NCBI RefSeq assembly: GCF_001899645.1
Contig: NZ_MKVV01000081.1
Span: forward strand, 1 to 64,000
Reading direction: 5' to 3'
DNA from: Pseudonocardia sp. 73-21
GTDB lineage: Bacteria; Actinomycetota; Actinomycetes; Mycobacteriales; Pseudonocardiaceae
DNA length: 64,000 nt
Shown here: piece after piece, positions 1 through 64,000 of the stretch
How positions within the stretch are numbered: the stretch's first letter is position 1
Layout of the letters: each line of letters opens with the position of its first letter
The notes under the pieces: generated by a model
What the model was told of the DNA's origin: nothing
The model's input: the letters and a program-made list of their open reading frames with translations, nothing else
The model's database searches: none
Made by a program: the position numbers and the translations under genes

Positions 1-54
1 CCGTTCGGCCATGCCACACGCTAGCAATCGACCACAAACTAATGACTCAGGACA

Positions 55-1761
55 CTAGCGAGTGTCTGACGGATCCTGGTCCCGCCACAGGTACACACCG
101 TCGACCACGTCCGGTTCGCGGCCGAGCAGCGCCGTGGCCTGGTCGCGCAGGGAGTCGAGGTTGCGGCTGGGCCCCAGCACCACCGCGCAGGGGCGCCAGC
201 GGTCCATGTCGGCTGCGAACGCCGTGCGCAGGGCGGGCGTGACGGGCCGGACCACTCCGTCGGCACGCACGGCGTCGAACAGCCGGCCCGTGACGCTGGG
301 CTGCCCGCCGACGTAGGCGCGCCCGTTGGACGCGGGGCCGATGAAGTAGCCACCCGGCATCGCGAACGACAGCCCGGCCGCCTGCTGCCACAGCATCGTC
401 GACGTGGTCTGTGGACCGGGGAAGGGCAGCACGAGCAGCGTGCCGCCCGAGCAGGCCGCCCCGCGGGCGAAGAACGCGGGTGCCGGGGACACGTCGTCAC
501 CGGGGAACGGTGCGGGCACGAGCGGCACCAGGGCCAGCACCGCCGCGCCCACCGCGACACCGCTCGGGACCCGGGCATGCGCGGCGTCCAGGGCGAAGGC
601 CAGCGCCGCCCCCAGCAGACCCGCGGTGAACAGCGCGAACCGGTCGGCCAGCACGTGCTCGAACCCGGGCAGCTCCGTGATCAGCGCCCACGGCAGCGGG
701 ATGCCGGTGCCCTTCCCGTCGACCGTCAGCTCGTCGCCGAGCGCCAGCACGGCCACCAGCAGCGCGAGGAGCAGAGCGGTCCGCACGCGGGCGTTGCGGC
801 GCAGCACGACCAGGGCCACCGCGGCGAGCACGAGCAGCGGCCAGCCGAGGTAGGCGGTGCGCTCCTCGATCCCGCCGGGGAACTGAGCAGACTCCGCGAC
901 GGACGCCGCCGACGCGAACGCCTGCAGCTGCGTGGGCACCACGTGGCCCCGCAGGTCGGTGGAGAAGTAGGAGGTGGTGAACGGGCTGCCGCTCTGGCGG
1001 AGCGGGCCGAACAGCTGGAACGCGAGCGGCCCGCCACCCACCAGCACGAAGACGCCGAGTGCGGTCGCCGCCCGCCCGGCGACCCCACGGGCCCGGGCCC
1101 GGGCGCGCCGCGGATGGCCGAGCACCAGCACCACCAGGAGCAGTGCCACCACCACCCCCGTGTCGAACAGCACCTCCTCGCCGATCAGCACCTGCGCCCC
1201 GGCCGTGACGCCGAGCAGCACGGCCGCCCGGTTGCCCTCGCCCGTCATGACGCGGAGCGCGAGCAGCAGGATCACCGGCACGAGGAGGTTGAACACGAGG
1301 TCGGGGTGGCCTCCGACGGCCTGTGCGAGCATCGCGGGCGAGAAACCGAACAGCGCGCCGCCCAGCGCCGCCGGCAGCACCCGCACGTCCAGTGCCCGCA
1401 GGCAGCCGAACGCGGTGGCGGCCGACCCGGCCAGACCCACCGTGGTGATCACGGTGACCGCGCCCGGCCCGCCGAACACCGTGGTGACCGGCGCGAACAG
1501 CACGCCGGGCAGCACCATCCCGTTGTTCCACATCAGGTTGATGCCGGTGGGCGCGTTGAGCAGGCCGGAGTAGAGCGGGAGCTCGCCGGCGCCCAGGGCG
1601 TGCGGGGTGGAGCTGAGCAACCAGGAGAACAGCACCGAGTCGGGCGTGTTCACGGCGCTGATCCGCCCGCCGAGCGGTGTCCACCACGCCCACGTCACGT
1701 ACAGCGCCACGCCCGTGTAGGCGGCCAGCACGGCGGCACCGGCCCGACGAGCAGGGGTCAT
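55..1761 (-). CDS. polytopic membrane protein, GT-C-like
   Basis: Long ORF rich in TM segments; start at MTPARRAG overlaps the upstream stop (ATGA). Confidence 0.7.
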   Translation of the reverse strand: MTPARRAGAAVLAAYTGVALYVTWAWWTPLGGRISAVNTPDSVLFSWLLSSTPHALGAGELPLYSGLLNAPTGINLMWNNGMVLPGVLFAPVTTVFGGPGAVTVITTVGLAGSAATAFGCLRALDVRVLPAALGGALFGFSPAMLAQAVGGHPDLVFNLLVPVILLLALRVMTGEGNRAAVLLGVTAGAQVLIGEEVLFDTGVVVALLLVVLVLGHPRRARARARGVAGRAATALGVFVLVGGGPLAFQLFGPLRQSGSPFTTSYFSTDLRGHVVPTQLQAFASAASVAESAQFPGGIEERTAYLGWPLLVLAAVALVVLRRNARVRTALLLALLVAVLALGDELTVDGKGTGIPLPWALITELPGFEHVLADRFALFTAGLLGAALAFALDAAHARVPSGVAVGAAVLALVPLVPAPFPGDDVSPAPAFFARGAACSGGTLLVLPFPGPQTTSTMLWQQAAGLSFAMPGGYFIGPASNGRAYVGGQPSVTGRLFDAVRADGVVRPVTPALRTAFAADMDRWRPCAVVLGPSRNLDSLRDQATALLGREPDVVDGVYLWRDQDPSDTR

Positions 1762-3155
1762 ACCCGCTGCGGTGTCCTCTCCGCCAGGCGGTCGGGCAGC
1801 CCGAGGAACACCACGAACAGCACCACCAGCAGCGCCGCCCGCCCCCAGACCCCGACGGCCACGGACTGCGCCGCCAGCCCGGCCGCGATGTCGGACGCGC
1901 CGGCGCCGGTCTTGAGCGCGTAGAACCAGCGGAAGATGCCGATGCCCATCACGGCGTCGACGATCAGGTAGCCGACGACCCAGCGCCACGGCACCGCGAG
2001 CAGCACGAAGAACGGCAGCAGCCACAACGTGTACTGCGGCGAGTGCACCTTGTGCAGCAGCAGGAACCCGCACAGCATGGCCGCGCTGACGGCGACCCAC
2101 GGGTAGACGCCCGAGCGCTTCCACCGCCACAGGCCCACCGCCGCCGCGAGGAGGAACGAGGCCACGACGAGCGTGGGCGAGAGCCAGTTGACCCAGTGCT
2201 GGAACGCGACGTTGTCGGGCTCGGAGTCGGGGCGGAAACCCCAGAACCAGATGGAGTTGGTGGTGAGGTCGACCTTGCGCAGCTCCTGGAACGTGAACGA
2301 CGCCCGCCAGCCCTGGTAGCCGGCCAGCGCGAACGGCAGGTTGACCAGCACGACCGTGACGGAGGCGGCCAGCGCCACCCGCACGGCTCCCCACCAGTGG
2401 AGCCGGCCCGGCCGCGACATCGTCAGCACGTAGAGCGCGAGCGGCAGGACGAACGCGCCCGGGTAGAGCTTGAACGCGAAGCCCAGGCCCAGCAGCACCG
2501 ACGCGAGCACGGCGCGATCGGCCAGCGGGCGGTCGGTGCGCCACCCGTTCATGACGAAGACGGCGCCCACCGCGGTGGCGACGACGGGCAGGTCCCAGTT
2601 GTGGAACGCGTAGAGCACCAGCGGCGGCCCGATCGCCCACAGCAGGGCCCGCCACCGTGCCAGCCGGCCCAGCATCCAGCCCGTGAGCAGCCCGAACGGG
2701 GCCATGAGCAGTGCCGAGTAGAGCAGGAACTCACCGTCGTTGTGGGCGAACAGCGCGCCCGCCCACATCAGCAGCCCGGTGAGCACCGGGTACTCGACGG
2801 TGCCGCCCTCGAGCACGCCGTCGGGGGTGATGGAGCCGGACACGAACGGGAAGACGTGCTTGTCGATGTCGCGGCCGAGCCACAGGTACTGGATGTCGGA
2901 GTAGCAGACGTCGCGGTCGACGCGGAGGATGTAGTCGGGCCCGCTGCGGCCCTGCGCGTCGAACTCGGGCCCGACGCACCGCGCCTTGTTGGCGTAGCCC
3001 AGCAGCAGGGTGAGCCCGGTGAGTACCACGATCGCCACCAGCATCAGCGCCGTGGGCGAGGAGCGGCGCCGGGGAGGGGGCGGCAGCGGGGGCGTGCCAT
3101 CGGCCTCGGGCGTCGCCGCCCGCGTCACGACCGACATCTCATGCCAGCCGCTCAC
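1758..3155 (-). CDS. GT87/DUF2029-like polyprenyl-phosphate-mannose-dependent membrane glycosyltransferase
   Basis: Multi-TM protein with YPVLTGLLMW and FKLYPGAFVLPLALY motifs; a homologous membrane protein lies near rpsF in mycobacteria. Confidence 0.7.
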   Translation of the reverse strand: MSGWHEMSVVTRAATPEADGTPPLPPPPRRRSSPTALMLVAIVVLTGLTLLLGYANKARCVGPEFDAQGRSGPDYILRVDRDVCYSDIQYLWLGRDIDKHVFPFVSGSITPDGVLEGGTVEYPVLTGLLMWAGALFAHNDGEFLLYSALLMAPFGLLTGWMLGRLARWRALLWAIGPPLVLYAFHNWDLPVVATAVGAVFVMNGWRTDRPLADRAVLASVLLGLGFAFKLYPGAFVLPLALYVLTMSRPGRLHWWGAVRVALAASVTVVLVNLPFALAGYQGWRASFTFQELRKVDLTTNSIWFWGFRPDSEPDNVAFQHWVNWLSPTLVVASFLLAAAVGLWRWKRSGVYPWVAVSAAMLCGFLLLHKVHSPQYTLWLLPFFVLLAVPWRWVVGYLIVDAVMGIGIFRWFYALKTGAGASDIAAGLAAQSVAVGVWGRAALLVVLFVVFLGLPDRLAERTPQRV

Positions 3156-3906
3156 GCAGGAAGGCGATGTCGGCGGCCTGGCCCTCGGCCGGCGTCTCGA
3201 CGACGACGGGTGCCCCGGCCGCGGCGCACACCGCGGCGAGCTCGTCGGGCGAGATGGTGCCCTTGCCGATGTTGGCGTGCCGGTCGCGGGTGGAGCCGAA
3301 CTCGTCGCGGGAGTCGTTGAGGTGCACCAGGTCGATGCGCCCGGTGATGGCCTTCGCCCGCTCGACGACGTCGACCAGCTCCAGGCCGGCGGCGAACGCG
3401 TGGCAGGTGTCGAGGCAGAACCCCACCCCGAACTCGCCGACGGCGTCCCACAGCCGGGCGAGCTGCTCGAAGCTGCGGGCCATCGCGTTCTCGCCGCCCG
3501 CGGTGTTCTCGATGAAGATCGGCACCGCGAAGCCGCCCTCGGCCTGCTGGCGCTCCACGAACTTGCGCCAGTTGTCGAAGCCCTTGGCGTCGTCCTCGCC
3601 CTGCGTGACGTGGCCGCCGTGCACGACGAGCCCGATGGCCCCGACCTCGGCGGCTACCTCCGCGTGCTGCACGACGATCTTTCGCGACGGGATGCGGATG
3701 CGGTTGTTGAGCGACGCCAGGTTCACCACGTAGGGGGAATGCACGACGACGGTGACGTCGCTGTCGCGGAGCTCCTGGGCCTGGGGGTGCGACGGCGGCT
3801 TCTTCCACCCCTGTGGATCGGACAGGAACATCTGGATGATGTCGGCGCCGCGTTCGGCCGCGGACACCACCGGATCGTCCTCCCGCACGTGGGCGCCGAT
3901 GAGCAT
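3139..3906 (-). CDS. nfo: deoxyribonuclease IV / AP endonuclease (xylose isomerase-like TIM barrel)
   Basis: MLIGAHV...FLSDPQGWK...VVHSPYVVNLAS...ENTAGGENAMARSFEQLARLWD...CLDTCHAFAAG...HLNDSRDEFGSTRDRHANIGKG. Confidence 0.9.
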   Translation of the reverse strand: MLIGAHVREDDPVVSAAERGADIIQMFLSDPQGWKKPPSHPQAQELRDSDVTVVVHSPYVVNLASLNNRIRIPSRKIVVQHAEVAAEVGAIGLVVHGGHVTQGEDDAKGFDNWRKFVERQQAEGGFAVPIFIENTAGGENAMARSFEQLARLWDAVGEFGVGFCLDTCHAFAAGLELVDVVERAKAITGRIDLVHLNDSRDEFGSTRDRHANIGKGTISPDELAAVCAAAGAPVVVETPAEGQAADIAFLRERLA

Positions 3907-4091
3907 GCCGCCAGCGTAGTGGCGGGCACCGACACTCCCGATCCCGTCCCCGCTCCGGCCGCCCGCCTGCGGGGCGAGGTGTTCCCGCTGGTAGCCTGGG
4001 CGCTTCGCGCACCGACCGGCGTCCTCCTGGATGCCGCTGTCGAACCCCTCAGCTCCACCGGGTGGTCCGATTCTGTCGGTGCGCGGTGAGA

Positions 4092-4149
4092 ACCTCCTGC
4101 CGCGGACACTCCGCGGCCGATTCGAGTCCATAGGAGGTGAGTGGTTCTC
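4092..4149 (+). promoter_or_regulatory. candidate rpsF 5' leader structure that could sequester the ribosome binding site
   Basis: acctcct (4092-4098) is complementary to aggaggt (4132-4138, the SD); it encloses CCGCGG-acact-CCGCGG (4100-4116). Confidence 0.45.
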
Positions 4150-4575
4150 ATGCGTCATTACGAGCTGATGGTCATCCTCGACCCCAGTCTGGACGAGCGC
4201 ACTGTGACGCCGTCACTGGAGCAGTTCCTCACCGTCGTCAAGAACGACGGTGGCACGGTCGAGAAGATCGAGGTGTGGGGCAAGCGTCGTCTTGCCTTCG
4301 AGATCCTCAAGCACGCCGAGGGGATCTACGCGGTCATCGAGGTCGCCTGCGAGCCGGCCACCATCTCGGAGCTGGACCGCCAGCTCGGGCTCAACGAGTC
4401 CGTGCTGCGCACCAAGGTCCTGCGCCGGGAGCCCAAGAAGGCCCGCGCCCAGAAGGCGGCCGCCCCGTCGTCGCCCCCCGCGTCCGCGCCCGCCGGCGCA
4501 CCGCGCACGGCCACGTCGGCCACGGCTGCGGTCGCCGCGGCGTCCGCTCCGGCCGCCGCACCGGCTGCCGGCTGA
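4150..4575 (+). CDS. rpsF: 30S ribosomal protein S6
   Basis: [18 protein letters not shown]...; followed by ssb and rpsR. Confidence 0.97.
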
Positions 4576-4584
4576 GTCGCGACG

Positions 4585-5106
4585 ATGGCCGGCGAAACTG
4601 TCATCACCGTGGTCGGCAACCTCACCGCCGACCCGGAGCTGCGGTTCACCCCGTCCGGGGCGGCGGTCGCCAACTTCACCGTGGCGGCCACCCCGCGCAC
4701 CTTCGACCGCCAGTCCGGCGAGTGGAAGGACGGCGAGGCCCTGTTCATGCGCTGCAACGTGTGGCGGCAGGCGGCGGAGAACGTCGCCGAGACGCTCACC
4801 CGCGGCATGCGTGTGATGGCCACGGGGCGGCTCAAGCAGCGGTCCTTCGAGACCCGCGAGGGTGAGAAGCGCACCGTCGTCGAGCTCGAGGTCGACGAGG
4901 TCGGCCCGTCCCTGAAGTACGCCACGGCCAAGGTCAACAAGGTCAGCCGCGGTGGCGGCGACTTCGGCGGCGGCGGGGGCGGCTTCGGCGGCGGGGGCGG
5001 CAATTCCAGCGCCTCCTCCTCGGGCGGAGCACCTGCCGACGACCCGTGGGGCTCCGCTCCCGCGGCCGGCAGCGGTCCCGCCGTCGACGACGAGCCTCCC
5101 TTCTAA
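4585..5106 (+). CDS. ssb: single-stranded DNA-binding protein
   Basis: [25 protein letters not shown]...; Gly-rich tail and acidic DDEPPF C-terminus. Confidence 0.97.
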
Positions 5107-5142
5107 CCCCACACCCGTCTTTTCTCACCAGGAGTACCCATC

Positions 5143-5379
5143 ATGGCCAAGCCCGTCCTGCGCAAGCCCAAGAAGAAGGTGTGCGCGTTCTGCAAGGACA
5201 AGGGACAGGACATCGACTACAAGGACACCGGTCTGCTGCGGAAGTTCATCTCCGACCGCGGCAAGATCCGGGCCCGCCGGGTCACCGGCAACTGCCGCCA
5301 GCACCAGCGTGATGTTGCGGTCGCGGTCAAGAACTCCCGCGAGGTCGCCCTGCTGCCCTACACCTCCACCGCGCGATAA
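5143..5379 (+). CDS. rpsR: 30S ribosomal protein S18 (Cys-containing form)
   Basis: [43 protein letters not shown]. Confidence 0.97.
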
Positions 5380-5393
5380 GGGGATTGGGACAC

Positions 5394-5843
5394 ATGAAGC
5401 TCATCCTCACCGGCGACGTGCCCAACCTGGGTGCGCCCGGCGACATCGTCGAGGTCAAGGACGGCTACGGCCGTAACTACCTGCTGCCGCGCAAGCTGGC
5501 CATCGTCGCCACCCGTGGCGCCGAGAAGCAGGTCGCGTCCATCACGCGGGCCCAGAAGGCCCGTTCGATCCGCGACCTCGGCCACGCCAAGGAGGTCGCC
5601 GGCACGCTGGGTGACCTCAAGGTCGTCATCAAGGCCAAGGCGGCGGGCGACTCCGGTCGCCTGTTCGGCTCGGTCACCCCGGCGGCCGTCGTCGACGCCG
5701 TGCGCGCCGCCGGCGGTCCGCTGCTCGACCGGCACGCCGTCGAGGTGTCCTCGCAGATCAAGACCGTGGGAAAGCACGCGGTCACGGTTCGCCTGCACCC
5801 CGAGGTCACCACCGAGTTCGCGATCGACGTCGTCGCCAGCTGA
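5394..5843 (+). CDS. rplI: 50S ribosomal protein L9
   Basis: MKLILTGDVPNLGAPGDIVEVKDGYGRNYLLPR. Confidence 0.97.
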   Translation: MKLILTGDVPNLGAPGDIVEVKDGYGRNYLLPRKLAIVATRGAEKQVASITRAQKARSIRDLGHAKEVAGTLGDLKVVIKAKAAGDSGRLFGSVTPAAVVDAVRAAGGPLLDRHAVEVSSQIKTVGKHAVTVRLHPEVTTEFAIDVVAS

Positions 5844-5866
5844 CGATCCAGCAGCAACGTTCCGTG

Positions 5867-5909
5867 ACAGGGGCGGGACCAGGGCTTCAAGCCCCGGTTC
5901 CGCCCCTGT
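5867..5909 (+). terminator. hairpin downstream of rplI
   Basis: acaggggcgggaccagggcttcaagccccggttccgcccctgt, near-perfect inverted repeat. Confidence 0.7.
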
Positions 5910-6073
5910 TCATGTTCCGGGGTCGCTGGGTCACCCCTGCTCCCCGTTCGGGTGACACGCCGGAGGTGACGCCGGCGTCGCCGAGTGACCTTGTGGATGC
6001 GCTCGGTGGACAAGCGGTCCGGCGGTGCGCGACACGCCCGTGAAACCGTCCTCGGCGTGTCGGACGAGCAAAG

Positions 6074-6082
6074 TTGTCCACA
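6074..6082 (+). promoter_or_regulatory. DnaA-box-like TTGTCCACA upstream of dnaB
   Basis: Exact match to the actinobacterial consensus; near-matches at 6005-6013 (ggtggacaa) and 6129-6137 (ttgtcccca). Confidence 0.45.
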
Positions 6083-6330
6083 TCCCGAACCATGGTGCTG
6101 ACCAGCGGAAACGTCACGCAGGACGGGGTTGTCCCCATGCCGTCCACAGGTTGCTCCCACCCCTGTCCTGGGGCGGAGGTGCTCCGTCCCCAATCCGTCC
6201 CCAGGTCGGTGCACAGGACGGTTCGACAACGCCTCCGGCGGTCCCTAACGTCGCCGCGCGAGGCACGAGGACCCGGCCCGGGTGACATCGGTCGTTCACC
6301 GGGGCGTCGCTCCGAAGTGGCGCGAGCATA

Positions 6331-6346
6331 TCGAACCTCTGTTCGA
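6331..6346. promoter_or_regulatory. putative LexA/SOS box
   Basis: TCGAACctctGTTCGA, perfect palindrome (extends to TATCGAACctctGTTCGATA, 6329-6348) 28 nt upstream of the dnaB ATG. Confidence 0.7.
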
Positions 6347-6374
6347 TACACTGGCAAAGGGGGTGACGCAGAGT

Positions 6375-7838
6375 ATGACCCAATCTGATGTGCGCAGTGC
6401 GGATTCACGCAACGGCGATCCACGCAACGGCGATGGTCGCAACACCGACTTCGGGGCGCGTCCGCGCGCGGGCCGTCCGGTCGAGCAGGGCGGCGACAGC
6501 GGCGGAGGCGGCACGTTCGACCGCCAGCCGCCGCAGGACCTCACCGCCGAGCAGTCCGTGCTCGGCGGCATGCTGCTGAGCAAGGACGCCATCGCCGACG
6601 TCGTGGAGGTGCTCCACGCCGACGACTTCTACCGGCCGGCCCACCAGACGGTCTACGAGTGCATCCTCGATCTCTACAGCCGGGGTGAGCCCGCCGACGC
6701 CGTCACGGTCTCGGCGGAGCTGCAGCGTCGCGGTGATCTGATCCGCCTCGGCGGCGCCCCCTACCTGCACACGCTGATCGCCACGGTGCCCACCGCGGCC
6801 AACGCGGCCTACTACGCCGAGATCGTGGCCGAGAAGGCCATCCTGCGCCGCCTCGTGGAGGCCGGCACGCGCATCGTGCAGCTGGGCTACCACGGCGACA
6901 ACGGTGCCGAGGTCAACGACGTGGTCGACCGCGCCCAGGCCGCCATCTACGAGGTCACCGAACGCTCCACCACGGAGGACTACGTCGTCCTCGAGGAGCT
7001 GCTGCAGCCCACGATGGACGAGATCGACGCCATCGGCTCCCGCGGCGGTATGGCGCTGGGCGTGCCCACCGGCTTCCTCGACCTCGACACCGTCACCAAC
7101 GGCATGCACCCCGGCCAGATGATCGTCGTGGCCGCGCGACCCGGGCTCGGGAAGAGCACGCTGGGTCTGGATTTCGCCCGTTCCTGCTCCATCAAGCACG
7201 GCATGACCAGCGCGGTGTTCTCGCTGGAGATGAGCAAGTCCGAGATCGTCATGCGCCTGCTGTCGGCCGAGGCGAGCATCCGCCTGGGCGACATGCGTGC
7301 GGGCCGCATGAGCGACGAGGACTGGACGCGCATGGCAAGGCGGATGAGCGAGATCTCCGAGGCGCCGCTGTTCATCGACGACTCCCCCAACCTCACGCTG
7401 ATGGAGATCCGGGCCAAGGCGCGGCGGCTCAAGCAGCGCAACGACCTCAAGCTGATCATCCTCGACTACCTGCAGCTGATGACGTCGGGCCGCAAGGTCG
7501 AGTCCCGCCAGCAGGAGGTCTCGGAGTTCTCCCGCCAGATCAAGCTGCTGGCCAAGGAGCTCGAGGTGCCGGTGGTGGCGATGAGCCAGCTCAACCGCGG
7601 TCCCGAGCAGCGCACCGACAAGCGCCCGATGCTGTCGGACCTGCGTGAGTCGGGCTCCATCGAGCAGGACGCCGACATGGTGATCCTGCTGCACCGCCCC
7701 GACGCGTTCGAGCGCGACGACCCGCGCGCCGGCGAGGCCGACCTGATCCTGGCCAAGCACCGTAACGGCCCCACCGACACCATCGTCGTGGCGCACCAGC
7801 TGCACTACAGCCGCTTCGCCGACCTGGCTCACGGCTGA
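6375..7838 (+). CDS. dnaB: replicative DNA helicase DnaB, no intein visible
   Basis: RQPPQDLTAEQSVLGGMLLSKDAIADVVEVL...AARPGLGKSTLGLDFARS...LIILDYLQLM...SDLRESGSIEQDADMVI. Confidence 0.97.
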   Translation: MTQSDVRSADSRNGDPRNGDGRNTDFGARPRAGRPVEQGGDSGGGGTFDRQPPQDLTAEQSVLGGMLLSKDAIADVVEVLHADDFYRPAHQTVYECILDLYSRGEPADAVTVSAELQRRGDLIRLGGAPYLHTLIATVPTAANAAYYAEIVAEKAILRRLVEAGTRIVQLGYHGDNGAEVNDVVDRAQAAIYEVTERSTTEDYVVLEELLQPTMDEIDAIGSRGGMALGVPTGFLDLDTVTNGMHPGQMIVVAARPGLGKSTLGLDFARSCSIKHGMTSAVFSLEMSKSEIVMRLLSAEASIRLGDMRAGRMSDEDWTRMARRMSEISEAPLFIDDSPNLTLMEIRAKARRLKQRNDLKLIILDYLQLMTSGRKVESRQQEVSEFSRQIKLLAKELEVPVVAMSQLNRGPEQRTDKRPMLSDLRESGSIEQDADMVILLHRPDAFERDDPRAGEADLILAKHRNGPTDTIVVAHQLHYSRFADLAHG

Positions 7839-7904
7839 TCGGCGCAGTCCACCGCCGGCGGATTGGCCACTGACCGCCTGCGGGCCGGCGTCCAGGGTGA
7901 TCCC

Positions 7905-8500
7905 ATGCAGGTCGCCATCGTGACGTTCGACGGGTTCAACGAGCTCGACAGCTTCATCGCCTCCGCGATGATCAACCGTGCGCCCGGGCTGACGGCGTAC
8001 ATCACCACGCCCACCCGGACGGTGACGTCGCTGAACGGCGTCGAGGTGCTGGGCCAGCGCCCGCTGGGGTTCGTCACGAGGCGGACGCGGTGCTCGTCGG
8101 GAGCGGCATCCGCACCCGTGACGTCGTGGCCGACCGCGGACTGCTCGACTCCCTGACCCTCGACCCCACGCGCCAGCTCATCGGCTCCCAGTGCTCGGGG
8201 GCGCTGGTGCTGGCCCGGCTCGGCCTGCTCGGGTCGATGCCGGTGTGCACCGACACGACGACCCGGCCGTGGGCCGAGGAGCGCGGGTTCACGGTGCTGG
8301 ACGCGCCGTTCCACGCCGAGGGCCCCATCGCGACGGCGGGTGAGTGTCTTGCGTCGCAGTACCTCGCCGCCTGGGTGGTCAGCCGCATGCTCGGCGACGC
8401 CGCGGCGCGCGACGTCGTCCACTACGTGGCGCCGGTCGGGGAGAAGGACGGGACGGTCCGGCGCGTGATGACGGCGATCCAGGCACCCGCACTGCACTGA
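7905..8500 (+). pseudogene. DJ-1/PfpI family protein, frameshifted
   Basis: N-terminal half MQVAIVTFDGFNELDSFIA in one frame; ADAVLVGSGIRTRDV...QLIGSQCSGALVLA in another; apparent 1-bp deletion near 8075. Confidence 0.75.
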
Positions 8501-8519
8501 TGCCGTGTCGAGGCCGGCG

Positions 8520-8583
8520 ATGATCCGGCGTTCGGCGCGTTTCCGGCCAGATCTGGCCGTTTCCGCACCGAACCGCTGATCAT
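8520..8583. repeat. 64-nt imperfect inverted repeat centred on GGCCAGATCTGGCC
   Basis: atgatccggcgttcggcgcgtttccggccagatctggccgtttccgcaccgaaccgctgatcat, symmetric about 8551/8552, between convergent genes. Confidence 0.75.
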
Positions 8584-8603
8584 GGGTACCTCGGACGTGC
8601 GGG

Positions 8604-9107
8604 TCAGGCGATCCAGTAGCGACGGAACGGTGGTTCGCCGGGTCGGTCGGGGTCGCGGACGCCGCCGCACCGCTCGATCACCGTCGCCGACGCGACGTTG
8701 CCGTCGTCGCAGGTGAGCAGCGCGGCGTCGACGCCGAACGCCCGCGCGACGATCAGCGACTGCCGGAGGATCTCGGTGGCGTATCCGCGTCGGCGGTGGG
8801 CCGGCCGCACCGCGTAGCCGATGTGGCCACCCTCGGCGAGCAGCCGGTCGTCGAGCGTGTGCCGGATCGAGGTGCGCCCGACGACCTCGCCGCCGACGGT
8901 CGCGAGGAGGTAGGTGGCCGGGACCCGGTCGGGCGGGAGGTCGGTCCCCCGGTGCTGGCGTTCGCACTCGGCCAGGACGTGCGTCCAGGGCGTGTTCCCG
9001 GTGAGGCCGAACGCGAACTCGAACGCGTCGGCGGCCAGCTCGAGCTGCGCCGCGCGGACGGCTCGCTCGTCGTCGGGACGCGGCGGGCGGAGCCGGAGCG
9101 AGGACAT
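8604..9107 (-). CDS. GNAT family N-acetyltransferase
   Basis: GHIGYAVRPAHRRRGYATEILRQSL acetyl-CoA-binding motif. Confidence 0.88.
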   Translation of the reverse strand: MSSLRLRPPRPDDERAVRAAQLELAADAFEFAFGLTGNTPWTHVLAECERQHRGTDLPPDRVPATYLLATVGGEVVGRTSIRHTLDDRLLAEGGHIGYAVRPAHRRRGYATEILRQSLIVARAFGVDAALLTCDDGNVASATVIERCGGVRDPDRPGEPPFRRYWIA

Positions 9108-9164
9108 CGGGCCATCCTTCCCCGGCGCCACCGAACGGACGACGGCTATCAGGCGGGCTGATGC

Positions 9165-9198
9165 CGGGCATCCGAAGAATCGCGTTCCCGGATGCCCG
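9165..9198. promoter_or_regulatory. inverted repeat CGGGCATCCG-N14-CGGATGCCCG between divergent GNAT and MFS genes
   Basis: Perfect 10-bp arms in the intergenic region. Confidence 0.45.
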
Positions 9199-9252
9199 CC
9201 GAGGTGCTCGAATCGTGAGACGCATCACCCCACTCACAGTTGAGGAACCTCC

Positions 9253-10479
9253 ATGGCCGAGACCACCGCGCACCGGGTCGGCGGGGGAACGCCCGTCGCC
9301 GGGCCCCTGCAGCTCGTCCTGCTGCTCGCGGGCAGCAGCATGTCCGTCCTCGGGTCGGTGCTGATCGCGCCGGTCCTGCCGCAGATCGGCGCCCACTTCG
9401 CGGGTTCCCCCGGGGTGGAACTGCTCGTGCCGATCGCCCTCACCGCGCCGGCCCTGATGATCGGGCTCACCGCGCCGTTCGCCGGGATCATCGTCGACGC
9501 CGTGGACCGCAAGAGGCTGCTGCTCGTCGCGATGGTCGTCTACGCGATCCTGGGCACGGCGCCGCTGTACCTGGACTCGCTGGGGGCGATCGTGGCCACC
9601 CGCGTGGGGGTCGGGATCTGCGAGGCCGCGATCATGACCTGCTGCACCACGCTGATCGGTGACTACTGGTCGGGCCCGCAGCGCAGTCGCTACCTGGGCC
9701 TGCAGACGCTGCTCGCGGCGGTCGCCGCCACCGTCTTCTTCGCCGTCGGCGGCCTGCTCGGCGCGTCCGGCTGGCGCACCCCGTTCTGGCTCTACGCCGT
9801 GGCGCTCGTGATCGTCGTCCCGATGGCGTTCTCGCTGTGGCAGCCGGAGCGGCCCGTCGCCGAGAAGGTGGCCGGTCGCCGGAAGATGGAGCCGGTGCCG
9901 TGGAAGGCGCTCGCCGGACCGTGCGCCGTCACGTTCCTGGGCGGTGTGTGGTTCTACACGCTGATCGTCGAGCTGTCCTATGTGCTCACCGGTCTCGGGA
10001 TCGGCGATCCCGGCACCATCGGCGCCGTGTCCGCCGCGATGTCGTTGGCCACCGCGGCGGGCGCCGTGGTCTTCTCGCGCACCGCCGCCCGCGGGCCGCG
10101 CATCCTGCTGCCCGTCCAGTTCGTCCTGATCGCCGTGGGTCTCGCCTTCGTCGCCACCGCGAGCACCCTGCCGATGGTCGTGATCGGCTCCCTGCTCACC
10201 GGATTCGGTACCGGCATGCTGCTGCCCACGCTGCTGACGTGGGCGATGAACCGCCTGACGTTCGCCCAGCGCGGCCGCGGCACCGGGATCTGGACCGGCA
10301 CGCTGTTCATCGGTCAGTTCCTCTGCCCGCTGCTCATCGCCGCGATCGGCGCGGCCGTGGGTGGGCTGCAGGTCGCGATCGGCATGCTGGGGGTGGCCGC
10401 GCTGGTGATGGCGGTGGTGACGTTCGTCGGCCTCCGCGGCTCCCACGAACCTCTGGACGCGGCGGCCGTGCAGGCCTGA
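9253..10479 (+). CDS. MFS transporter
   Basis: About 12 TM protein; MSVLGSVLIAPVLPQIGAHF; DAVDRKRLL motif. Confidence 0.88.
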   Translation: MAETTAHRVGGGTPVAGPLQLVLLLAGSSMSVLGSVLIAPVLPQIGAHFAGSPGVELLVPIALTAPALMIGLTAPFAGIIVDAVDRKRLLLVAMVVYAILGTAPLYLDSLGAIVATRVGVGICEAAIMTCCTTLIGDYWSGPQRSRYLGLQTLLAAVAATVFFAVGGLLGASGWRTPFWLYAVALVIVVPMAFSLWQPERPVAEKVAGRRKMEPVPWKALAGPCAVTFLGGVWFYTLIVELSYVLTGLGIGDPGTIGAVSAAMSLATAAGAVVFSRTAARGPRILLPVQFVLIAVGLAFVATASTLPMVVIGSLLTGFGTGMLLPTLLTWAMNRLTFAQRGRGTGIWTGTLFIGQFLCPLLIAAIGAAVGGLQVAIGMLGVAALVMAVVTFVGLRGSHEPLDAAAVQA

Positions 10480-10493
10480 CCGCCTCCTGCGCC

Positions 10494-10549
10494 GATCACG
10501 GGCACATGGTCGTCGAGGTCGATCGACAGGCGACCATCTGCCCGTGATC
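10494..10549. repeat. 56-nt inverted repeat with GATCACGGGCA(C/G)ATGGTCG arms
   Basis: 19-nt arms (10494-10512, 10531-10549) with one mismatch. Confidence 0.8.
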
Positions 10550-10589
10550 ACGGAGTCGGGGCGGGCTCCCGACAGTCCCGGAGCGCAGC

Positions 10590-11163
10590 GTGACCCACCA
10601 CCAGGAGCACGACCTCGGCCTGCAACACGACGGCCGAACGTGCTCACCGGGAGCGGCATCGTCCGCAGCGACATCACCTCCGGCTTCGGCTCGTCGTCGG
10701 GCACGGCGGCCGGCGTGCCGTTGACGATCCGGCTGACGGCCACCGACGTCGCGGGGCGCGGCGATGCCCGGCGCCGCGGTGTACGCGTGGCACTGCGACC
10801 GCGCCGGCAGGTACTCGCTCGACGACGTCGAGGACCAGAACCACCTGCGCGGCGTGCAGGCCGCCGACGCCTCCGGGGACGTCACGTCCACCAGCATCTT
10901 CCCGCCCGCCCACTCCGGCCGCCGGCCGCACGTGCACTTCGAGGTCCACACGTCCCTCGCCGAGGCGACGGCCCCGACGAACGTCATCACCTCGGCGCAG
11001 CTGGCCCTGCCGAAGGCGATCCACGACGGGGTCTACGCCACCGACGGGTACGTCGCGAGCGTCGCGAACATGGCCCGCACGTCGTTGACGTGGGACATGG
11101 TCGGACATGGTCTTCGGCGACGACGGCGCGAAGACCCAGCTGGCCACGATGCCCCTGGCCTGA
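10590..11163 (+). pseudogene. intradiol ring-cleavage dioxygenase-like pseudogene
   Basis: Fragments in different frames: VTHHQEHDLGLQHD, GSGIVRSDITSGFGSSSGTAAGVPLTI, MPGAAVYAWHCDRAGRYSL...HSGRRPHVHFEVHTSLAEAT; 10-bp tandem duplication at 11093-11112. Confidence 0.8.
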
Positions 11164-12099
11164 CTACGACCGGGCGCGCGTCCGCACCCGGGCGGGCCGG
11201 ATCGGGGTGGCCGCGACGCCGGGCACGATCCGGTTCTCGATGGTCCCGATGCCCTCGACCGTCATCGTGACGACGTCGCCGGGCCGCAACGGTGGGATGT
11301 CACGGCCGCGGCCCCACAGCTCGGCGAGGCAGCCGCCGTTGCCGCAGGTGCCCGAGCCCAGCACGTCGCCGGGCCGGACCTGCGTGCCGCGCGAGGCGTA
11401 GGCGACCAGCTCGTCGAACGGCCAGCCCATGTTGGACAGCAGGTCGCGGCCGATCCCGGTGCCGTTGACGGCCACCGTCATCTCCAGCGCGAGGAAGCCG
11501 TCGGCGTCGGGCACGAACTCGTCGGCCGTGACGAGCACCGGGCCGAGCGTGGAGGCGAAGTCCTTGCCCTTGCACGGCCCGAGGTTCACCTTCATCTCGC
11601 GGCGCTGCAGGTCGCGGGCCGACCAGTCGTTGAGGACGGTGTAGCCGGCGATGCGGTCGCGGGCGTCCTCGGGACCCAGGTCCTCGCCCACGCGCCCGAT
11701 CACCGCGGCGACCTCCAGCTCGAAATCCAACGAGGAACAGCCCGGCGGCACCGCGACGTCGTCGTGCGCGCCGACCAGCGCGTAGGGGTTCGTGAAGTAG
11801 AACGTGGGCGCCTCGTACCACTCCGGCGCCACGCCCGCGTCCCCCGACACCGACCGGACGACGCCCTCGACGTGCTCCTCGAAGGCGACGAAGTCGCGCA
11901 CGGTCGGCGCCTCCACCGGCGGCAGCAGCCGCAGCCCGGCGAGGGGGACCGCGTCACCCGCCGCCAGGGCCGCCGCGCCGGCCTCGAGCAGGGTGCCGGA
12001 GCGGAGCAGGTCGAGCACGGTGACGCCGGCGGGCAGCCGGTACAGGAGCTCGCCCTCGACGACACCCGCACGCGGCCCGGCCACGGTCGCGAACCTCAT
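11164..12099 (-). CDS. fumarylacetoacetate hydrolase family protein
   Basis: DFELEVAAVIGR, GYTVLNDWSARDLQRREMKVNLGPCKGKDFASTLGPVLV. Confidence 0.9.
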   Translation of the reverse strand: MRFATVAGPRAGVVEGELLYRLPAGVTVLDLLRSGTLLEAGAAALAAGDAVPLAGLRLLPPVEAPTVRDFVAFEEHVEGVVRSVSGDAGVAPEWYEAPTFYFTNPYALVGAHDDVAVPPGCSSLDFELEVAAVIGRVGEDLGPEDARDRIAGYTVLNDWSARDLQRREMKVNLGPCKGKDFASTLGPVLVTADEFVPDADGFLALEMTVAVNGTGIGRDLLSNMGWPFDELVAYASRGTQVRPGDVLGSGTCGNGGCLAELWGRGRDIPPLRPGDVVTMTVEGIGTIENRIVPGVAATPIRPARVRTRARS

Positions 12100-12569
12100 G
12101 CCGGCAACCCCGTCGACGGGGCGACGTGCGGCAGCGGCTCCCCCGCGTGCCACACCTCGTGGATACGGACGCGGGTGAAGCGCCAGCCTTCGGGAGTGCG
12201 GCGCAACGTGCAGTCGTACCAGCCCGAGCCGTCGGCGTGGTGGAACGTGCTGCCGCCCAGCAGGTGCACGCCGTGCAGGTAGGAGCGGGTGGTGGCGGTG
12301 TCGCCGTCGATCGTGATCGCGTGGTTGGACGAGCCGTGCCACGTGCCGGCGTACCCGCCCACCCCCCGCTCCGACGCCGTCGCACCCTGGATCACCGCGC
12401 GGCCCTCCAACCGGACGGCGTCACCGATCTCCAGGACGCCGTCCTCGGTGTAGGTGGCGCCGTAGGCCTCCCAGTCGCGCTCGTCCAGGGCGCGGGCGAA
12501 CTCCACCAGCAGGTCGGAGATCAGCGCGCGGTCGACGAGCCACCGCACCTGCTGCTCGAACTCGTTCAT
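12096..12569 (-). CDS. SnoaL/NTF2-like nuclear transport factor 2 family protein
   Basis: VRWLVDRALISDLLVEFARALDERDWEAYGATYTEDGVLEI. Confidence 0.85.
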   Translation of the reverse strand: MNEFEQQVRWLVDRALISDLLVEFARALDERDWEAYGATYTEDGVLEIGDAVRLEGRAVIQGATASERGVGGYAGTWHGSSNHAITIDGDTATTRSYLHGVHLLGGSTFHHADGSGWYDCTLRRTPEGWRFTRVRIHEVWHAGEPLPHVAPSTGLPA

Positions 12570-12587
12570 CGGGGAATCCTCCACCGG

Positions 12588-12803
12588 TCAGTAGGGCTCG
12601 GCCGGGCGACGCATGGCGCCCGGCATGCCGAGGACGAGCAGGTCGTCCTCGGACGTCGGCGTCAGGAGCGCGTTGGCCGGCACGTCGAGGCCGACGCCGA
12701 GCACGGGGTCGGTCCGCAGCCCGACGACGTCGACCTCCTGCGCCCGCTGCGCGGGACCGGCGGCGAGCGTCAGCCCGCCGAGCCCGGCCCCCAGCACCCT
12801 CAT
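12588..12803 (-). pseudogene. remnant of FAD-dependent monooxygenase (71 aa)
   Basis: MRVLGAGLGGLTLA...EVDVVGLRTDPVLGVGLDVPANAL...GMPGAMRRPAEPY; Rossmann GxGxxG retained, rest of enzyme missing. Confidence 0.6.
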
Positions 12804-13732
12804 ACCGGCGGTGCGACGAAGAGGCCCTTGTCCACGTCGTTGAACGACTTCGCGGCCACGAACTCGTCCATCGCGTTGGCGGTGCCCCACTGGTCGGAGA
12901 CGCCCGGGTCGGAGAAGTCGTGCAGGCCCGGGTGCCAGGTGTCCTCGTCGAGGCGCTCCAGCTCGGTCGTGTACTCGAGCGTGTTGCCCTGGGGGTCGAG
13001 GAAGTACGAGAACGTGTTGTTGCCCGCCTTGTGCCGGCCCGGCCCCCAGATCTTCTCGACGCCCGCGCGCAGCAGCCGTCCGGTCCCGCGCATGTACTCG
13101 TCGATGCCGCGCAGCTCGAAGCTCGCGTGGTGCAGCGCCGGGTGCGGGCCGCGGGCGACGGCGAAGCTGTGGTGCCAGTCGTTGCAGCGCAGGAACCACA
13201 TCATGGTGCCCATGCGCGGGTGCATCAGCACGTCCGACGTCGCGAACGCCAGGTGCTTCTCGTAGAACGCGACCGTGCCCTCCGGGTCCGCGGAGTTCAG
13301 CACGACGTGCGAGAGGCGCACCGGGATCGACTCCGCCTCCTCGATCCTCCGGTGCTCGCGCAACGCGACGTCCGCGGAGACCTCGACGGTGCGGCCCTCG
13401 TTGTCGAAGAACCGGAAGCCGTAGCCGCCGCCGGGGGTGGTGATCGCGCCGGGCTCGCTGACGATCTGCACACCGGCCCGCCCGAGCCGCAGCGCGAGCG
13501 TGTCGACGTCGGCGGGGGTGGCGGCGCCGAAGGCGATGAGGTCCACGCGCTTGTCGGCGGCCTGGCGCAGCCGCACGACGTACTGCTCGGGCGAGCCCTC
13601 GGCGGCGAGGAACGAGATGCCGGAGTCGGACGCGACCTCCGTCAGGCCCCAGTGGCCGGTGTAGAAGGCGTGCTGGAGGCCGTGGTCGGGCACGGCCAGG
13701 TCGATGTGACGGAGGTGGGTGATCAGCCTCAT
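12800..13732 (-). CDS. type I (VOC) extradiol dioxygenase
   Basis: Candidate facial triad in RLSHVVLNS, LHHASFEL and NTLEYTTE; two VOC repeats. Confidence 0.85.
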   Translation of the reverse strand: MRLITHLRHIDLAVPDHGLQHAFYTGHWGLTEVASDSGISFLAAEGSPEQYVVRLRQAADKRVDLIAFGAATPADVDTLALRLGRAGVQIVSEPGAITTPGGGYGFRFFDNEGRTVEVSADVALREHRRIEEAESIPVRLSHVVLNSADPEGTVAFYEKHLAFATSDVLMHPRMGTMMWFLRCNDWHHSFAVARGPHPALHHASFELRGIDEYMRGTGRLLRAGVEKIWGPGRHKAGNNTFSYFLDPQGNTLEYTTELERLDEDTWHPGLHDFSDPGVSDQWGTANAMDEFVAAKSFNDVDKGLFVAPPV

Positions 13733-14763
13733 GAGCTCTCCTCGAGGACGACGGGCCGGAGCCCGAGTGCGGCGGCGTTGCCGGATGCGATGGCGTGCTG
13801 CTCGTCGGCGGTCAGCCCGGCGGCCGCGAGCCCGTCGAGCGGGTCGGTGACGCCCATGTCGAACGGGAAGTCCGAGCCGAGCAGCACCCGGTCGGCCCCC
13901 GCGGCGGCGACGAGGGCACGCAGGGCGTCGGGGGTGTGCACGAGCGAGTCGAACCACAGCCGGCGCAGGTAGCAGCTCGGCGGCTCGGCGCAGCCACGGG
14001 CCTCCGGCCGCACCTCCCACGCGTGGTCCGAGCGGCCGAGGAACGTCGGCAGGTAGCCGCCGCCGTGCGCGGCGAGCACCCGCAGTCCGGGGTGCCGGTC
14101 GAGCACCCCGGCGAAGATCAGGTGGCTCAGGGCCACCGCGTTCTCGACGGGCTGCCCGACCGAGTTGGCCAGGTAGAACCGGTCGAGCCGCTCGTCGAGC
14201 GTGCAGCCGAAGGGGTGCAGGAACACCAGCGCACCGGTCTCGGCGGCGCGGGCCCAGAAGGGTTCCAGCCGTTCGTCGGAGAGCTCGACGCCGGGTGCGT
14301 GCGAGCTGATCTCCACGCCGGCGTGGCCGTGGGCGAGCGCGTCGTCGAGGGCCTCGACCAGCAGGTCCGGGTGCTGCAGCGGCACCAGCCCGAGCGCTCG
14401 AAGCCGATCGGGGGCCTGCCCCACCAGCTCGGCGAGGCTCCGGTGCGCCCTCCCGAACAGGGTGCGGGCGAGCTCAGGATCGGCCCAGTAGTGGTACTGC
14501 GACGGCGACGCCGAGACGATCTGGACATCGACGCCGGCGGCGTCCATCGCGGCCAGCCGCGCGTCGAGCCGGGTGAGCAGCGGGATCCGCTCGGCCACCA
14601 TCCGCTCCGACACGACCGAGGACTCGGCGCCGTTGCGCAGGAGATCGAGCGCCTTGTGCTCGGCCAGACGCGGGTCTGCCGCGACGAGGGCCTCGACGGC
14701 ACCGAGGATCGCATGGGCGTGGACGTCCACAACGGTCGTGCGCGGATATCCGTGCTCTGGCAC
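13729..14763 (-). CDS. amidohydrolase, ACMSD-like decarboxylase
   Basis: VDVHAHAIL, QIVSASPSQYHYWADPE, FLHPFGCTLDERL, AAHGGGYLP, LLGSDFPFDMG; GTG start uncertain. Confidence 0.82.
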   Translation of the reverse strand: MPEHGYPRTTVVDVHAHAILGAVEALVAADPRLAEHKALDLLRNGAESSVVSERMVAERIPLLTRLDARLAAMDAAGVDVQIVSASPSQYHYWADPELARTLFGRAHRSLAELVGQAPDRLRALGLVPLQHPDLLVEALDDALAHGHAGVEISSHAPGVELSDERLEPFWARAAETGALVFLHPFGCTLDERLDRFYLANSVGQPVENAVALSHLIFAGVLDRHPGLRVLAAHGGGYLPTFLGRSDHAWEVRPEARGCAEPPSCYLRRLWFDSLVHTPDALRALVAAAGADRVLLGSDFPFDMGVTDPLDGLAAAGLTADEQHAIASGNAAALGLRPVVLEESS

Positions 14764-14778
14764 TGATATCCGCGCACG
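14737..14778. repeat. inverted repeat CGTGCGCGGATATC-N14-GATATCCGCGCACG at an intra-operon junction
   Basis: Perfect 14-bp arms 14737-14750 / 14765-14778. Confidence 0.8.
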
Positions 14779-14795
14779 GGCGCCGGAGGCGCCGC

Positions 14796-15911
14796 TCACG
14801 CGGGCACGCTCACCAGCGTGGCGATGCGGTGCATCAGCCCGGGGACGTCGCCCTGCTCGTGATCGAGCAGCCACTGCGCCAGCTGGACGCTCGCCTCCAC
14901 CACCTCGCGGGCGCGGGCGGCGCGGCGCTCCACCAGCGCGTCGAGGATCTTCTCGTCGAAGCGGTCGGCCGCCAGCAGCAGCTCGGCCAGCACCGCCGCG
15001 TCCTCCAGTGCCATCGCCGCACCCTGGGCCAGCGTGGGCGGGCAGGCGTGCACGGCGTCGCCGATCAGCACCACCCGGCCGCGGTGCCACGGGCCGTCGA
15101 GCATCTGGCTCTCGAAGTGTGTGTAGTTGATCGTGGACGGGTCGGTGAGCAGCGGATGGATGTCGTGCCACGGGCCGCCGTAGTTCCCCGCCAGCCCGCG
15201 CATGACCTCCAGCCGCTCGTCGGCCGTGAGTGCGCCCCGGTCCTGCGCGTCCTCCACGAGGTAGGCGTAGAGGCTGTTCTCGCCGGTGGGGCAGTAGCCG
15301 GCGATGTAGCAGGGGCCGCCGTAGGTGAGGTCGGTGCGCACGACCGACTCCGGGCGTGGTGTGAACGCGCGCCATATCCCCATGCCGACCGGCTTCGCCG
15401 CCAGCTCGACACCGATCAGCGCGCGGGTCGCCGACCGCACGCCGTCGGCCCCGACCACGAGGTCGTAGCGACCGCTGCCGCCGTCGGAGAAGGTGACCTC
15501 CACTCCGTCGGCGTCCTGGTCGAGCGTCCGCACGCTCGTCCCGAACCGGATCCTGACGCCCAGCGCCGCGGCGCGGTCCAGCAGGATCCGGGCCAGCTCC
15601 GGGCGGGGCATGCCCAGCGTGGCGGGCAGGTCGGGGTCACCCGTGCGGGCGTCGGGGATCTCGGCGAGCACCGTGCCGTCGGGCGTGCGCAGGCCCAGCT
15701 CGTTGTACCCGTAGCCCGCCGCCTCCACCTCGTCCCACACCCCGAGCTGCGCGAGCACGCGCAACGCGTTGCCCTGCAACGTGATCCCCGACCCGAGCGC
15801 GGTGGCGACCGGCTTGATCTCCACGAGCTCCACGGCGACGCCGCGCTCGGCCAGCAGGATCGCGGCGGCGCAGCCGGCGGCCCCGCCGCCCACAACCAGA
15901 ACGGTGTCCAT
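14796..15911 (-). CDS. FAD-dependent aromatic monooxygenase
   Basis: VLVVGGGAAGCAAAILLAERG; DG motif; GRVVLIGDAVHACPPTLAQGAAMALEDA. Confidence 0.9.
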   Translation of the reverse strand: MDTVLVVGGGAAGCAAAILLAERGVAVELVEIKPVATALGSGITLQGNALRVLAQLGVWDEVEAAGYGYNELGLRTPDGTVLAEIPDARTGDPDLPATLGMPRPELARILLDRAAALGVRIRFGTSVRTLDQDADGVEVTFSDGGSGRYDLVVGADGVRSATRALIGVELAAKPVGMGIWRAFTPRPESVVRTDLTYGGPCYIAGYCPTGENSLYAYLVEDAQDRGALTADERLEVMRGLAGNYGGPWHDIHPLLTDPSTINYTHFESQMLDGPWHRGRVVLIGDAVHACPPTLAQGAAMALEDAAVLAELLLAADRFDEKILDALVERRAARAREVVEASVQLAQWLLDHEQGDVPGLMHRIATLVSVPA

Positions 15912-15916
15912 GGTTC

Positions 15917-16942
15917 TCATTTCACGGCGAGCGGGTTGACCGGGGCCCCGACGGCACCGGTGACGGGCAGCGGCGCTGCGGTCAGGAAGAACGTGTAACG
16001 GCCGTCGGCGAGGCAGTCGGCGGCGAGCGCGTCGAGGTCCCACATCTCGCCCAGGAACAGCCCCATGTTGGGGATGCACACCTGGTGCAGCGGCTGGAAT
16101 GCCTCGTCGAACTCGTTGGGCCGCACCTCGAACCCCCACGTGTCGGTGGCGATCGCGGCGATCTCGCTGCGGTGCAACCACTCCGCGGTGGTGAACGACA
16201 GGCCCGGGGCCGGCCCGCCCGCGTAGTCGCCCCACCCGTCCCGGCGGGCGCGGGCGAGCTGGCCGGTGCGGACGCAGAGGATGTCGCCACGCCCGATCGT
16301 GACGCCGTGCGCGGCGGCGGTGGCGTCGAGGTGCGCGGCCGTGATCGCGAAGCCGTCCGGCAGCTCGCCCCCTCCGATCACCTGCCCGACGTCGAGCAGC
16401 ACGCCGCGGCCGGCGATGATCCCGGCCGCCGTCTCGATGCCGGTGACGCCGTCGCCCAGGCTGGTCACGACGTCGCCGGCGCGGCGGCCGTTGTAGGCCG
16501 TGCCGTGGTCGAAGATGTGGCCCAGCCCGTCCCACTGGGTGGAGGCCTGCAGCGGCATCGCGATCACGTCGTCGGCGCCCCCGATGCCGTGTGGGAAGCC
16601 CTGCACGCCGTGCTCGGCGTCGGTGCCCGTGTCGAGCATGGTGTGCACCGGGTTGGTGCGCCGCCGCCAGCCCTTCTGGGGGCCATCCATGTCGAAGCTC
16701 TGGGACAGCGAGAACGCGGTGCCCCGCCGGATCTCCGCGGCGGCCCGCAGGCGGGTGGCGTCGTCGAGGAAGTTGAGGGTGCCGAGCACGTCGTCGGCGC
16801 CCCAGCGGCCGGTGTTGGAGCAGAGGGCGGCCGCCTTCTCTATCGCGGCCTCCGGGTTGGTCCGGTCCAGCGGCGCGTCGCCGGCCGGCGCGGTGGCCGG
16901 GACACGCGACTCCGCCGCGGGGTTCGCGCGGTCGAGGCTCAC
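15917..16942 (-). CDS. cyclase family protein (kynurenine formamidase-like metal hydrolase fold)
   Basis: QWDGLGHIFDHGTAYNGR, GRGVLLDVG; GTGA overlap with upstream gene. Confidence 0.85.
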   Translation of the reverse strand: MSLDRANPAAESRVPATAPAGDAPLDRTNPEAAIEKAAALCSNTGRWGADDVLGTLNFLDDATRLRAAAEIRRGTAFSLSQSFDMDGPQKGWRRRTNPVHTMLDTGTDAEHGVQGFPHGIGGADDVIAMPLQASTQWDGLGHIFDHGTAYNGRRAGDVVTSLGDGVTGIETAAGIIAGRGVLLDVGQVIGGGELPDGFAITAAHLDATAAAHGVTIGRGDILCVRTGQLARARRDGWGDYAGGPAPGLSFTTAEWLHRSEIAAIATDTWGFEVRPNEFDEAFQPLHQVCIPNMGLFLGEMWDLDALAADCLADGRYTFFLTAAPLPVTGAVGAPVNPLAVK

Positions 16943-17847
16943 GGGGCCACGCACCGGGTGCGCTGCGTGCCGAGGGTCGTGATCGTGCCCTCCATGACGT
17001 CGCCCGCGCGGAGCAGCCGGCCGTGGTGCAGGCCGTTGCCGGCCGGGCTGCCGGTGAGGATCAGGTCACCGGGCAGCAGCCGCGCCGTCCGGGACGCGAC
17101 CGCCACCAGCGTGGCGACGTCGAAGATCATGTCCTTGGTGGACTCGTCCTGCATCACGTCGCCGTTGAGGCGCAACGTGATCTGCGGGTGCTCGGGCACG
17201 AACTCCGCGGGCACCAGCCACGGCCCGGTGGGCAGGAAGCCCGGGGCGTTCTTGGCGCGGAACCAGTCCGACCCGATCTCCGGCATGTCCTTGCGGAACA
17301 CCAGGTCGCGGGTGGTGAGGTCGTTGACGATCGTGTAGCCGGCCACGTGGTCGAACGCGTCGGCCGGGTCGATGCCGTACCCGCCGCGGCCGATCACCGC
17401 GGCCAGCTCCAGCTCCCAGTCGTGCTGCTGCGAGTACGCGGGCAGCACCACGTCGTCGTACGGGCCGGTGATCACCGTCGGGAGGCCGAGGAAGAAGTAC
17501 GGCTCGCCCGTCGCGATGCGGCGGTCCATCATCGCGGCGGCCTCGGCGCGGTCGCCACCGTGCTTCACGGCCAGGTCGAGAACGTGGGTGCGGTAGTTGG
17601 CGCCGGCCTGCAGCACCTGCCGGGGCGCCACGGGGGCGTGCACGGTGAGCCCGGCGAGCGGCTGCCGGTCGCCCTCGGCCGCGAGGGTGCGGAGGACGGG
17701 AAGGGCGCCGGCCCAGTCGTCGAGGATCGCGGCGGTGTCGCGCCAGCGGGCCCGCAGGTCGACGATCTCGTCGCCCACCACGAGAGCGGGGAAGGTCGGC
17801 CCACCCGGGGCGGACAGGGTGCCGAGTGTGAACGGTGCAGTGGTCAC
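16939..17847 (-). CDS. fumarylacetoacetate hydrolase family protein
   Basis: QHDWELELAAVIGRGGYGI, GYTIVNDLTTRDLVFRKD, ILTGSPAG. Confidence 0.9.
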   Translation of the reverse strand: MTTAPFTLGTLSAPGGPTFPALVVGDEIVDLRARWRDTAAILDDWAGALPVLRTLAAEGDRQPLAGLTVHAPVAPRQVLQAGANYRTHVLDLAVKHGGDRAEAAAMMDRRIATGEPYFFLGLPTVITGPYDDVVLPAYSQQHDWELELAAVIGRGGYGIDPADAFDHVAGYTIVNDLTTRDLVFRKDMPEIGSDWFRAKNAPGFLPTGPWLVPAEFVPEHPQITLRLNGDVMQDESTKDMIFDVATLVAVASRTARLLPGDLILTGSPAGNGLHHGRLLRAGDVMEGTITTLGTQRTRCVAP

Positions 17848-17890
17848 CGTCTCACTGTCGACCGGGGCTGGACATCAGGGAAGACGAAAC

Positions 17891-17908
17891 CGATGATGTG
17901 CAGCATCG
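17891..17908. promoter_or_regulatory. candidate LysR-type regulator operator
   Basis: CGATGaTGtgCAgCATCG dyad between divergent operon and LysR gene. Confidence 0.4.
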
Positions 17909-17931
17909 ATCGCGCTGATAGGGGTCCATCG

Positions 17932-18903
17932 GTGAACCTCGCGAGTCTCGACCTCAACCTGCTCGTCTCGCTCGACCACCTCCTGCGCGAGCAGAGCGTC
18001 ACCCGCGCCGCGGCCCGGATGGGGCTCAGCCAACCCGCGCTCTCGGCGTCGCTGGCCCGGCTGCGCCGCCACTTCGGCGACGAGCTGCTCACCCGCGTCG
18101 GCAACTCCTACCAGCTCACGCCGCTGGCCACCCAGCTGCGCAACCGCACCGCCACGGCGCTCGCCGGGGTCGAGCGGGTGTTCACCAGCCAGGCCGTGTT
18201 CGACCCGGCCACGTCGCAGCGGACGTTCACGGTGCTGGCGTCGGACTACCCGATCGCGGTGCTCGGCGAGCACGTCGGCCGCATCCTCGACGACACCGCG
18301 CCCCACATGCGGCTGCGGCTGGAACGGCATTCCAGTGTCATGGTGCAGAACGCGCACGAGGTGCTCCGCGACGTCGACGGCCTGGTGCTGCCGCACGGCT
18401 TCGTCAACGACATGCCCTACGAGGTGCTGCACTCCGACGGCTGGAAGATCCTCGTGGCCGACTCCAACGAGCGGGTCGGCGCCGCGCTCACCATGGAGCT
18501 GCTGGCCGAGCTGCCCTGGGTGATGACCTGGCACGCCCCCGCCGCGTTCACCCCCGCCGCGCGGCAGCTGCAGATGCTCGGCGTCGAGCCGCGGGTGCAG
18601 CTGGTGGCCGAGTCGTTCCTCGCCCTGCCGTGGCTGATCGAGGGCACCGACCGCATCGCGCTCGTGCAGGCCGAGCTGGCCGGCCGGCTCACGAGGGTGG
18701 GTGACATCCGCGCCCTCGACTGCCCCTGGGACGCGCTGCGGATCACCGAGGCCCTGTGGTGGCACCCCACCCACGACCACGATCCCGAACACGCGTGGCT
18801 GCGCTCCGTCTTCGTGGAGGCCGGGCGGCGGATCACCGAGCGGCAGGTCAGCGAAGGGGCTCTTCCGGCTCCGCCGACTCCAGGACCTCCACCGGAGCGC
18901 TGA
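17932..18903 (+). CDS. LysR family transcriptional regulator
   Basis: NLASLDLNLLVSLDHLLREQSVTRAAARMGLSQPALSASLARLRRHFGDELLTR. Confidence 0.92.
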   Translation: MNLASLDLNLLVSLDHLLREQSVTRAAARMGLSQPALSASLARLRRHFGDELLTRVGNSYQLTPLATQLRNRTATALAGVERVFTSQAVFDPATSQRTFTVLASDYPIAVLGEHVGRILDDTAPHMRLRLERHSSVMVQNAHEVLRDVDGLVLPHGFVNDMPYEVLHSDGWKILVADSNERVGAALTMELLAELPWVMTWHAPAAFTPAARQLQMLGVEPRVQLVAESFLALPWLIEGTDRIALVQAELAGRLTRVGDIRALDCPWDALRITEALWWHPTHDHDPEHAWLRSVFVEAGRRITERQVSEGALPAPPTPGPPPER

Positions 18904-19897
18904 CGCGCAGGACGGCACCGGGGGTGTCGGGCACGAGGTTCACGCCGAACCACGTCTTGCCGTCCCAGCGCCGGTGGCCGGCCAGCGTCCGCAGCGGCTC
19001 GGGCCCCTTCTCCCCCGTCTCCGGGTCGACGGTGGTGAGCACGCACCGCGCGCACGACTTGACGACCCGGAACGTCGCGTCGCCGATGCGCACCCGGCGC
19101 CAGCGGTCCTCGTCCCAGGCCGGGAAGCCGGCGACCACCAGGTTGGGGCGGAACCGTCTGATCGTCAGCGGTTCGGGGCACAGGGCGTCCAGGGCGGCGA
19201 GCGACTCCTGGGTGGCCAGCAGGAGCGGGTAGCCGTCGGCGAACGACACGACGTCGCTGTCGAGGCCGTAGAGCGGGTCGGTGTGCCGCTGCGTCGGGTC
19301 GGCGAGGTGGACGAGCCGCACCGACGTGCCGATCACCCCGCTGAACCACGCGTGCGCCCCCTCGGCGGCGGGCACACCCGGCGCGGTCGAGGCGAACACC
19401 CTGACCTCGATCGTCGGCCCGTCCGCGGGGACGTCCACGGCCAGCGGCTCCACCTCGGCGGCCTCGACGAGCAGTCCGTCCGGCTGGAGGTGTGGGGTGA
19501 TCAGCACCATCCGGGGGTGCCTGCGGGCGGTGACGGCCACCCCCTCGTCGTCGACGAGCATCCAGCGCCGGTCGCCGGCCAGCCCCCACGGCTCGACGAC
19601 GGCCTCGTCGAGAGCGTGGCCGCGGCACGACTTGACCGGGTACCGGTTGATACCGGTGAGCGTGCGGAGGCGGGGCGGCTCACCCAGGGGGCGGGCCCGC
19701 AGGGCGCGGAAGCCGAAGCCGTCCTGCCCCGGGGCCTCCCACTCCAGCTCCACCTGCTGCCTGTTGCCCAGACTGCGCAAACCGGGCATCTCGAGCGCGC
19801 TGTAGTGGGTCCAGCAACCGCCGGGCGTGTCGGCGGAGTCGATCACGCCCCAGCCGTCCTCGGCGTACCAGACGCGGACGGTCCCCACGGTGCTCAC
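18848..19897 (-). CDS. cold-shock-like domain fused to MOSC N-terminal barrel and MOSC domain
   Basis: N-term GTVRVWYAEDGWGVIDSADTPGGCWTHYSALEM...VELEWEAPGQDGFGFRA; C-term YPVKSCRG...PLLLATQESLAAL...FRPNLVV...CARCVLTTVDPETGEKG. Confidence 0.85.
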   Translation of the reverse strand: MSTVGTVRVWYAEDGWGVIDSADTPGGCWTHYSALEMPGLRSLGNRQQVELEWEAPGQDGFGFRALRARPLGEPPRLRTLTGINRYPVKSCRGHALDEAVVEPWGLAGDRRWMLVDDEGVAVTARRHPRMVLITPHLQPDGLLVEAAEVEPLAVDVPADGPTIEVRVFASTAPGVPAAEGAHAWFSGVIGTSVRLVHLADPTQRHTDPLYGLDSDVVSFADGYPLLLATQESLAALDALCPEPLTIRRFRPNLVVAGFPAWDEDRWRRVRIGDATFRVVKSCARCVLTTVDPETGEKGPEPLRTLAGHRRWDGKTWFGVNLVPDTPGAVLRVSAPVEVLESAEPEEPLR

Positions 19898-19982
19898 GGG
19901 CCCACTATCCCGGGGTCGTGTCCCCGATGCTGTTCGATTTCCGCGTGGACCCTATCCGCCGGACCAGGGTCGTGTCGCGGTC

Positions 19983-20258
19983 CTATGCGAAGCCGGGGCG
20001 GCGGATCATCGAGGTGCGGCCGCGGGCGGTGAAGAGCGCGACGACCGACACGATCATGCCGACGACCGCGACCGGGACGACCGCGATGAGGCTGCCGAAC
20101 ACCAGCAGGGCCAGGCCCGTGACCAGCAGGAAGATCGGCGTGTCGCGCTCGGGGCGGCGGGAGGCGGCACCGGCGAAGAGCCTGACCAGATCGGGGTCGG
20201 ACGCGACCAGCTCGCGCTCGATCCGTGCCAGTGTCCGCCGTTCACGATCGCTGAGCAC
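19983..20258 (-). CDS. DUF3040 domain membrane protein
   Basis: LSDRERRTLARIERELVASDPDLVRLFAG plus two TM segments. Confidence 0.85.
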   Translation of the reverse strand: MLSDRERRTLARIERELVASDPDLVRLFAGAASRRPERDTPIFLLVTGLALLVFGSLIAVVPVAVVGMIVSVVALFTARGRTSMIRRPGFA

Positions 20259-20403
20259 GTACGTCCTCCGGTGAGCTTCGAGATCCGATCCCGAGCTCGC
20301 CGTTGACCCGGGCACCACGCGTCAGCTACGAGAGTAGGCGTCGTTCGGCGCCGCCGCGCTGCAGGGTGCCCGGCGCCACCGATCAGCCGAATGCGGCTGC
20401 TCC

Positions 20404-21168
20404 CTACGGCGCAGCGTTCGCGGCGATCAGCGCCGTCGCCTCGGCGGCCTGCTCGACGGTGGCCAGGTGGGCCCCGTCCAGCACCGCGAGACGGGCACCG
20501 GGAATGGTGTCGGCCAGCGTCCGGGAATGCGGGTCGACCGGCGTCGCGAGGTCGGCGGAACCGCCGATCACCAGGGTCGGCACGGCCACGGCCGGCAGCC
20601 GGTCGCGGTGGTCCCACGCCACGATGGCCTCGCAGCACGCGGCGTAACCGGCGTCGTCGGTGCCGGCCATCATGGCCTCCGCCTCGGCGACCACGTCCGG
20701 GTTCTGCTCGGCGAAGCCGGGGGTGAACCAGCGCGAGACCACGGCCTCGGCGATCGGTGCGGTGCCGTTCGCCGTCACCGCGGCGATGCGGTCGCGCCAC
20801 GGGGTGAGGTCCGGGAAGTTCGCGGTGGTACAGCACAGGGTCAGGCTCGTGAGCCGCTGCGGCGCCTCGGAACCCAGGTACATGCCGACCATGCCGCCCA
20901 GCGACAGCCCGCACCACGCGACGCGCTCCAGGCCCAGCGCGTCGAGCAGGGCGATCGCGTCCCCGGCCAGGTCGGCCATCCGGTAGGGACCGGGTGGCAC
21001 CGGCGAGCCGCCGTGGCCGCGGTGGTCGATCCGGATGACCCGGAAGGCGTCGGCCAGCTGCGCCTGGGGGCGCCACATCTCCAGCGTCGACCCGAGCGAG
21101 CCGGACAGCACCAGCACGGGCGCGTCGCGCGGGCCCTCGTCGACGTGGTGCAGCTCGACGGAGGTCAC
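20404..21168 (-). CDS. pcaD: alpha/beta hydrolase, 3-oxoadipate enol-lactonase-like
   Basis: VELHHVDEGP...LVLSGSLGSTLEMW...VIRIDHRGHGGSP...WCGLSLGGMVG; adjacent CoA-transferase genes. Confidence 0.8.
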   Translation of the reverse strand: MTSVELHHVDEGPRDAPVLVLSGSLGSTLEMWRPQAQLADAFRVIRIDHRGHGGSPVPPGPYRMADLAGDAIALLDALGLERVAWCGLSLGGMVGMYLGSEAPQRLTSLTLCCTTANFPDLTPWRDRIAAVTANGTAPIAEAVVSRWFTPGFAEQNPDVVAEAEAMMAGTDDAGYAACCEAIVAWDHRDRLPAVAVPTLVIGGSADLATPVDPHSRTLADTIPGARLAVLDGAHLATVEQAAEATALIAANAAP

Positions 21169-21914
21169 ACCCCCACCGTCCTCATCGCCCGCAGCGTCGA
21201 CAGCTCCTGCTCGCTCGGCGCCGCGGTGATCATCAGGTCGGCCGAGACCTCGACCGGCCACCCCGTCTCCGCCCGCACCTGCTCCACGGTGACGCCCTGG
21301 TGCAGTGCCGTCAACACGAGCTCGGCGGTGTCGGGGTCGGGCTCCAGCACGCCGAGGTCGGTGATCACGCGGGTGGGGCCGGCGCCGCGCAGGCCCAGCG
21401 TGCGGCGGTCGTCGGGGCCGTCACCGTGCCCGAGCGACGTCACGAAGTCCACCCGTTCGACGAACGCCCGCAGCGTGTGGCGCATGACGATGATGACTTC
21501 GCGGCACGAGGCCGCGATCTCCGGGGCGCCGCCGGAGCCGGGCAGCCGGACGTCGGGCTCGTCGTAGGGACCGATGACGGTGGTGTTGATGTTGCCGAAG
21601 CGGTCGACCTGCGCACCGGAGAGGAACCCGACGTCGATCCGGCCGGGCTGCAACCAGTAGTTGAAGATCTCCGGCACGCTGACGACCGCGAGCGCCGAGT
21701 CGGCGAGGATGCCGTCGCCGATGGAGAGCGGCAGCTCGTCGGGCTCGGTGCCGATGGTGCCGGACTCGTAGATCAGCACGAGGCCGGGCGCGTGCAGGCG
21801 ACGGGCGAGGTTGGCGGCCTTCGACGGCAGCCCGATCCCGACGAAGCACGCCTGGCCGTCGCGCAGGGCGCGGGCGGCGGCGATGCTCATCATCTCGTCA
21901 GCGGTCCAGCTCAC
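21165..21914 (-). CDS. CoA-transferase beta subunit (3-oxoadipate CoA-transferase-like)
   Basis: CFVGIGLPSKAANLARRLHAPGLVLIYESGTIG, coupled GTGA overlaps. Confidence 0.85.
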   Translation of the reverse strand: MSWTADEMMSIAAARALRDGQACFVGIGLPSKAANLARRLHAPGLVLIYESGTIGTEPDELPLSIGDGILADSALAVVSVPEIFNYWLQPGRIDVGFLSGAQVDRFGNINTTVIGPYDEPDVRLPGSGGAPEIAASCREVIIVMRHTLRAFVERVDFVTSLGHGDGPDDRRTLGLRGAGPTRVITDLGVLEPDPDTAELVLTALHQGVTVEQVRAETGWPVEVSADLMITAAPSEQELSTLRAMRTVGV

Positions 21915-22720
21915 GATTTCTCGCCCTTCAGCTTCTCGAGCCACGCGGTGAACGTGCCACGGTCGCGGCTGATCGCGTCCCACTCGCGGTAGGCGGCGTT
22001 GTCGCGGTCGTAGTAGCCGTGCGCGTAGGACGGGGCGGCCCCGCCCGGCACCACCGAGACGGCGGCGAGCACCCACGTGGGCAGCACCACCGCGCCGGGC
22101 ACGGGCGTCAGCACGTCCACGACCTCCTCGACGGTGACGATCGCGTGCGTCGCCGCGAGCACCGCCTCCTTCTGGACGCCGGGGATGCCCCACAGCTGCA
22201 CGTTGCCGGCGCGGTCGGCGCGCTGGGCGTGGACGATCGTGACGTCGGGGTTGAGCGCCGACACCGCCGCGAGCTCCTCGCCGGTGAACGGGCACCTCAC
22301 CGTGGCGACCGACGCCGTGTGCAGCGGCAGGTCGGTGCCGACGTAGCCGCGCAGCACCGCGAACGGCAGCCCGGACGCGCCCGCGACGTAGCGGTTGGCC
22401 ATGCCGGCGTGGCTGTGCTCCTCGATCTCCAGCGGCGCGGGCCACCCGGAGGACAGGGCGTCGCGCATGCGGTGCAGCGAGCCGACCCCGGGGTTCCCAC
22501 CCCAGGAGAAGACGAGCTTCGCCGCGCAGCCGGCGCCGATCATCTGGTCGTAGACCAGGTCGGGGGTCATGCGCACGAGCGTGAGATCGCGGCGTTCCTG
22601 CCGGATGATCTCGTGGCCCGCGGCGAAGGGGATCAGGTGGGTGAAGCCCTCTAGCGCGACGGTGTCCCCGTCGTGCACGAACTCCGACACCGCCTGCGGC
22701 AACGGCACGATCTTGGCCAC
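21911..22720 (-). CDS. CoA-transferase alpha subunit (3-oxoadipate CoA-transferase-like)
   Basis: VHDGDTVALEGFTHLIPFAAGHEIIRQ...KLVFSWGGNPGVGSLHR. Confidence 0.85.
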   Translation of the reverse strand: MAKIVPLPQAVSEFVHDGDTVALEGFTHLIPFAAGHEIIRQERRDLTLVRMTPDLVYDQMIGAGCAAKLVFSWGGNPGVGSLHRMRDALSSGWPAPLEIEEHSHAGMANRYVAGASGLPFAVLRGYVGTDLPLHTASVATVRCPFTGEELAAVSALNPDVTIVHAQRADRAGNVQLWGIPGVQKEAVLAATHAIVTVEEVVDVLTPVPGAVVLPTWVLAAVSVVPGGAAPSYAHGYYDRDNAAYREWDAISRDRGTFTAWLEKLKGEKS

Positions 22721-22836
22721 GTCGGAGAAGCTAGTGGGCCGGGGCGGGCCGGGCAATCGCGGCCCACGGTGACGCGCAGCGAGTCACTGGTCACCATCGG
22801 CGGCGGGTGAGCGCTCACGGGTGCAACCCTGACGAT

Positions 22837-23718
22837 GTGAACACCGCTCAGGACGTCCGTCCCGCCACCGCCGCCGGCCGGTTCCCGCTCGGCGAGCGTG
22901 GCGTGAACCGCATCGGCTTCGGCACCATGCAGTTCCCCGGCCCGGGGGTCTGGGGCCCCTCGCCCGATCCCGTCGGCGCCGTCGCCGTGCTGCGCAAGGC
23001 CGCCGAGCTCGGCGTCGACCTGTTCGACACGGCCGACTCCTACGGCCCCGAGGTGGCCGAGGACCTCCTCCGCGAGGCCCTGTGGGGTGGGCGGGGCAAT
23101 CCGTACGACGGCATCACCATCGCCACGAAGGCCGGCCTGATGCGCACCGGCCCCGGGCAGTGGCACCCGTGCGGCCGCCCGGACTACCTGCGCCAGCAGT
23201 GCGAGCTGTCCCTGCGCCGCCTCGGCGTGGAGCGCATCGACCTGTTCCAGCTGCACCGCATCGACCCGACCGTGCCCGCTGACGAGCAGTTCGGCGCACT
23301 CGCCGCGCTGCGGGCCGAGGGCAAGATCGACCAGGTCGGCCTGTCGGAGGTGGGCATCGGGGAGATCGAGCGCGCCCGCACCGTCGTCGAGGTCGCCACG
23401 GTCCAGAACCGCTACAACCTCCTGGACCGCCGCAGCGACGGCGTCCTGCGCTACTGCACCGAGCACGGCATCGGCTTCATGCCGTGGTTCCCCATCGCGT
23501 CCGGTGAGCTCGCGGAGCCCGGTGGTCCGGTGGCCGAGATCGCGGAGAAGTTCGACGCGACGGCGGCCCAGGTGGCGCTGGCGTGGCTGCTGCGCCGCTC
23601 GTCGGTGATGCTGCCCATCCCCGGCACCAGCAGCCTCGCGCACGCGGAGGAGAACGTCCGCGCCGCCGAGCTGGAACTCGACGCCGAGTCGGTGGAGAAG
23701 CTCGACGCCGCTGCCTGA
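22837..23718 (+). CDS. aldo/keto reductase
   Basis: IGFGTMQFPGPGVWG, DLFDTADSYGPEVAEDLL, ATKAGL, DLFQLHRIDP, IPGTSSLAHAEENVRA. Confidence 0.92.
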   Translation: MNTAQDVRPATAAGRFPLGERGVNRIGFGTMQFPGPGVWGPSPDPVGAVAVLRKAAELGVDLFDTADSYGPEVAEDLLREALWGGRGNPYDGITIATKAGLMRTGPGQWHPCGRPDYLRQQCELSLRRLGVERIDLFQLHRIDPTVPADEQFGALAALRAEGKIDQVGLSEVGIGEIERARTVVEVATVQNRYNLLDRRSDGVLRYCTEHGIGFMPWFPIASGELAEPGGPVAEIAEKFDATAAQVALAWLLRRSSVMLPIPGTSSLAHAEENVRAAELELDAESVEKLDAAA

Positions 23719-23758
23719 CCCCACCCCCCGCGAGTCGGGGTCCCGGTGTGCGCCGGGG

Positions 23759-25003
23759 TCAGGCCGCGGTACGCAGCCCGCGCAGGAACTTCGCGATCCG
23801 GCCCGGCTCGGGCAGGTGGTTCTCGTTGGTGCCGGGCTGGGCCTGGTGGGGGTCCACCGCGTTCACCGTCTCGGGGGCGAGCTCGGTGGGAGCCGCCAGC
23901 GAACGGACGGCCGTGTTGAGCACGGCCAGCAGCGGCACGGCGAGCAGCGCGCCCACCACCCCGGCGATCACGAGGCCCGCCGCCACCGACAGCACCACGG
24001 CCAGCGGGTGCAGCTTCACGGCCCGGCCCAGCAGCAGGGGCTGCAGGACGTGGCCCTCCAGCTGCTGCACCGCCACCACCACGGCCAGGATGATCAGGCC
24101 GGCGATCGGCCCGTTCGCCACCAGCGCGATGAGGACGGCGACGCCGCCGGTGAGCACCGCACCGACCGTGGGGATGAACGCGCCGAGGAAGACCAGGGCG
24201 GCCAGCGGCACCACGAGTGGCACCCCGACGATGGCCAGCCCGATCCCGATGCCCACCGCGTCGACGACCGCGACCAGGACGGTGGCCCGCACGTAGCCCA
24301 CCAGCGACGCGAACGCGCGCCGGCCGGCGACGTCCACCCGGTCGCGGCGCAGGCGCGGGGCGCCGCCGAGCAGGAACTGCCAGACGTGCGGGCCGTCGTA
24401 GAGCAGGAAGATCAGGGAGAACAGGGCGAGCGCGATCCCGGCCACGACCTCACCTACGGTGGCGGCCGTGGTCAGCGCCCCGGAGGTCAGGGCGTCGCGG
24501 TTCTGGCTGATCAGCGCGCCGAGCTCGGTGGGGATGTCCTGGAGCCACGTCTTCGGCAGGTTGAACGGCGCGCCGGTCAGCAGCGGTTCGAGCTGCGTGA
24601 AGCTCGCGAGGAGCTGCGTCTGCAGACCGGGGAGGCCGTTGATGAACGTGTTGACCACGAACGACATCAGGCCGCCGAGCACCGCGAGACCGCCGACGAG
24701 CACCAGGGCCGTCGACGGGCCGCGGGGCACCTTGTGCGCGATCAGCCAGTGCACCGCGGGCGACAGCAGCGCCGTCAGCAGGATCGCGATCGCCACCGGG
24801 ATGACGACCACCCGCAGCAGCGTGACGAGGTAGATCAGCAGGGCCAGCGCCGCCGCGATCACCAGCACCCGGGCGCACACCTCGGACATCACGCGCAGCG
24901 GCGTGGGGATGGGCGAGCGCGTGGGCCGGCCGATCTCGGACGTCTCGCCGGCCACCTGCGGCCCCGTCGGCGTGGCCGACGGTGGGGCCTGATCATCGCT
25001 CAC
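23759..25003 (-). CDS. AI-2E family transporter
   Basis: Multi-TM; LLTALLSPAVHWLIAHKVPRGPSTALVLV and VFLGAFIPTVGAVLTGGVAVLIALVANG. Confidence 0.9.
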   Translation of the reverse strand: MSDDQAPPSATPTGPQVAGETSEIGRPTRSPIPTPLRVMSEVCARVLVIAAALALLIYLVTLLRVVVIPVAIAILLTALLSPAVHWLIAHKVPRGPSTALVLVGGLAVLGGLMSFVVNTFINGLPGLQTQLLASFTQLEPLLTGAPFNLPKTWLQDIPTELGALISQNRDALTSGALTTAATVGEVVAGIALALFSLIFLLYDGPHVWQFLLGGAPRLRRDRVDVAGRRAFASLVGYVRATVLVAVVDAVGIGIGLAIVGVPLVVPLAALVFLGAFIPTVGAVLTGGVAVLIALVANGPIAGLIILAVVVAVQQLEGHVLQPLLLGRAVKLHPLAVVLSVAAGLVIAGVVGALLAVPLLAVLNTAVRSLAAPTELAPETVNAVDPHQAQPGTNENHLPEPGRIAKFLRGLRTAA

Positions 25004-25084
25004 GAGCGCAGGCTAGCGGCTCCGGACGACCATGCGGCCACGTTTCCTCCCCGGTAGACAGGCCGTGATCACGAAGGGGACGCC

Positions 25085-26254
25085 GTGGCTGAGGACGATC
25101 CGGCGGCGCAGCTCGCCCGCGCGCTGGCAACGGGTGAGGAGTGGGATCTCGGCAGCGGTGCGATCCCGGCCACGCTGCTCGTGTCCGTCCTCACCGCAGC
25201 CCCGCCGCCCGGGGCTCCGGCGCTGCGCCTGCGCCGGGCCACCGTCACCGGGGTGCTGCGGATGACCGGGGCGCGCGTCGGCGTGCCCGTCGAGCTGCGG
25301 GGGTGCCCGTTCGCGCACGCGCCCGACCTGCGGATGGCCGAGTTCGCCGGGCTCGCGTCGACCGGGGCGCGGATCGGCGGCGACCTCACGTGCTCCGGCG
25401 CTCGCATCGCCTCCCGGGGCAGCGGCGACCCGCCTGCCCGTCGTCCCGGGCGGCATCGTCGACCCGGCCGCGTGCCCGGTGGCCGACCGCGTCCACGTCG
25501 ACGGCAACCTCGAGCTCGACGACGGGCTGAGCACCGAGGGCACCGTCCGGCCCTCGCTGGACGCGCGGGCGTCGACCGTCGGCAAGGACCTGCTGGGCAA
25601 CGCCGGGTTCATCCCGCGGTTCCGCCCGGCGGAGCGGTGCGCCTGACCCAGGCCCGTGTCGGTTCGTTCACGGATTCCGAGAAGGTCTGGAATGCCCGGG
25701 GTGGAGTAGCGGTCGACGAATTCGACTACGGATTGTTGAATGACACCCAGGTAGTGGACGGCCAGTTGAGGCTGCACTGGCTCGAACAGGTGATGCCCGA
25801 TTACGCACCGGGACCATACGACCAACTGGCCGCCGCTTACCGCCGCGCCGGGCACGACGAACGGGCCGAGCGGGTGCTCGTCGCGCGCCGGACCCGCCAC
25901 TACGCCGAGGCAGGGATCGCCGGCCGGATCTGGGGCGCGCTGCGGCGCCACACCGTCGGGTTCGGCTATCGCCCCTGGTTGGCGGCCTGCTGGCTCGTCC
26001 TGTTCTGGGTGGCGGGCGGCGTCCGGTTCCTCGGGAACGCGCCCACGCCCGTCGACGACGGCCAGCATCCCGCGTTCAACGCCTGGATCTTCTCGGCCGA
26101 CACGCTGCTGCCCATCATCAACCTGGGACAGGACGGCTACTGGCGGTTGGACGGCGCGTCGCAGTGGATCGGCAGCGCGCTGGTCGTCGTGGGCTGGATT
26201 CTGGCCACGACGGCTGCAGCGGGTGCAGCACGAATACTCGAAAGAGTTTCCTGA
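25085..26254 (+). pseudogene. membrane-associated oxidoreductase-like protein with scrambled middle
   Basis: In-frame N-term PALRLRRATVTGVLRMTGARVGVPVELRG and C-term YDQLAAAYRRAGHDERAERVLVARR...TM, but central LPVVPGGIVDPAACPVADRVHVDGNLELDDGLS lies in another frame. Confidence 0.55.
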
Positions 26255-26396
26255 AGGGCCGATCGCCACTCGAATGGGTTGAGTCGGGCCGAGAAGCTGT
26301 AACCATCGTTTCCACTCCCGGGTGTCACCCGTTGTGGGGTTCAGAGTGCGGGCGGAAAGTAATTCACGCCGGCGCACGACGACCAGGAGGAGACGC

Positions 26397-26738
26397 GTGA
26401 ACGACCTGGCACGTGTTCAGGAGACCGCCGACGAACTGCTCGAAGCGGTGGAGGGCCGGCATGCGATCGACGAGGACGCGCTGGTGACCCCGATCTTCGC
26501 CGCGTTGCGTCGGGGGATCCGGCGCCGTCGGCACCACGAGCCGGCGCGCGAGTCGCTGCGGGATCCGGTGGACGAGTTCCGCCGTGACCCGCTCACCGCG
26601 CCGATCCCGGTGCAGGTCCTGGTGCCGGCCCCGTCCCGCTCGCAGGAGCGGATCAGCACGGCGGCGCACCGCTACGGCGAGGAGCGGCTGGACTCCCGCG
26701 GCCGCCACCACCGCGACCGGGTGGGCAGCGCCCACTGA
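26397..26738 (+). CDS. hypothetical protein
   Basis: AGGAGG ribosome binding site 7 nt upstream of GTG. Confidence 0.5.
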   Translation: MNDLARVQETADELLEAVEGRHAIDEDALVTPIFAALRRGIRRRRHHEPARESLRDPVDEFRRDPLTAPIPVQVLVPAPSRSQERISTAAHRYGEERLDSRGRHHRDRVGSAH

Positions 26739-26866
26739 TCCAGGGACATCCCCGCTGGGGCGGGGAGGTGCGACCGCTGGGGAGCGGGCCGCGCCACGCA
26801 CGGCAGGGGCCGGCGGCCGGATGGGACCACAGCATCCGACCGCCGGCCCTCTGCGTACGACGACCC

Positions 26867-26932
26867 CGCGAGTCGGCGTCTTCCCGTGCGCGAGTCGGCG
26901 GTTTCGGGAGGGTGAGTCGGCGGTAGTTGTCC
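26867..26932 (+). repeat. three 22-bp tandem units, core (C/G)G(C/T)GAGTCGGCG
   Basis: cgcgagtcggcgtcttcccgtg / cgcgagtcggcggtttcgggag / ggtgagtcggcggtagttgtcc. Confidence 0.8.
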
Positions 26933-26955
26933 ACATCGGGTCGTGGTTGTCCACA
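26927..26955 (+). promoter_or_regulatory. two perfect DnaA-box-like TTGTCCACA sites, 20 bp apart
   Basis: 26927-26935 and 26947-26955, upstream of 27006 gene. Confidence 0.5.
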
Positions 26956-27005
26956 GGATCGCGAATGCTGCCCCGCGCGGCGACGCCAGCTGCCACCGTC
27001 GGGTC

Positions 27006-27962
27006 ATGTCGTCCAGAATCTTCGACGCGCACGGCACCTGCCTGCGCCGGGACGCGGTCCGGGAGCTCGGCGAGCACCGCGTGAGGTCCGCCGTGGAGTC
27101 CGGGGAGTTCGGCAGCCCGTTGCCCGGGGTGCTGGTCGATCCACGGCGCGCCGCCGAACCGGTCACGGTCATCGCGGCGGCCACGCGCTGGGCCGGTCCC
27201 GATGCCGTCGTGGCCGGCCGGAGCGCGGCGTTCCTCCACGGGTTCGACGCCGCCGACCCGACGCCCGTGCATCTCATGGTCCCCTACGGGAACCGCAGGC
27301 GGACGCGGCCTGGCGTCGCCGTCCACAACGGCCCGTCCCTGGCCGCAGACACGGTGTGGCTCGCGGGGCTCCCGGTGCTCGACGTCGAGCGCGTGGTGGT
27401 CGACGTGCTCTGCACCGCAGGCCCGGCGAGCGCCCTCGCCGTTGCCGACCAGGCGATGGCGGCGGTCGCCGCCGCGGCCCGGGAGGCCTTCCGGGCCCGT
27501 CTCGGCGAGCGGATCCGGCGACGGCCCGACCCGCGGGGAACCCGGATCGCCGCCACCCTGCTCGACCTCGCCACGGGACAGGCGGAGTCGCCCGCGGAGA
27601 GCTGGCTGCTGTGGGCGCTCGTCGATCTCGGCTTCCCGGTCCCCGAGGTCAACCACTGGGTGTGCAACCTCGACGGCACCCCGGTGTTCCGCGTCGATCT
27701 GTGCTGGCCCGCACTGCGGATCGCGGTGGAGTACTACGGCCATGTCGCCCACGTCGACCAGGTGGAGAAGGACGCCGTCCGGGTCGGGGAGCTCGAACGC
27801 CGTGGCTGGATCGTCGTCGTGGTCACCGCGGCCGACCTCGGTTCGGTCACGCGGATGGAGCGCGAGCTGCAGGAGGCGTTCCTGGCCCGCGGCCTCAACC
27901 TGCGTGACCGTGCCCGCAGGGCCCTGCGGCCGCGTCGCCACCGGGAGCGGTGGGTCGGGTGA
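27006..27962 (+). CDS. AbiEi-like N-terminal / DUF559 (VSR-like) protein
   Basis: FDAHGTCLRRDAVRELGEHRVRSAVESGEF...PGVLV; C-term RVDLCWPALRIAVEYYGHVAH...RRGWIVVVVTAADL. Confidence 0.75.
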   Translation: MSSRIFDAHGTCLRRDAVRELGEHRVRSAVESGEFGSPLPGVLVDPRRAAEPVTVIAAATRWAGPDAVVAGRSAAFLHGFDAADPTPVHLMVPYGNRRRTRPGVAVHNGPSLAADTVWLAGLPVLDVERVVVDVLCTAGPASALAVADQAMAAVAAAAREAFRARLGERIRRRPDPRGTRIAATLLDLATGQAESPAESWLLWALVDLGFPVPEVNHWVCNLDGTPVFRVDLCWPALRIAVEYYGHVAHVDQVEKDAVRVGELERRGWIVVVVTAADLGSVTRMERELQEAFLARGLNLRDRARRALRPRRHRERWVG

Positions 27963-27971
27963 CCGGCGGCG

Positions 27972-29276
27972 TCAGGAACGCAGGCCCGCCGCCACCGCGC
28001 GCAGGGCGGCCGTGGCCTCGGCGCGGTCCACCCGGGTCGGCTCGCCACCGGCCAGCACCTGCTCGCCGGCCACCCACACGTCGCGGACGAGCCGGGAGCC
28101 GCCCGCCCACACCAGGTTGGAGATCAGCTGCGCGTCGTCGCTCGGGTCGACGAACGTGGAGTGGTCCAGGTCGATGTGCACCAGATCGGCGCCGGTGCCG
28201 ACGGCCAGTGTGCCGAGGTCGTCGCGGCCCAGCGCCGCCGCGCCCTCCCTGGTGGCCATCAACAGCAGCTCCGCCGCCGTGAGTGCGGCCGCGTCCGCGC
28301 TGGTCACACGGGCGAGCAGGCCGGCGAGGCGGGCCTCGGCCCAGATGTCGAGGTCGTCACCGGACGCGGGCCCGTCCGTGCCCAGCCCGACGCGCACCCC
28401 GGCGCGGCGCAGGGCGGTGACCCGGGCGACGCCGGCCGCGAGCTTGGCGTTGGAGCCGGGGCAGTGCGCCACGGCCGCGCCGCGGGAGGCGAGTAGTGCG
28501 ATGTCGTCGTCGGAGAGCTGGACGGCGTGGGCGGCGAGCACCCGCCCGTCCAGCACGCCGAGCTTCTCCAGCAGCGCGGGCACCGAGCCGTGCTCGGCGC
28601 GCTGGGCCACGTCCTCCTCCGCGGCCTCGGCCACGTGGACGTGCAGCAGCGCACCGCGGGCCTGCGCGTGCTCGCCGATGGACGCGAGCGCCTCCGGCGG
28701 CAGCGTGTACGCGGAGTGCGGGCCGTAGCCGAGCTCGATGCGCCCGCCGGGACCCGAGCGCAGCCCCACGTCGTCGATGCGGGCGGAGATGTCGTCGCGC
28801 ATCTCCTCCCAGCTGCCCAGCCGGTCCCAGCCCGGCGCGGCGATGATGCCCGGGGTGAGCACGACGCGCGAGCCGACCGCCGTGACCGCGTCGATCACGG
28901 CGTCGGGGAAGAAGTACATCTCCGCGCTGGTGGTGCATCCGGTGCGCAGCAGCTCGACGCAGCCCGCCGTCATGCCTGCGTGCACGTCGGGGCCGGTGAG
29001 CCGTCCCTCGGCCGGCCACATGACGTCCATCAGCCAGCGCATCAGCGGCAGGTCACCGCCCATGCCGCGCAGCGGCGACATCGGCGTGTGGGCGTGGGTG
29101 TTGATCAGCCCGGGCAGCAGCGCCCCGGACAGCGCGGTGACGGTGTCGTCGCTCGGCGGGGCGTCGGCGGCGGGCCCGACCCACGTGATGTGGCCGTCCT
29201 CGACATCCACGACACCGTCGCGCAGCACCGAGCAGGCCTCGTCGCACGGGAGGACGACGGGAGCAGTGAACCTCAC
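27972..29276 (-). CDS. amidohydrolase family (TrzN/8-oxoguanine deaminase-like)
   Basis: LLPGLINTHAHTPMSPLRGMGGDLPLMRWL; LLHVHVAEAAEE; HCPGSNAKLAAG; LGTDGPASGDDLD. Confidence 0.9.
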   Translation of the reverse strand: MRFTAPVVLPCDEACSVLRDGVVDVEDGHITWVGPAADAPPSDDTVTALSGALLPGLINTHAHTPMSPLRGMGGDLPLMRWLMDVMWPAEGRLTGPDVHAGMTAGCVELLRTGCTTSAEMYFFPDAVIDAVTAVGSRVVLTPGIIAAPGWDRLGSWEEMRDDISARIDDVGLRSGPGGRIELGYGPHSAYTLPPEALASIGEHAQARGALLHVHVAEAAEEDVAQRAEHGSVPALLEKLGVLDGRVLAAHAVQLSDDDIALLASRGAAVAHCPGSNAKLAAGVARVTALRRAGVRVGLGTDGPASGDDLDIWAEARLAGLLARVTSADAAALTAAELLLMATREGAAALGRDDLGTLAVGTGADLVHIDLDHSTFVDPSDDAQLISNLVWAGGSRLVRDVWVAGEQVLAGGEPTRVDRAEATAALRAVAAGLRS

Positions 29277-29902
29277 CGCCGGGGCTCCAGCAGCGACCGC
29301 AGCGAGCGGAACGGCGGCAGCCAGGCACCCGTGTCGGGCAGGGCGTCGAGGGTGATGCGCGGCAGCGGCTCGCGGAACACGCCGTCGATGTCCTCGAGGT
29401 CCACGAACTCGAACACGTCGGAGGTGACCGCGAAGCTGGCGTGCTCCCGGAACCCGATGACCGTGACGTAGGTGCCGAGCTTCTGGAGCTCCTCGAGGGG
29501 CTCCTTGAACGCCCGCCCGTCCCCGGAGGCGACGACGACGTGCTCGAGCTGGCCCTCGTCGGCGCGGAGCTGGATGTGGGCCAGCATGTCGTCGTCGACG
29601 TCGGAGTCTTCGGTGATCTTGGGTTTGGCGAACACCGCGAAGCCGACGTTGCGCAGCGCCTCCACCCACGGCCGCACGACCTCGGTGCTGCCGGGCACGA
29701 CGTTGGTGAAGACGGTGGCCTCGGCGACGGCGTCGGGGCCCGCGAGGTCCAGCAGCCAGCGGCCCACCGCGTCGAAACGGGGGCGGAAGGCGGACGTGGG
29801 CCGGGCACCGAGGAGCGAGCCGAGGCTCATGTCCATGTTGGGCGCGTCCCAGACCAGCAGTACGCGGGGTGCGGGGCCCGTCGGGGCGATCGGGGCCGTC
29901 AT
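29273..29902 (-). CDS. NYN domain-containing protein
   Basis: VLLVWDAPNMDMSLGSLLG...SDVDDDMLAHIQL...HVVVASGDGRAFKEPLEELQKLGTYVTVIGF. Confidence 0.85.
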   Translation of the reverse strand: MTAPIAPTGPAPRVLLVWDAPNMDMSLGSLLGARPTSAFRPRFDAVGRWLLDLAGPDAVAEATVFTNVVPGSTEVVRPWVEALRNVGFAVFAKPKITEDSDVDDDMLAHIQLRADEGQLEHVVVASGDGRAFKEPLEELQKLGTYVTVIGFREHASFAVTSDVFEFVDLEDIDGVFREPLPRITLDALPDTGAWLPPFRSLRSLLEPRR

Positions 29903-29944
29903 GGGGCGAACCCTATCTCCTGATCAGCGGTTAGCATCCGGCCG

Positions 29945-30367
29945 GTGAACGGTGACGAGACGGCCCTGCGCACGGCCGAGGCGATGCAGCGCGCCGACAC
30001 CGCGGGCAACGGGGCCGGCGTGCGGGTGGTGGAGGTCGGACCGGGGCACGCCCGCACGGCGCTGACGGTCGAGCCCCGGCACGTCAACGGGCACGGGATC
30101 TGCCACGGCGGCTACATCTTCCTGCTCGCCGACTGCGCGCTGGCGTACGCCTGCAACAGCTACGGGATCTCCGCCGTGGCGGCCGGCGCCGACATCGCGT
30201 TCCTGCGGCCGGTGCTACTGGGGGCCGAGCTCGTCGCCGACGCGGTGGAGCGGGCCCGCACCGGGCGGTCCGGGCTGTACGACGTGACGGTGCGCGTCGA
30301 CGGGGTCGCCGTGGCCGAGTTCCGTGGCCGCACCCGCCAGGTCCCCGGCCTCGAGCCCCCCACCTGA
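29945..30367 (+). CDS. paaI: PaaI family hydroxyphenylacetyl-CoA thioesterase
   Basis: HVNGHGICHGGYIFLLADCALAYACNSYG; hotdog fold. Confidence 0.85.
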   Translation: MNGDETALRTAEAMQRADTAGNGAGVRVVEVGPGHARTALTVEPRHVNGHGICHGGYIFLLADCALAYACNSYGISAVAAGADIAFLRPVLLGAELVADAVERARTGRSGLYDVTVRVDGVAVAEFRGRTRQVPGLEPPT

Positions 30368-30426
30368 CGCCGACTCGCCCGCGGGAAACCGGCGACTCGC
30401 GGGCGGGAAACCGGCGACTCGCGGGT
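30367..30426 (-). repeat. 22-bp-period GCGAGTCG(C/G)CGGTTTCCCG tandem units, minus orientation
   Basis: cgccgactcgcccgcgggaaaccggcgactcgcgggcgggaaaccggcgactcgcggg. Confidence 0.75.
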
Positions 30427-31595
30427 CAGGACGGCTGGAGGTACGCCGGGCGGGTGTCGGGGTCGGGCTCGGTGTAGTACCGGTGGTACACCGGCGTCAG
30501 GCCGCCCGAGACCGGCGGCACGATCCAGCTCCAGTCGGCCGGGCAGCTGCGCCCGGCCTTCTCCTCCCGGGCCACGTGGGTGAGGAAGCGGCCCGACTCC
30601 GTGTGGTGGTCGGCCATCGTCACACCGGCCTCGTCGAACGAATGCTGCACGGCGCGCACCATCTCCACCAGCGCCCGGTCGCGCCACATCGTGCGCTCGG
30701 AGGTCATGTCCAGACCGAGGCGCTCCGCGACGACCGGCAGCAGGTCGTAGCGGTCGGCGTCGGCGAGGTTGCGGGCGCCGATCTCGGTGCCCAGGTACCA
30801 GCCGTTGAACGGCGCCGCGGGGTAGGTGACGCCGCCGACCTCCAGCGGCATGTTGCTGATGGCCGGCACCGCGTGCCAGCGCAGCCGCAGGTCGGCGAAC
30901 CAGGCGTGCTCGGGGTGGCTCAGCGCCACCTCGAGCACCGCATCGCGCGGCACGTCGAACAGCTCGGGGCCGCCCGTGGGACCCGAGATCATCAGCGGCA
31001 GGACGTCGAACCGGCCGGGTGGGGTGGGGCGTTCCCAGCCGAGGGCGACGGCCGTGTCGGTGAAGGCGGCGTACCGGCCGTCGCCGCGCACCTCGCCGCC
31101 CGGGGTGCGGTGGCCGGCGTAGCGGACGAGCTGGTCGTTGTGGATGCGCGGCCCGCGCTCACCGGGACGGTCGGGGGCGAAGATCGTGATGGTGGAGCGG
31201 ATCGCGCCGCCACGGGTGCTGTCCCGCAGGTGCTCCACGCACTCGACGGCGACGTCGGTGGGAGCGCTCACGTGCCGTCGGTCGCGGATCCGCAGGCTGT
31301 TCCAGTAGAGCCGGCCGATGCAGCGGGCCGAGTTGCGCCAGGCGACCCGGGCGCCGAACGACAGCTCCTCGAGCGTGTGGGTGTAGGTGCCCGTGCGCTC
31401 GATCTCGGCGGCGACCTGGCGCAGCCGACGCTCCAGCGTGATCGCGGGGGAGGTCTCGGCCTGGAACTGCTCCAGGAACTCCTGCGCCGCGGCCGGGTCG
31501 ACGGACCCGGGGGCAGGAGGGCGCTGCGGATCCGCACCGGAGACCGGGCAACGGGGTTCGGGCAGCGCGGTCGGACGGGCGACGAGCGACGTCAC
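30426..31595 (-). CDS. nos: bacterial nitric oxide synthase oxygenase
   Basis: VAWRNSARCIGRLYWNSL heme-Cys motif; GWYLGTEIGARNLADADRYDLLPVVAERL; ADHHTESGRFLTHVAREEKAGRSCPADWSWIVPP. Confidence 0.95.
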   Translation of the reverse strand: MTSLVARPTALPEPRCPVSGADPQRPPAPGSVDPAAAQEFLEQFQAETSPAITLERRLRQVAAEIERTGTYTHTLEELSFGARVAWRNSARCIGRLYWNSLRIRDRRHVSAPTDVAVECVEHLRDSTRGGAIRSTITIFAPDRPGERGPRIHNDQLVRYAGHRTPGGEVRGDGRYAAFTDTAVALGWERPTPPGRFDVLPLMISGPTGGPELFDVPRDAVLEVALSHPEHAWFADLRLRWHAVPAISNMPLEVGGVTYPAAPFNGWYLGTEIGARNLADADRYDLLPVVAERLGLDMTSERTMWRDRALVEMVRAVQHSFDEAGVTMADHHTESGRFLTHVAREEKAGRSCPADWSWIVPPVSGGLTPVYHRYYTEPDPDTRPAYLQPS

Positions 31596-31730
31596 ACACT
31601 CTCCTCGGTGGCGCCCATCAGGACGATGCCGGGCAACACGACGCCCGGTGACCCCACGTACCTGGTCACCCGAACCTCCACATCGTCCTGTCTCCGGCCC
31701 CCACCGGGAACCCACGCACTTCTTACACGC

Positions 31731-32447
31731 TCACGGTCTGTGATCGGAAGGTGGCCCGCTGGTGTCACGGCGGAACAGAAGGTCATGCACGTCACGGCCC
31801 TCGACGCGGGCGCGCTGCTCGAACTTGGTGACGGGCCGCCACCCGGGTCGCGCAATCCAGCCCTCGGACTCGTCCGATGCGGTGTTGCAGAGGAGTGGTT
31901 CCGCGGTGCAGACGGCACGCATCTGGGTGGCGTAGTCGTCCCAGTCGGTGGCCAGGTGCAGGGTCCCCCCGGGTCGCAACCGGGACGCGACGAGGGCCAC
32001 GACGTCCGGCTGCACGAGCCGCCGCTTGCGGTGCTTGCGCTTGGGCCACGGGTCGGGGAAGTAGATGCGGACGCCGTCGAGGGAGCCCTCCGGCACGCGG
32101 TCGCGCAGCAGGGCCACGGCGTCGCCCCGCAGGAGGGCGAGGTTGGTCAGCCCGGCGTCGTCGGCGCGCATCAGCAGCTGCGCGAGCCCGGGCTCGAACA
32201 CCTCGACGGCGACGTGGTCCACCTCGGGGGCCGCGGCGGCCATCGCGGCCGTCGACTCCCCCATGCCCGAGCCGATCTCCAGGATCAGCGGGGCGGTGCG
32301 CCCGAACCAGGCGGCCGGGTCCCACGACGGCAGATCGACGACGTCGCGGCCGCGCACCGACCACCAGCGGTCCCACGCGGCCTGCTGCCCCTCGGTGAGG
32401 CGGGCCCGGTGGTGGACGAAGCTGGTGATCGGTGGGTGCTCAGCCAC
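31731..32447 (-). CDS. trmB: tRNA (guanine-N7)-methyltransferase
   Basis: LILEIGSGMGEST...VAVEVFEPG...IYFPDPWPKRKHRKRRLVQ. Confidence 0.95.
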   Translation of the reverse strand: MAEHPPITSFVHHRARLTEGQQAAWDRWWSVRGRDVVDLPSWDPAAWFGRTAPLILEIGSGMGESTAAMAAAAPEVDHVAVEVFEPGLAQLLMRADDAGLTNLALLRGDAVALLRDRVPEGSLDGVRIYFPDPWPKRKHRKRRLVQPDVVALVASRLRPGGTLHLATDWDDYATQMRAVCTAEPLLCNTASDESEGWIARPGWRPVTKFEQRARVEGRDVHDLLFRRDTSGPPSDHRP

Positions 32448-33462
32448 GCCCGTGCGGAGCGGCGGCGGGCAGGCGCACGCCCGCCGTGGCCCCGGGGAGC
32501 TTGCCGCGCAGGTAACCGGCACTGGTGAACCCGAGCGCGACGACGACGGCCGCCGCCGACGTCACCCGCTTCTGCTTCAGCTCGCGCACCACCGCGCCGG
32601 GCAGGATCCTCGCGACGTAGCCGCGCTCGGTGGACAGTGCGTCGTCGCTGCCCACGAGCTTCGACACCGCGGCCTTCGACAGCCCCTCTGCCCAGCACCG
32701 CCGGCGCAGGTAGGCCCACTCGACGCGGTCCGGGCTCACGCGGTGGTCGACGGCCGCGCCCGGCTCGAACACGATGCGGATCTTCTCCCCCGCGGTGCCG
32801 TAGACCTGGCGGGCGCGGATGCAGAGCTCCGTCTCCTCGCAGCCCAGGGGGTTCTTGCCGATGCGGCCGATGTCCTCGGCGAAGCCGCCGACGCGCCCGA
32901 ACACCTCGCGGCGGAAGGACATGTTGCAGCCCATGAGGTTGCGCACCTCGGCCTGCTCGGTGGGCTGGCCGGTGTAGGTGCAGCCGACGATCCAGTCCAG
33001 CTCGCCCGTGGCGTCGCCGTCGGCGGGGGCGGAGCCGGGGAGCACGCGGGGCCGCGCGTCGATGCGGGCGCCCGCCGTGCTGCGGCGCACCGGCCAGCGC
33101 GGGTGCGCGACGCCGCCGACGGCCATCACCGTGGGGTCGGAGTAGGGCTCCAGCAGCGCGGCGAGCCAGCCCGGCCGGGCCGCCGCGTCGTCGTCGAGGA
33201 ACACCACGACGTCACCGGACGCCGCCTCGACCGCCGTGTTGCGGGCGCCGGAGAGGCCCTGCTTCTTGCTGTTGGGCAGCACCCGAACCCCGCGGGGGCC
33301 GAACGCCTGCTGGGCGCGCGAGAGCAGCGCCGCGTTGTGGTCGACGAGCACGATGATCTCGGCGGCCTGCACGTCCTGCGCCACGACCGAGTCGACGGCG
33401 TCGACGATGTCGTCCCATCGTTTCTCGGTGTAGACACAGATCACGACGGTGGCGGTCGGCAC
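32440..33462 (-). CDS. family 2 glycosyltransferase
   Basis: VVICVYTEKRWDDIVDAVDSV...VVFLDDDAAARPGWLAAL...GCNMSFRREVF. Confidence 0.9.
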   Translation of the reverse strand: MPTATVVICVYTEKRWDDIVDAVDSVVAQDVQAAEIIVLVDHNAALLSRAQQAFGPRGVRVLPNSKKQGLSGARNTAVEAASGDVVVFLDDDAAARPGWLAALLEPYSDPTVMAVGGVAHPRWPVRRSTAGARIDARPRVLPGSAPADGDATGELDWIVGCTYTGQPTEQAEVRNLMGCNMSFRREVFGRVGGFAEDIGRIGKNPLGCEETELCIRARQVYGTAGEKIRIVFEPGAAVDHRVSPDRVEWAYLRRRCWAEGLSKAAVSKLVGSDDALSTERGYVARILPGAVVRELKQKRVTSAAAVVVALGFTSAGYLRGKLPGATAGVRLPAAAPHGRG

Positions 33463-33485
33463 GGGACTCTCCTGGAACGGCGGGA

Positions 33486-34343
33486 CTAGCGGCGGCTGGA
33501 CTGGCGACGGTGCTCCGACATGAGCGTACGGAGCACCCGCGCGCCGTCGACGAAGGTCCTGAGGTTGGTCTCGCCGAACATCCGCTGCCGTTCCATCGAC
33601 GGCACCTCGGTGATCTTCAGGCGGGCCGTGGCGATCCGGCAGTTGAGCACCGTCTCGATCTCGAAGCCGTCGCCCCAGAGCATGCCCTCGGCGGGCGCCG
33701 GCGCGTCGATGGGCGGCAGGTCCAGCAACGGCAGCACGTCGGCCCAGAAGGCGTTGTAGCCATAGCAGAGGTCGGTGTAGGACGTGCCGAACAGCGCGTT
33801 GGCGACGCCGTTGAGGCCGAAGTTCCCGGTCTTGCGCAGCAGCGTGATGTCGTCGCTGCCGCCGCCCGTGGCGAACCGGCTGCCCTTGGCGAAGTCGGCG
33901 CCGGCCACGAGTGCCTCGACGAAGCGCGGGATCTCGGCGGGGTCGGCCGAGCCGTCGGCGTCGAACATGACGACGACGTCGCCGGTGACCGCGGCGAAAC
34001 CGCAGGCCATGGCGTTGCCCTTGCCCTTGCGGGTCTGGGTGATGGTCTTCACCGACGGCAGCACGCGGCGCGCGACGTCCAGCGAGCCGTCGGTGGAGTT
34101 GCCGTCGACGACGATGATCTCGTGCACCGCCGGGCGCACGGCCGCGATCGCGGGCAGGATGACCTCGAGGTTGCGGGCCTCGTTGCGGGTGGGCACCACG
34201 ACGCTGACGGTCGGGTACGCGGAACGCCCCTGGTGTGGTCGGGGGCTCGGGCGGCGAAGCGCACGTGGGGCCGTCTCGTGGGACGGCGCGTAGTGCGCCG
34301 GCACCGCGGGAACGGCCGGACGGGCGGGCAGTACGGCGCTCAC
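33486..34343 (-). CDS. family 2 glycosyltransferase (dolichol-phosphate-sugar synthase-like)
   Basis: VSVVVPTRNEARNLEVILPAI...EIIVVDGNSTDGSLDVARRVLP...VVVMFDADGSADPAEIPRFVEAL. Confidence 0.9.
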   Translation of the reverse strand: MSAVLPARPAVPAVPAHYAPSHETAPRALRRPSPRPHQGRSAYPTVSVVVPTRNEARNLEVILPAIAAVRPAVHEIIVVDGNSTDGSLDVARRVLPSVKTITQTRKGKGNAMACGFAAVTGDVVVMFDADGSADPAEIPRFVEALVAGADFAKGSRFATGGGSDDITLLRKTGNFGLNGVANALFGTSYTDLCYGYNAFWADVLPLLDLPPIDAPAPAEGMLWGDGFEIETVLNCRIATARLKITEVPSMERQRMFGETNLRTFVDGARVLRTLMSEHRRQSSRR

Positions 34344-34509
34344 ACAACCTCCAGACAGGTCCGCTCACCAGGTGCAACGACGCCCCATCCGCGGAGATGC
34401 GGGTGAACACGAACGCAACACTGATGGTGGGACACGTGATCGAACCGTGACCGATATGCGGTAGTCGTACGCATTCCCCCGGACGCCCCGGGGCGCCATC
34501 CTCGCGGGT

Positions 34510-36609
34510 ATGCGCACACCGCCTGGTACCGCCGACCCCATCGCGGCTCTCGCCGAGGAGCTGGGGCGGATCGGTCGCCGACTCGACGGCATGGGTACGG
34601 AACTGCTCGCGTTGAACTCGCCCGGACAGGCGGGCCCGGCCGGTCCGGCAGAGCCCGGACCGGAGCCGGGAGCGGCAGCGTGGTCACGTCAGGTAGACGC
34701 CCCGGCCGGGGAGAGGGTTGCCTCAGATCTCGATCCGGTTTCGGACGGCGGGGCGAACGGGGCCGGTGCGACGACGGGTGCCGCCCAGGTCGGCGGGACG
34801 AAAGGGACCGAGCGGCCGGCTGCGACAGTGACGGGCGCCACACCCGGGGCGCCCGGCCCGTACCGCGGCGGGCCGCCGGCCGCGGCCGGCTGGGCCGGCC
34901 CGGTCCCGCCCCCGTATCCGGCTGGCCCGTACCCGCCCGCCGGCCACCCGCAGCCGGGCTACGCGCAGCCCGGCTATCCGCAGGTCGCGTTCGCGCCGAA
35001 TCCCTACGGGCCGCCGGCCGGACCGGCGCCACAGCCGAAGCAGCGCGTGTCCAGCGCCCTGTCGGGAGCCCGGCTGCTGGCGTGGGTCGGTGGCGCGGTC
35101 ACCCTGCTCGGCGTCGTGATGCTGCTGGTGCTGGCGGCGTCGCGGGGCTGGTTCTCGATCGAGGTCCGGCTCATCGCCGGGGCGGTGCTCGGCGCGGCTC
35201 TCGTCGGCGTCGGTGCCTGGTTGCACCGTCGCGAGACGGCCCGCGCCGGTGCGCTGGCGTTGGCGGCCACCGGTTTCGCCACGCTCTACCTGGTGACCGC
35301 GGCCGCCACGGCCGGCTACGGGTACCTCCCGGCCGTGCCGGCGCTGGTGATCGCGCTGCTCGTCGCCGGGGCCGGTCTCGCGATCGCCGACCGCTGGCGC
35401 TCCCAGCTGCTCGGGGCCGCGGTCACCGGCGGCGCCGCGCTGCTCGCCCCCGCGGTGGCGCACGACTGGCTGCTGGTGGCGCTCGTGCTCGTCCTCCAGG
35501 TGGCCTCCGTGGCGGTGGTGCTGCGCCGCAGCTGGCCCGTGCTGATGCTGGTGGCCGCGGCCGGTCCGGTCCTCTACGGCTCGATCGTGGTGGCGGGCTA
35601 CACGGGCGGGGGCGCCGGTGACCGGGCCACCGCGATCGGTCTGGCGCTGGCCGTGCTGACCGTCGCGACCGGCACGGCCGTGCCCGCCGCCCGGCGGCTG
35701 CCCGTCGGACCGGTCGGGGTGCTCGTCGGCGCGGCGTCGTCGGCGACGCTGGTGGTGGGTGTCGGTCTCGCCGGCTGGGGCGGTGCCGCCGTCGTCGCGG
35801 CCGGGGCCCTGGTGATGGCGGGCTTCGCGGCCCTGCCGGGCCTGGACCGGCGGCTGCGCACCGTCGCGGCCACCGCCGCCGTGCTCGGCCTCCTCGTCGC
35901 GACGGGCACCGCGCTCGACGGGCGCGGGTCCACCGTCACGCTCGTCGTGCTGGCGGAGGCGATCGTGGCCGGCGTGCTCGCGGCCGTGCTCCGCAGCAGG
36001 TTCGCGCTGGTCACGAGCATGGTGTTCGGCGGGCTCGCCGTGATATCCGCGCTGGTGGACGCCGCGCCGCTCGGCGCCCTCGTCCGGTTCCCGGCCCCGC
36101 CCTACATCGTGGACGGCCTCGCCGACACCGGCCGGCTGGTCTCCGCCGCGTCGGTCTCGGCGCTGGTGCTGGTGCTCGCCGGCACGCTGCTCGTCTCCGG
36201 TGGGAAGGTCGGCTGGGTCCGACCGGACGCGTCCGCCGCGGCGCTGTGGGTGCCGATCGGGCTGGTCGGGCTGTACGGCGCGGCCGGGCTCGTCGTCGAG
36301 CCGGCCCTGCTCGTCTCGCCCGACCGCACCGGCTTCACCGCCGGCCACGCGCTGGTCACGGTCTCCTGGACGGTCGCGGCGCTCGTCCTGCTCGCGCGGG
36401 GCATCAGCCGACCGGCGCTGCGCGTCGCCGGGCTGGTGCTGGTGGCCGCGGCCGTGGCGAAGCTGGTGCTGTTCGACCTCGTCGCGCTCGACGGGTTCGC
36501 CCGTGTCGGCGCGTTCCTCGGGGCCGGGCTGGTCCTGCTGGCGGCCGGTACCCGCTACACGCGGCTGGTGGCGGAGGCCGAGCGGGACGCCGCTGCGCCA
36601 CCCGGGTGA
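34510..36609 (+). CDS. DUF2339-like multi-TM membrane protein
   Basis: Pro/Gly/Tyr-rich N-term then many TM helices; LLAWVGGAVTLLGVVMLLVLAASRGWF. Confidence 0.75.
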   Translation: MRTPPGTADPIAALAEELGRIGRRLDGMGTELLALNSPGQAGPAGPAEPGPEPGAAAWSRQVDAPAGERVASDLDPVSDGGANGAGATTGAAQVGGTKGTERPAATVTGATPGAPGPYRGGPPAAAGWAGPVPPPYPAGPYPPAGHPQPGYAQPGYPQVAFAPNPYGPPAGPAPQPKQRVSSALSGARLLAWVGGAVTLLGVVMLLVLAASRGWFSIEVRLIAGAVLGAALVGVGAWLHRRETARAGALALAATGFATLYLVTAAATAGYGYLPAVPALVIALLVAGAGLAIADRWRSQLLGAAVTGGAALLAPAVAHDWLLVALVLVLQVASVAVVLRRSWPVLMLVAAAGPVLYGSIVVAGYTGGGAGDRATAIGLALAVLTVATGTAVPAARRLPVGPVGVLVGAASSATLVVGVGLAGWGGAAVVAAGALVMAGFAALPGLDRRLRTVAATAAVLGLLVATGTALDGRGSTVTLVVLAEAIVAGVLAAVLRSRFALVTSMVFGGLAVISALVDAAPLGALVRFPAPPYIVDGLADTGRLVSAASVSALVLVLAGTLLVSGGKVGWVRPDASAAALWVPIGLVGLYGAAGLVVEPALLVSPDRTGFTAGHALVTVSWTVAALVLLARGISRPALRVAGLVLVAAAVAKLVLFDLVALDGFARVGAFLGAGLVLLAAGTRYTRLVAEAERDAAAPPG

Positions 36610-36659
36610 CGAGGGTCTGTTCCGGCCCGGGATCGGACCCGGGCTGGGACGCTCGTCGC

Positions 36660-37436
36660 ATGCCCGATCGCTACGGGGACGCGGTCCGCGCCCGCCGCCG
36701 TGAGCTGGTGGAGGAGCGCGGGCGGCTCGGTGGCTCCCACCGCACCGAGCTGCGCAGCGAGCTGGCCCTGAGCCGGATCGCCACGTCCGATGCGCTGGCC
36801 GCCGCGTGCGCCCGGCTCGGCCGTGAGGCACGGGCCCACATCGACCATCCCGACCGGGCCGTCCGCCGCGGCCTCCCCGCACGTCTCCGTCCGGCGCTCG
36901 ACGCGCTGGCGGCCGCGGTCCACGCCCGCTGGGCCGCCGAGATCGGGCCGGGCCTGCGCCGGATCGCCGCCGCCCGCTCGCTCGACGTCGGCCCGCTCAC
37001 CGCGTGGCCGGCGCTGCCCGCGGCCCGGCCGCTGCCGGTGGTCCCGCGGGTCCCCGAACGGTCCTCGCCGCTCAGCGGCGCCGTCGACGGACTGGCGCTC
37101 TGGCGGCTGGTGCTGCTGCCGCTGGCCGCGTTGCCCGTGCTCGGCCTGCCGGCGCTGGGTGGTCCCGCGCTCGCACCCCTCGCGGTGGGCGTCGGGGTGG
37201 CGGCCGCGGTCGTCGCCGTACGGTCGCGGCGGATCGCGCTGGAACGGGCCGCGCTGCGCCGGTGCGTCGAGGAGACGCTGGCCGCGGCGTGCACGGCCCT
37301 GGACGCCGATCTGGCCCGTCGCCTGCTGGAGCTCGAACGCTCGGCGGGCGCCGACCTCGACGCCGCGGTCGCCCGCCGCCGCGCCGCCGTGGAGTCCGAG
37401 TGGCGGGCGCTCGAGGCGGAGGTGGCGGATGCGTGA
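36660..37436 (+). CDS. hypothetical protein with helical and TM segments
   Basis: MPDRYGDAVRARRRELVEERGRLGGSHRTELRSEL. Confidence 0.65.
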   Translation: MPDRYGDAVRARRRELVEERGRLGGSHRTELRSELALSRIATSDALAAACARLGREARAHIDHPDRAVRRGLPARLRPALDALAAAVHARWAAEIGPGLRRIAAARSLDVGPLTAWPALPAARPLPVVPRVPERSSPLSGAVDGLALWRLVLLPLAALPVLGLPALGGPALAPLAVGVGVAAAVVAVRSRRIALERAALRRCVEETLAAACTALDADLARRLLELERSAGADLDAAVARRRAAVESEWRALEAEVADA

Positions 37437-37710
37437 TCCCCGACGGCCCGGCGACGTGCCCGTGGGTCTGGACGTGACCGGCGGGTTCGACACCGACGGC
37501 GACGGCCGCCCGGACACCGTCCTCGGCGAGGACCACGGCGACCTCGTCCTGTCCTCGGACCTCGACGGCGACGGCCTGGCCGACCAGGTCCTGCGCGTCG
37601 GCCCGGACGGGGTGGTGCGGCCCGCGGTGCTGGAGTTCCCGCAGGTCGACCACCCCGGCGAGGCGGTCCTCGACGGCTTGTCGGGAGGCATCGAGCTGGG
37701 CTCCCAGTAG
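37429..37710 (+). CDS. small protein with two DxDxDG-like Ca-binding motifs
   Basis: FDTDGDGRPDTV and SDLDGDGLADQV; overlaps the upstream ORF. Confidence 0.6.
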   Translation: MRDPRRPGDVPVGLDVTGGFDTDGDGRPDTVLGEDHGDLVLSSDLDGDGLADQVLRVGPDGVVRPAVLEFPQVDHPGEAVLDGLSGGIELGSQ

Positions 37711-37719
37711 GTTGGACCC

Positions 37720-39231
37720 ATGTCGCTCGACCGCATCGACCCCGCGTTCCGGGCGCTGCCGCTCACCGCGCTCGCCGACGCCGCGCTCACCCGCGCCCGG
37801 GAGCTGGGCGCCCAGCACGCCGACCTGCGCGTGGAACGGATCAGCACCCAGACCATCTCGTTGCGCGACGGCTCGGTCACCGGCGTCTCCGACGACGTCG
37901 AGGTCGGGCTCGCGGTCCGCGTGATCGTCGACGGGGTGTGGGGGTTCGCCTCGCACGGCGAGCTCACCCCGCAGCGCGCGGCGGCCACCGCGGAGCGGGC
38001 CGTGCAGGTCGCGCGCACGCTCGCGCCCGTCGCGGTCGAGCGTGTGGAGCGCGCGGACGAGCCGGTGCACGCCGGCGCCGTCTGGGTCTCGGCCTACACC
38101 ACCGACCCCTTCGAGGTGCCCACCCGCGACAAGGTCGGCCTGCTCGGCGAGTGGTCGCAGCGGCTGCTGGCCGCCGATGGCGTCGACCACGTCCAGGCGT
38201 CGGTCATGCAGGTGCGGGAGTGCAAGTTCTACGCCGACCTCACCGGCACCTCCACCACCCAGCAGCGCGTCCGCGTCGCGCCGTCGTTCACGGCCACGGC
38301 CGTCGACCGGGCGTCGGGCGGCTTCGAGACGATGAGCTCGCTGTCGCCGCCCGTCGGCCGGGGCTGGGAGTACCTGCTCGGCGACGGCTGGGACTGGGAC
38401 GGCGAGCTCGCCGTCGTGCCCGAGCTGCTGGCCGAGAAGGTGAAGTCCCCGAGCGTGCAGGCCGGCGCGTACGACCTGGTCATCGACCCCACCAACCTGT
38501 GGCTCACCATCCACGAGTCGGTCGGGCACGCCACCGAGTACGACCGCGCCATCGGCTACGAGGCCGCCTACGCCGGCACCAGCTTCGCCACCCCCGACCA
38601 GCTCGGCACGCTGCGTTACGGCTCCGATCTCATGCACGTCACGGGCGACCGCACGGTGGAGCACGGGCTGGCCACCGTCGGCTTCGACGACGACGGCGTC
38701 GCGACGGGCGAGTGGGACCTCGTGCGCGACGGCGTCCTCGTCGGCTACCAGCTGGACCGCACGTTCGCGCCGCGGCTGGGCCTGGAGCGCTCCAACGGCT
38801 GCGCGTTCGCCGACTCCCCGCACCACGTGCCCATCCAGCGGATGGCCAACGTGTCGCTGCAGCCCGACCCGGTGCGCGACACCACCACCGACGAGCTGAT
38901 CGCCGGCGTCGAGCGCGGGATCTACGTCGTCGGCGACAAGTCGTGGTCGATCGACATGCAGCGCTACAACTTCCAGTTCACCGGCCAGCGGTTCTTCTCG
39001 ATCGTCGGTGGCAAGCTCGCCGGGCAGCTGCGCGACGTCGCCTACCAGGCCACCACCACCGACTTCTGGGGCTCGATGGACGCGGTCGGCGGGCCGTCCA
39101 CGTGGGTGCTGCACGGCGCGATGAACTGCGGCAAGGCCCAGCCGGGTCAGGTGGCGGCCGTCAGCCACGGCGCGCCGTCGGCCCGGTTCCGCGGGGTCAA
39201 CGTCCTCAACACGCAGGAGGAGGGCCGATGA
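37720..39231 (+). CDS. tldD: TldD/PmbA family metallopeptidase (TldD-like)
   Basis: LWLTIHESVGHATEYDRAIGYEAAYAGTSFATPDQLG (HExxxH). Confidence 0.93.
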   Translation: MSLDRIDPAFRALPLTALADAALTRARELGAQHADLRVERISTQTISLRDGSVTGVSDDVEVGLAVRVIVDGVWGFASHGELTPQRAAATAERAVQVARTLAPVAVERVERADEPVHAGAVWVSAYTTDPFEVPTRDKVGLLGEWSQRLLAADGVDHVQASVMQVRECKFYADLTGTSTTQQRVRVAPSFTATAVDRASGGFETMSSLSPPVGRGWEYLLGDGWDWDGELAVVPELLAEKVKSPSVQAGAYDLVIDPTNLWLTIHESVGHATEYDRAIGYEAAYAGTSFATPDQLGTLRYGSDLMHVTGDRTVEHGLATVGFDDDGVATGEWDLVRDGVLVGYQLDRTFAPRLGLERSNGCAFADSPHHVPIQRMANVSLQPDPVRDTTTDELIAGVERGIYVVGDKSWSIDMQRYNFQFTGQRFFSIVGGKLAGQLRDVAYQATTTDFWGSMDAVGGPSTWVLHGAMNCGKAQPGQVAAVSHGAPSARFRGVNVLNTQEEGR

Positions 39232-40670
39232 GTCGCTTGTCGGGCTCGAGCATCAGCGCACTGAGGCCCCAGGAGATCGTCGAGCGGACGCTGGCCGCCG
39301 CCACCCACCTCGCCGGCTGCGTGGTGCTCGTCCGTGAGAACAGCGAGGCCGTGCTGCGCTGGGCCAACTCCACGATGACCACCAACGGCCACACCACGTC
39401 CGGCCAGGTCACGGTGATCGCCATGGTCGCGGTGGAGGGCGGCACCGCGGCGGGCACGGTCAGCTCCAGCGTCACGGTCACCGACGCGAGCCAGCTCGCG
39501 ACGCTGGTGGCGGCGGCCGAGGCGGCCGCCCGCGACGCCGGTCCCGCGGACGACGCGTCGCCGCTGCCGTCCTCGAGCGACTGGGCTGATGCGCGCTCCG
39601 CCGGCGCTTCGCCCGGTGACCCCACGTGGGACCTCCCCGCGGAGGAGACGTCCATCGGCGTCTACGGCCGGCTGGCCGCGGACCTCGCGGAGGTGCTCGC
39701 CGGCCCGCAGCGCCAGTACGGGTTCGCGAGCCACGAGCTCACCACCGTCTGGCTCGGCACGTCCGCGGGCGTGCGGCGGCGGTGGGTGCAGCCCACCGGC
39801 TCGGTCGAGCTCAACGCGAAGACCCCCGACCTGTCCGGTTCCGCGTGGGCGGGCGTGTCCACCAGCGACTTCACCGACGTCGACGTGATCGCGCTCGCCG
39901 CCGAGGCCGCGCGGCGGCTGGAGTGGGGCAAGCGCCGCGTCACGCTGCCGGCGGGGAAGTACGAGACGCTGCTGCCGCCCTCGGCCACGGCGGACCTGAT
40001 GATCTACCTGGCCTGGTCGATGGAGGGCCGCGCCGCGCAGGAGGGCCGCAGCGCCCTCGCCGGCGCCGACGGCACCCGTGTCGGCGAGCGGCTCACCGAC
40101 CTGCCGCTGACGCTGGCCTGCGACCCCGCGGCGCCGGGGCTCGAGTACGAGCCGTTCCTCATCACCACCCGCTCCCACGAGGGCCTGAGCGTGTTCGACA
40201 ACGGGGCGCCCACCCGTCGCGTCGACTGGGTGCGCGAGGGCGTCGTCTCCGAGCTGGCCTACTCCCGCGCGGAGGCCGCGGAGTTCGGCACCACCTTCAC
40301 CCCGGGCGGCGACAACCTGCTGCTCACCGGCGGCTCCGCCGCGTCCACCGCCGACATGGTGGCGTCCACCGAGCGCGGCCTGCTGCTCACGTGCCTGTGG
40401 TACATCCGGCTCGTCGACCCCACCACGCTGCTGCTCACGGGCCTGACGCGCGACGGCGTCTACCTCGTGGAGGGCGGGGAGGTGGTGGGCGAGGTGGACC
40501 ACAACTTCCGCTTCAACCACTCCCCGCTCGACGTCCTGCGCCGCGCCACCGAGGTCGGCGCCACCGAGCGCACGCTGCCGCGGGAGTGGAAGGACTGGTT
40601 CACCCGCGCCGCCATGCCTCCCGTCCGGGTGCCGGAGTTCACCATGTCGTCGGTGTCGCTGGGTCGCTGA
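39228..40670 (+). CDS. TldD/PmbA family protein (TldE-like)
   Basis: ATG overlaps tldD stop; SVFDNGAPTRRVDWVREGVVSELAYSR...FTPGGDNLLLTGG. Confidence 0.9.
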   Translation: MSRLSGSSISALRPQEIVERTLAAATHLAGCVVLVRENSEAVLRWANSTMTTNGHTTSGQVTVIAMVAVEGGTAAGTVSSSVTVTDASQLATLVAAAEAAARDAGPADDASPLPSSSDWADARSAGASPGDPTWDLPAEETSIGVYGRLAADLAEVLAGPQRQYGFASHELTTVWLGTSAGVRRRWVQPTGSVELNAKTPDLSGSAWAGVSTSDFTDVDVIALAAEAARRLEWGKRRVTLPAGKYETLLPPSATADLMIYLAWSMEGRAAQEGRSALAGADGTRVGERLTDLPLTLACDPAAPGLEYEPFLITTRSHEGLSVFDNGAPTRRVDWVREGVVSELAYSRAEAAEFGTTFTPGGDNLLLTGGSAASTADMVASTERGLLLTCLWYIRLVDPTTLLLTGLTRDGVYLVEGGEVVGEVDHNFRFNHSPLDVLRRATEVGATERTLPREWKDWFTRAAMPPVRVPEFTMSSVSLGR

Positions 40671-40730
40671 GGTCGGTGTCGCTGAGGTCGGTGTCGCTGA
40701 GGTCGGTGTCGCCGAGGTCGGGGTCGCTGA
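40656..40730 (+). repeat. 15-bp tandem repeat ggtcggtgtcgctga, 4 units plus partial, starting at the TldE stop
   Basis: Units 40671-40685, 40686-40700, 40701-40715, 40716-40730. Confidence 0.9.
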
Positions 40731-40836
40731 TCGTTCCCTCCGGTCCGTCCGTCGCACCACCGGCGTGGCGCCGCACCCCGGACGGGCCGCTGCCGTTGAC
40801 TGGGCGGGCTCGCATCGTGACGGAGAGAGGGCGGCC

Positions 40837-41142
40837 ATGTCCTACGAGGTGGTCAGCGCGTACACCCTGCTGGTGGGCGACGCCGACGGTCCGCCCACGG
40901 TCAGCGTGCACACGACGGCGGACGACGCGTGGCGCGCGCTGGACCGCGTGATCCGGGAGCGCTGCGGGATGCGCCCGCGGCCCCGTCGCCGGATGGACGC
41001 CGACGCCGCCGCCCGCCTCGCCAACGCCTGGCGGGCGGCCGAGCCGGAGTCGCGGTACTGGAACGTCACGGTCCACCGGCTCCCCGTGCCGGTGCCGGTG
41101 ATCGCGCGGCAGGCCTCGGGGGTCGCGACGCGCGTGGCGTAG
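40837..41142 (+). CDS. hypothetical protein
   Basis: MSYEVVSAYTLLVGDADGPPTVSVHTTADDAWRALDRVI. Confidence 0.6.
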   Translation: MSYEVVSAYTLLVGDADGPPTVSVHTTADDAWRALDRVIRERCGMRPRPRRRMDADAAARLANAWRAAEPESRYWNVTVHRLPVPVPVIARQASGVATRVA

Positions 41143-41264
41143 GTGTTCGCCGCTACCGGCTGCGGGACCGGGACCGCGTCGAACGGAGGCCCCTGGCCGG
41201 GTCCGTGGCGGCGGCACCGGGGTGACCACGACACCAGGGTGGTTCGACCGGGCGCGAACCACCC

Positions 41265-41813
41265 TCAGGTCGCGCTCGGCGGCGGGAGGTAGGTGCGCAT
41301 CGTGGACAGGAGCTCCTCCACCCCCAGGCCCGGGGGCAGTGGGGTGCCGGTCAGGGTGCGCAGGTAGAGGCCGTCGCCCACGAGCTGGGCGATCCAGGCG
41401 AGCACCGGGTCGGTGAGCTCCGCACGCAGGGCGTCGTACTCCTCGGCGTGCACCACCGCCAGCGCGTCGCGCACGGCCTGGCCGGTCTCGGTGCCGTCGG
41501 CAAGGCGAAGAACGGCGAGGTACGTGCGGGTGACCCCGCCGGGTACGCCGCCGCCGGGCGCCGAGGTGCGGATGTAGTAGGCCACGGCTCCGTCCGGGGC
41601 GGCCCGGATGGCCGCGGCGTCGGCGGAGCTGCGCTCCCGCAGGCGGTCGAGCAGGCCCGTGGCCAGAGCGTCCTTCGAGGAGAAGTGGTAGAGCAACCCG
41701 CCCTTGGAGACCTCGGCCGCCGCGGCGACGGCGTCGAGCGTGGCGGAGCCGGGGCCGTGCTCGATGAGCACCGTCTCGTACGCGTCCAGCACGCGGTCGC
41801 GGGCGCCTGTCAT
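41265..41813 (-). CDS. TetR family transcriptional regulator
   Basis: RVLDAYETVLIEHGPGSATLDAVAAAAEVSKGGLLYHFSSKDALATGLLDRL. Confidence 0.93.
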   Translation of the reverse strand: MTGARDRVLDAYETVLIEHGPGSATLDAVAAAAEVSKGGLLYHFSSKDALATGLLDRLRERSSADAAAIRAAPDGAVAYYIRTSAPGGGVPGGVTRTYLAVLRLADGTETGQAVRDALAVVHAEEYDALRAELTDPVLAWIAQLVGDGLYLRTLTGTPLPPGLGVEELLSTMRTYLPPPSAT

Positions 41814-41880
41814 CGATCCACTCTAGGGGGCGTGTCCCGGCACACCCTCGGCCGGCTGGCGGGAATGAGCACGCGCTCTG

Positions 41881-41896
41881 TACCGTCTAGACGGTA
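41881..41896. promoter_or_regulatory. TetR-type operator
   Basis: TACCGTCTAGACGGTA, perfect 16-bp palindrome between divergent tetR and MFS genes. Confidence 0.75.
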
Positions 41897-41969
41897 AACA
41901 TACGCACTGCTGACGCGCTCCGGCGCGAACACCACGGAGCCCTCACGGGTCGCTCAGGAGAAGTCCCCC

Positions 41970-43544
41970 ATGTTCGTCACCACCCCGCCTCGCGCCGGCC
42001 GCCGCGAGTGGTTCGGCCTCGCCGTCCTCTTCCTCCCCACGCTCATCGTCGCGATCGACAACACCGTCCTGGGCTTCGCGCTGCCCGCCATCAGCCAGGC
42101 GCTCGCCCCGTCGGCGGCGCAGCTGCTGTGGCTCGTCGACATCTATCCGCTGGTGCTGGCCGGTCTGCTCGTCACGATGGGGACGCTGGGCGACCGGATC
42201 GGTCGCCGCCGCACGCTGACGATCGGCGTGGCCGGCTTCGGCGCGGTGTCGCTCCTGGCCGCGTTCTCCACCGATCCCCTGCACCTCGTGGCCGCGCGCG
42301 CCCTGCTCGGGTTCTTCGGCGCGATGCTGATGCCCGCCACCCTCGCGCTGCTGCGCACGCTGTTCGTCGACCGCGCCCAGCGCCGGTTCGCCGTGGCCGT
42401 CTGGGCCACCGGGTTCGCCGCGGGTGCGGCGCTCGGCCCGATCGTCGGCGGGGTGCTGCTCGAGCACCTCTGGTGGGGCTCGGTCTTCCTGCTCAACGTG
42501 CCGGTGATGGTGGCGCTGCTGGTGCTCGCGCCCCTCGTGCTCCCGGAGTCGCGCATGCCGAACCCCGGCCGGCTCGACCCGATCGGCGTGCTCCTGTCGC
42601 TGCTCGCGATGGTGCCGACGGTGCTCGCGATCAAGCTGCTGGGCCACGACGGTCCCACCGCGTCCGCGGCGCTCTCGCTGCTGGTGGGGGTCGGGGCCGG
42701 GCTGCTGTTCGTCCGGCGTGCCCGCGCGAAGCTGGCCGCGGGCGAGGAACCGCTGCTCGACGTCACGCTCTTCGCGTCGCCGGTACTGCGCCTGTCCGCG
42801 CTCGCGAACGCCTCCACGATGTTCGCGCTGACCGGGCTGCTGTTCTTCTCCGCGCAGTACCTGATGCTCGTGCTGGGCCTCTCCCCGCTCGCCGCGGGTG
42901 AGGTCCTGCTGCCCGGCTTCGTCATGACGATGGTGGCGGGCGTGGTGGCCGCGCGGCTGGCCCGCCGGTTCTCCCTGCGGGTGCTCGTGCCGTCCGGGCT
43001 GCTGCTGGCCGCGGCCGGGTTCCTGCTCTGCACGGCGCTGGACGGGGACTTCTCGCTGATCGTCCTCGGCCTGGCGGCGGTGCTGGTCGGCACCGGCATC
43101 GGCCTGTCGGAGACGATCACGAACGACGCGATCCTCTCCGCCGTGCCCGCGGACCGCGCCGGTTCGGCGTCCGCGGTGTCGGAGACGGCCTACGAGATCG
43201 GGGCCGTGCTCGGTACGGCGGTGCTCGGCAGCGTGCTCTCGGCGGTCTACCGCGCGTCGGTCGTGGTGCCGTCGTCGGTCGGTCCGCTGCCCGCCGACGC
43301 CGCCCGCGAGACGCTCGGTGGCGCCGTGGCCTCCGCCGGGGACCTGACCGGACCCCCGGCCCAGGCCCTGCTCACCTCCGCGCGCGCGGCGTTCGTCGAC
43401 GGCGTCGGCGTGACGGCCCTGGCCGGCGCGGCGGTGCTGGTGCTGGTGGCACTGACGGTGATCATCGGTCTCCGACCCGCTCTCCGCGGCCCGTCCGCCG
43501 CTGCCGCTCCTTCGCATCCGACGGACGGCACCGTCGTCGCATAG
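41970..43544 (+). CDS. DHA2-type MFS drug efflux transporter
   Basis: 14-TM-like; DNTVLGFALPAISQALAPSAAQLLWLVDIYPLVLAGLLVTMGTLGDRIGRRR. Confidence 0.93.
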   Translation: MFVTTPPRAGRREWFGLAVLFLPTLIVAIDNTVLGFALPAISQALAPSAAQLLWLVDIYPLVLAGLLVTMGTLGDRIGRRRTLTIGVAGFGAVSLLAAFSTDPLHLVAARALLGFFGAMLMPATLALLRTLFVDRAQRRFAVAVWATGFAAGAALGPIVGGVLLEHLWWGSVFLLNVPVMVALLVLAPLVLPESRMPNPGRLDPIGVLLSLLAMVPTVLAIKLLGHDGPTASAALSLLVGVGAGLLFVRRARAKLAAGEEPLLDVTLFASPVLRLSALANASTMFALTGLLFFSAQYLMLVLGLSPLAAGEVLLPGFVMTMVAGVVAARLARRFSLRVLVPSGLLLAAAGFLLCTALDGDFSLIVLGLAAVLVGTGIGLSETITNDAILSAVPADRAGSASAVSETAYEIGAVLGTAVLGSVLSAVYRASVVVPSSVGPLPADAARETLGGAVASAGDLTGPPAQALLTSARAAFVDGVGVTALAGAAVLVLVALTVIIGLRPALRGPSAAAAPSHPTDGTVVA

Positions 43545-43593
43545 GTCGCGACGACACTGCTGTTCGCCAGGTGGTGGGTGGTGCGGGGCGGCG

Positions 43594-45060
43594 TCACGGG
43601 CGGAAGGCGGCGATCACCGTCGCCATCTGCTCCAGCGCCCGCGCCTCCTCGCCGCACAGGCGCACCACCACCTCGGCGACTCCGGCATCGGCCAGCTCCC
43701 GGAACCGCCCGACCTGGTCCTCGACGGTGCCCGCGTGCACGCCCGCGGCGTACCGGGCGGGATCGGCGCCGCGGGGGCGCAGCCGGTCCACCAGGGCGTC
43801 CACCTCGGCCCCGTCCGCACCGACCAGCGCCGTCGTCAGGTGGGAGAGCTCCACGTCGCGGCCGGTGTCCGCGCAGTGCTCCCGCAGCACGGCGGCCTTG
43901 CGCGCGACGGTCGCCGCGTCGCCGAGCACGTTCGCGACGTCGGCGTACCGCGCGGCCAGCCGCAGTGTCCGGCGTTCCCCGCCGCCGCCGAGCACGACCG
44001 GTACGTGCTCCTGCAGCGGCCGCGGGTAGCCGGCGGTGTCGGGGAGGTCGATCACGGTGCCGTGGAAGGGTTTCGCGCCCGGTCCCCACAGCACGGGCAG
44101 CGCCCGCAACGCGTCCTCCAGCAGCGCGTAGCGCTCCCCCACCGGCGGGAACGGCCAGCCGTAGGCGCGGTGCTCGGCCTCGAACCAGCCCAGCCCGAGC
44201 CCGCACACCGCCCGACCGCCGCTCAGCACGTCCAGGGTCGCGACGATCTTGGCCAGGTGCCCGACGTTGCGGTAGGTCACGCCGGCGACGAGCGGGCCCA
44301 GCCGCACCCGGTCGGTGCAGGCCGCGAGCCAGGCCAGCGTCGTGAAGCTCTCCAGGAAGTCGTCCCAGGCGCGGCCGACCTGGGGGATCTGGCGGAAGTG
44401 GTCCATGACGTAGATCGCGTCGAAGCCCGCGGCCTCGGCGCCCGCGGCGATCTCCCGCAGCCGGGGCGCGAGTACGGCCGCGCCGCCGGGGAACGCCGAG
44501 AGGTGCAGCCCGAACCGCATCCCGACGGGCCGCTCCTGCTGGCGCGCCACGGCCTCGCCCGCCGTCGCGAACGCGGGTGGGACGACCCGGACCGCCCCGG
44601 GTGCCAGCACCTCGTCGAATCCCTCGCCCCGCAACGCGTCCCGGACCGCAGGCCACGCCCGCAGCTGGGCCGTCAGCACCGTGGCGGGCACCGGGTGGGC
44701 GCGGGCCCGGTTGCGGGCCCGACACTCCCCGGCGGGCGTGTCGACGGCGACGGCGACGCACGCCATCCGGTGGGTACGGGCCAGTGCGCGCCAACGGGCC
44801 CGGTCGGCGGCACCGAGGCCCGTCGTGTCGATCACCGTGGTGAGCCCCCGGGCCACCCGCCGCGCGACGATCTCCTCCAGGAGTGCGAACGCGTCGGCGC
44901 TCGCGGCGATGTCGTCCTCACCGCAGCCGACGACCGCCCGCAACCGGTCGCTGGACACGACCTCGTCGGGCCGGAAGTGGGCCGCCGCCCACGTCGACTT
45001 GCCCGACGCGGGCGGCCCGGCGAGCACCACCAGGCACGGCGACGGCAGCCGCAGGGCCAC
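43594..45060 (-). CDS. fusion: N-terminal P-loop (polynucleotide kinase-like) and C-terminal F420-type LLM oxidoreductase (TIGR03560-like)
   Basis: AGPPASGKSTWAA...VVSSDRLRAVVG then MRFGLHLSAFPGG...VMDHFRQIPQVGRAWDDFLESFTTLAWLAACTDRVRLGPLVAGVTYRN. Confidence 0.85.
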   Translation of the reverse strand: MALRLPSPCLVVLAGPPASGKSTWAAAHFRPDEVVSSDRLRAVVGCGEDDIAASADAFALLEEIVARRVARGLTTVIDTTGLGAADRARWRALARTHRMACVAVAVDTPAGECRARNRARAHPVPATVLTAQLRAWPAVRDALRGEGFDEVLAPGAVRVVPPAFATAGEAVARQQERPVGMRFGLHLSAFPGGAAVLAPRLREIAAGAEAAGFDAIYVMDHFRQIPQVGRAWDDFLESFTTLAWLAACTDRVRLGPLVAGVTYRNVGHLAKIVATLDVLSGGRAVCGLGLGWFEAEHRAYGWPFPPVGERYALLEDALRALPVLWGPGAKPFHGTVIDLPDTAGYPRPLQEHVPVVLGGGGERRTLRLAARYADVANVLGDAATVARKAAVLREHCADTGRDVELSHLTTALVGADGAEVDALVDRLRPRGADPARYAAGVHAGTVEDQVGRFRELADAGVAEVVVRLCGEEARALEQMATVIAAFRP

Positions 45061-45071
45061 GCGGGCCGTCG

Positions 45072-45503
45072 TCAGTCGGCGGGGCGGGTGGTGGTCTCGG
45101 GGCGCGGGGGCGGCGGGCGGGTGTCGACGCCGCGGTCGGCGAGGCGTTCCGAGACCTGCTCGGAGATGTCGTCGGCGCGCCGGCGCTCGCGCACCCGGAT
45201 CAGCACCAGCATCGAGATGCCGTAGGCCACGCCGAGGATCAGCAGCACCACGCCCAGCCGCGCGACGAACGTCTGCAGCGGATCGCCTGCGGTGAAGTCG
45301 ACGACGGAGATGATCGCCAGCACGCCGAGGGTGATCAGGTGGAACAGCACCGAGAGCAGCAGGTTGACCGAGCGGGTGACCGCGCGGTCGCGGAACACCT
45401 CCTCGAGGAACGGCTCCCCGGCGGTGACCAGCAGCCGTCCGACGAGGAACGTCAGTGCGATCCCGACGACCAGCAGGGCGATGTAGAGGGTGGTCGGAGT
45501 CAT
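45072..45503 (-). CDS. membrane hypothetical protein
   Basis: Several hydrophobic segments, MTPTTLYIALLVVGIALTFLVG. Confidence 0.65.
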   Translation of the reverse strand: MTPTTLYIALLVVGIALTFLVGRLLVTAGEPFLEEVFRDRAVTRSVNLLLSVLFHLITLGVLAIISVVDFTAGDPLQTFVARLGVVLLILGVAYGISMLVLIRVRERRRADDISEQVSERLADRGVDTRPPPPRPETTTRPAD

Positions 45504-45897
45504 CGTGGCCTCCCGGCATCGGACCTTCGGCGGAACACTACGCCCGATGCCCGGCGATTTCCCGGTCTGGACGACGGGCCGCCGGACACGAGGTGCGGCG
45601 CGCGTCACGTGTGTCGGTGGTCTCGGTGTCCGGACCGCAAAGGGGGGAGATCGTTCCGGCGCTGGTCAACCGGGCGGCGGAGAGATCATCTGAATGGGCA
45701 TCCGAAAACGTTTCTGTCCCTTCTGAATCGATTACATGATCGGTCTTGTGAGTCAATCGACAGCAGCCAGCGGTGGGGATACCCACCTGCCGCATGTACC
45801 GTCGGATCTCATCTTTCACCTGCACACCCGGCCCCCGATGGTCCGGGTGCGCGGAGCATTTCCCGCGGCCGGGGCGCCGGCCAGAAGTGAGGACGAT

Positions 45898-47724
45898 ATG
45901 ACTGCAGCAACCGTGCCAGGGCTGGACGAAGCGCCGACCGAGAATGCGCGGTTGCTGTCCTGGGTTCGTGAAGTGGCTGAGCTGACCACCCCCGACCGCA
46001 TCGTCTGGTGCGACGGTTCCGACGAGGAGTGGGACCGCGTCACGTCCCACCTCGTCGAGGCCGGCACGTTCGTCAAGCTCGACGAGGAGAAGAAGCCCAA
46101 CTCCTTCTGGGCCGCCTCCGACCCCGACGACGTCGCCCGTGTCGAGGAGCGCACCTTCATCTGCTCCGTCCTCGAGCAGGACGCCGGATCCACCAACAAC
46201 TGGATGGACCCGGCCGAGATGAAGGCCACGATGTCGGAGCTCTACCGCGGGTGCATGCGCGGCCGGACGATGTACGTCGTGCCCTTCTGTATGGGCCCGC
46301 TGGACGCCGAGCAGCCCTTCCTCGGCGTGGAGATCACCGACTCCGAGTACGTCGTGGCCTCGATGAAGATCATGACCCGCATGGGCGCCTCCGTGCTCCC
46401 CCTGCTCGACGGCCCCGCAGGCGACCGCTTCGTCCCGGCGCTGCACTCCGTCGGCGCCCCGCTCGAGCCCGGCCAGGCCGACGTCACGTGGCCCTGCAAC
46501 GAGACCAAGTACATCTCGCACTTCCCCGAGACCCGCGAGATCTGGAGCTACGGCTCCGGCTACGGCGGCAACGCGCTGCTGGGCAAGAAGTGCTACGCGC
46601 TGCGCATCGCCTCGGCCATGGCCCACGACGAGGGCTGGCTCGCCGAGCACATGCTGGTCCTCAAGCTGATCTCCCCGGAGGAGAAGGCCTACTACGTCGC
46701 GGCGGCGTTCCCGTCGGCGTGCGGCAAGACCAACCTCGCGATGCTGCAGCCGACCATCCCCGGCTGGCGCGCCGAGACCATCGGTGACGACATCGCCTGG
46801 ATGCGTTTCGGCGAGGACGGCCGGCTCTACGCGGTCAACCCCGAGTACGGCTTCTTCGGTGTCGCGCCCGGCACCAACTGGAAGACCAACCCCAACGCGA
46901 TGAAGACGATCAGCCACGGCAACTCCCTGTTCACGAACGTCGCGCTCACCGACGACGGTGACATCTGGTGGGAGGGGCTCGAGGGGGATCCGCAGCACCT
47001 GAAGTCCTGGACCGGCCAGGACTGGACGCCGGACTCGGACTTCAACGCCGCGCACCCGAACTCGCGCTACACCACGCCGATCTCGCAGTGCCCCGTCGTG
47101 GCGCCGGAGTGGGAGGACCCCCGGGGCGTCCCGATCTCGGCGATCCTGTTCGGCGGCCGCCGCAAGACCACGGTCCCGCTCGTCACCGAGTCGCGCGACT
47201 GGCAGCACGGCACGTTCATGGGCGCCACCATGTCGTCGGAGAAGACGGCGGCGGCGAAGGGCGGCCTCGGCGAGGTCCGCCGCGACCCGATGGCGATGCT
47301 GCCGTTCCTCGGCTACAACGTCGGCGACTACTTCCAGCACTGGGTGAACGTCGGCAAGGGCGCCGACTCCGACAAGCTGCCGAAGATCTTCTACGTCAAC
47401 TGGTTCCGCCGCGGCGACGACGGCCGGTTCCTGTGGCCCGGGTTCGGTGAGAACTCCCGCGTGCTGAAGTGGGTCATCGAGCGGATCGAGGGCAAGGCCG
47501 CCGCCACCGAGACGGCCGTCGGCTACGTGCCCACGTCCGACCAGATGGACCTCGAGGGTCTCGACACCCCGGTCGCCGACATCGACGAGGTGCTCTCGGT
47601 CGACGTCGAGGCGTGGAAGGCCGAGATCCCGCTGATCGAGGAGTGGTTCGCGAAGGTCGGCGACAAGCTGCCCACCTCGATGCGCGACGAGCTCGAGTCC
47701 CTGAAGCTCCGCCTCGGCATGTAG
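45898..47724 (+). CDS. pckG: phosphoenolpyruvate carboxykinase (GTP)
   Basis: [63 protein letters not shown]. Confidence 0.97.
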
Positions 47725-47739
47725 CTGCCCCGTACGTCC

Positions 47740-47777
47740 GTCTCCGGCCCGTCGCGCACCCGCGGCGGGCCGGAGAC
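47740..47777 (+). terminator. hairpin downstream of pckG
   Basis: GTCTCCGGCCCG-N14-CGGGCCGGAGAC, perfect 12-bp arms. Confidence 0.8.
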
Positions 47778-47827
47778 GTGTCCGGACCCGGTGCGCGCAC
47801 GGGTGGCTCGGGACGCGGTGGTGGCGG

Positions 47828-47888
47828 GATCGTCGTCCGGGGACCGGTAGCTGTGGGGCACACGGTTCCGCGTCCCGGAACGACGATC
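47828..47888. repeat. 61-nt GATC-bounded inverted repeat (intergenic copy)
   Basis: gatcgtcgtccgggga...tcccggaacgacgatc arms; same length as three units inside the E2 gene. Confidence 0.85.
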
Positions 47889-48027
47889 ACGAGGCGCCGC
47901 CCGCCGCCCTACCCGCCGGCCACCGGACCGTCGTGACCACATGGTGTCCTCCGATCGGGGACATTTCGGCTCCCGCGTCCTACCATTCCGGCCAGTCCTT
48001 GATCGCTGCGATCCAGCGGGAGCACCC

Positions 48028-48315
48028 ATGTCAGAGTCGACACACGAATCCCGGGACCAGGGGGAGGGACTGCGCTTCAGTGCGTGGAACCTGCTCCTGC
48101 TCGTCCCCCTCCTCATGCTCGTCACCCCCTGGTTCAACTCCCAGGAGCCCCACCTGTTCGGCCTGCCCTACCTGTACTGGGTGCAGTTCGCGTTCGTACC
48201 CGTCGGCGTCATCTGCGTCGCGGTCGTCTACGTCATGACGCGCGACCCGAACGAGCCGGTCGCGCCCGGCACCCCGTCCGACGTCGACGACCTCGACGAA
48301 GGGAACCTCCGGTGA
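48028..48315 (+). CDS. DUF3311 family small membrane protein
   Basis: LLLLVPLLMLVTPWFNSQEPHLFGLPYLYWVQFAFVPVGVICVAVVYVMTR; stop overlaps symporter start. Confidence 0.88.
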   Translation: MSESTHESRDQGEGLRFSAWNLLLLVPLLMLVTPWFNSQEPHLFGLPYLYWVQFAFVPVGVICVAVVYVMTRDPNEPVAPGTPSDVDDLDEGNLR

Positions 48316-49958
48316 AGTGGACCGAGCTGGTGGTGTTCGCCGTGCTGTTCCTGGCGGTCACCGTGATGGGGTTCGTGGCCTCGCGCTGGCAGCGGGGGTC
48401 GGGACTGGACAACCTCGACGAGTGGGGTCTGGGCGGGCGCCGGTTCGGCTCCTGGATCACGTGGTTCCTGGTGGGCGGTGACCTCTACACCGCCTACACG
48501 TTCGTGGCCGTCCCGGCGCTGCTGTTCAGTGCAGGCGCGCTCGGCTTCTACGCGCTGCCCTACACGGTGGTGCTCTACCCGCTGGTGTTCCTGCCGGTGG
48601 TGCGGCTGTGGTCGGTGTCGCGCGTGCACGGGTACGTGACGCCGGCCGACTTCGTGCGTGGCCGCTACGGCTCGTCACTGCTCGCGTTCCTCGTGGCCAT
48701 CACGGGCCTGGTCGCGACGATGCCCTACATCGCGCTGCAGCTCGTGGGCCTGGAGGCCGTGCTGCGCACGATGGGGCTCAACGGGAGTGGCCTCCTCGGG
48801 CACCTGCCGCTGCTGGTGGCGTTCGTGGTGCTGGCGGTCTACACCTACCAGTCGGGGCTGCGGGCGCCGGCGCTGATCGCGTTCGCCAAGGACATCCTGA
48901 TCTACATCGTGATCCTGGTGGCCGTGCTCTACCTGCCCGCGAAGCTGGGGGGCTGGGGCTCGATCTTCGGCGCGGCGCAGGCGAAGTTCGACGCCACGCC
49001 GAGTCCGGCCGACGGCGTGCTGCTCAATGCCAACAACCAACTGCAGTACATCACCCTGGCGCTCGGGTCGGCGCTCGCGCTGTTCCTGTACCCGCACTCC
49101 GTGACGGGCATCCTGGCCTCGCGGGGCCGCAACGTGATCAAGCGCAACATGATGGCGTTGCCGGCCTACTCGCTGCTGCTGGGCCTGCTGGCCCTGCTGG
49201 GCTACGTGGCGATCGCGGCGGGCACCAAGCCCATCACCAACAACGCCACGGGCCGCCCCGACACCAACACGATCATCCCGCAGCTGTTCGAGACGCAGTT
49301 CGGCTCGCTGTTCGCCGGCATCGCCTTCGCGGCCATCGGCATCGGGGCGCTGGTGCCCGCGGCCATCATGTCGATCGCCGCGGCCAACCTGTGGACCCGC
49401 AACGTCTACAAGGAGTACATCCGCCGCGACGCGAGCCCGGCGCAGGAGGCGCGGCAGGCGAAGCTGGCGTCGCTGGTGGTGAAGTTCGGCGCCGTGCTGT
49501 TCGTGCTGCTCATCGACCCGCAGTTCTCCATCGACCTGCAGCTCATCGGCGGTGTCATCATCCTGATGACGTTGCCGGCCGTGGCGATCGCGCTCTACAC
49601 GCGCTGGTTGCACCGTTGGGGTCTGGTGGCCGGCTGGGCGGTCGGCATGGGTTACGGGCTGTATCTGCTCTACATCATCCCCAACCCCGCCAACGGCAAG
49701 CTGCACTTCGGCGGATCGGCACTCGCGCTCGACAAGCTGACCGTCTTCGGCTGGCACCCGTTCACGGGGTCCACGGTGCAGATCTACGTCGGCTTCGTGG
49801 CGCTGGTGGTGAACCTGCTGGTGGCGGTCGTGGTCACGGCGATCCTGCGCGCGGCCAAGGTCGCCGAAGGGGCCGACGAGACCCTCCCGGGCGATTACCA
49901 CGCCGACGAGGGCTCCGACCGGATCAAGCCGCCGGCGGGAGTGCTCACCCACGGCTGA
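48312..49958 (+). CDS. solute:sodium symporter (monocarboxylate permease-like)
   Basis: LDEWGLGGRRFGSWITWFLVGGDLYTAYTFVAVPALLFSAGALGFYALPYTVVLYP. Confidence 0.9.
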   Translation: MKWTELVVFAVLFLAVTVMGFVASRWQRGSGLDNLDEWGLGGRRFGSWITWFLVGGDLYTAYTFVAVPALLFSAGALGFYALPYTVVLYPLVFLPVVRLWSVSRVHGYVTPADFVRGRYGSSLLAFLVAITGLVATMPYIALQLVGLEAVLRTMGLNGSGLLGHLPLLVAFVVLAVYTYQSGLRAPALIAFAKDILIYIVILVAVLYLPAKLGGWGSIFGAAQAKFDATPSPADGVLLNANNQLQYITLALGSALALFLYPHSVTGILASRGRNVIKRNMMALPAYSLLLGLLALLGYVAIAAGTKPITNNATGRPDTNTIIPQLFETQFGSLFAGIAFAAIGIGALVPAAIMSIAAANLWTRNVYKEYIRRDASPAQEARQAKLASLVVKFGAVLFVLLIDPQFSIDLQLIGGVIILMTLPAVAIALYTRWLHRWGLVAGWAVGMGYGLYLLYIIPNPANGKLHFGGSALALDKLTVFGWHPFTGSTVQIYVGFVALVVNLLVAVVVTAILRAAKVAEGADETLPGDYHADEGSDRIKPPAGVLTHG

Positions 49959-49990
49959 CCGCCGGGCGCTCGGAGGCGACCGCTCAGCGC

Positions 49991-50028
49991 GGGAAGGATC
50001 CACGACGGCGTGTCGTGGGCCCTTTCCC
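49991..50028 (+). terminator. hairpin downstream of symporter
   Basis: gggaaggatCCACGACggcgtGTCGTGGgccctttccc. Confidence 0.65.
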
Positions 50029-50112
50029 CGTGATCCATCGGATGTTCACGGACGTGTTCCCTCGGACGGGTGACCGGATGCCGCCGAGAGTGACCGTTCG
50101 AGCAATCGGCGA

Positions 50113-52110
50113 TTGCCGATCACCACATCGGGGTGCAACATCCTGTGGGCGCCCGCGATACGAAGGGTGACCGGCGCCGCCCGGCGTCGGCTGGCGGAGG
50201 TGACCACGTTGTTGCATGTCGGACCGGCTACCGCCGAGAGCGGCGGGAGCGCCAGAGACGCAGACGACTCCGACCTCGCGGTGTTCGTCGACCGCCTCGC
50301 AGCCGCGGGGACCGACCGGCCCACGACGCTGGCGAAGCGTCAGATCCGCCGGGTCATCGGCGCGGGGTACTCACCGCCGGGGTTGCGCCGCCTGGCCGAG
50401 TCGCTTGCGGCGTCGGTGTCGGAGCTGCCGCCGTCGCAGCGCCGCCCCACCGAGGACTCCGGTTCCGTGGTCTCCGCGGTGCGCAGCAACAACCTGGTCG
50501 TGCTCGACGGTTTCGATGCCGCCGCGGTGGCCGACGCGGTCTCCGCGCTGGTGGCCGACGGACGCCGCGTCCTGGTCACGGGCTCCACCGTCGCCGAGCT
50601 CGCCGAGGTGCGCCACAGCCTGCCCAGCGACGTCGTCGCCCGGGTGGTGGACCAGCTGCCGGCGCTGTCCCCGAGTGAGGTCCGCGAGCTCCGCACGCTC
50701 CTGGCCATGTCCACCCCCGGGCGTCGGGCCCGTCCGGGGCAGGTGCTGCCCGATCCGTCGGTGCTCCCATTGCCCGCCGACGTGGAGCCCCTGTGCAACC
50801 GGGCCGGGCGTGCCGACGCTCCCGGCGCCGCCGCGGGACTCATCCCGTCCCTGCTGGCCGATCTCGCCCCCGAACGCCGCGAGGCCGTCACGTCGGTGGC
50901 GCGGTGCGTCAACCGGTCGCTCGGCGGGATGCCGCCGCGGGTCGGCGGCGAGTGGGCGTGGCGGCTGCTGGCCGACCTCATCTACGGCACCAACCGCAGC
51001 GTGTTCGACAAGATGATCGAGGACGCGGCCCAGTCCGTGGCCGCGCTGGACCGCACCCGGTCGGCCCCGGCCGTCCAGGTCGCCGCCCCGCTGCCCACCG
51101 GGTCGGCCGACGCCCTGCGCCGCTACCGCGAGTTCCTCGTCGCGTCCGGCGGTCGCGTCCGGTCCTACTTCCGCCCGCCCGTCGCGCGTGACGTCCAGCC
51201 GGTGCTGCGGATGCTGCGCGTCGGCGGCCGCATCCCCGAGTCCGTCGAGGACGTCCAGCGCGTCATCGACCACCTCGAGGTCGGCGAGCGACTCACCCGC
51301 ATCGACGCCAACTGCGCGCAGATCGGCATGCACGCCCCGCGCAACGAGGCCGAGCTCAGCGAGCTCGCCGACGGCCTGGTCCGCGTGGCCGCGGCGGCGC
51401 GTTCGGTGGGTGCGCTGCGGCACGACGTGCTGTTCATCGCCCCGAACTCGCCCCTGTCGGTGCCCGACGTCGACACGGCGGAGCAGGTCGCGGCGGCGAT
51501 CCTGGAGTACGCCGAGCACGGCTCCACCGCGGAGGCGGGCCGCGACCTCGAACGGATGGCCTCGGAGCTGGAGATGCGGTGCTCCGCGTCCGCGATGTCG
51601 CCGGAGCACCGGTGGGCGGTCGCCGCGCTGCGCGCACAGGACGCCGTGGGCTACGTCGCCGCGCTGGAGGCCCTCGGGGGCGCCCGCCGCGAGGCGCAGG
51701 ACGAGGCCCGCCAGGGCGAGCTCCTGCGCCGGCTCGGTGAGGGTGCGCCCCACCTCGCCCAGGCGTGGGAGACCCTCGGCGGCAACGCCCTGGGCCTGGC
51801 CTGCCTCCAGACGATCGACGGGCTCCTGTCGTCGGTCCCGGAGGCCGACGCCGCCGACGCGGTGATCGTCCTGGGCGCCGCGCGGCTCGGGGTGGAGCGG
51901 TTGCTGCTCACCGCCGTGGCTCCGCGCCTGATCGCGGTCGTGGCGCCGGGCGACCAGCCGGAGGGCTCCCCGAGCCTGCTCAGCGTCCTCCAGCGGGCGT
52001 CGGCGCTGGTCATCCGCGGGCGGGTCACCGCGAGCCCCGGACGCGTCGTCCCGATCACGCAGACCCCCTCCCGCCCGCACATCGCACCGGTGGGTCAGGC
52101 GGGGGCCTGA
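50113..52110 (+). CDS. large hypothetical protein (degenerate P-loop/helicase-like organisation suspected)
   Basis: Single 637-665 aa ORF; NNLVVLDGFDAAAVADAVSALVADGRRVLVTGSTVAELAEV...; possible GTG start at 50200. Confidence 0.7.
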   Translation: MPITTSGCNILWAPAIRRVTGAARRRLAEVTTLLHVGPATAESGGSARDADDSDLAVFVDRLAAAGTDRPTTLAKRQIRRVIGAGYSPPGLRRLAESLAASVSELPPSQRRPTEDSGSVVSAVRSNNLVVLDGFDAAAVADAVSALVADGRRVLVTGSTVAELAEVRHSLPSDVVARVVDQLPALSPSEVRELRTLLAMSTPGRRARPGQVLPDPSVLPLPADVEPLCNRAGRADAPGAAAGLIPSLLADLAPERREAVTSVARCVNRSLGGMPPRVGGEWAWRLLADLIYGTNRSVFDKMIEDAAQSVAALDRTRSAPAVQVAAPLPTGSADALRRYREFLVASGGRVRSYFRPPVARDVQPVLRMLRVGGRIPESVEDVQRVIDHLEVGERLTRIDANCAQIGMHAPRNEAELSELADGLVRVAAAARSVGALRHDVLFIAPNSPLSVPDVDTAEQVAAAILEYAEHGSTAEAGRDLERMASELEMRCSASAMSPEHRWAVAALRAQDAVGYVAALEALGGARREAQDEARQGELLRRLGEGAPHLAQAWETLGGNALGLACLQTIDGLLSSVPEADAADAVIVLGAARLGVERLLLTAVAPRLIAVVAPGDQPEGSPSLLSVLQRASALVIRGRVTASPGRVVPITQTPSRPHIAPVGQAGA

Positions 52111-52127
52111 GGGCCTAGCGTGAGGTC

Positions 52128-52706
52128 ATGAACGACCACCCGGTGAGCCGCTTCGGCCACGTCGAGCTCGAGGACATGCCCATCGATCTGCGGGATCGCA
52201 TCGGGGTCGTCGCGGAGAAGTCGGGGTTCGTCCCCAACGTGTTCCGGGCGCTGGCGCGGCGGCCCGCAGAGCTGCGCGCGTTCCTGGACTACCACGACGC
52301 GCTCATGGAGTCCTCCGAAGGACTGAGCAAGGCCGAGCGGGAGCTGGTCGTCGTCGCGACGTCCGGCGCCAACAGCTGCACCTACTGCGTCGTGGCCCAC
52401 GGCGCGATCCTGCGCGTGCGCACGAAGGACCCCGAGATCGCCGACCGGGTCGCCACCAACCCCTACGGCGTCGAGCTGAGCCCGCGGGAGCGCGCGATCG
52501 TCGACCTCGCGCTGCTCATCGCCACCGACTCCGCGGCGCTGACCGAGGCCGAGCTGGACGACGCCCGCCTGGCCGGGCTGTCGGAGGAGGAGATCTGGGA
52601 CGTCGGCGCCATCACGGCGCTGTTCGCGATGTCCAACCGGCTCGCCCACCTGACGGCGCTGCGGCCCAACCCGGAGTTCTTCCTGATGGGCCGCCTGCCG
52701 CGCTGA
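52128..52706 (+). CDS. AhpD-like peroxidase-related / carboxymuconolactone decarboxylase family protein
   Basis: CTYCVVAHGAILR (CxxC...H). Confidence 0.9.
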   Translation: MNDHPVSRFGHVELEDMPIDLRDRIGVVAEKSGFVPNVFRALARRPAELRAFLDYHDALMESSEGLSKAERELVVVATSGANSCTYCVVAHGAILRVRTKDPEIADRVATNPYGVELSPRERAIVDLALLIATDSAALTEAELDDARLAGLSEEEIWDVGAITALFAMSNRLAHLTALRPNPEFFLMGRLPR

Positions 52707-52711
52707 GCCCA

Positions 52712-52961
52712 TGATCGCCGCGGGCCGCACTGCGGCACCGCTTCCGGGGCCGTGACGTGCGGCGGGCCGCGATGCGACGGTGGTCGTCACCGGCGCCGTC
52801 GTCGGCGCGGCGGTGGACGCCGTCGTCGGGGCATGGGCAGGCGCCGTGACGGCGACCGACGCGGTCGGCAGCCCCGGCTCCGTCGATCCGCAGCCGACGG
52901 CCGAGACGAGGAGGACGAGCGCGCCCGCGACGGCGGTGGCGGTGAGCTGGAGTCGGTTCAC
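52712..52961 (-). pseudogene. truncated lipoprotein: signal peptide, lipobox and Thr/Ala/Pro linker only
   Basis: VNRLQLTATAVAGALVLLVSAVGCGSTEPG...; no recognisable domain before the ORF runs antisense into the AhpD-like gene. Confidence 0.35.
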
Positions 52962-53087
52962 ATGCCGCCTGCCGACCCGACGGCCCGGCCCGTTGCGCTC
53001 CCGGGGTCCGGATCATCAACGTCGACGAGGCGGCTCCGGCAACGCGCCGCTCATCCCGGCGCAACATCGGCGTCGGATCATTCGCCC

Positions 53088-54206
53088 ATGTCGAACCTGT
53101 TCGGGCGGCGGGCGGCGATCCTGTCCTACCGCCTCGGTATGGCGGACGGCGTATCGGTGACGGCTGCCCAATGGGGCCGCGCGCTGCGCCGGCTGGGGGT
53201 ACGGGTGCGGACGGTCGCCGGTGACGGCCGGCCGGACGTCCTGATCAGGAGTCTGGCGCTGGAGTCGCGCCGGCCCCCGAGGCGCCGGGAGCTGGCGGCG
53301 GCGCTCGACGACGTCGACGTGGTGGTGGTCGACAACGTCTGCTCGCTGCCGATGAACCAGGGCGTCGGGGAGGCGGTGGCCGAGTACCTGCAGGGCCGCC
53401 CCGCGGTGCTCCGCCACCACGACCTGCCCTGGGAACGGGAGAAGTACGCGGGCCTGACGACCTGGCCGCCGCACGACCCGTCGTGGCGGCACGTCACGAT
53501 CAACGAGATGGCCCGCCACGCGCTGGAGGAGCGCCGCGGCATCGCGGCCACCACGATCTACCACGGCTTCGACGAGCGGCCCTGCCCCGAGCAGCGTGAC
53601 GCCGTCCGCCGCCGGTTGAAGGTGGGCGACGAGCCGCTGGTGCTGCAGCCGACCCGGGCGATCGCGCGCAAGGGCATCGAGATCGGGCTGGCCGCCACCG
53701 CCGCGGTCGGCGGCACCTACTGGCTCACCGGCCCCGCGGAGGACGGCTACCAGGCCGAGCTCCGCGCGGTGCTCGGTGCGGGCGGGGTGCCCGTGCGGCG
53801 GCGGCTGCCGTTCGGCGTCCAGATGCCCGGCGCGTACGCGGCGTGCGCTGCCGTCGCGCTGCCGTCGCGCTGCCGTCGCGCTGCCGTCGTCGTGGGAGGG
53901 ATTCGGGCTGCCCCTGATCGAGTCGGCGCTGCACCGCAAGCCCATCGCGGTCGGCGACTTCCCGGTGGCGCGCGAGCTGGAGGCGTTCGGTTTCCGCTGG
54001 TTCGACGCGTCGGACCCCTCGACGCTGAAGTCGTTCCTCGCCGATCCGACCCGTCGCTGCTCGACCACAACGAGGCCATCGCGAAGGCGCACTTCGGCAT
54101 CGACGCGCTGGCCCGGCTCGAGCTGCTCCTGTCCGGCGCCCCGATCTGCGCGCACTTCGGTGCTCCGGAGCAGGACGTGGCCGCCTGCGGCTGCCTGATC
54201 GCCTGA
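53088..54206 (+). CDS. GT-B glycosyltransferase carrying an internal out-of-frame segment
   Basis: Continuous ORF, but residues after GAYAACAAVALPS switch frame; SSWEGFGLPLIESALHRKPIAVGDFPVARELE is in the alternative frame 53776-54198. Confidence 0.7.
   Translation: MSNLFGRRAAILSYRLGMADGVSVTAAQWGRALRRLGVRVRTVAGDGRPDVLIRSLALESRRPPRRRELAAALDDVDVVVVDNVCSLPMNQGVGEAVAEYLQGRPAVLRHHDLPWEREKYAGLTTWPPHDPSWRHVTINEMARHALEERRGIAATTIYHGFDERPCPEQRDAVRRRLKVGDEPLVLQPTRAIARKGIEIGLAATAAVGGTYWLTGPAEDGYQAELRAVLGAGGVPVRRRLPFGVQMPGAYAACAAVALPSRCRRAAVVVGGIRAAPDRVGAAPQAHRGRRLPGGARAGGVRFPLVRRVGPLDAEVVPRRSDPSLLDHNEAIAKAHFGIDALARLELLLSGAPICAHFGAPEQDVAACGCLIA
53850..53882 (+). repeat. three tandem 11-bp units gccgtcgcgct
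   Basis: 53850-53860, 53861-53871, 53872-53882. Confidence 0.9.
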
Positions 54207-54281
54207 CCCGCCCGACGAACGGGACTCCCGTCTCCTAGGGTCCGACGAGAGTGCCGTTCGTCGGAATGGAGGGGCGCCGGA

Positions 54282-54899
54282 GTGCCGCGTCGCAACCGCG
54301 TCGACCCCTTCGGGGAGCTGCACGCCGTCCCGGAGCGGGGGATGTTCACGGGCAACCGCGGCTGTCTCGTCGACGACCGGGAGCGGGTGGTCCGGCACCA
54401 CCGGGGTCGCCTGTGGATCACCTGCGTGACGGAGTTCCGCGGCCGGCGGGTGGGGCTGGCGCGGCCCGGCCGCTGGACGCCGGTGTTCTTCCTCGACGAC
54501 GCGGTGGCGCTCGCGGCCGGGCACCGTCCGTGCGGGGAGTGCCGCTACGCCACCTACCGCCGCTACCGCGACGCCGTGTCCGAAGCGCGCGGGGAGCAGG
54601 TGCGGGCGGGCGATCTGAACCGGTTGCTCGCCACGGAACGCGGCCGGCGCTGGACGGCCCGGTCGGTGCCCGACGGCGCCGTGGTGCTCCACGACGGCCC
54701 GCGGCTCGTGCTGGGCGGGCGGCTCCTCGCGTTCTCCTTCGGCGGCTGGTCCGACACCGTCCCGCGCCCCGCCGGTGAGCTCACGGTGCTGACCCCGCAG
54801 ACGTCGGTGCAGGCGCTGTCCCACGGCTTCACCCCGGTGCTGCACGAAACGGCCTCGATCCCCGACCGCCCCGACGGGGACCGTTGTTCCGGAACGTGA
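54282..54899 (+). CDS. conserved hypothetical protein with HRPCGEC motif
   Basis: GNRGCLVDDRERVVRHHRGRLWITCVTEFRGRR...AAGHRPCGECRYATYRRYRDAV. Confidence 0.65.
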   Translation: MPRRNRVDPFGELHAVPERGMFTGNRGCLVDDRERVVRHHRGRLWITCVTEFRGRRVGLARPGRWTPVFFLDDAVALAAGHRPCGECRYATYRRYRDAVSEARGEQVRAGDLNRLLATERGRRWTARSVPDGAVVLHDGPRLVLGGRLLAFSFGGWSDTVPRPAGELTVLTPQTSVQALSHGFTPVLHETASIPDRPDGDRCSGT

Positions 54900-54938
54900 T
54901 GATCTTCCTGGGCGGAGCAGCTCGGCGGTGCGACCCGG

Positions 54939-55699
<761 letters not shown>

Positions 55700-55703
<4 letters not shown>

Positions 55704-56617
55704 GCCGCCTGCTCCGGGTTCCGGCGCAGGAAGAACATCCGCGCGCCCGCCGACGGGGTGGGGTCGAAGCCGCGGCCGTACTTCCGCTCGATGAACCCCT
55801 GGCCGACCGACAGCACCGAGGTCAGGGCCAGGTACCAGGCCGCGGCGACGATGAGCAGCGGGATGGTCTGGAAGTTCGTCGAGTAGATCCGCTGCGCCGA
55901 GGTGAGCAGCTCGAAGTACCCGATCACGACCACCAGTGACGTGGTCTTGAGCATCGAGATGGTCTCGTTGCCCGTGGGCGGGATGATCACTCGCATGGCC
56001 TGGGGCAGCACGACCCGGCGCAGCGCCTGGACCCGGGAGAGTCCCAGTGCTCCGGCCGCCTCGCTCTGCCCGCGGTCCACCGACTGCAGCCCGCCGCGCA
56101 CGATTTCGGCCATGTACGCGGCCTCGTTGAGCCCGAGGCCCAGCAGGCACGCCGCGAACGGCGTGATCAGGCTGTTGACGTCGGCCGAGACGAACACCGG
56201 CCCGAACGGGATGCCGAGTCCGAGCCGCGGGTAGAGCGCGGAGAGGTAGTTCCAGAACAGCAGCTGGGCGATCAGCGGCGTGCCGCGGAACAACCAGATG
56301 TACACGGCCGCGGCGCCGGTCAGGACCGGGTTGGGCGACAGCCGCATCACCGCGAGCCCGATCCCCCCCACGACGCCGATGACCATCGACAGGACGGTGA
56401 GCAGCAGCGTGTTGGCCAGGCCGTTGAGGATCGGCGTGGAGAACAGGTACCGCCCCACCACGTCCCAGCGGAACCCCTCGTTGGTGAGGACCGTGTGCAC
56501 GAGCATCGCCGCCAGCACGGCGAGCACCGCGACGGCCACCCAGCGCCCGGGGTGCCGCAGCGGGACCGCCTCGATCGGGTGCTCGTGCTTCGTCGTGCCG
56601 ACTGCGGGACCGGTCAC
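55700..56617 (-). CDS. polar amino acid ABC transporter permease
   Basis: [63 protein letters not shown]. Confidence 0.95.
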
Positions 56618-56618
56618 G

Positions 56619-57563
56619 TCAGCTCTTGACCTCGGACGTCGGGATGGCGCCGGCGTCGACGTTCCACTTCTTCAGGATCGCGGCGTAGGTGCCGTCGCCG
56701 ATCAGCGCCTGCACGGCACCCTGCACGGCCTTCGCGTAGTCGCCCTGGTTCTTGGCCAGCACGATGCCGTACGGCGCGGTGTCGTACGGCGTGCCGACCA
56801 CCTCGAGCGCGCCCTCGGTGGTGGTCACCGCGTAGGCGACGACGGGCGAGTCGGCGAGCATCGCGACGATCCGCTTCGAGGCCAGCGCCAGCGTCACGTC
56901 GCTCTGGGCCTGCAGTTGCGTGACGGCGATGGCGGGCTTGCCCGCCGCCGTGCACGCGGTGTTGCGCTTGACGATGTCCTCGGCCTGCACGGTGCCGGTC
57001 TGCACGCCGACGGCCTTGCCGCACAGCGCGTCCGCGCCGGTGATGCCGTCGGGGTTGCCCTTCGCCACCGCGAGGCTGGTGCCGGCGCTGAAGTAGCTGA
57101 CCATGTCGACGGACTTGACGCGCTCGTCGTTGATCGTGAACGACGACATGCCCAGCTCGTAGCGCTTGCCGGTGATGCCCGGGATGATCCCGTCGAAGTT
57201 GCTGTTCTGGAACTCGGCCTTGAGGCCCAGCTTCTCGGCGACCGCGGTGCCGAGGTCGACGTCCATGCCGATGACCGTGGTGCCGTCGGGGGCGGTGAAC
57301 TCGTTCGGCGCGTACGAGGCGTCCGTACCGACGACGATCTTGCCGTCCGCCGAGACGGACGCGGGCACCATCGCGGCCAGCGCGTCGTCCTTCGCGGGCA
57401 CGGGGATGGCGGTGCTGCTGGCGGAGGCTCCGCCGCTGCCGCTGCCGCTGCCGCTGCCGCTGCCGCTGCCGCTGCCGCTGCCGTCACCGCCTGCGCCGCA
57501 GCCGGCGAGGACGACGGCGGCTGTGGCCACGACGGCGATACTGGAGAGCAAGCGGGGACGCAC
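56619..57563 (-). CDS. ABC transporter substrate-binding lipoprotein
   Basis: Lipobox VVLAGCG; VGTDASYAPNEFTAPDGTTVIGMDVDLGTAVAEKLG. Confidence 0.93.
   Translation of the reverse strand: MRPRLLSSIAVVATAAVVLAGCGAGGDGSGSGSGSGSGSGSGSGGASASSTAIPVPAKDDALAAMVPASVSADGKIVVGTDASYAPNEFTAPDGTTVIGMDVDLGTAVAEKLGLKAEFQNSNFDGIIPGITGKRYELGMSSFTINDERVKSVDMVSYFSAGTSLAVAKGNPDGITGADALCGKAVGVQTGTVQAEDIVKRNTACTAAGKPAIAVTQLQAQSDVTLALASKRIVAMLADSPVVAYAVTTTEGALEVVGTPYDTAPYGIVLAKNQGDYAKAVQGAVQALIGDGTYAAILKKWNVDAGAIPTSEVKS
57433..57480 (+). repeat. 6-bp microsatellite (ccgctg)x8 encoding (Ser-Gly)n
   Basis: Direct reading, within the lipoprotein linker. Confidence 0.9.
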
Positions 57564-57778
57564 GGGCGGACCTCCTGGTGGCAACGGTGAGTACGGTCGG
57601 ATGCTGCCACCAAGTCCGTTGCGTGACACCTGATCGGCGGTCACCGTTGCATGACGTCACCCTCCGTGAGTTCTCGGAAGGTTCGTGTGACAACGGTGGC
57701 GGGAGTGGGTACTCCAGGGAACTCCGGGTCGACACCCACGCGTTGAACCGGTGAACACACCCACGACGGAGGACCGCA

Positions 57779-58099
57779 ATGCCCCTGTTCAAGAAGCTGG
57801 CCACCCTCGCGACCGCGGCCGAGGCCGCCCGCAGGTACGCCAAGAAGAACCCGGACAAGGCGGCCAAGTACCTCGACCAGGCCGCCCAGTTCGTCGACAA
57901 GCAGACGAAGGGCAAGTACTCGGGGCAGATCAGCGGGGTGGCGAAGAAGGCCAAGTCCGCCGCCGGCATCCGCGAGACGCCGGGCTTCGGCAGCGCCACC
58001 GGCAACGGCTTCCACCCGGACGCCGCGTCCGAGCTCGGTGGGGCGCCGGTCTACGGTCAGCCCACGCCGCGCAAGCCCTCGCCCGGCCCGGCGCACTGA
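57779..58099 (+). CDS. small hypothetical protein, MT0933-antitoxin-like
   Basis: KKNPDKAAKYLDQAAQFVDKQTKGKYSGQISGVAKKAKSA. Confidence 0.6.
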   Translation: MPLFKKLATLATAAEAARRYAKKNPDKAAKYLDQAAQFVDKQTKGKYSGQISGVAKKAKSAAGIRETPGFGSATGNGFHPDAASELGGAPVYGQPTPRKPSPGPAH

Positions 58100-58104
58100 T
58101 CCCC

Positions 58105-58138
58105 CTCCGGCCCGCTTCCCCCGGGAGGCGGGCCGGAG
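58105..58138 (+). terminator. hairpin CTCCGGCCCGC-N12-GCGGGCCGGAG
   Basis: Perfect 11-bp arms downstream of 58099. Confidence 0.75.
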
Positions 58139-58262
58139 CTGTGTCCGGACGGGTTCCGGCGTGCCAGGATGCGGGTGAGACGCCCCCACCCGGGCGTCGC
58201 CCACGCAGTCGCCCGCCCCGGCCACGAACCGGCGCGGGAACGCCGAGCACGAGGAGGCACCA

Positions 58263-59450
58263 GTGTCCGTCCCACAGTCCTGGACACCCGTCACGTCGGC
58301 GGATACCGCCGTACCCACCCACGACCAGGTCGTCGCCGGGCTGAAGGCCACCGACGAGGGCGGTGCCGACCTCGTCCAGCTGCTCACGCCGGAGGGCGAG
58401 CGCGTCACCGATCCCCGGTTCGACCGCTACGCCGCCGACATCGACCTGGACACCCTGAAGAACCTCTACCGCGACATGGTGCTGGTGCGCCGGTTCGACC
58501 GCGAGGGCAACGCGCTGCAACGCCAGGGCCAGCTGGGCATCTGGGTGCCGCTGCTCGGCCAGGAGGCCGCCCAGGTCGGCTCCGGCCGCGCGCTCGCGCC
58601 CCAGGACATGGCGTTCCCGTCCTACCGCGAGCACGGCGTCGCGTGGACGCGCGGCGTCGACCCCACCGACCTGCTCGGCATCTTCCGCGGCACCGACCAC
58701 GGCACCTGGGACCCCATCGAGAAGCGGTTCCACCTCTACACGATCGTCATCGGCAACCAGTGCCTCAACGCCACCGGCTACGCGATGGGCCAGAAGTTCG
58801 AGGGCAAGGTCGGCGACGGATCCGACGCCGAGGCCACCATCTGCTACTTCGGCGACGGCGCCACCAGCCAGGGCGACGTCCACGAGGGCTTCGTCTGGGC
58901 CGCGGTCTACGACGCGCCGGTCGTCTTCTACTGCCAGAACAACCAGTGGGCCATCTCCGAGCCCACCGAGCGCCAGACCCGCGTTCCGCTCTACAAGCGC
59001 GCGCAGGGTTACGGCTTCCCGGGCATCCGCGTCGACGGCAACGACGTGCTCGCCTGCCTCGCCGTCACGCGCTGGGCGCTGGAGGAGTGCCGCACCGGCA
59101 ACGGGCCGGTGCTCGTCGAGGCGTTCACCTACCGGATGGACGCCCACACCACCTCCGACGACCCCACCCGCTACCGCCTCGCCGACGAGCTGGAGCTGTG
59201 GAAGCTGAAGGACCCCATCGAGCGGGTGCGCGTCAACCTCGTGCGCGAGCACGGCGTCGAGCAGGGGTTCTTCGACGGCATCCAGGCGGAGGCCGACGAG
59301 CTCGCGGCCCGGTTCCGGCAGTTCTGCGTGGACATGCCGCCGCCGGCGCCCGACCGGATGTTCTCGAAGGTCTACGCCGAGCCCTCCCCCACGCTGGAGG
59401 CCCAGCGCGAGGCGTTCCTGGCGTACCATGCCTCCTTCGAGGGGGCCTGA
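58263..59450 (+). CDS. 2-oxoacid dehydrogenase E1 component alpha
   Basis: GQLGIWVPLLGQEAAQVGSGRAL...CYFGDGATSQGDVHEGFVWAAVYDAPVVFYCQNNQWAIS. Confidence 0.95.
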   Translation: MSVPQSWTPVTSADTAVPTHDQVVAGLKATDEGGADLVQLLTPEGERVTDPRFDRYAADIDLDTLKNLYRDMVLVRRFDREGNALQRQGQLGIWVPLLGQEAAQVGSGRALAPQDMAFPSYREHGVAWTRGVDPTDLLGIFRGTDHGTWDPIEKRFHLYTIVIGNQCLNATGYAMGQKFEGKVGDGSDAEATICYFGDGATSQGDVHEGFVWAAVYDAPVVFYCQNNQWAISEPTERQTRVPLYKRAQGYGFPGIRVDGNDVLACLAVTRWALEECRTGNGPVLVEAFTYRMDAHTTSDDPTRYRLADELELWKLKDPIERVRVNLVREHGVEQGFFDGIQAEADELAARFRQFCVDMPPPAPDRMFSKVYAEPSPTLEAQREAFLAYHASFEGA

Positions 59451-59451
59451 C

Positions 59452-60426
59452 ATGGCTGTTCTGACGATGGCGAAGGCGATCAACGACGGCCTGCGCGCCG
59501 CGATGGAGCGCGACCCCAAGGTCCTGGTCATGGGCGAGGACGTCGGCAAGCTCGGCGGCGTCTTCCGCGTCACCGACGGCCTGCAGAAGGACTTCGGCGA
59601 GCAGCGCGTGCTCGACACCCCGCTCGCCGAGAGCGGCATCATCGGCACCGCGGTCGGGCTCGCGATCCGCGGGTTCCGCCCGGTGTGCGAGATCCAGTTC
59701 GACGGCTTCGTGTTCCCCGGCTACGACCAGATCGTCTCCCAGCTCGCGAAGCTGCACTTCCGGTCGCAGGGTAAGGTGCCGATGCCGGTGGTCGTGCGCA
59801 TCCCGTTCGGCGGCGGCATCGGGGCCGTCGAGCACCACAGCGAGTCGCCCGAGGCGCTGTTCGCGCACGTCGCGGGGCTGAAGGTCGTGGCGTGCTCGAA
59901 CGCCGACGACGCCTACTGGATGATCCAGCAGGCCATCGCGAGCGACGACCCGGTGATCTTCTTCGAGCCCAAGCGGCGCTACTGGGACAAGGCCGAGGTC
60001 GACGTCTCGGCCACCCCGCCCCCGCTGCACACCTCCCGGCTCGTCCGGCCCGGCTCCGCGTTGACGCTGGTGGGCTACGGCCCCGTGCTCAAGACGTGCC
60101 TGGAGGCCGCCACCGCCGCGGCCGCCGACGGCACCGAGCTCGAGGTGATCGACCTGCGCACGCTCTCCCCGCTCGACCTCGACCCGGTGTTCGACTCGGT
60201 GCGCCGCACCGGCCGCCTCGTCGTGGTGGCCGAGGCGCCGTCGGAGGTGTCGGTGGCCGCCGAGGTGGCCGCCCGCGTGCAGGAGCAGTGCTTCCACTCG
60301 CTGGAGGCGCCGGTGCTGCGGGTCACGGGCTTCGACACCCCCTACCCGCCGTCGAAGTGCGAGGAGGACTTCCTCCCCGACCTCGACCGGGTGCTGGACG
60401 CCGTCGACCGTTCGCTGGGCTGGTGA
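59452..60426 (+). CDS. 2-oxoacid dehydrogenase E1 component beta
   Basis: VLVMGEDVGKLGGVFRVTDGLQKDFGEQRVLDTPLAESGIIGTAVGLAIRGFRPVCEIQFDGF. Confidence 0.95.
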   Translation: MAVLTMAKAINDGLRAAMERDPKVLVMGEDVGKLGGVFRVTDGLQKDFGEQRVLDTPLAESGIIGTAVGLAIRGFRPVCEIQFDGFVFPGYDQIVSQLAKLHFRSQGKVPMPVVVRIPFGGGIGAVEHHSESPEALFAHVAGLKVVACSNADDAYWMIQQAIASDDPVIFFEPKRRYWDKAEVDVSATPPPLHTSRLVRPGSALTLVGYGPVLKTCLEAATAAAADGTELEVIDLRTLSPLDLDPVFDSVRRTGRLVVVAEAPSEVSVAAEVAARVQEQCFHSLEAPVLRVTGFDTPYPPSKCEEDFLPDLDRVLDAVDRSLGW

Positions 60427-60431
60427 TCGGG

Positions 60432-61952
60432 ATGCTCCGCGAGTTCGCCATGCCCGACGTCGGCGAGGGTCTCACCGAGGCCGAGGTCGTCACGTGGAAC
60501 GTCAACCCCGGTGACACGGTCACCGTCAACCAGATCATCTGCGAGATCGAGACGGCCAAGGCCGCCGTCGAGCTGCCGTGCCCGTACGCGGGCACGGTGG
60601 TGGACCTGCTGGTCAAGACGGGGGAGACCGTGGCCGTCGGCTCCCCCATCATCGCGATCGAGACGGCGGAGGCGGCGCCCGCGCCCGCCCCGGCCGCCCC
60701 GGTCGACGACGAGAAGGGCGCCAAGATCGGCGAGGCGGGCAAGGACGGCCGCATCGCCACGCTGGTCGGCTACGGTCCGCGCCCCGGCTCGGTCACGCGT
60801 CGCCCCCGCCGGGGCGCGGCGGCGCCCGCAGCCGGGGATCAGGCGTCGGGGACCGCGGACCGCGCCCCGTCCGGCTCCGCGTCCCCGGGCGGTGATCACG
60901 GGCAGATGGCGCCCGCCGCCGTCGCGCCGGATGGTGATCGTCGTTCGGGGACCGTCGACCGTGCCTCCCACGATTCCGCGTCCCCATCCGTCGATCATGA
61001 CCGGGTCGGCGCCGCCGCACCGGGCGGTGACCAGCGTTCCGGGACCGCGAGCCGTCCCCCGTCCGGTCCCGCGTCCCCGAACGGTGATCACGGGCTCGTG
61101 CCGCTGGCCAAGCCGCCCGTGCGCAAGCTCGCCCGCGATCTCGGTGTCGACCTGCGCACCGTCGTCCCGTCCGGCGCCGGCGGCGTGATCACCCGCGAGG
61201 ACGTGCACGCCCACGTGGCCGCACCCGAGCCCGTCGCCGCCCCGGTGGCGTCCGGTGGGGTCCGGCGCGAGCCGATCCGCGGCGTCCGCAAGGCCACTGC
61301 CGCGGCCGTGGTGAGCAGCGCGTTCACCGCGCCGCACGTCACCGAGTTCCTCGCCGTCGACATCACCGCCACGATGGATCTCCGGGAACGGCTGCGCGCC
61401 ACCCGCGAGTACAGCGACGTGAAGCTGACGCCGCTCGCGTTCGTCGCCAAGGCGGTGTGCCTGGCCGCCCGGCGCACGCCCGAGGTCAACGCGCACTGGG
61501 ACGAGGCGGCGGGCGAGATCGTCTACTACGACCGCGTCCAGCTCGGGATCGCCGCGGCCACCCCGCGCGGGCTGATCGTGCCGAAGGTGCGCGACGCCGA
61601 CACGCTCACCCTGCGCGAGCTCGCCGGCGCGCTCGGCGGACTCACGGCCACGGCGCGCTCGGGGAAGACTCCCCCGGCCGACCTCATGGGCGGCACGTTC
61701 ACCATCACCAACGTCGGGGTGTTCGGGGTGGACACCGGCACGCCGATCATCAACCCGGGCGAGGCGGCGATCCTGGCCGTCGGGGCGATCAAGCCGACCC
61801 CGTGGGTGGTGGACGGCGAGCTGGCCGTGCGCACCGTCTGCCAGCTCGCGCTGTCGTTCGACCACCGCCTCGTCGACGGCGAGCAGGGCTCGCGTTTCCT
61901 GGCCGACGTCGGCGCGCTGCTGACCGATCCGGGACTCGCTCTCACCTGGTGA
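60432..61952 (+). CDS. dihydrolipoamide acyltransferase E2
   Basis: Lipoyl domain IICEIETAKAAVELP; E3-binding VRKLARDLGVDLRTVVPSGAGGVITREDV; catalytic LALSFDHRLVDGEQGSRFL. Confidence 0.95.
   Translation: MLREFAMPDVGEGLTEAEVVTWNVNPGDTVTVNQIICEIETAKAAVELPCPYAGTVVDLLVKTGETVAVGSPIIAIETAEAAPAPAPAAPVDDEKGAKIGEAGKDGRIATLVGYGPRPGSVTRRPRRGAAAPAAGDQASGTADRAPSGSASPGGDHGQMAPAAVAPDGDRRSGTVDRASHDSASPSVDHDRVGAAAPGGDQRSGTASRPPSGPASPNGDHGLVPLAKPPVRKLARDLGVDLRTVVPSGAGGVITREDVHAHVAAPEPVAAPVASGGVRREPIRGVRKATAAAVVSSAFTAPHVTEFLAVDITATMDLRERLRATREYSDVKLTPLAFVAKAVCLAARRTPEVNAHWDEAAGEIVYYDRVQLGIAAATPRGLIVPKVRDADTLTLRELAGALGGLTATARSGKTPPADLMGGTFTITNVGVFGVDTGTPIINPGEAAILAVGAIKPTPWVVDGELAVRTVCQLALSFDHRLVDGEQGSRFLADVGALLTDPGLALTW
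60837..61089 (+). repeat. three in-frame copies of the 61-nt GATC-type element in the E2 linker
   Basis: 60837-60897, 60936-60996, 61029-61089; spacings 99 and 93 nt; protein repeat GDxxSGTxxRxxxxxASPxxDH. Confidence 0.88.
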
Positions 61953-62006
61953 CCGACCCGTTACCCGATTCGGGAGCACGAACGGCATCTCGTTCGTTAG
62001 ACGGGC

Positions 62007-62483
62007 ATGCCGTTCGTGCTCCTGTACCTCGTGGTCGAGATCGTCGCGCTCGTCGCCCTGGGTTCGGCGATCGGGCTCGGGTGGACGCTGCTCGTGCTCC
62101 TCGCGAGCTCGGTCGTGGGTCTGTGGCTCGCGCGCCGCGAGGGCGTGCGCGCCGCGCAGGCCCTCGCCCGGGCCGTCACGAACCGCCAGTGGGCGCACTC
62201 GGAGCTCACCGACGGGCTGCTGGTGGCCGGTGCGGGCGTGCTGTTGTTCGTCCCGGGCCTGGTCACCGACCTGGCGGGGCTCCTGCTGCTCGTCCCGCCG
62301 GTGCGGGCGGTGGTGCGCAAGCGCCTGGTGCGGGCGGCGGAGGAGCGGTCACCGGGTCTGCGCACGGCGCGGATCCGCACCGGCAGCACCATCCTGGACG
62401 GAGACGTCGTCACCACCCCGCAGCGCGGCGGTGATCACCCCGTCATCGAGGGGTCGGTCGTGTCCGGGCCCGACGCCCGCTGA
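62007..62483 (+). CDS. FxsA family protein
   Basis: MPFVLLYLVVEIVALVALGSAIGLGWTLLVLLASSVVGLWLARREG. Confidence 0.9.
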   Translation: MPFVLLYLVVEIVALVALGSAIGLGWTLLVLLASSVVGLWLARREGVRAAQALARAVTNRQWAHSELTDGLLVAGAGVLLFVPGLVTDLAGLLLLVPPVRAVVRKRLVRAAEERSPGLRTARIRTGSTILDGDVVTTPQRGGDHPVIEGSVVSGPDAR

Positions 62484-62812
62484 GGGCGCCCGGTCCACTC
62501 CGGCTCCACCCGCGACCAGTCGGCGGTCCACCGCAGCCGGTCCGTCGTCGCGAGGTACCGGTTGCCGCACGCCACCGCGATGCCCAGCAGCGCCCAGCAG
62601 AGCACCAGCACCGACACGGCGACGAGCGTGCCCGTGAGCTGGGGGTCGTGGTCGGTGGCGGGGCGGGTGAGCGTCGCGACCACCCCGACGGCCACGGCCA
62701 CCACCACGGCGAGCCCGGCCAGGAGCGACTCGGCCAGCCGCAGCACGCGGCGGGCCTGGTCGGTGGGGCGGGCCAGCGCCGACGCCGACGCGCGTCGATC
62801 CCGGAATGTCAC
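62435..62812 (-). CDS. membrane hypothetical protein
   Basis: Two TM segments; convergent 49-bp overlap with the fxsA-like gene. Confidence 0.6.
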   Translation of the reverse strand: MTFRDRRASASALARPTDQARRVLRLAESLLAGLAVVVAVAVGVVATLTRPATDHDPQLTGTLVAVSVLVLCWALLGIAVACGNRYLATTDRLRWTADWSRVEPEWTGRPQRASGPDTTDPSMTG

Positions 62813-62991
62813 GTCGGAGGACTCGCGCCTACGCCGAATACGTTACAGATTGCGACGAACAGGGTAAGAAGATCGCTCTAGGTGATCAGAATCCCACTCG
62901 TCGTACATCGGGCGGTGAACGGCACGGGCTCCGGTCGTCACGACCTCCGGTGAATCGGGGTCCCAGGCCATGCCGCGGCCAAGCACGATCG

Positions 62992-63029
62992 GGCTCTCTA
63001 CCGGAATCTACTTCTCCTTCGAGAGAGCC
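62992..63029. promoter_or_regulatory. inverted repeat GGCTCTCT-N22-AGAGAGCC upstream of the DUF1206 gene
   Basis: Perfect 8-bp arms. Confidence 0.35.
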
Positions 63030-63068
63030 GAAGAGAGCGCGATGTGCGGGCCAGGGTTAGCTCTGCGG

Positions 63069-63896
63069 GTGACCACGCCGATGCGCCTGCTCCGCCGCCT
63101 TGTGCGGGAGGGGCCGTCGGACGCGCCCGGACCGCTGGTCGACGCCCTGGGCCGGGTCGGGCTCGTGGGCTACGGGCTGGTCCACCTGCTCGTGGCCTGG
63201 CTCGCCCTGCAGATCGCCCGCGGGCACCAGGCCGCGCCGGCCGACACCGACGGCGCGGTCGGTGCGATCGGCCGGTCCCCCGGTGGGGTCGTCGTCCTCG
63301 TCATCGTCGCGATCGGCCTCGTCGCGTTCGCCCTGTGGCAGCTCACCGCCGCGGCCATCGGCTTCCGCTGGGTCTCCGGCGGGGAACGGTTCCGCAAGCG
63401 GTTCGGCGCGGTGTCGAAGTCGATCGCGGTGATCGCGATGGCCGTCATCGTGATCGACTACCTCACCGGTCAGGTCGGTGGCGTCACCGTCGATACGCTG
63501 GCCGCCGCCGTCCTCGCCGCACCGGCCGGTCGGATCCTGCTGGACCTGGCCGCGGTGATCATCCTGGTGATCGCCGGCGGGATGGTCTACACGGGCGTGC
63601 GCCGGACGTTCATGGGCGATCTCGACGTGCGGCGCCTCCCCCGTGCGACGCGGCGGGCGATCGAGGTGGTCGGGGCGGTGGGCACCCTCGCGCGGGCGCT
63701 CGCCCTGGCCGTGGTGGGACTGCTCGCCGGCACCGCCGCGTTCATGGCCGACCCGGCCCGCGCCGGCGGTCTCGACGCCGCGCTGCGGGCGCTGGGCTCC
63801 ACCGCGCTCGGCACGTCGTTGCTGGTGGTGGTGGCCGTCGGGTTCGGTGCATACGGGGTGTACTGCGTCGTGGACGCGGGTACGCGGCGGGCTTGA
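63069..63896 (+). CDS. DUF1206 domain membrane protein
   Basis: LGRVGLVGYGLVHLLVAWLALQIA...; three related TM repeats. Confidence 0.85.
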   Translation: MTTPMRLLRRLVREGPSDAPGPLVDALGRVGLVGYGLVHLLVAWLALQIARGHQAAPADTDGAVGAIGRSPGGVVVLVIVAIGLVAFALWQLTAAAIGFRWVSGGERFRKRFGAVSKSIAVIAMAVIVIDYLTGQVGGVTVDTLAAAVLAAPAGRILLDLAAVIILVIAGGMVYTGVRRTFMGDLDVRRLPRATRRAIEVVGAVGTLARALALAVVGLLAGTAAFMADPARAGGLDAALRALGSTALGTSLLVVVAVGFGAYGVYCVVDAGTRRA

Positions 63897-64000
63897 TCGG
63901 GCTCTCTACGGCTCTCTAGCGTCCGCTTGAGGCAGGCACATACTGTCCGACACGCCCACCAGCTCTTCCTAGCCGCTTCTACGGTTCCGGCAAGAAACGC

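Follow-up and report, generated by a model that had tools for sequence, protein, structure and literature searches.

Sequence evidence for a conserved LexA operator in the dnaB promoter of Pseudonocardia sp. 73-21

To our knowledge, the genes of replisome helicases are not usually counted among the SOS genes of Escherichia coli. In mycobacteria, imuA' and a radical SAM gene of the Rv2578c type are partner genes of the SOS response. Among the closest described systems is dnaB of Mycobacterium tuberculosis (Rv0058), for which a putative upstream SOS box was found with FIMO and overexpression was reported after mitomycin C (PMC8151990). Its induction is partly PafBC-dependent and persists when recA is deleted and pafBC is silenced (PMC8151990), so that LexA may be neither the only nor the main driver of dnaB in this species. 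For Streptomyces venezuelae, the LexA ChIP-seq paper gives the consensus tCGAAC-N4-GNNCGa; dnaB is unmentioned in its main text, in line with the missing box in Streptomyces. The literature search, which covered subscription papers (including mycobacterial LexA work) only in part, returned no paper with experimental LexA control of dnaB or with its conservation.

We analysed a 64,000-nt stretch of the Pseudonocardia sp. 73-21 genome (the window), in which a LexA box had been predicted directly upstream of dnaB. The original prediction also placed a damage-inducible dnaB outside the core actinobacterial SOS regulon, and this part stands only halfway: the silence of the S. venezuelae paper and the box-less Streptomyces speak for it, whereas the M. 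tuberculosis report (PMC8151990) speaks against it. The link between dnaB and the SOS response is therefore not wholly new, and what is added here is the breadth of its conservation and a promoter layout that resembles that of recA. The site is of the same kind, and upstream of the same gene, as the one in M. tuberculosis, and differs in this from the Streptomyces dnaB upstream regions examined, which are without a box.

In the window, dnaB is encoded on the forward strand (6375-7838) as a replicative DNA helicase of 487 aa without intein (TIGR00665, 534.6 bits for a cut-off of 385). It lies downstream of ssb and of rplI (ribosomal protein L9, TIGR00158; 5394-5843, forward strand), and is separated from the latter by a gap of 531 nt. 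The putative LexA operator, TCGAACCTCTGTTCGA (6331-6346, forward strand), is palindromic, agrees with TCGAACN4GTTCGA at 12 of 12 positions and is the sole perfect match to this word in the whole window; a site with one mismatch is also present at 60179. The predicted -10 hexamer of dnaB, TACACT (6347-6352, forward strand; TAnnnT type), abuts the operator, the two being contained in TATCGAACCTCTGTTCGATACACT (6329-6352), and is followed by the Shine-Dalgarno region AAAGGGGGTGA (6356-6366, forward strand). Exactly 28 nt separate the end of the box from the dnaB ATG (6375-6377). The original prediction was thus correct in its coordinates (6329-6348 for the box and its flanks), in the possible -10 adjoining the box, in the 28-nt distance and in the identity of the gene. 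From this arrangement we infer a transcript start near 6356-6359, which would leave some 16-19 nt of leader before the ATG. A longer dnaB reading frame with a GTG start (6282-7838), which would bring the box inside the gene, was considered and rejected: it is the ATG that has the conserved Shine-Dalgarno sequence, and the distance from box to ATG differs between congeners, so that the box is unlikely to be coding.

The same word was then searched for in the whole 7.09-Mb genome. Its 14-mer core (CGAACN4GTTCG) occurs in 22 copies, compared with 0 for the reversed control word, and the 16-mer with at most one mismatch in 57 copies, compared with 10 for the control. Seven 16-mers are perfect, the dnaB site among them, and at least four of the six others lie upstream of SOS genes: perfect boxes precede imuA' (two boxes; NF058630), dnaE2 and the gene of an Rv2578c-type radical SAM protein, the remaining two copies being at C28:171932 and C50:83848. 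Looser boxes are located upstream of recA, lexA, ruvC (followed by apparent ruvA and ruvB genes) and a DUF222/HNH gene, as well as before a DUF2786 gene that is oriented divergently to uvrC, and another coincides with the 5' end of a DNA polymerase IV gene. LexA itself is encoded in the genome (TIGR00498, 240.6 bits for a cut-off of 111), with two operator-like sites upstream of its gene, TCAAACAGCCGTTCGA and TCGAACATGTGTTTGG (one and two mismatches, respectively). Operator word, LexA family protein and the partner genes recA, lexA, ruvC and dnaE2 are all shared with the actinobacterial LexA/SOS regulon. Since it is found at SOS genes and upstream of lexA, TCGAACN4GTTCGA is, as judged from this genomic context, the predicted mark of the SOS regulon of this organism. 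Two further observations concern individual copies of the word. In L021, the reading frame of an intein-bearing radical SAM protein of the Rv2578c type (3054-5063; NF038136) begins 9 nt downstream of a box whose 16-mer is free of mismatches. Contigs C7, C8, C57 and C41 of G000 carry one-mismatch boxes of the form TCGAACN4GTGCGA, three of the four contigs having theirs no more than about 215 nt from an end, and these are possibly copies of a repeated element that carries SOS boxes.

The original prediction had proposed conservation upstream of dnaB in related genomes as a check. We located dnaB in relatives and in genomes of the class and of the order as well as in named genomes, and scanned about 500 nt upstream of it after correction of the orientation. 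A box with at most one mismatch precedes dnaB in 17 of the 19 congeners (15 perfect) and in 31 of the 37 genomes across the family, and a box with at most two mismatches in all 13 genomes of genus g8 of family f8, so that this check turned out in favour of the site. Genus g8 is probably Mycobacterium, as the site recurs in named loci of Mycobacterium, Mycolicibacterium and Mycolicibacter. Mycobacterial loci with a name (L087, L088 and L091) have TCGAATGTACGTTCGG and similar boxes before dnaB; compared with the box studied here, mycobacterial boxes often show one or two mismatches and are at a greater distance from the coding sequence of dnaB. Boxes with at most one mismatch were also found in named Saccharomonospora, Amycolatopsis, Actinomycetospora and Frankia loci and in one of two Modestobacter loci, and a box with two mismatches in Blastococcus. 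Considering all 243 dnaB upstream regions, 37 contain a perfect box and 55 a box with at most one mismatch, for 0.0 and 0.0 expected by Markov resampling; these 243 regions count a few genomes twice, and the tallies per group (17/19, 31/37 and 13/13) are without duplicates. Across relatives, the four spacer bases vary and the half-sites are fixed, which fits the expectation for an operator. The box is nevertheless not universal: among the genomes examined, it is absent before dnaB in two congeners (G012 and G010, the latter with no more than a fragmentary dnaB match), in several genera of the same family, and in Streptomyces, Nocardia, Skermania, Smaragdicoccus, Saccharothrix, Saccharopolyspora and most other families.

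The promoter layout is conserved together with the box. In all 17 box-bearing congeners, a TAnnnT hexamer (background frequency 0.9%) starts 0 or 1 nt past the box, and the order is box, TAnnnT, GGGGGTGA as Shine-Dalgarno sequence and ATG. The recA promoters of the same genomes are built in the same way, the LexA box coming first and TAnnnT immediately after it, in most genomes with 0-1 nt between them. The two promoters differ in other respects: the recA box of this genus deviates at its final base (GTTCGC as a rule, in some cases GTTCGG or GTTCGT) whereas the dnaB box is perfect, and DnaA-box-like words often stand just past the -10 of recA but far upstream of dnaB. In genera g96 and g100 of the same family, a CATAAT- or CATACT-like word is found just before the box instead. 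The operator is thus retained although its exact place with respect to the core promoter is not, which points to repression itself as the property under selection. The PafBC-type promoter motif is composed of TGTCR at a fixed distance from TAnnnT. No such motif was found upstream of dnaB in the window, which by this motif places the gene outside the PafBC regulon and distinguishes it from M. tuberculosis dnaB with its partly PafBC-dependent induction; in one congener (L034), a single match to the motif overlaps the LexA box itself.

Genome context, conservation and promoter layout together give strong support to a LexA operator at the dnaB promoter, and we regard 6331-6346 as very probably functional, with repression relieved by DNA damage. 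In undamaged cells, LexA dimers would occupy the 16-bp palindrome that immediately precedes the -10 and so hinder RNA polymerase in part. RecA filaments formed on damaged DNA would trigger LexA self-cleavage, the operator would empty and dnaB transcription would rise, and the extra DnaB could serve to reload or restart stalled forks beside RecA, RuvC, ImuA' and DnaE2. Repression is proposed to be partial rather than full because dnaB is presumed to be essential. The operator is conserved at dnaB both in Pseudonocardiaceae and in the genus that is probably Mycobacterium, and this suggests that more of an essential helicase is made upon DNA damage in these bacteria, and that this increase in DnaB is an old and useful part of their damage response. 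With the dnaB operator, it can also be tested directly whether the restart of replication is limited by the supply of helicase, which is relevant to the DNA damage tolerance of mycobacteria.

A second conserved feature of the dnaB upstream region is a cluster of DnaA boxes 235-370 nt before the gene (6005-6148). It contains a perfect DnaA box, TTGTCCACA (6074-6082, forward strand), 301 nt before the ATG, and a DnaA-box-like word, TTGTCCCCA (6129-6137, forward strand), 55 nt after it, a spacing kept in most congeners. Another word, CCGTCCACA (6140-6148, forward strand), has two mismatches, and many congeners carry TTGTCCACA, CTGTCCACA, TCGTCCACA or TGGTCCACA at this place; a last DnaA-box-like word is TTGTCCACC (6005-6013, reverse strand). 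At least two DnaA boxes with at most one mismatch precede dnaB in 19 of 19 congeners and in 62 of 80 named actinobacterial loci, and the observed density was reached by none of 150 permuted words. Conservation of the cluster extends further than that of the LexA box. DnaA-box clusters near oriC are found in Streptomyces. The cluster upstream of dnaB could regulate this gene or titrate DnaA, and its conservation suggests a second, replication-linked input on dnaB. We tentatively extend this to a two-input dnaB in much of Mycobacteriales, a possible arrangement that falls short of being probable: the DnaA cluster would tie DnaB supply (or DnaA titration) to initiation, and a recA-type LexA operator would raise dnaB on damage, so that the restart of forks would include a regulated step at the level of helicase dosage.

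Several other explanations of the palindrome were weighed. A chance match in a GC-rich genome is practically negligible: single-mismatch versions do arise randomly, as the 10 copies of the control word show, but a perfect match in the promoter, recurring at dnaB in dozens of species where about none is expected, refutes this explanation by conservation. We find it very improbable that the palindrome serves a repressor other than LexA, for instance one of the ArsR or TetR type, that recognises a half-site resembling that of LexA. ArsR-family factors do bind near one M. tuberculosis SOS box (PMC8151990); against this, the same word stands at recA, ruvC, imuA', dnaE2 and lexA in this genome and fits the LexA motif determined in S. 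venezuelae.

A point against a simple LexA reading is that an essential gene under a strong repressor requires either partial repression or a second promoter. LexA could bind the box with hardly any change in dnaB output, the gene being supplied from another promoter in the 531-nt gap, constitutive or linked to DnaA, and LexA merely trimming one promoter of several. The presumed essentiality of dnaB, the length of the gap, the conserved DnaA-box cluster within it and the M. tuberculosis induction that is partly PafBC-dependent and persists without RecA are all compatible with such an arrangement. However, the conserved promoter elements are those around the box, namely the -10 abutting it and the Shine-Dalgarno sequence after it (17/17), and an operator that is retained in two families or more is implied to be of selective advantage. 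We hold a box of little consequence for dnaB output to be unlikely, and prefer a LexA operator that is relieved by damage.

Words resembling DnaA boxes were also noted away from dnaB. In the recA promoters of relatives (L288-L316), a TTGTCCACA-like word (at most one mismatch) lies within 44 nt past the LexA box in 21 of 29 genomes; it often starts 6-9 nt after the box, sometimes with a second copy about 20 nt further, and a DnaA input on recA is possible. In the window, two perfect TTGTCCACA words 20 nt apart (26927-26955) are located near the start of a 339-aa ORF (26943-27962). Finally, the DnaB match of several relatives (e.g. G003, G006, G015, G018, G025 and G027) is split mid-frame in long ORFs of about 700-1200 aa, as expected for inteins.
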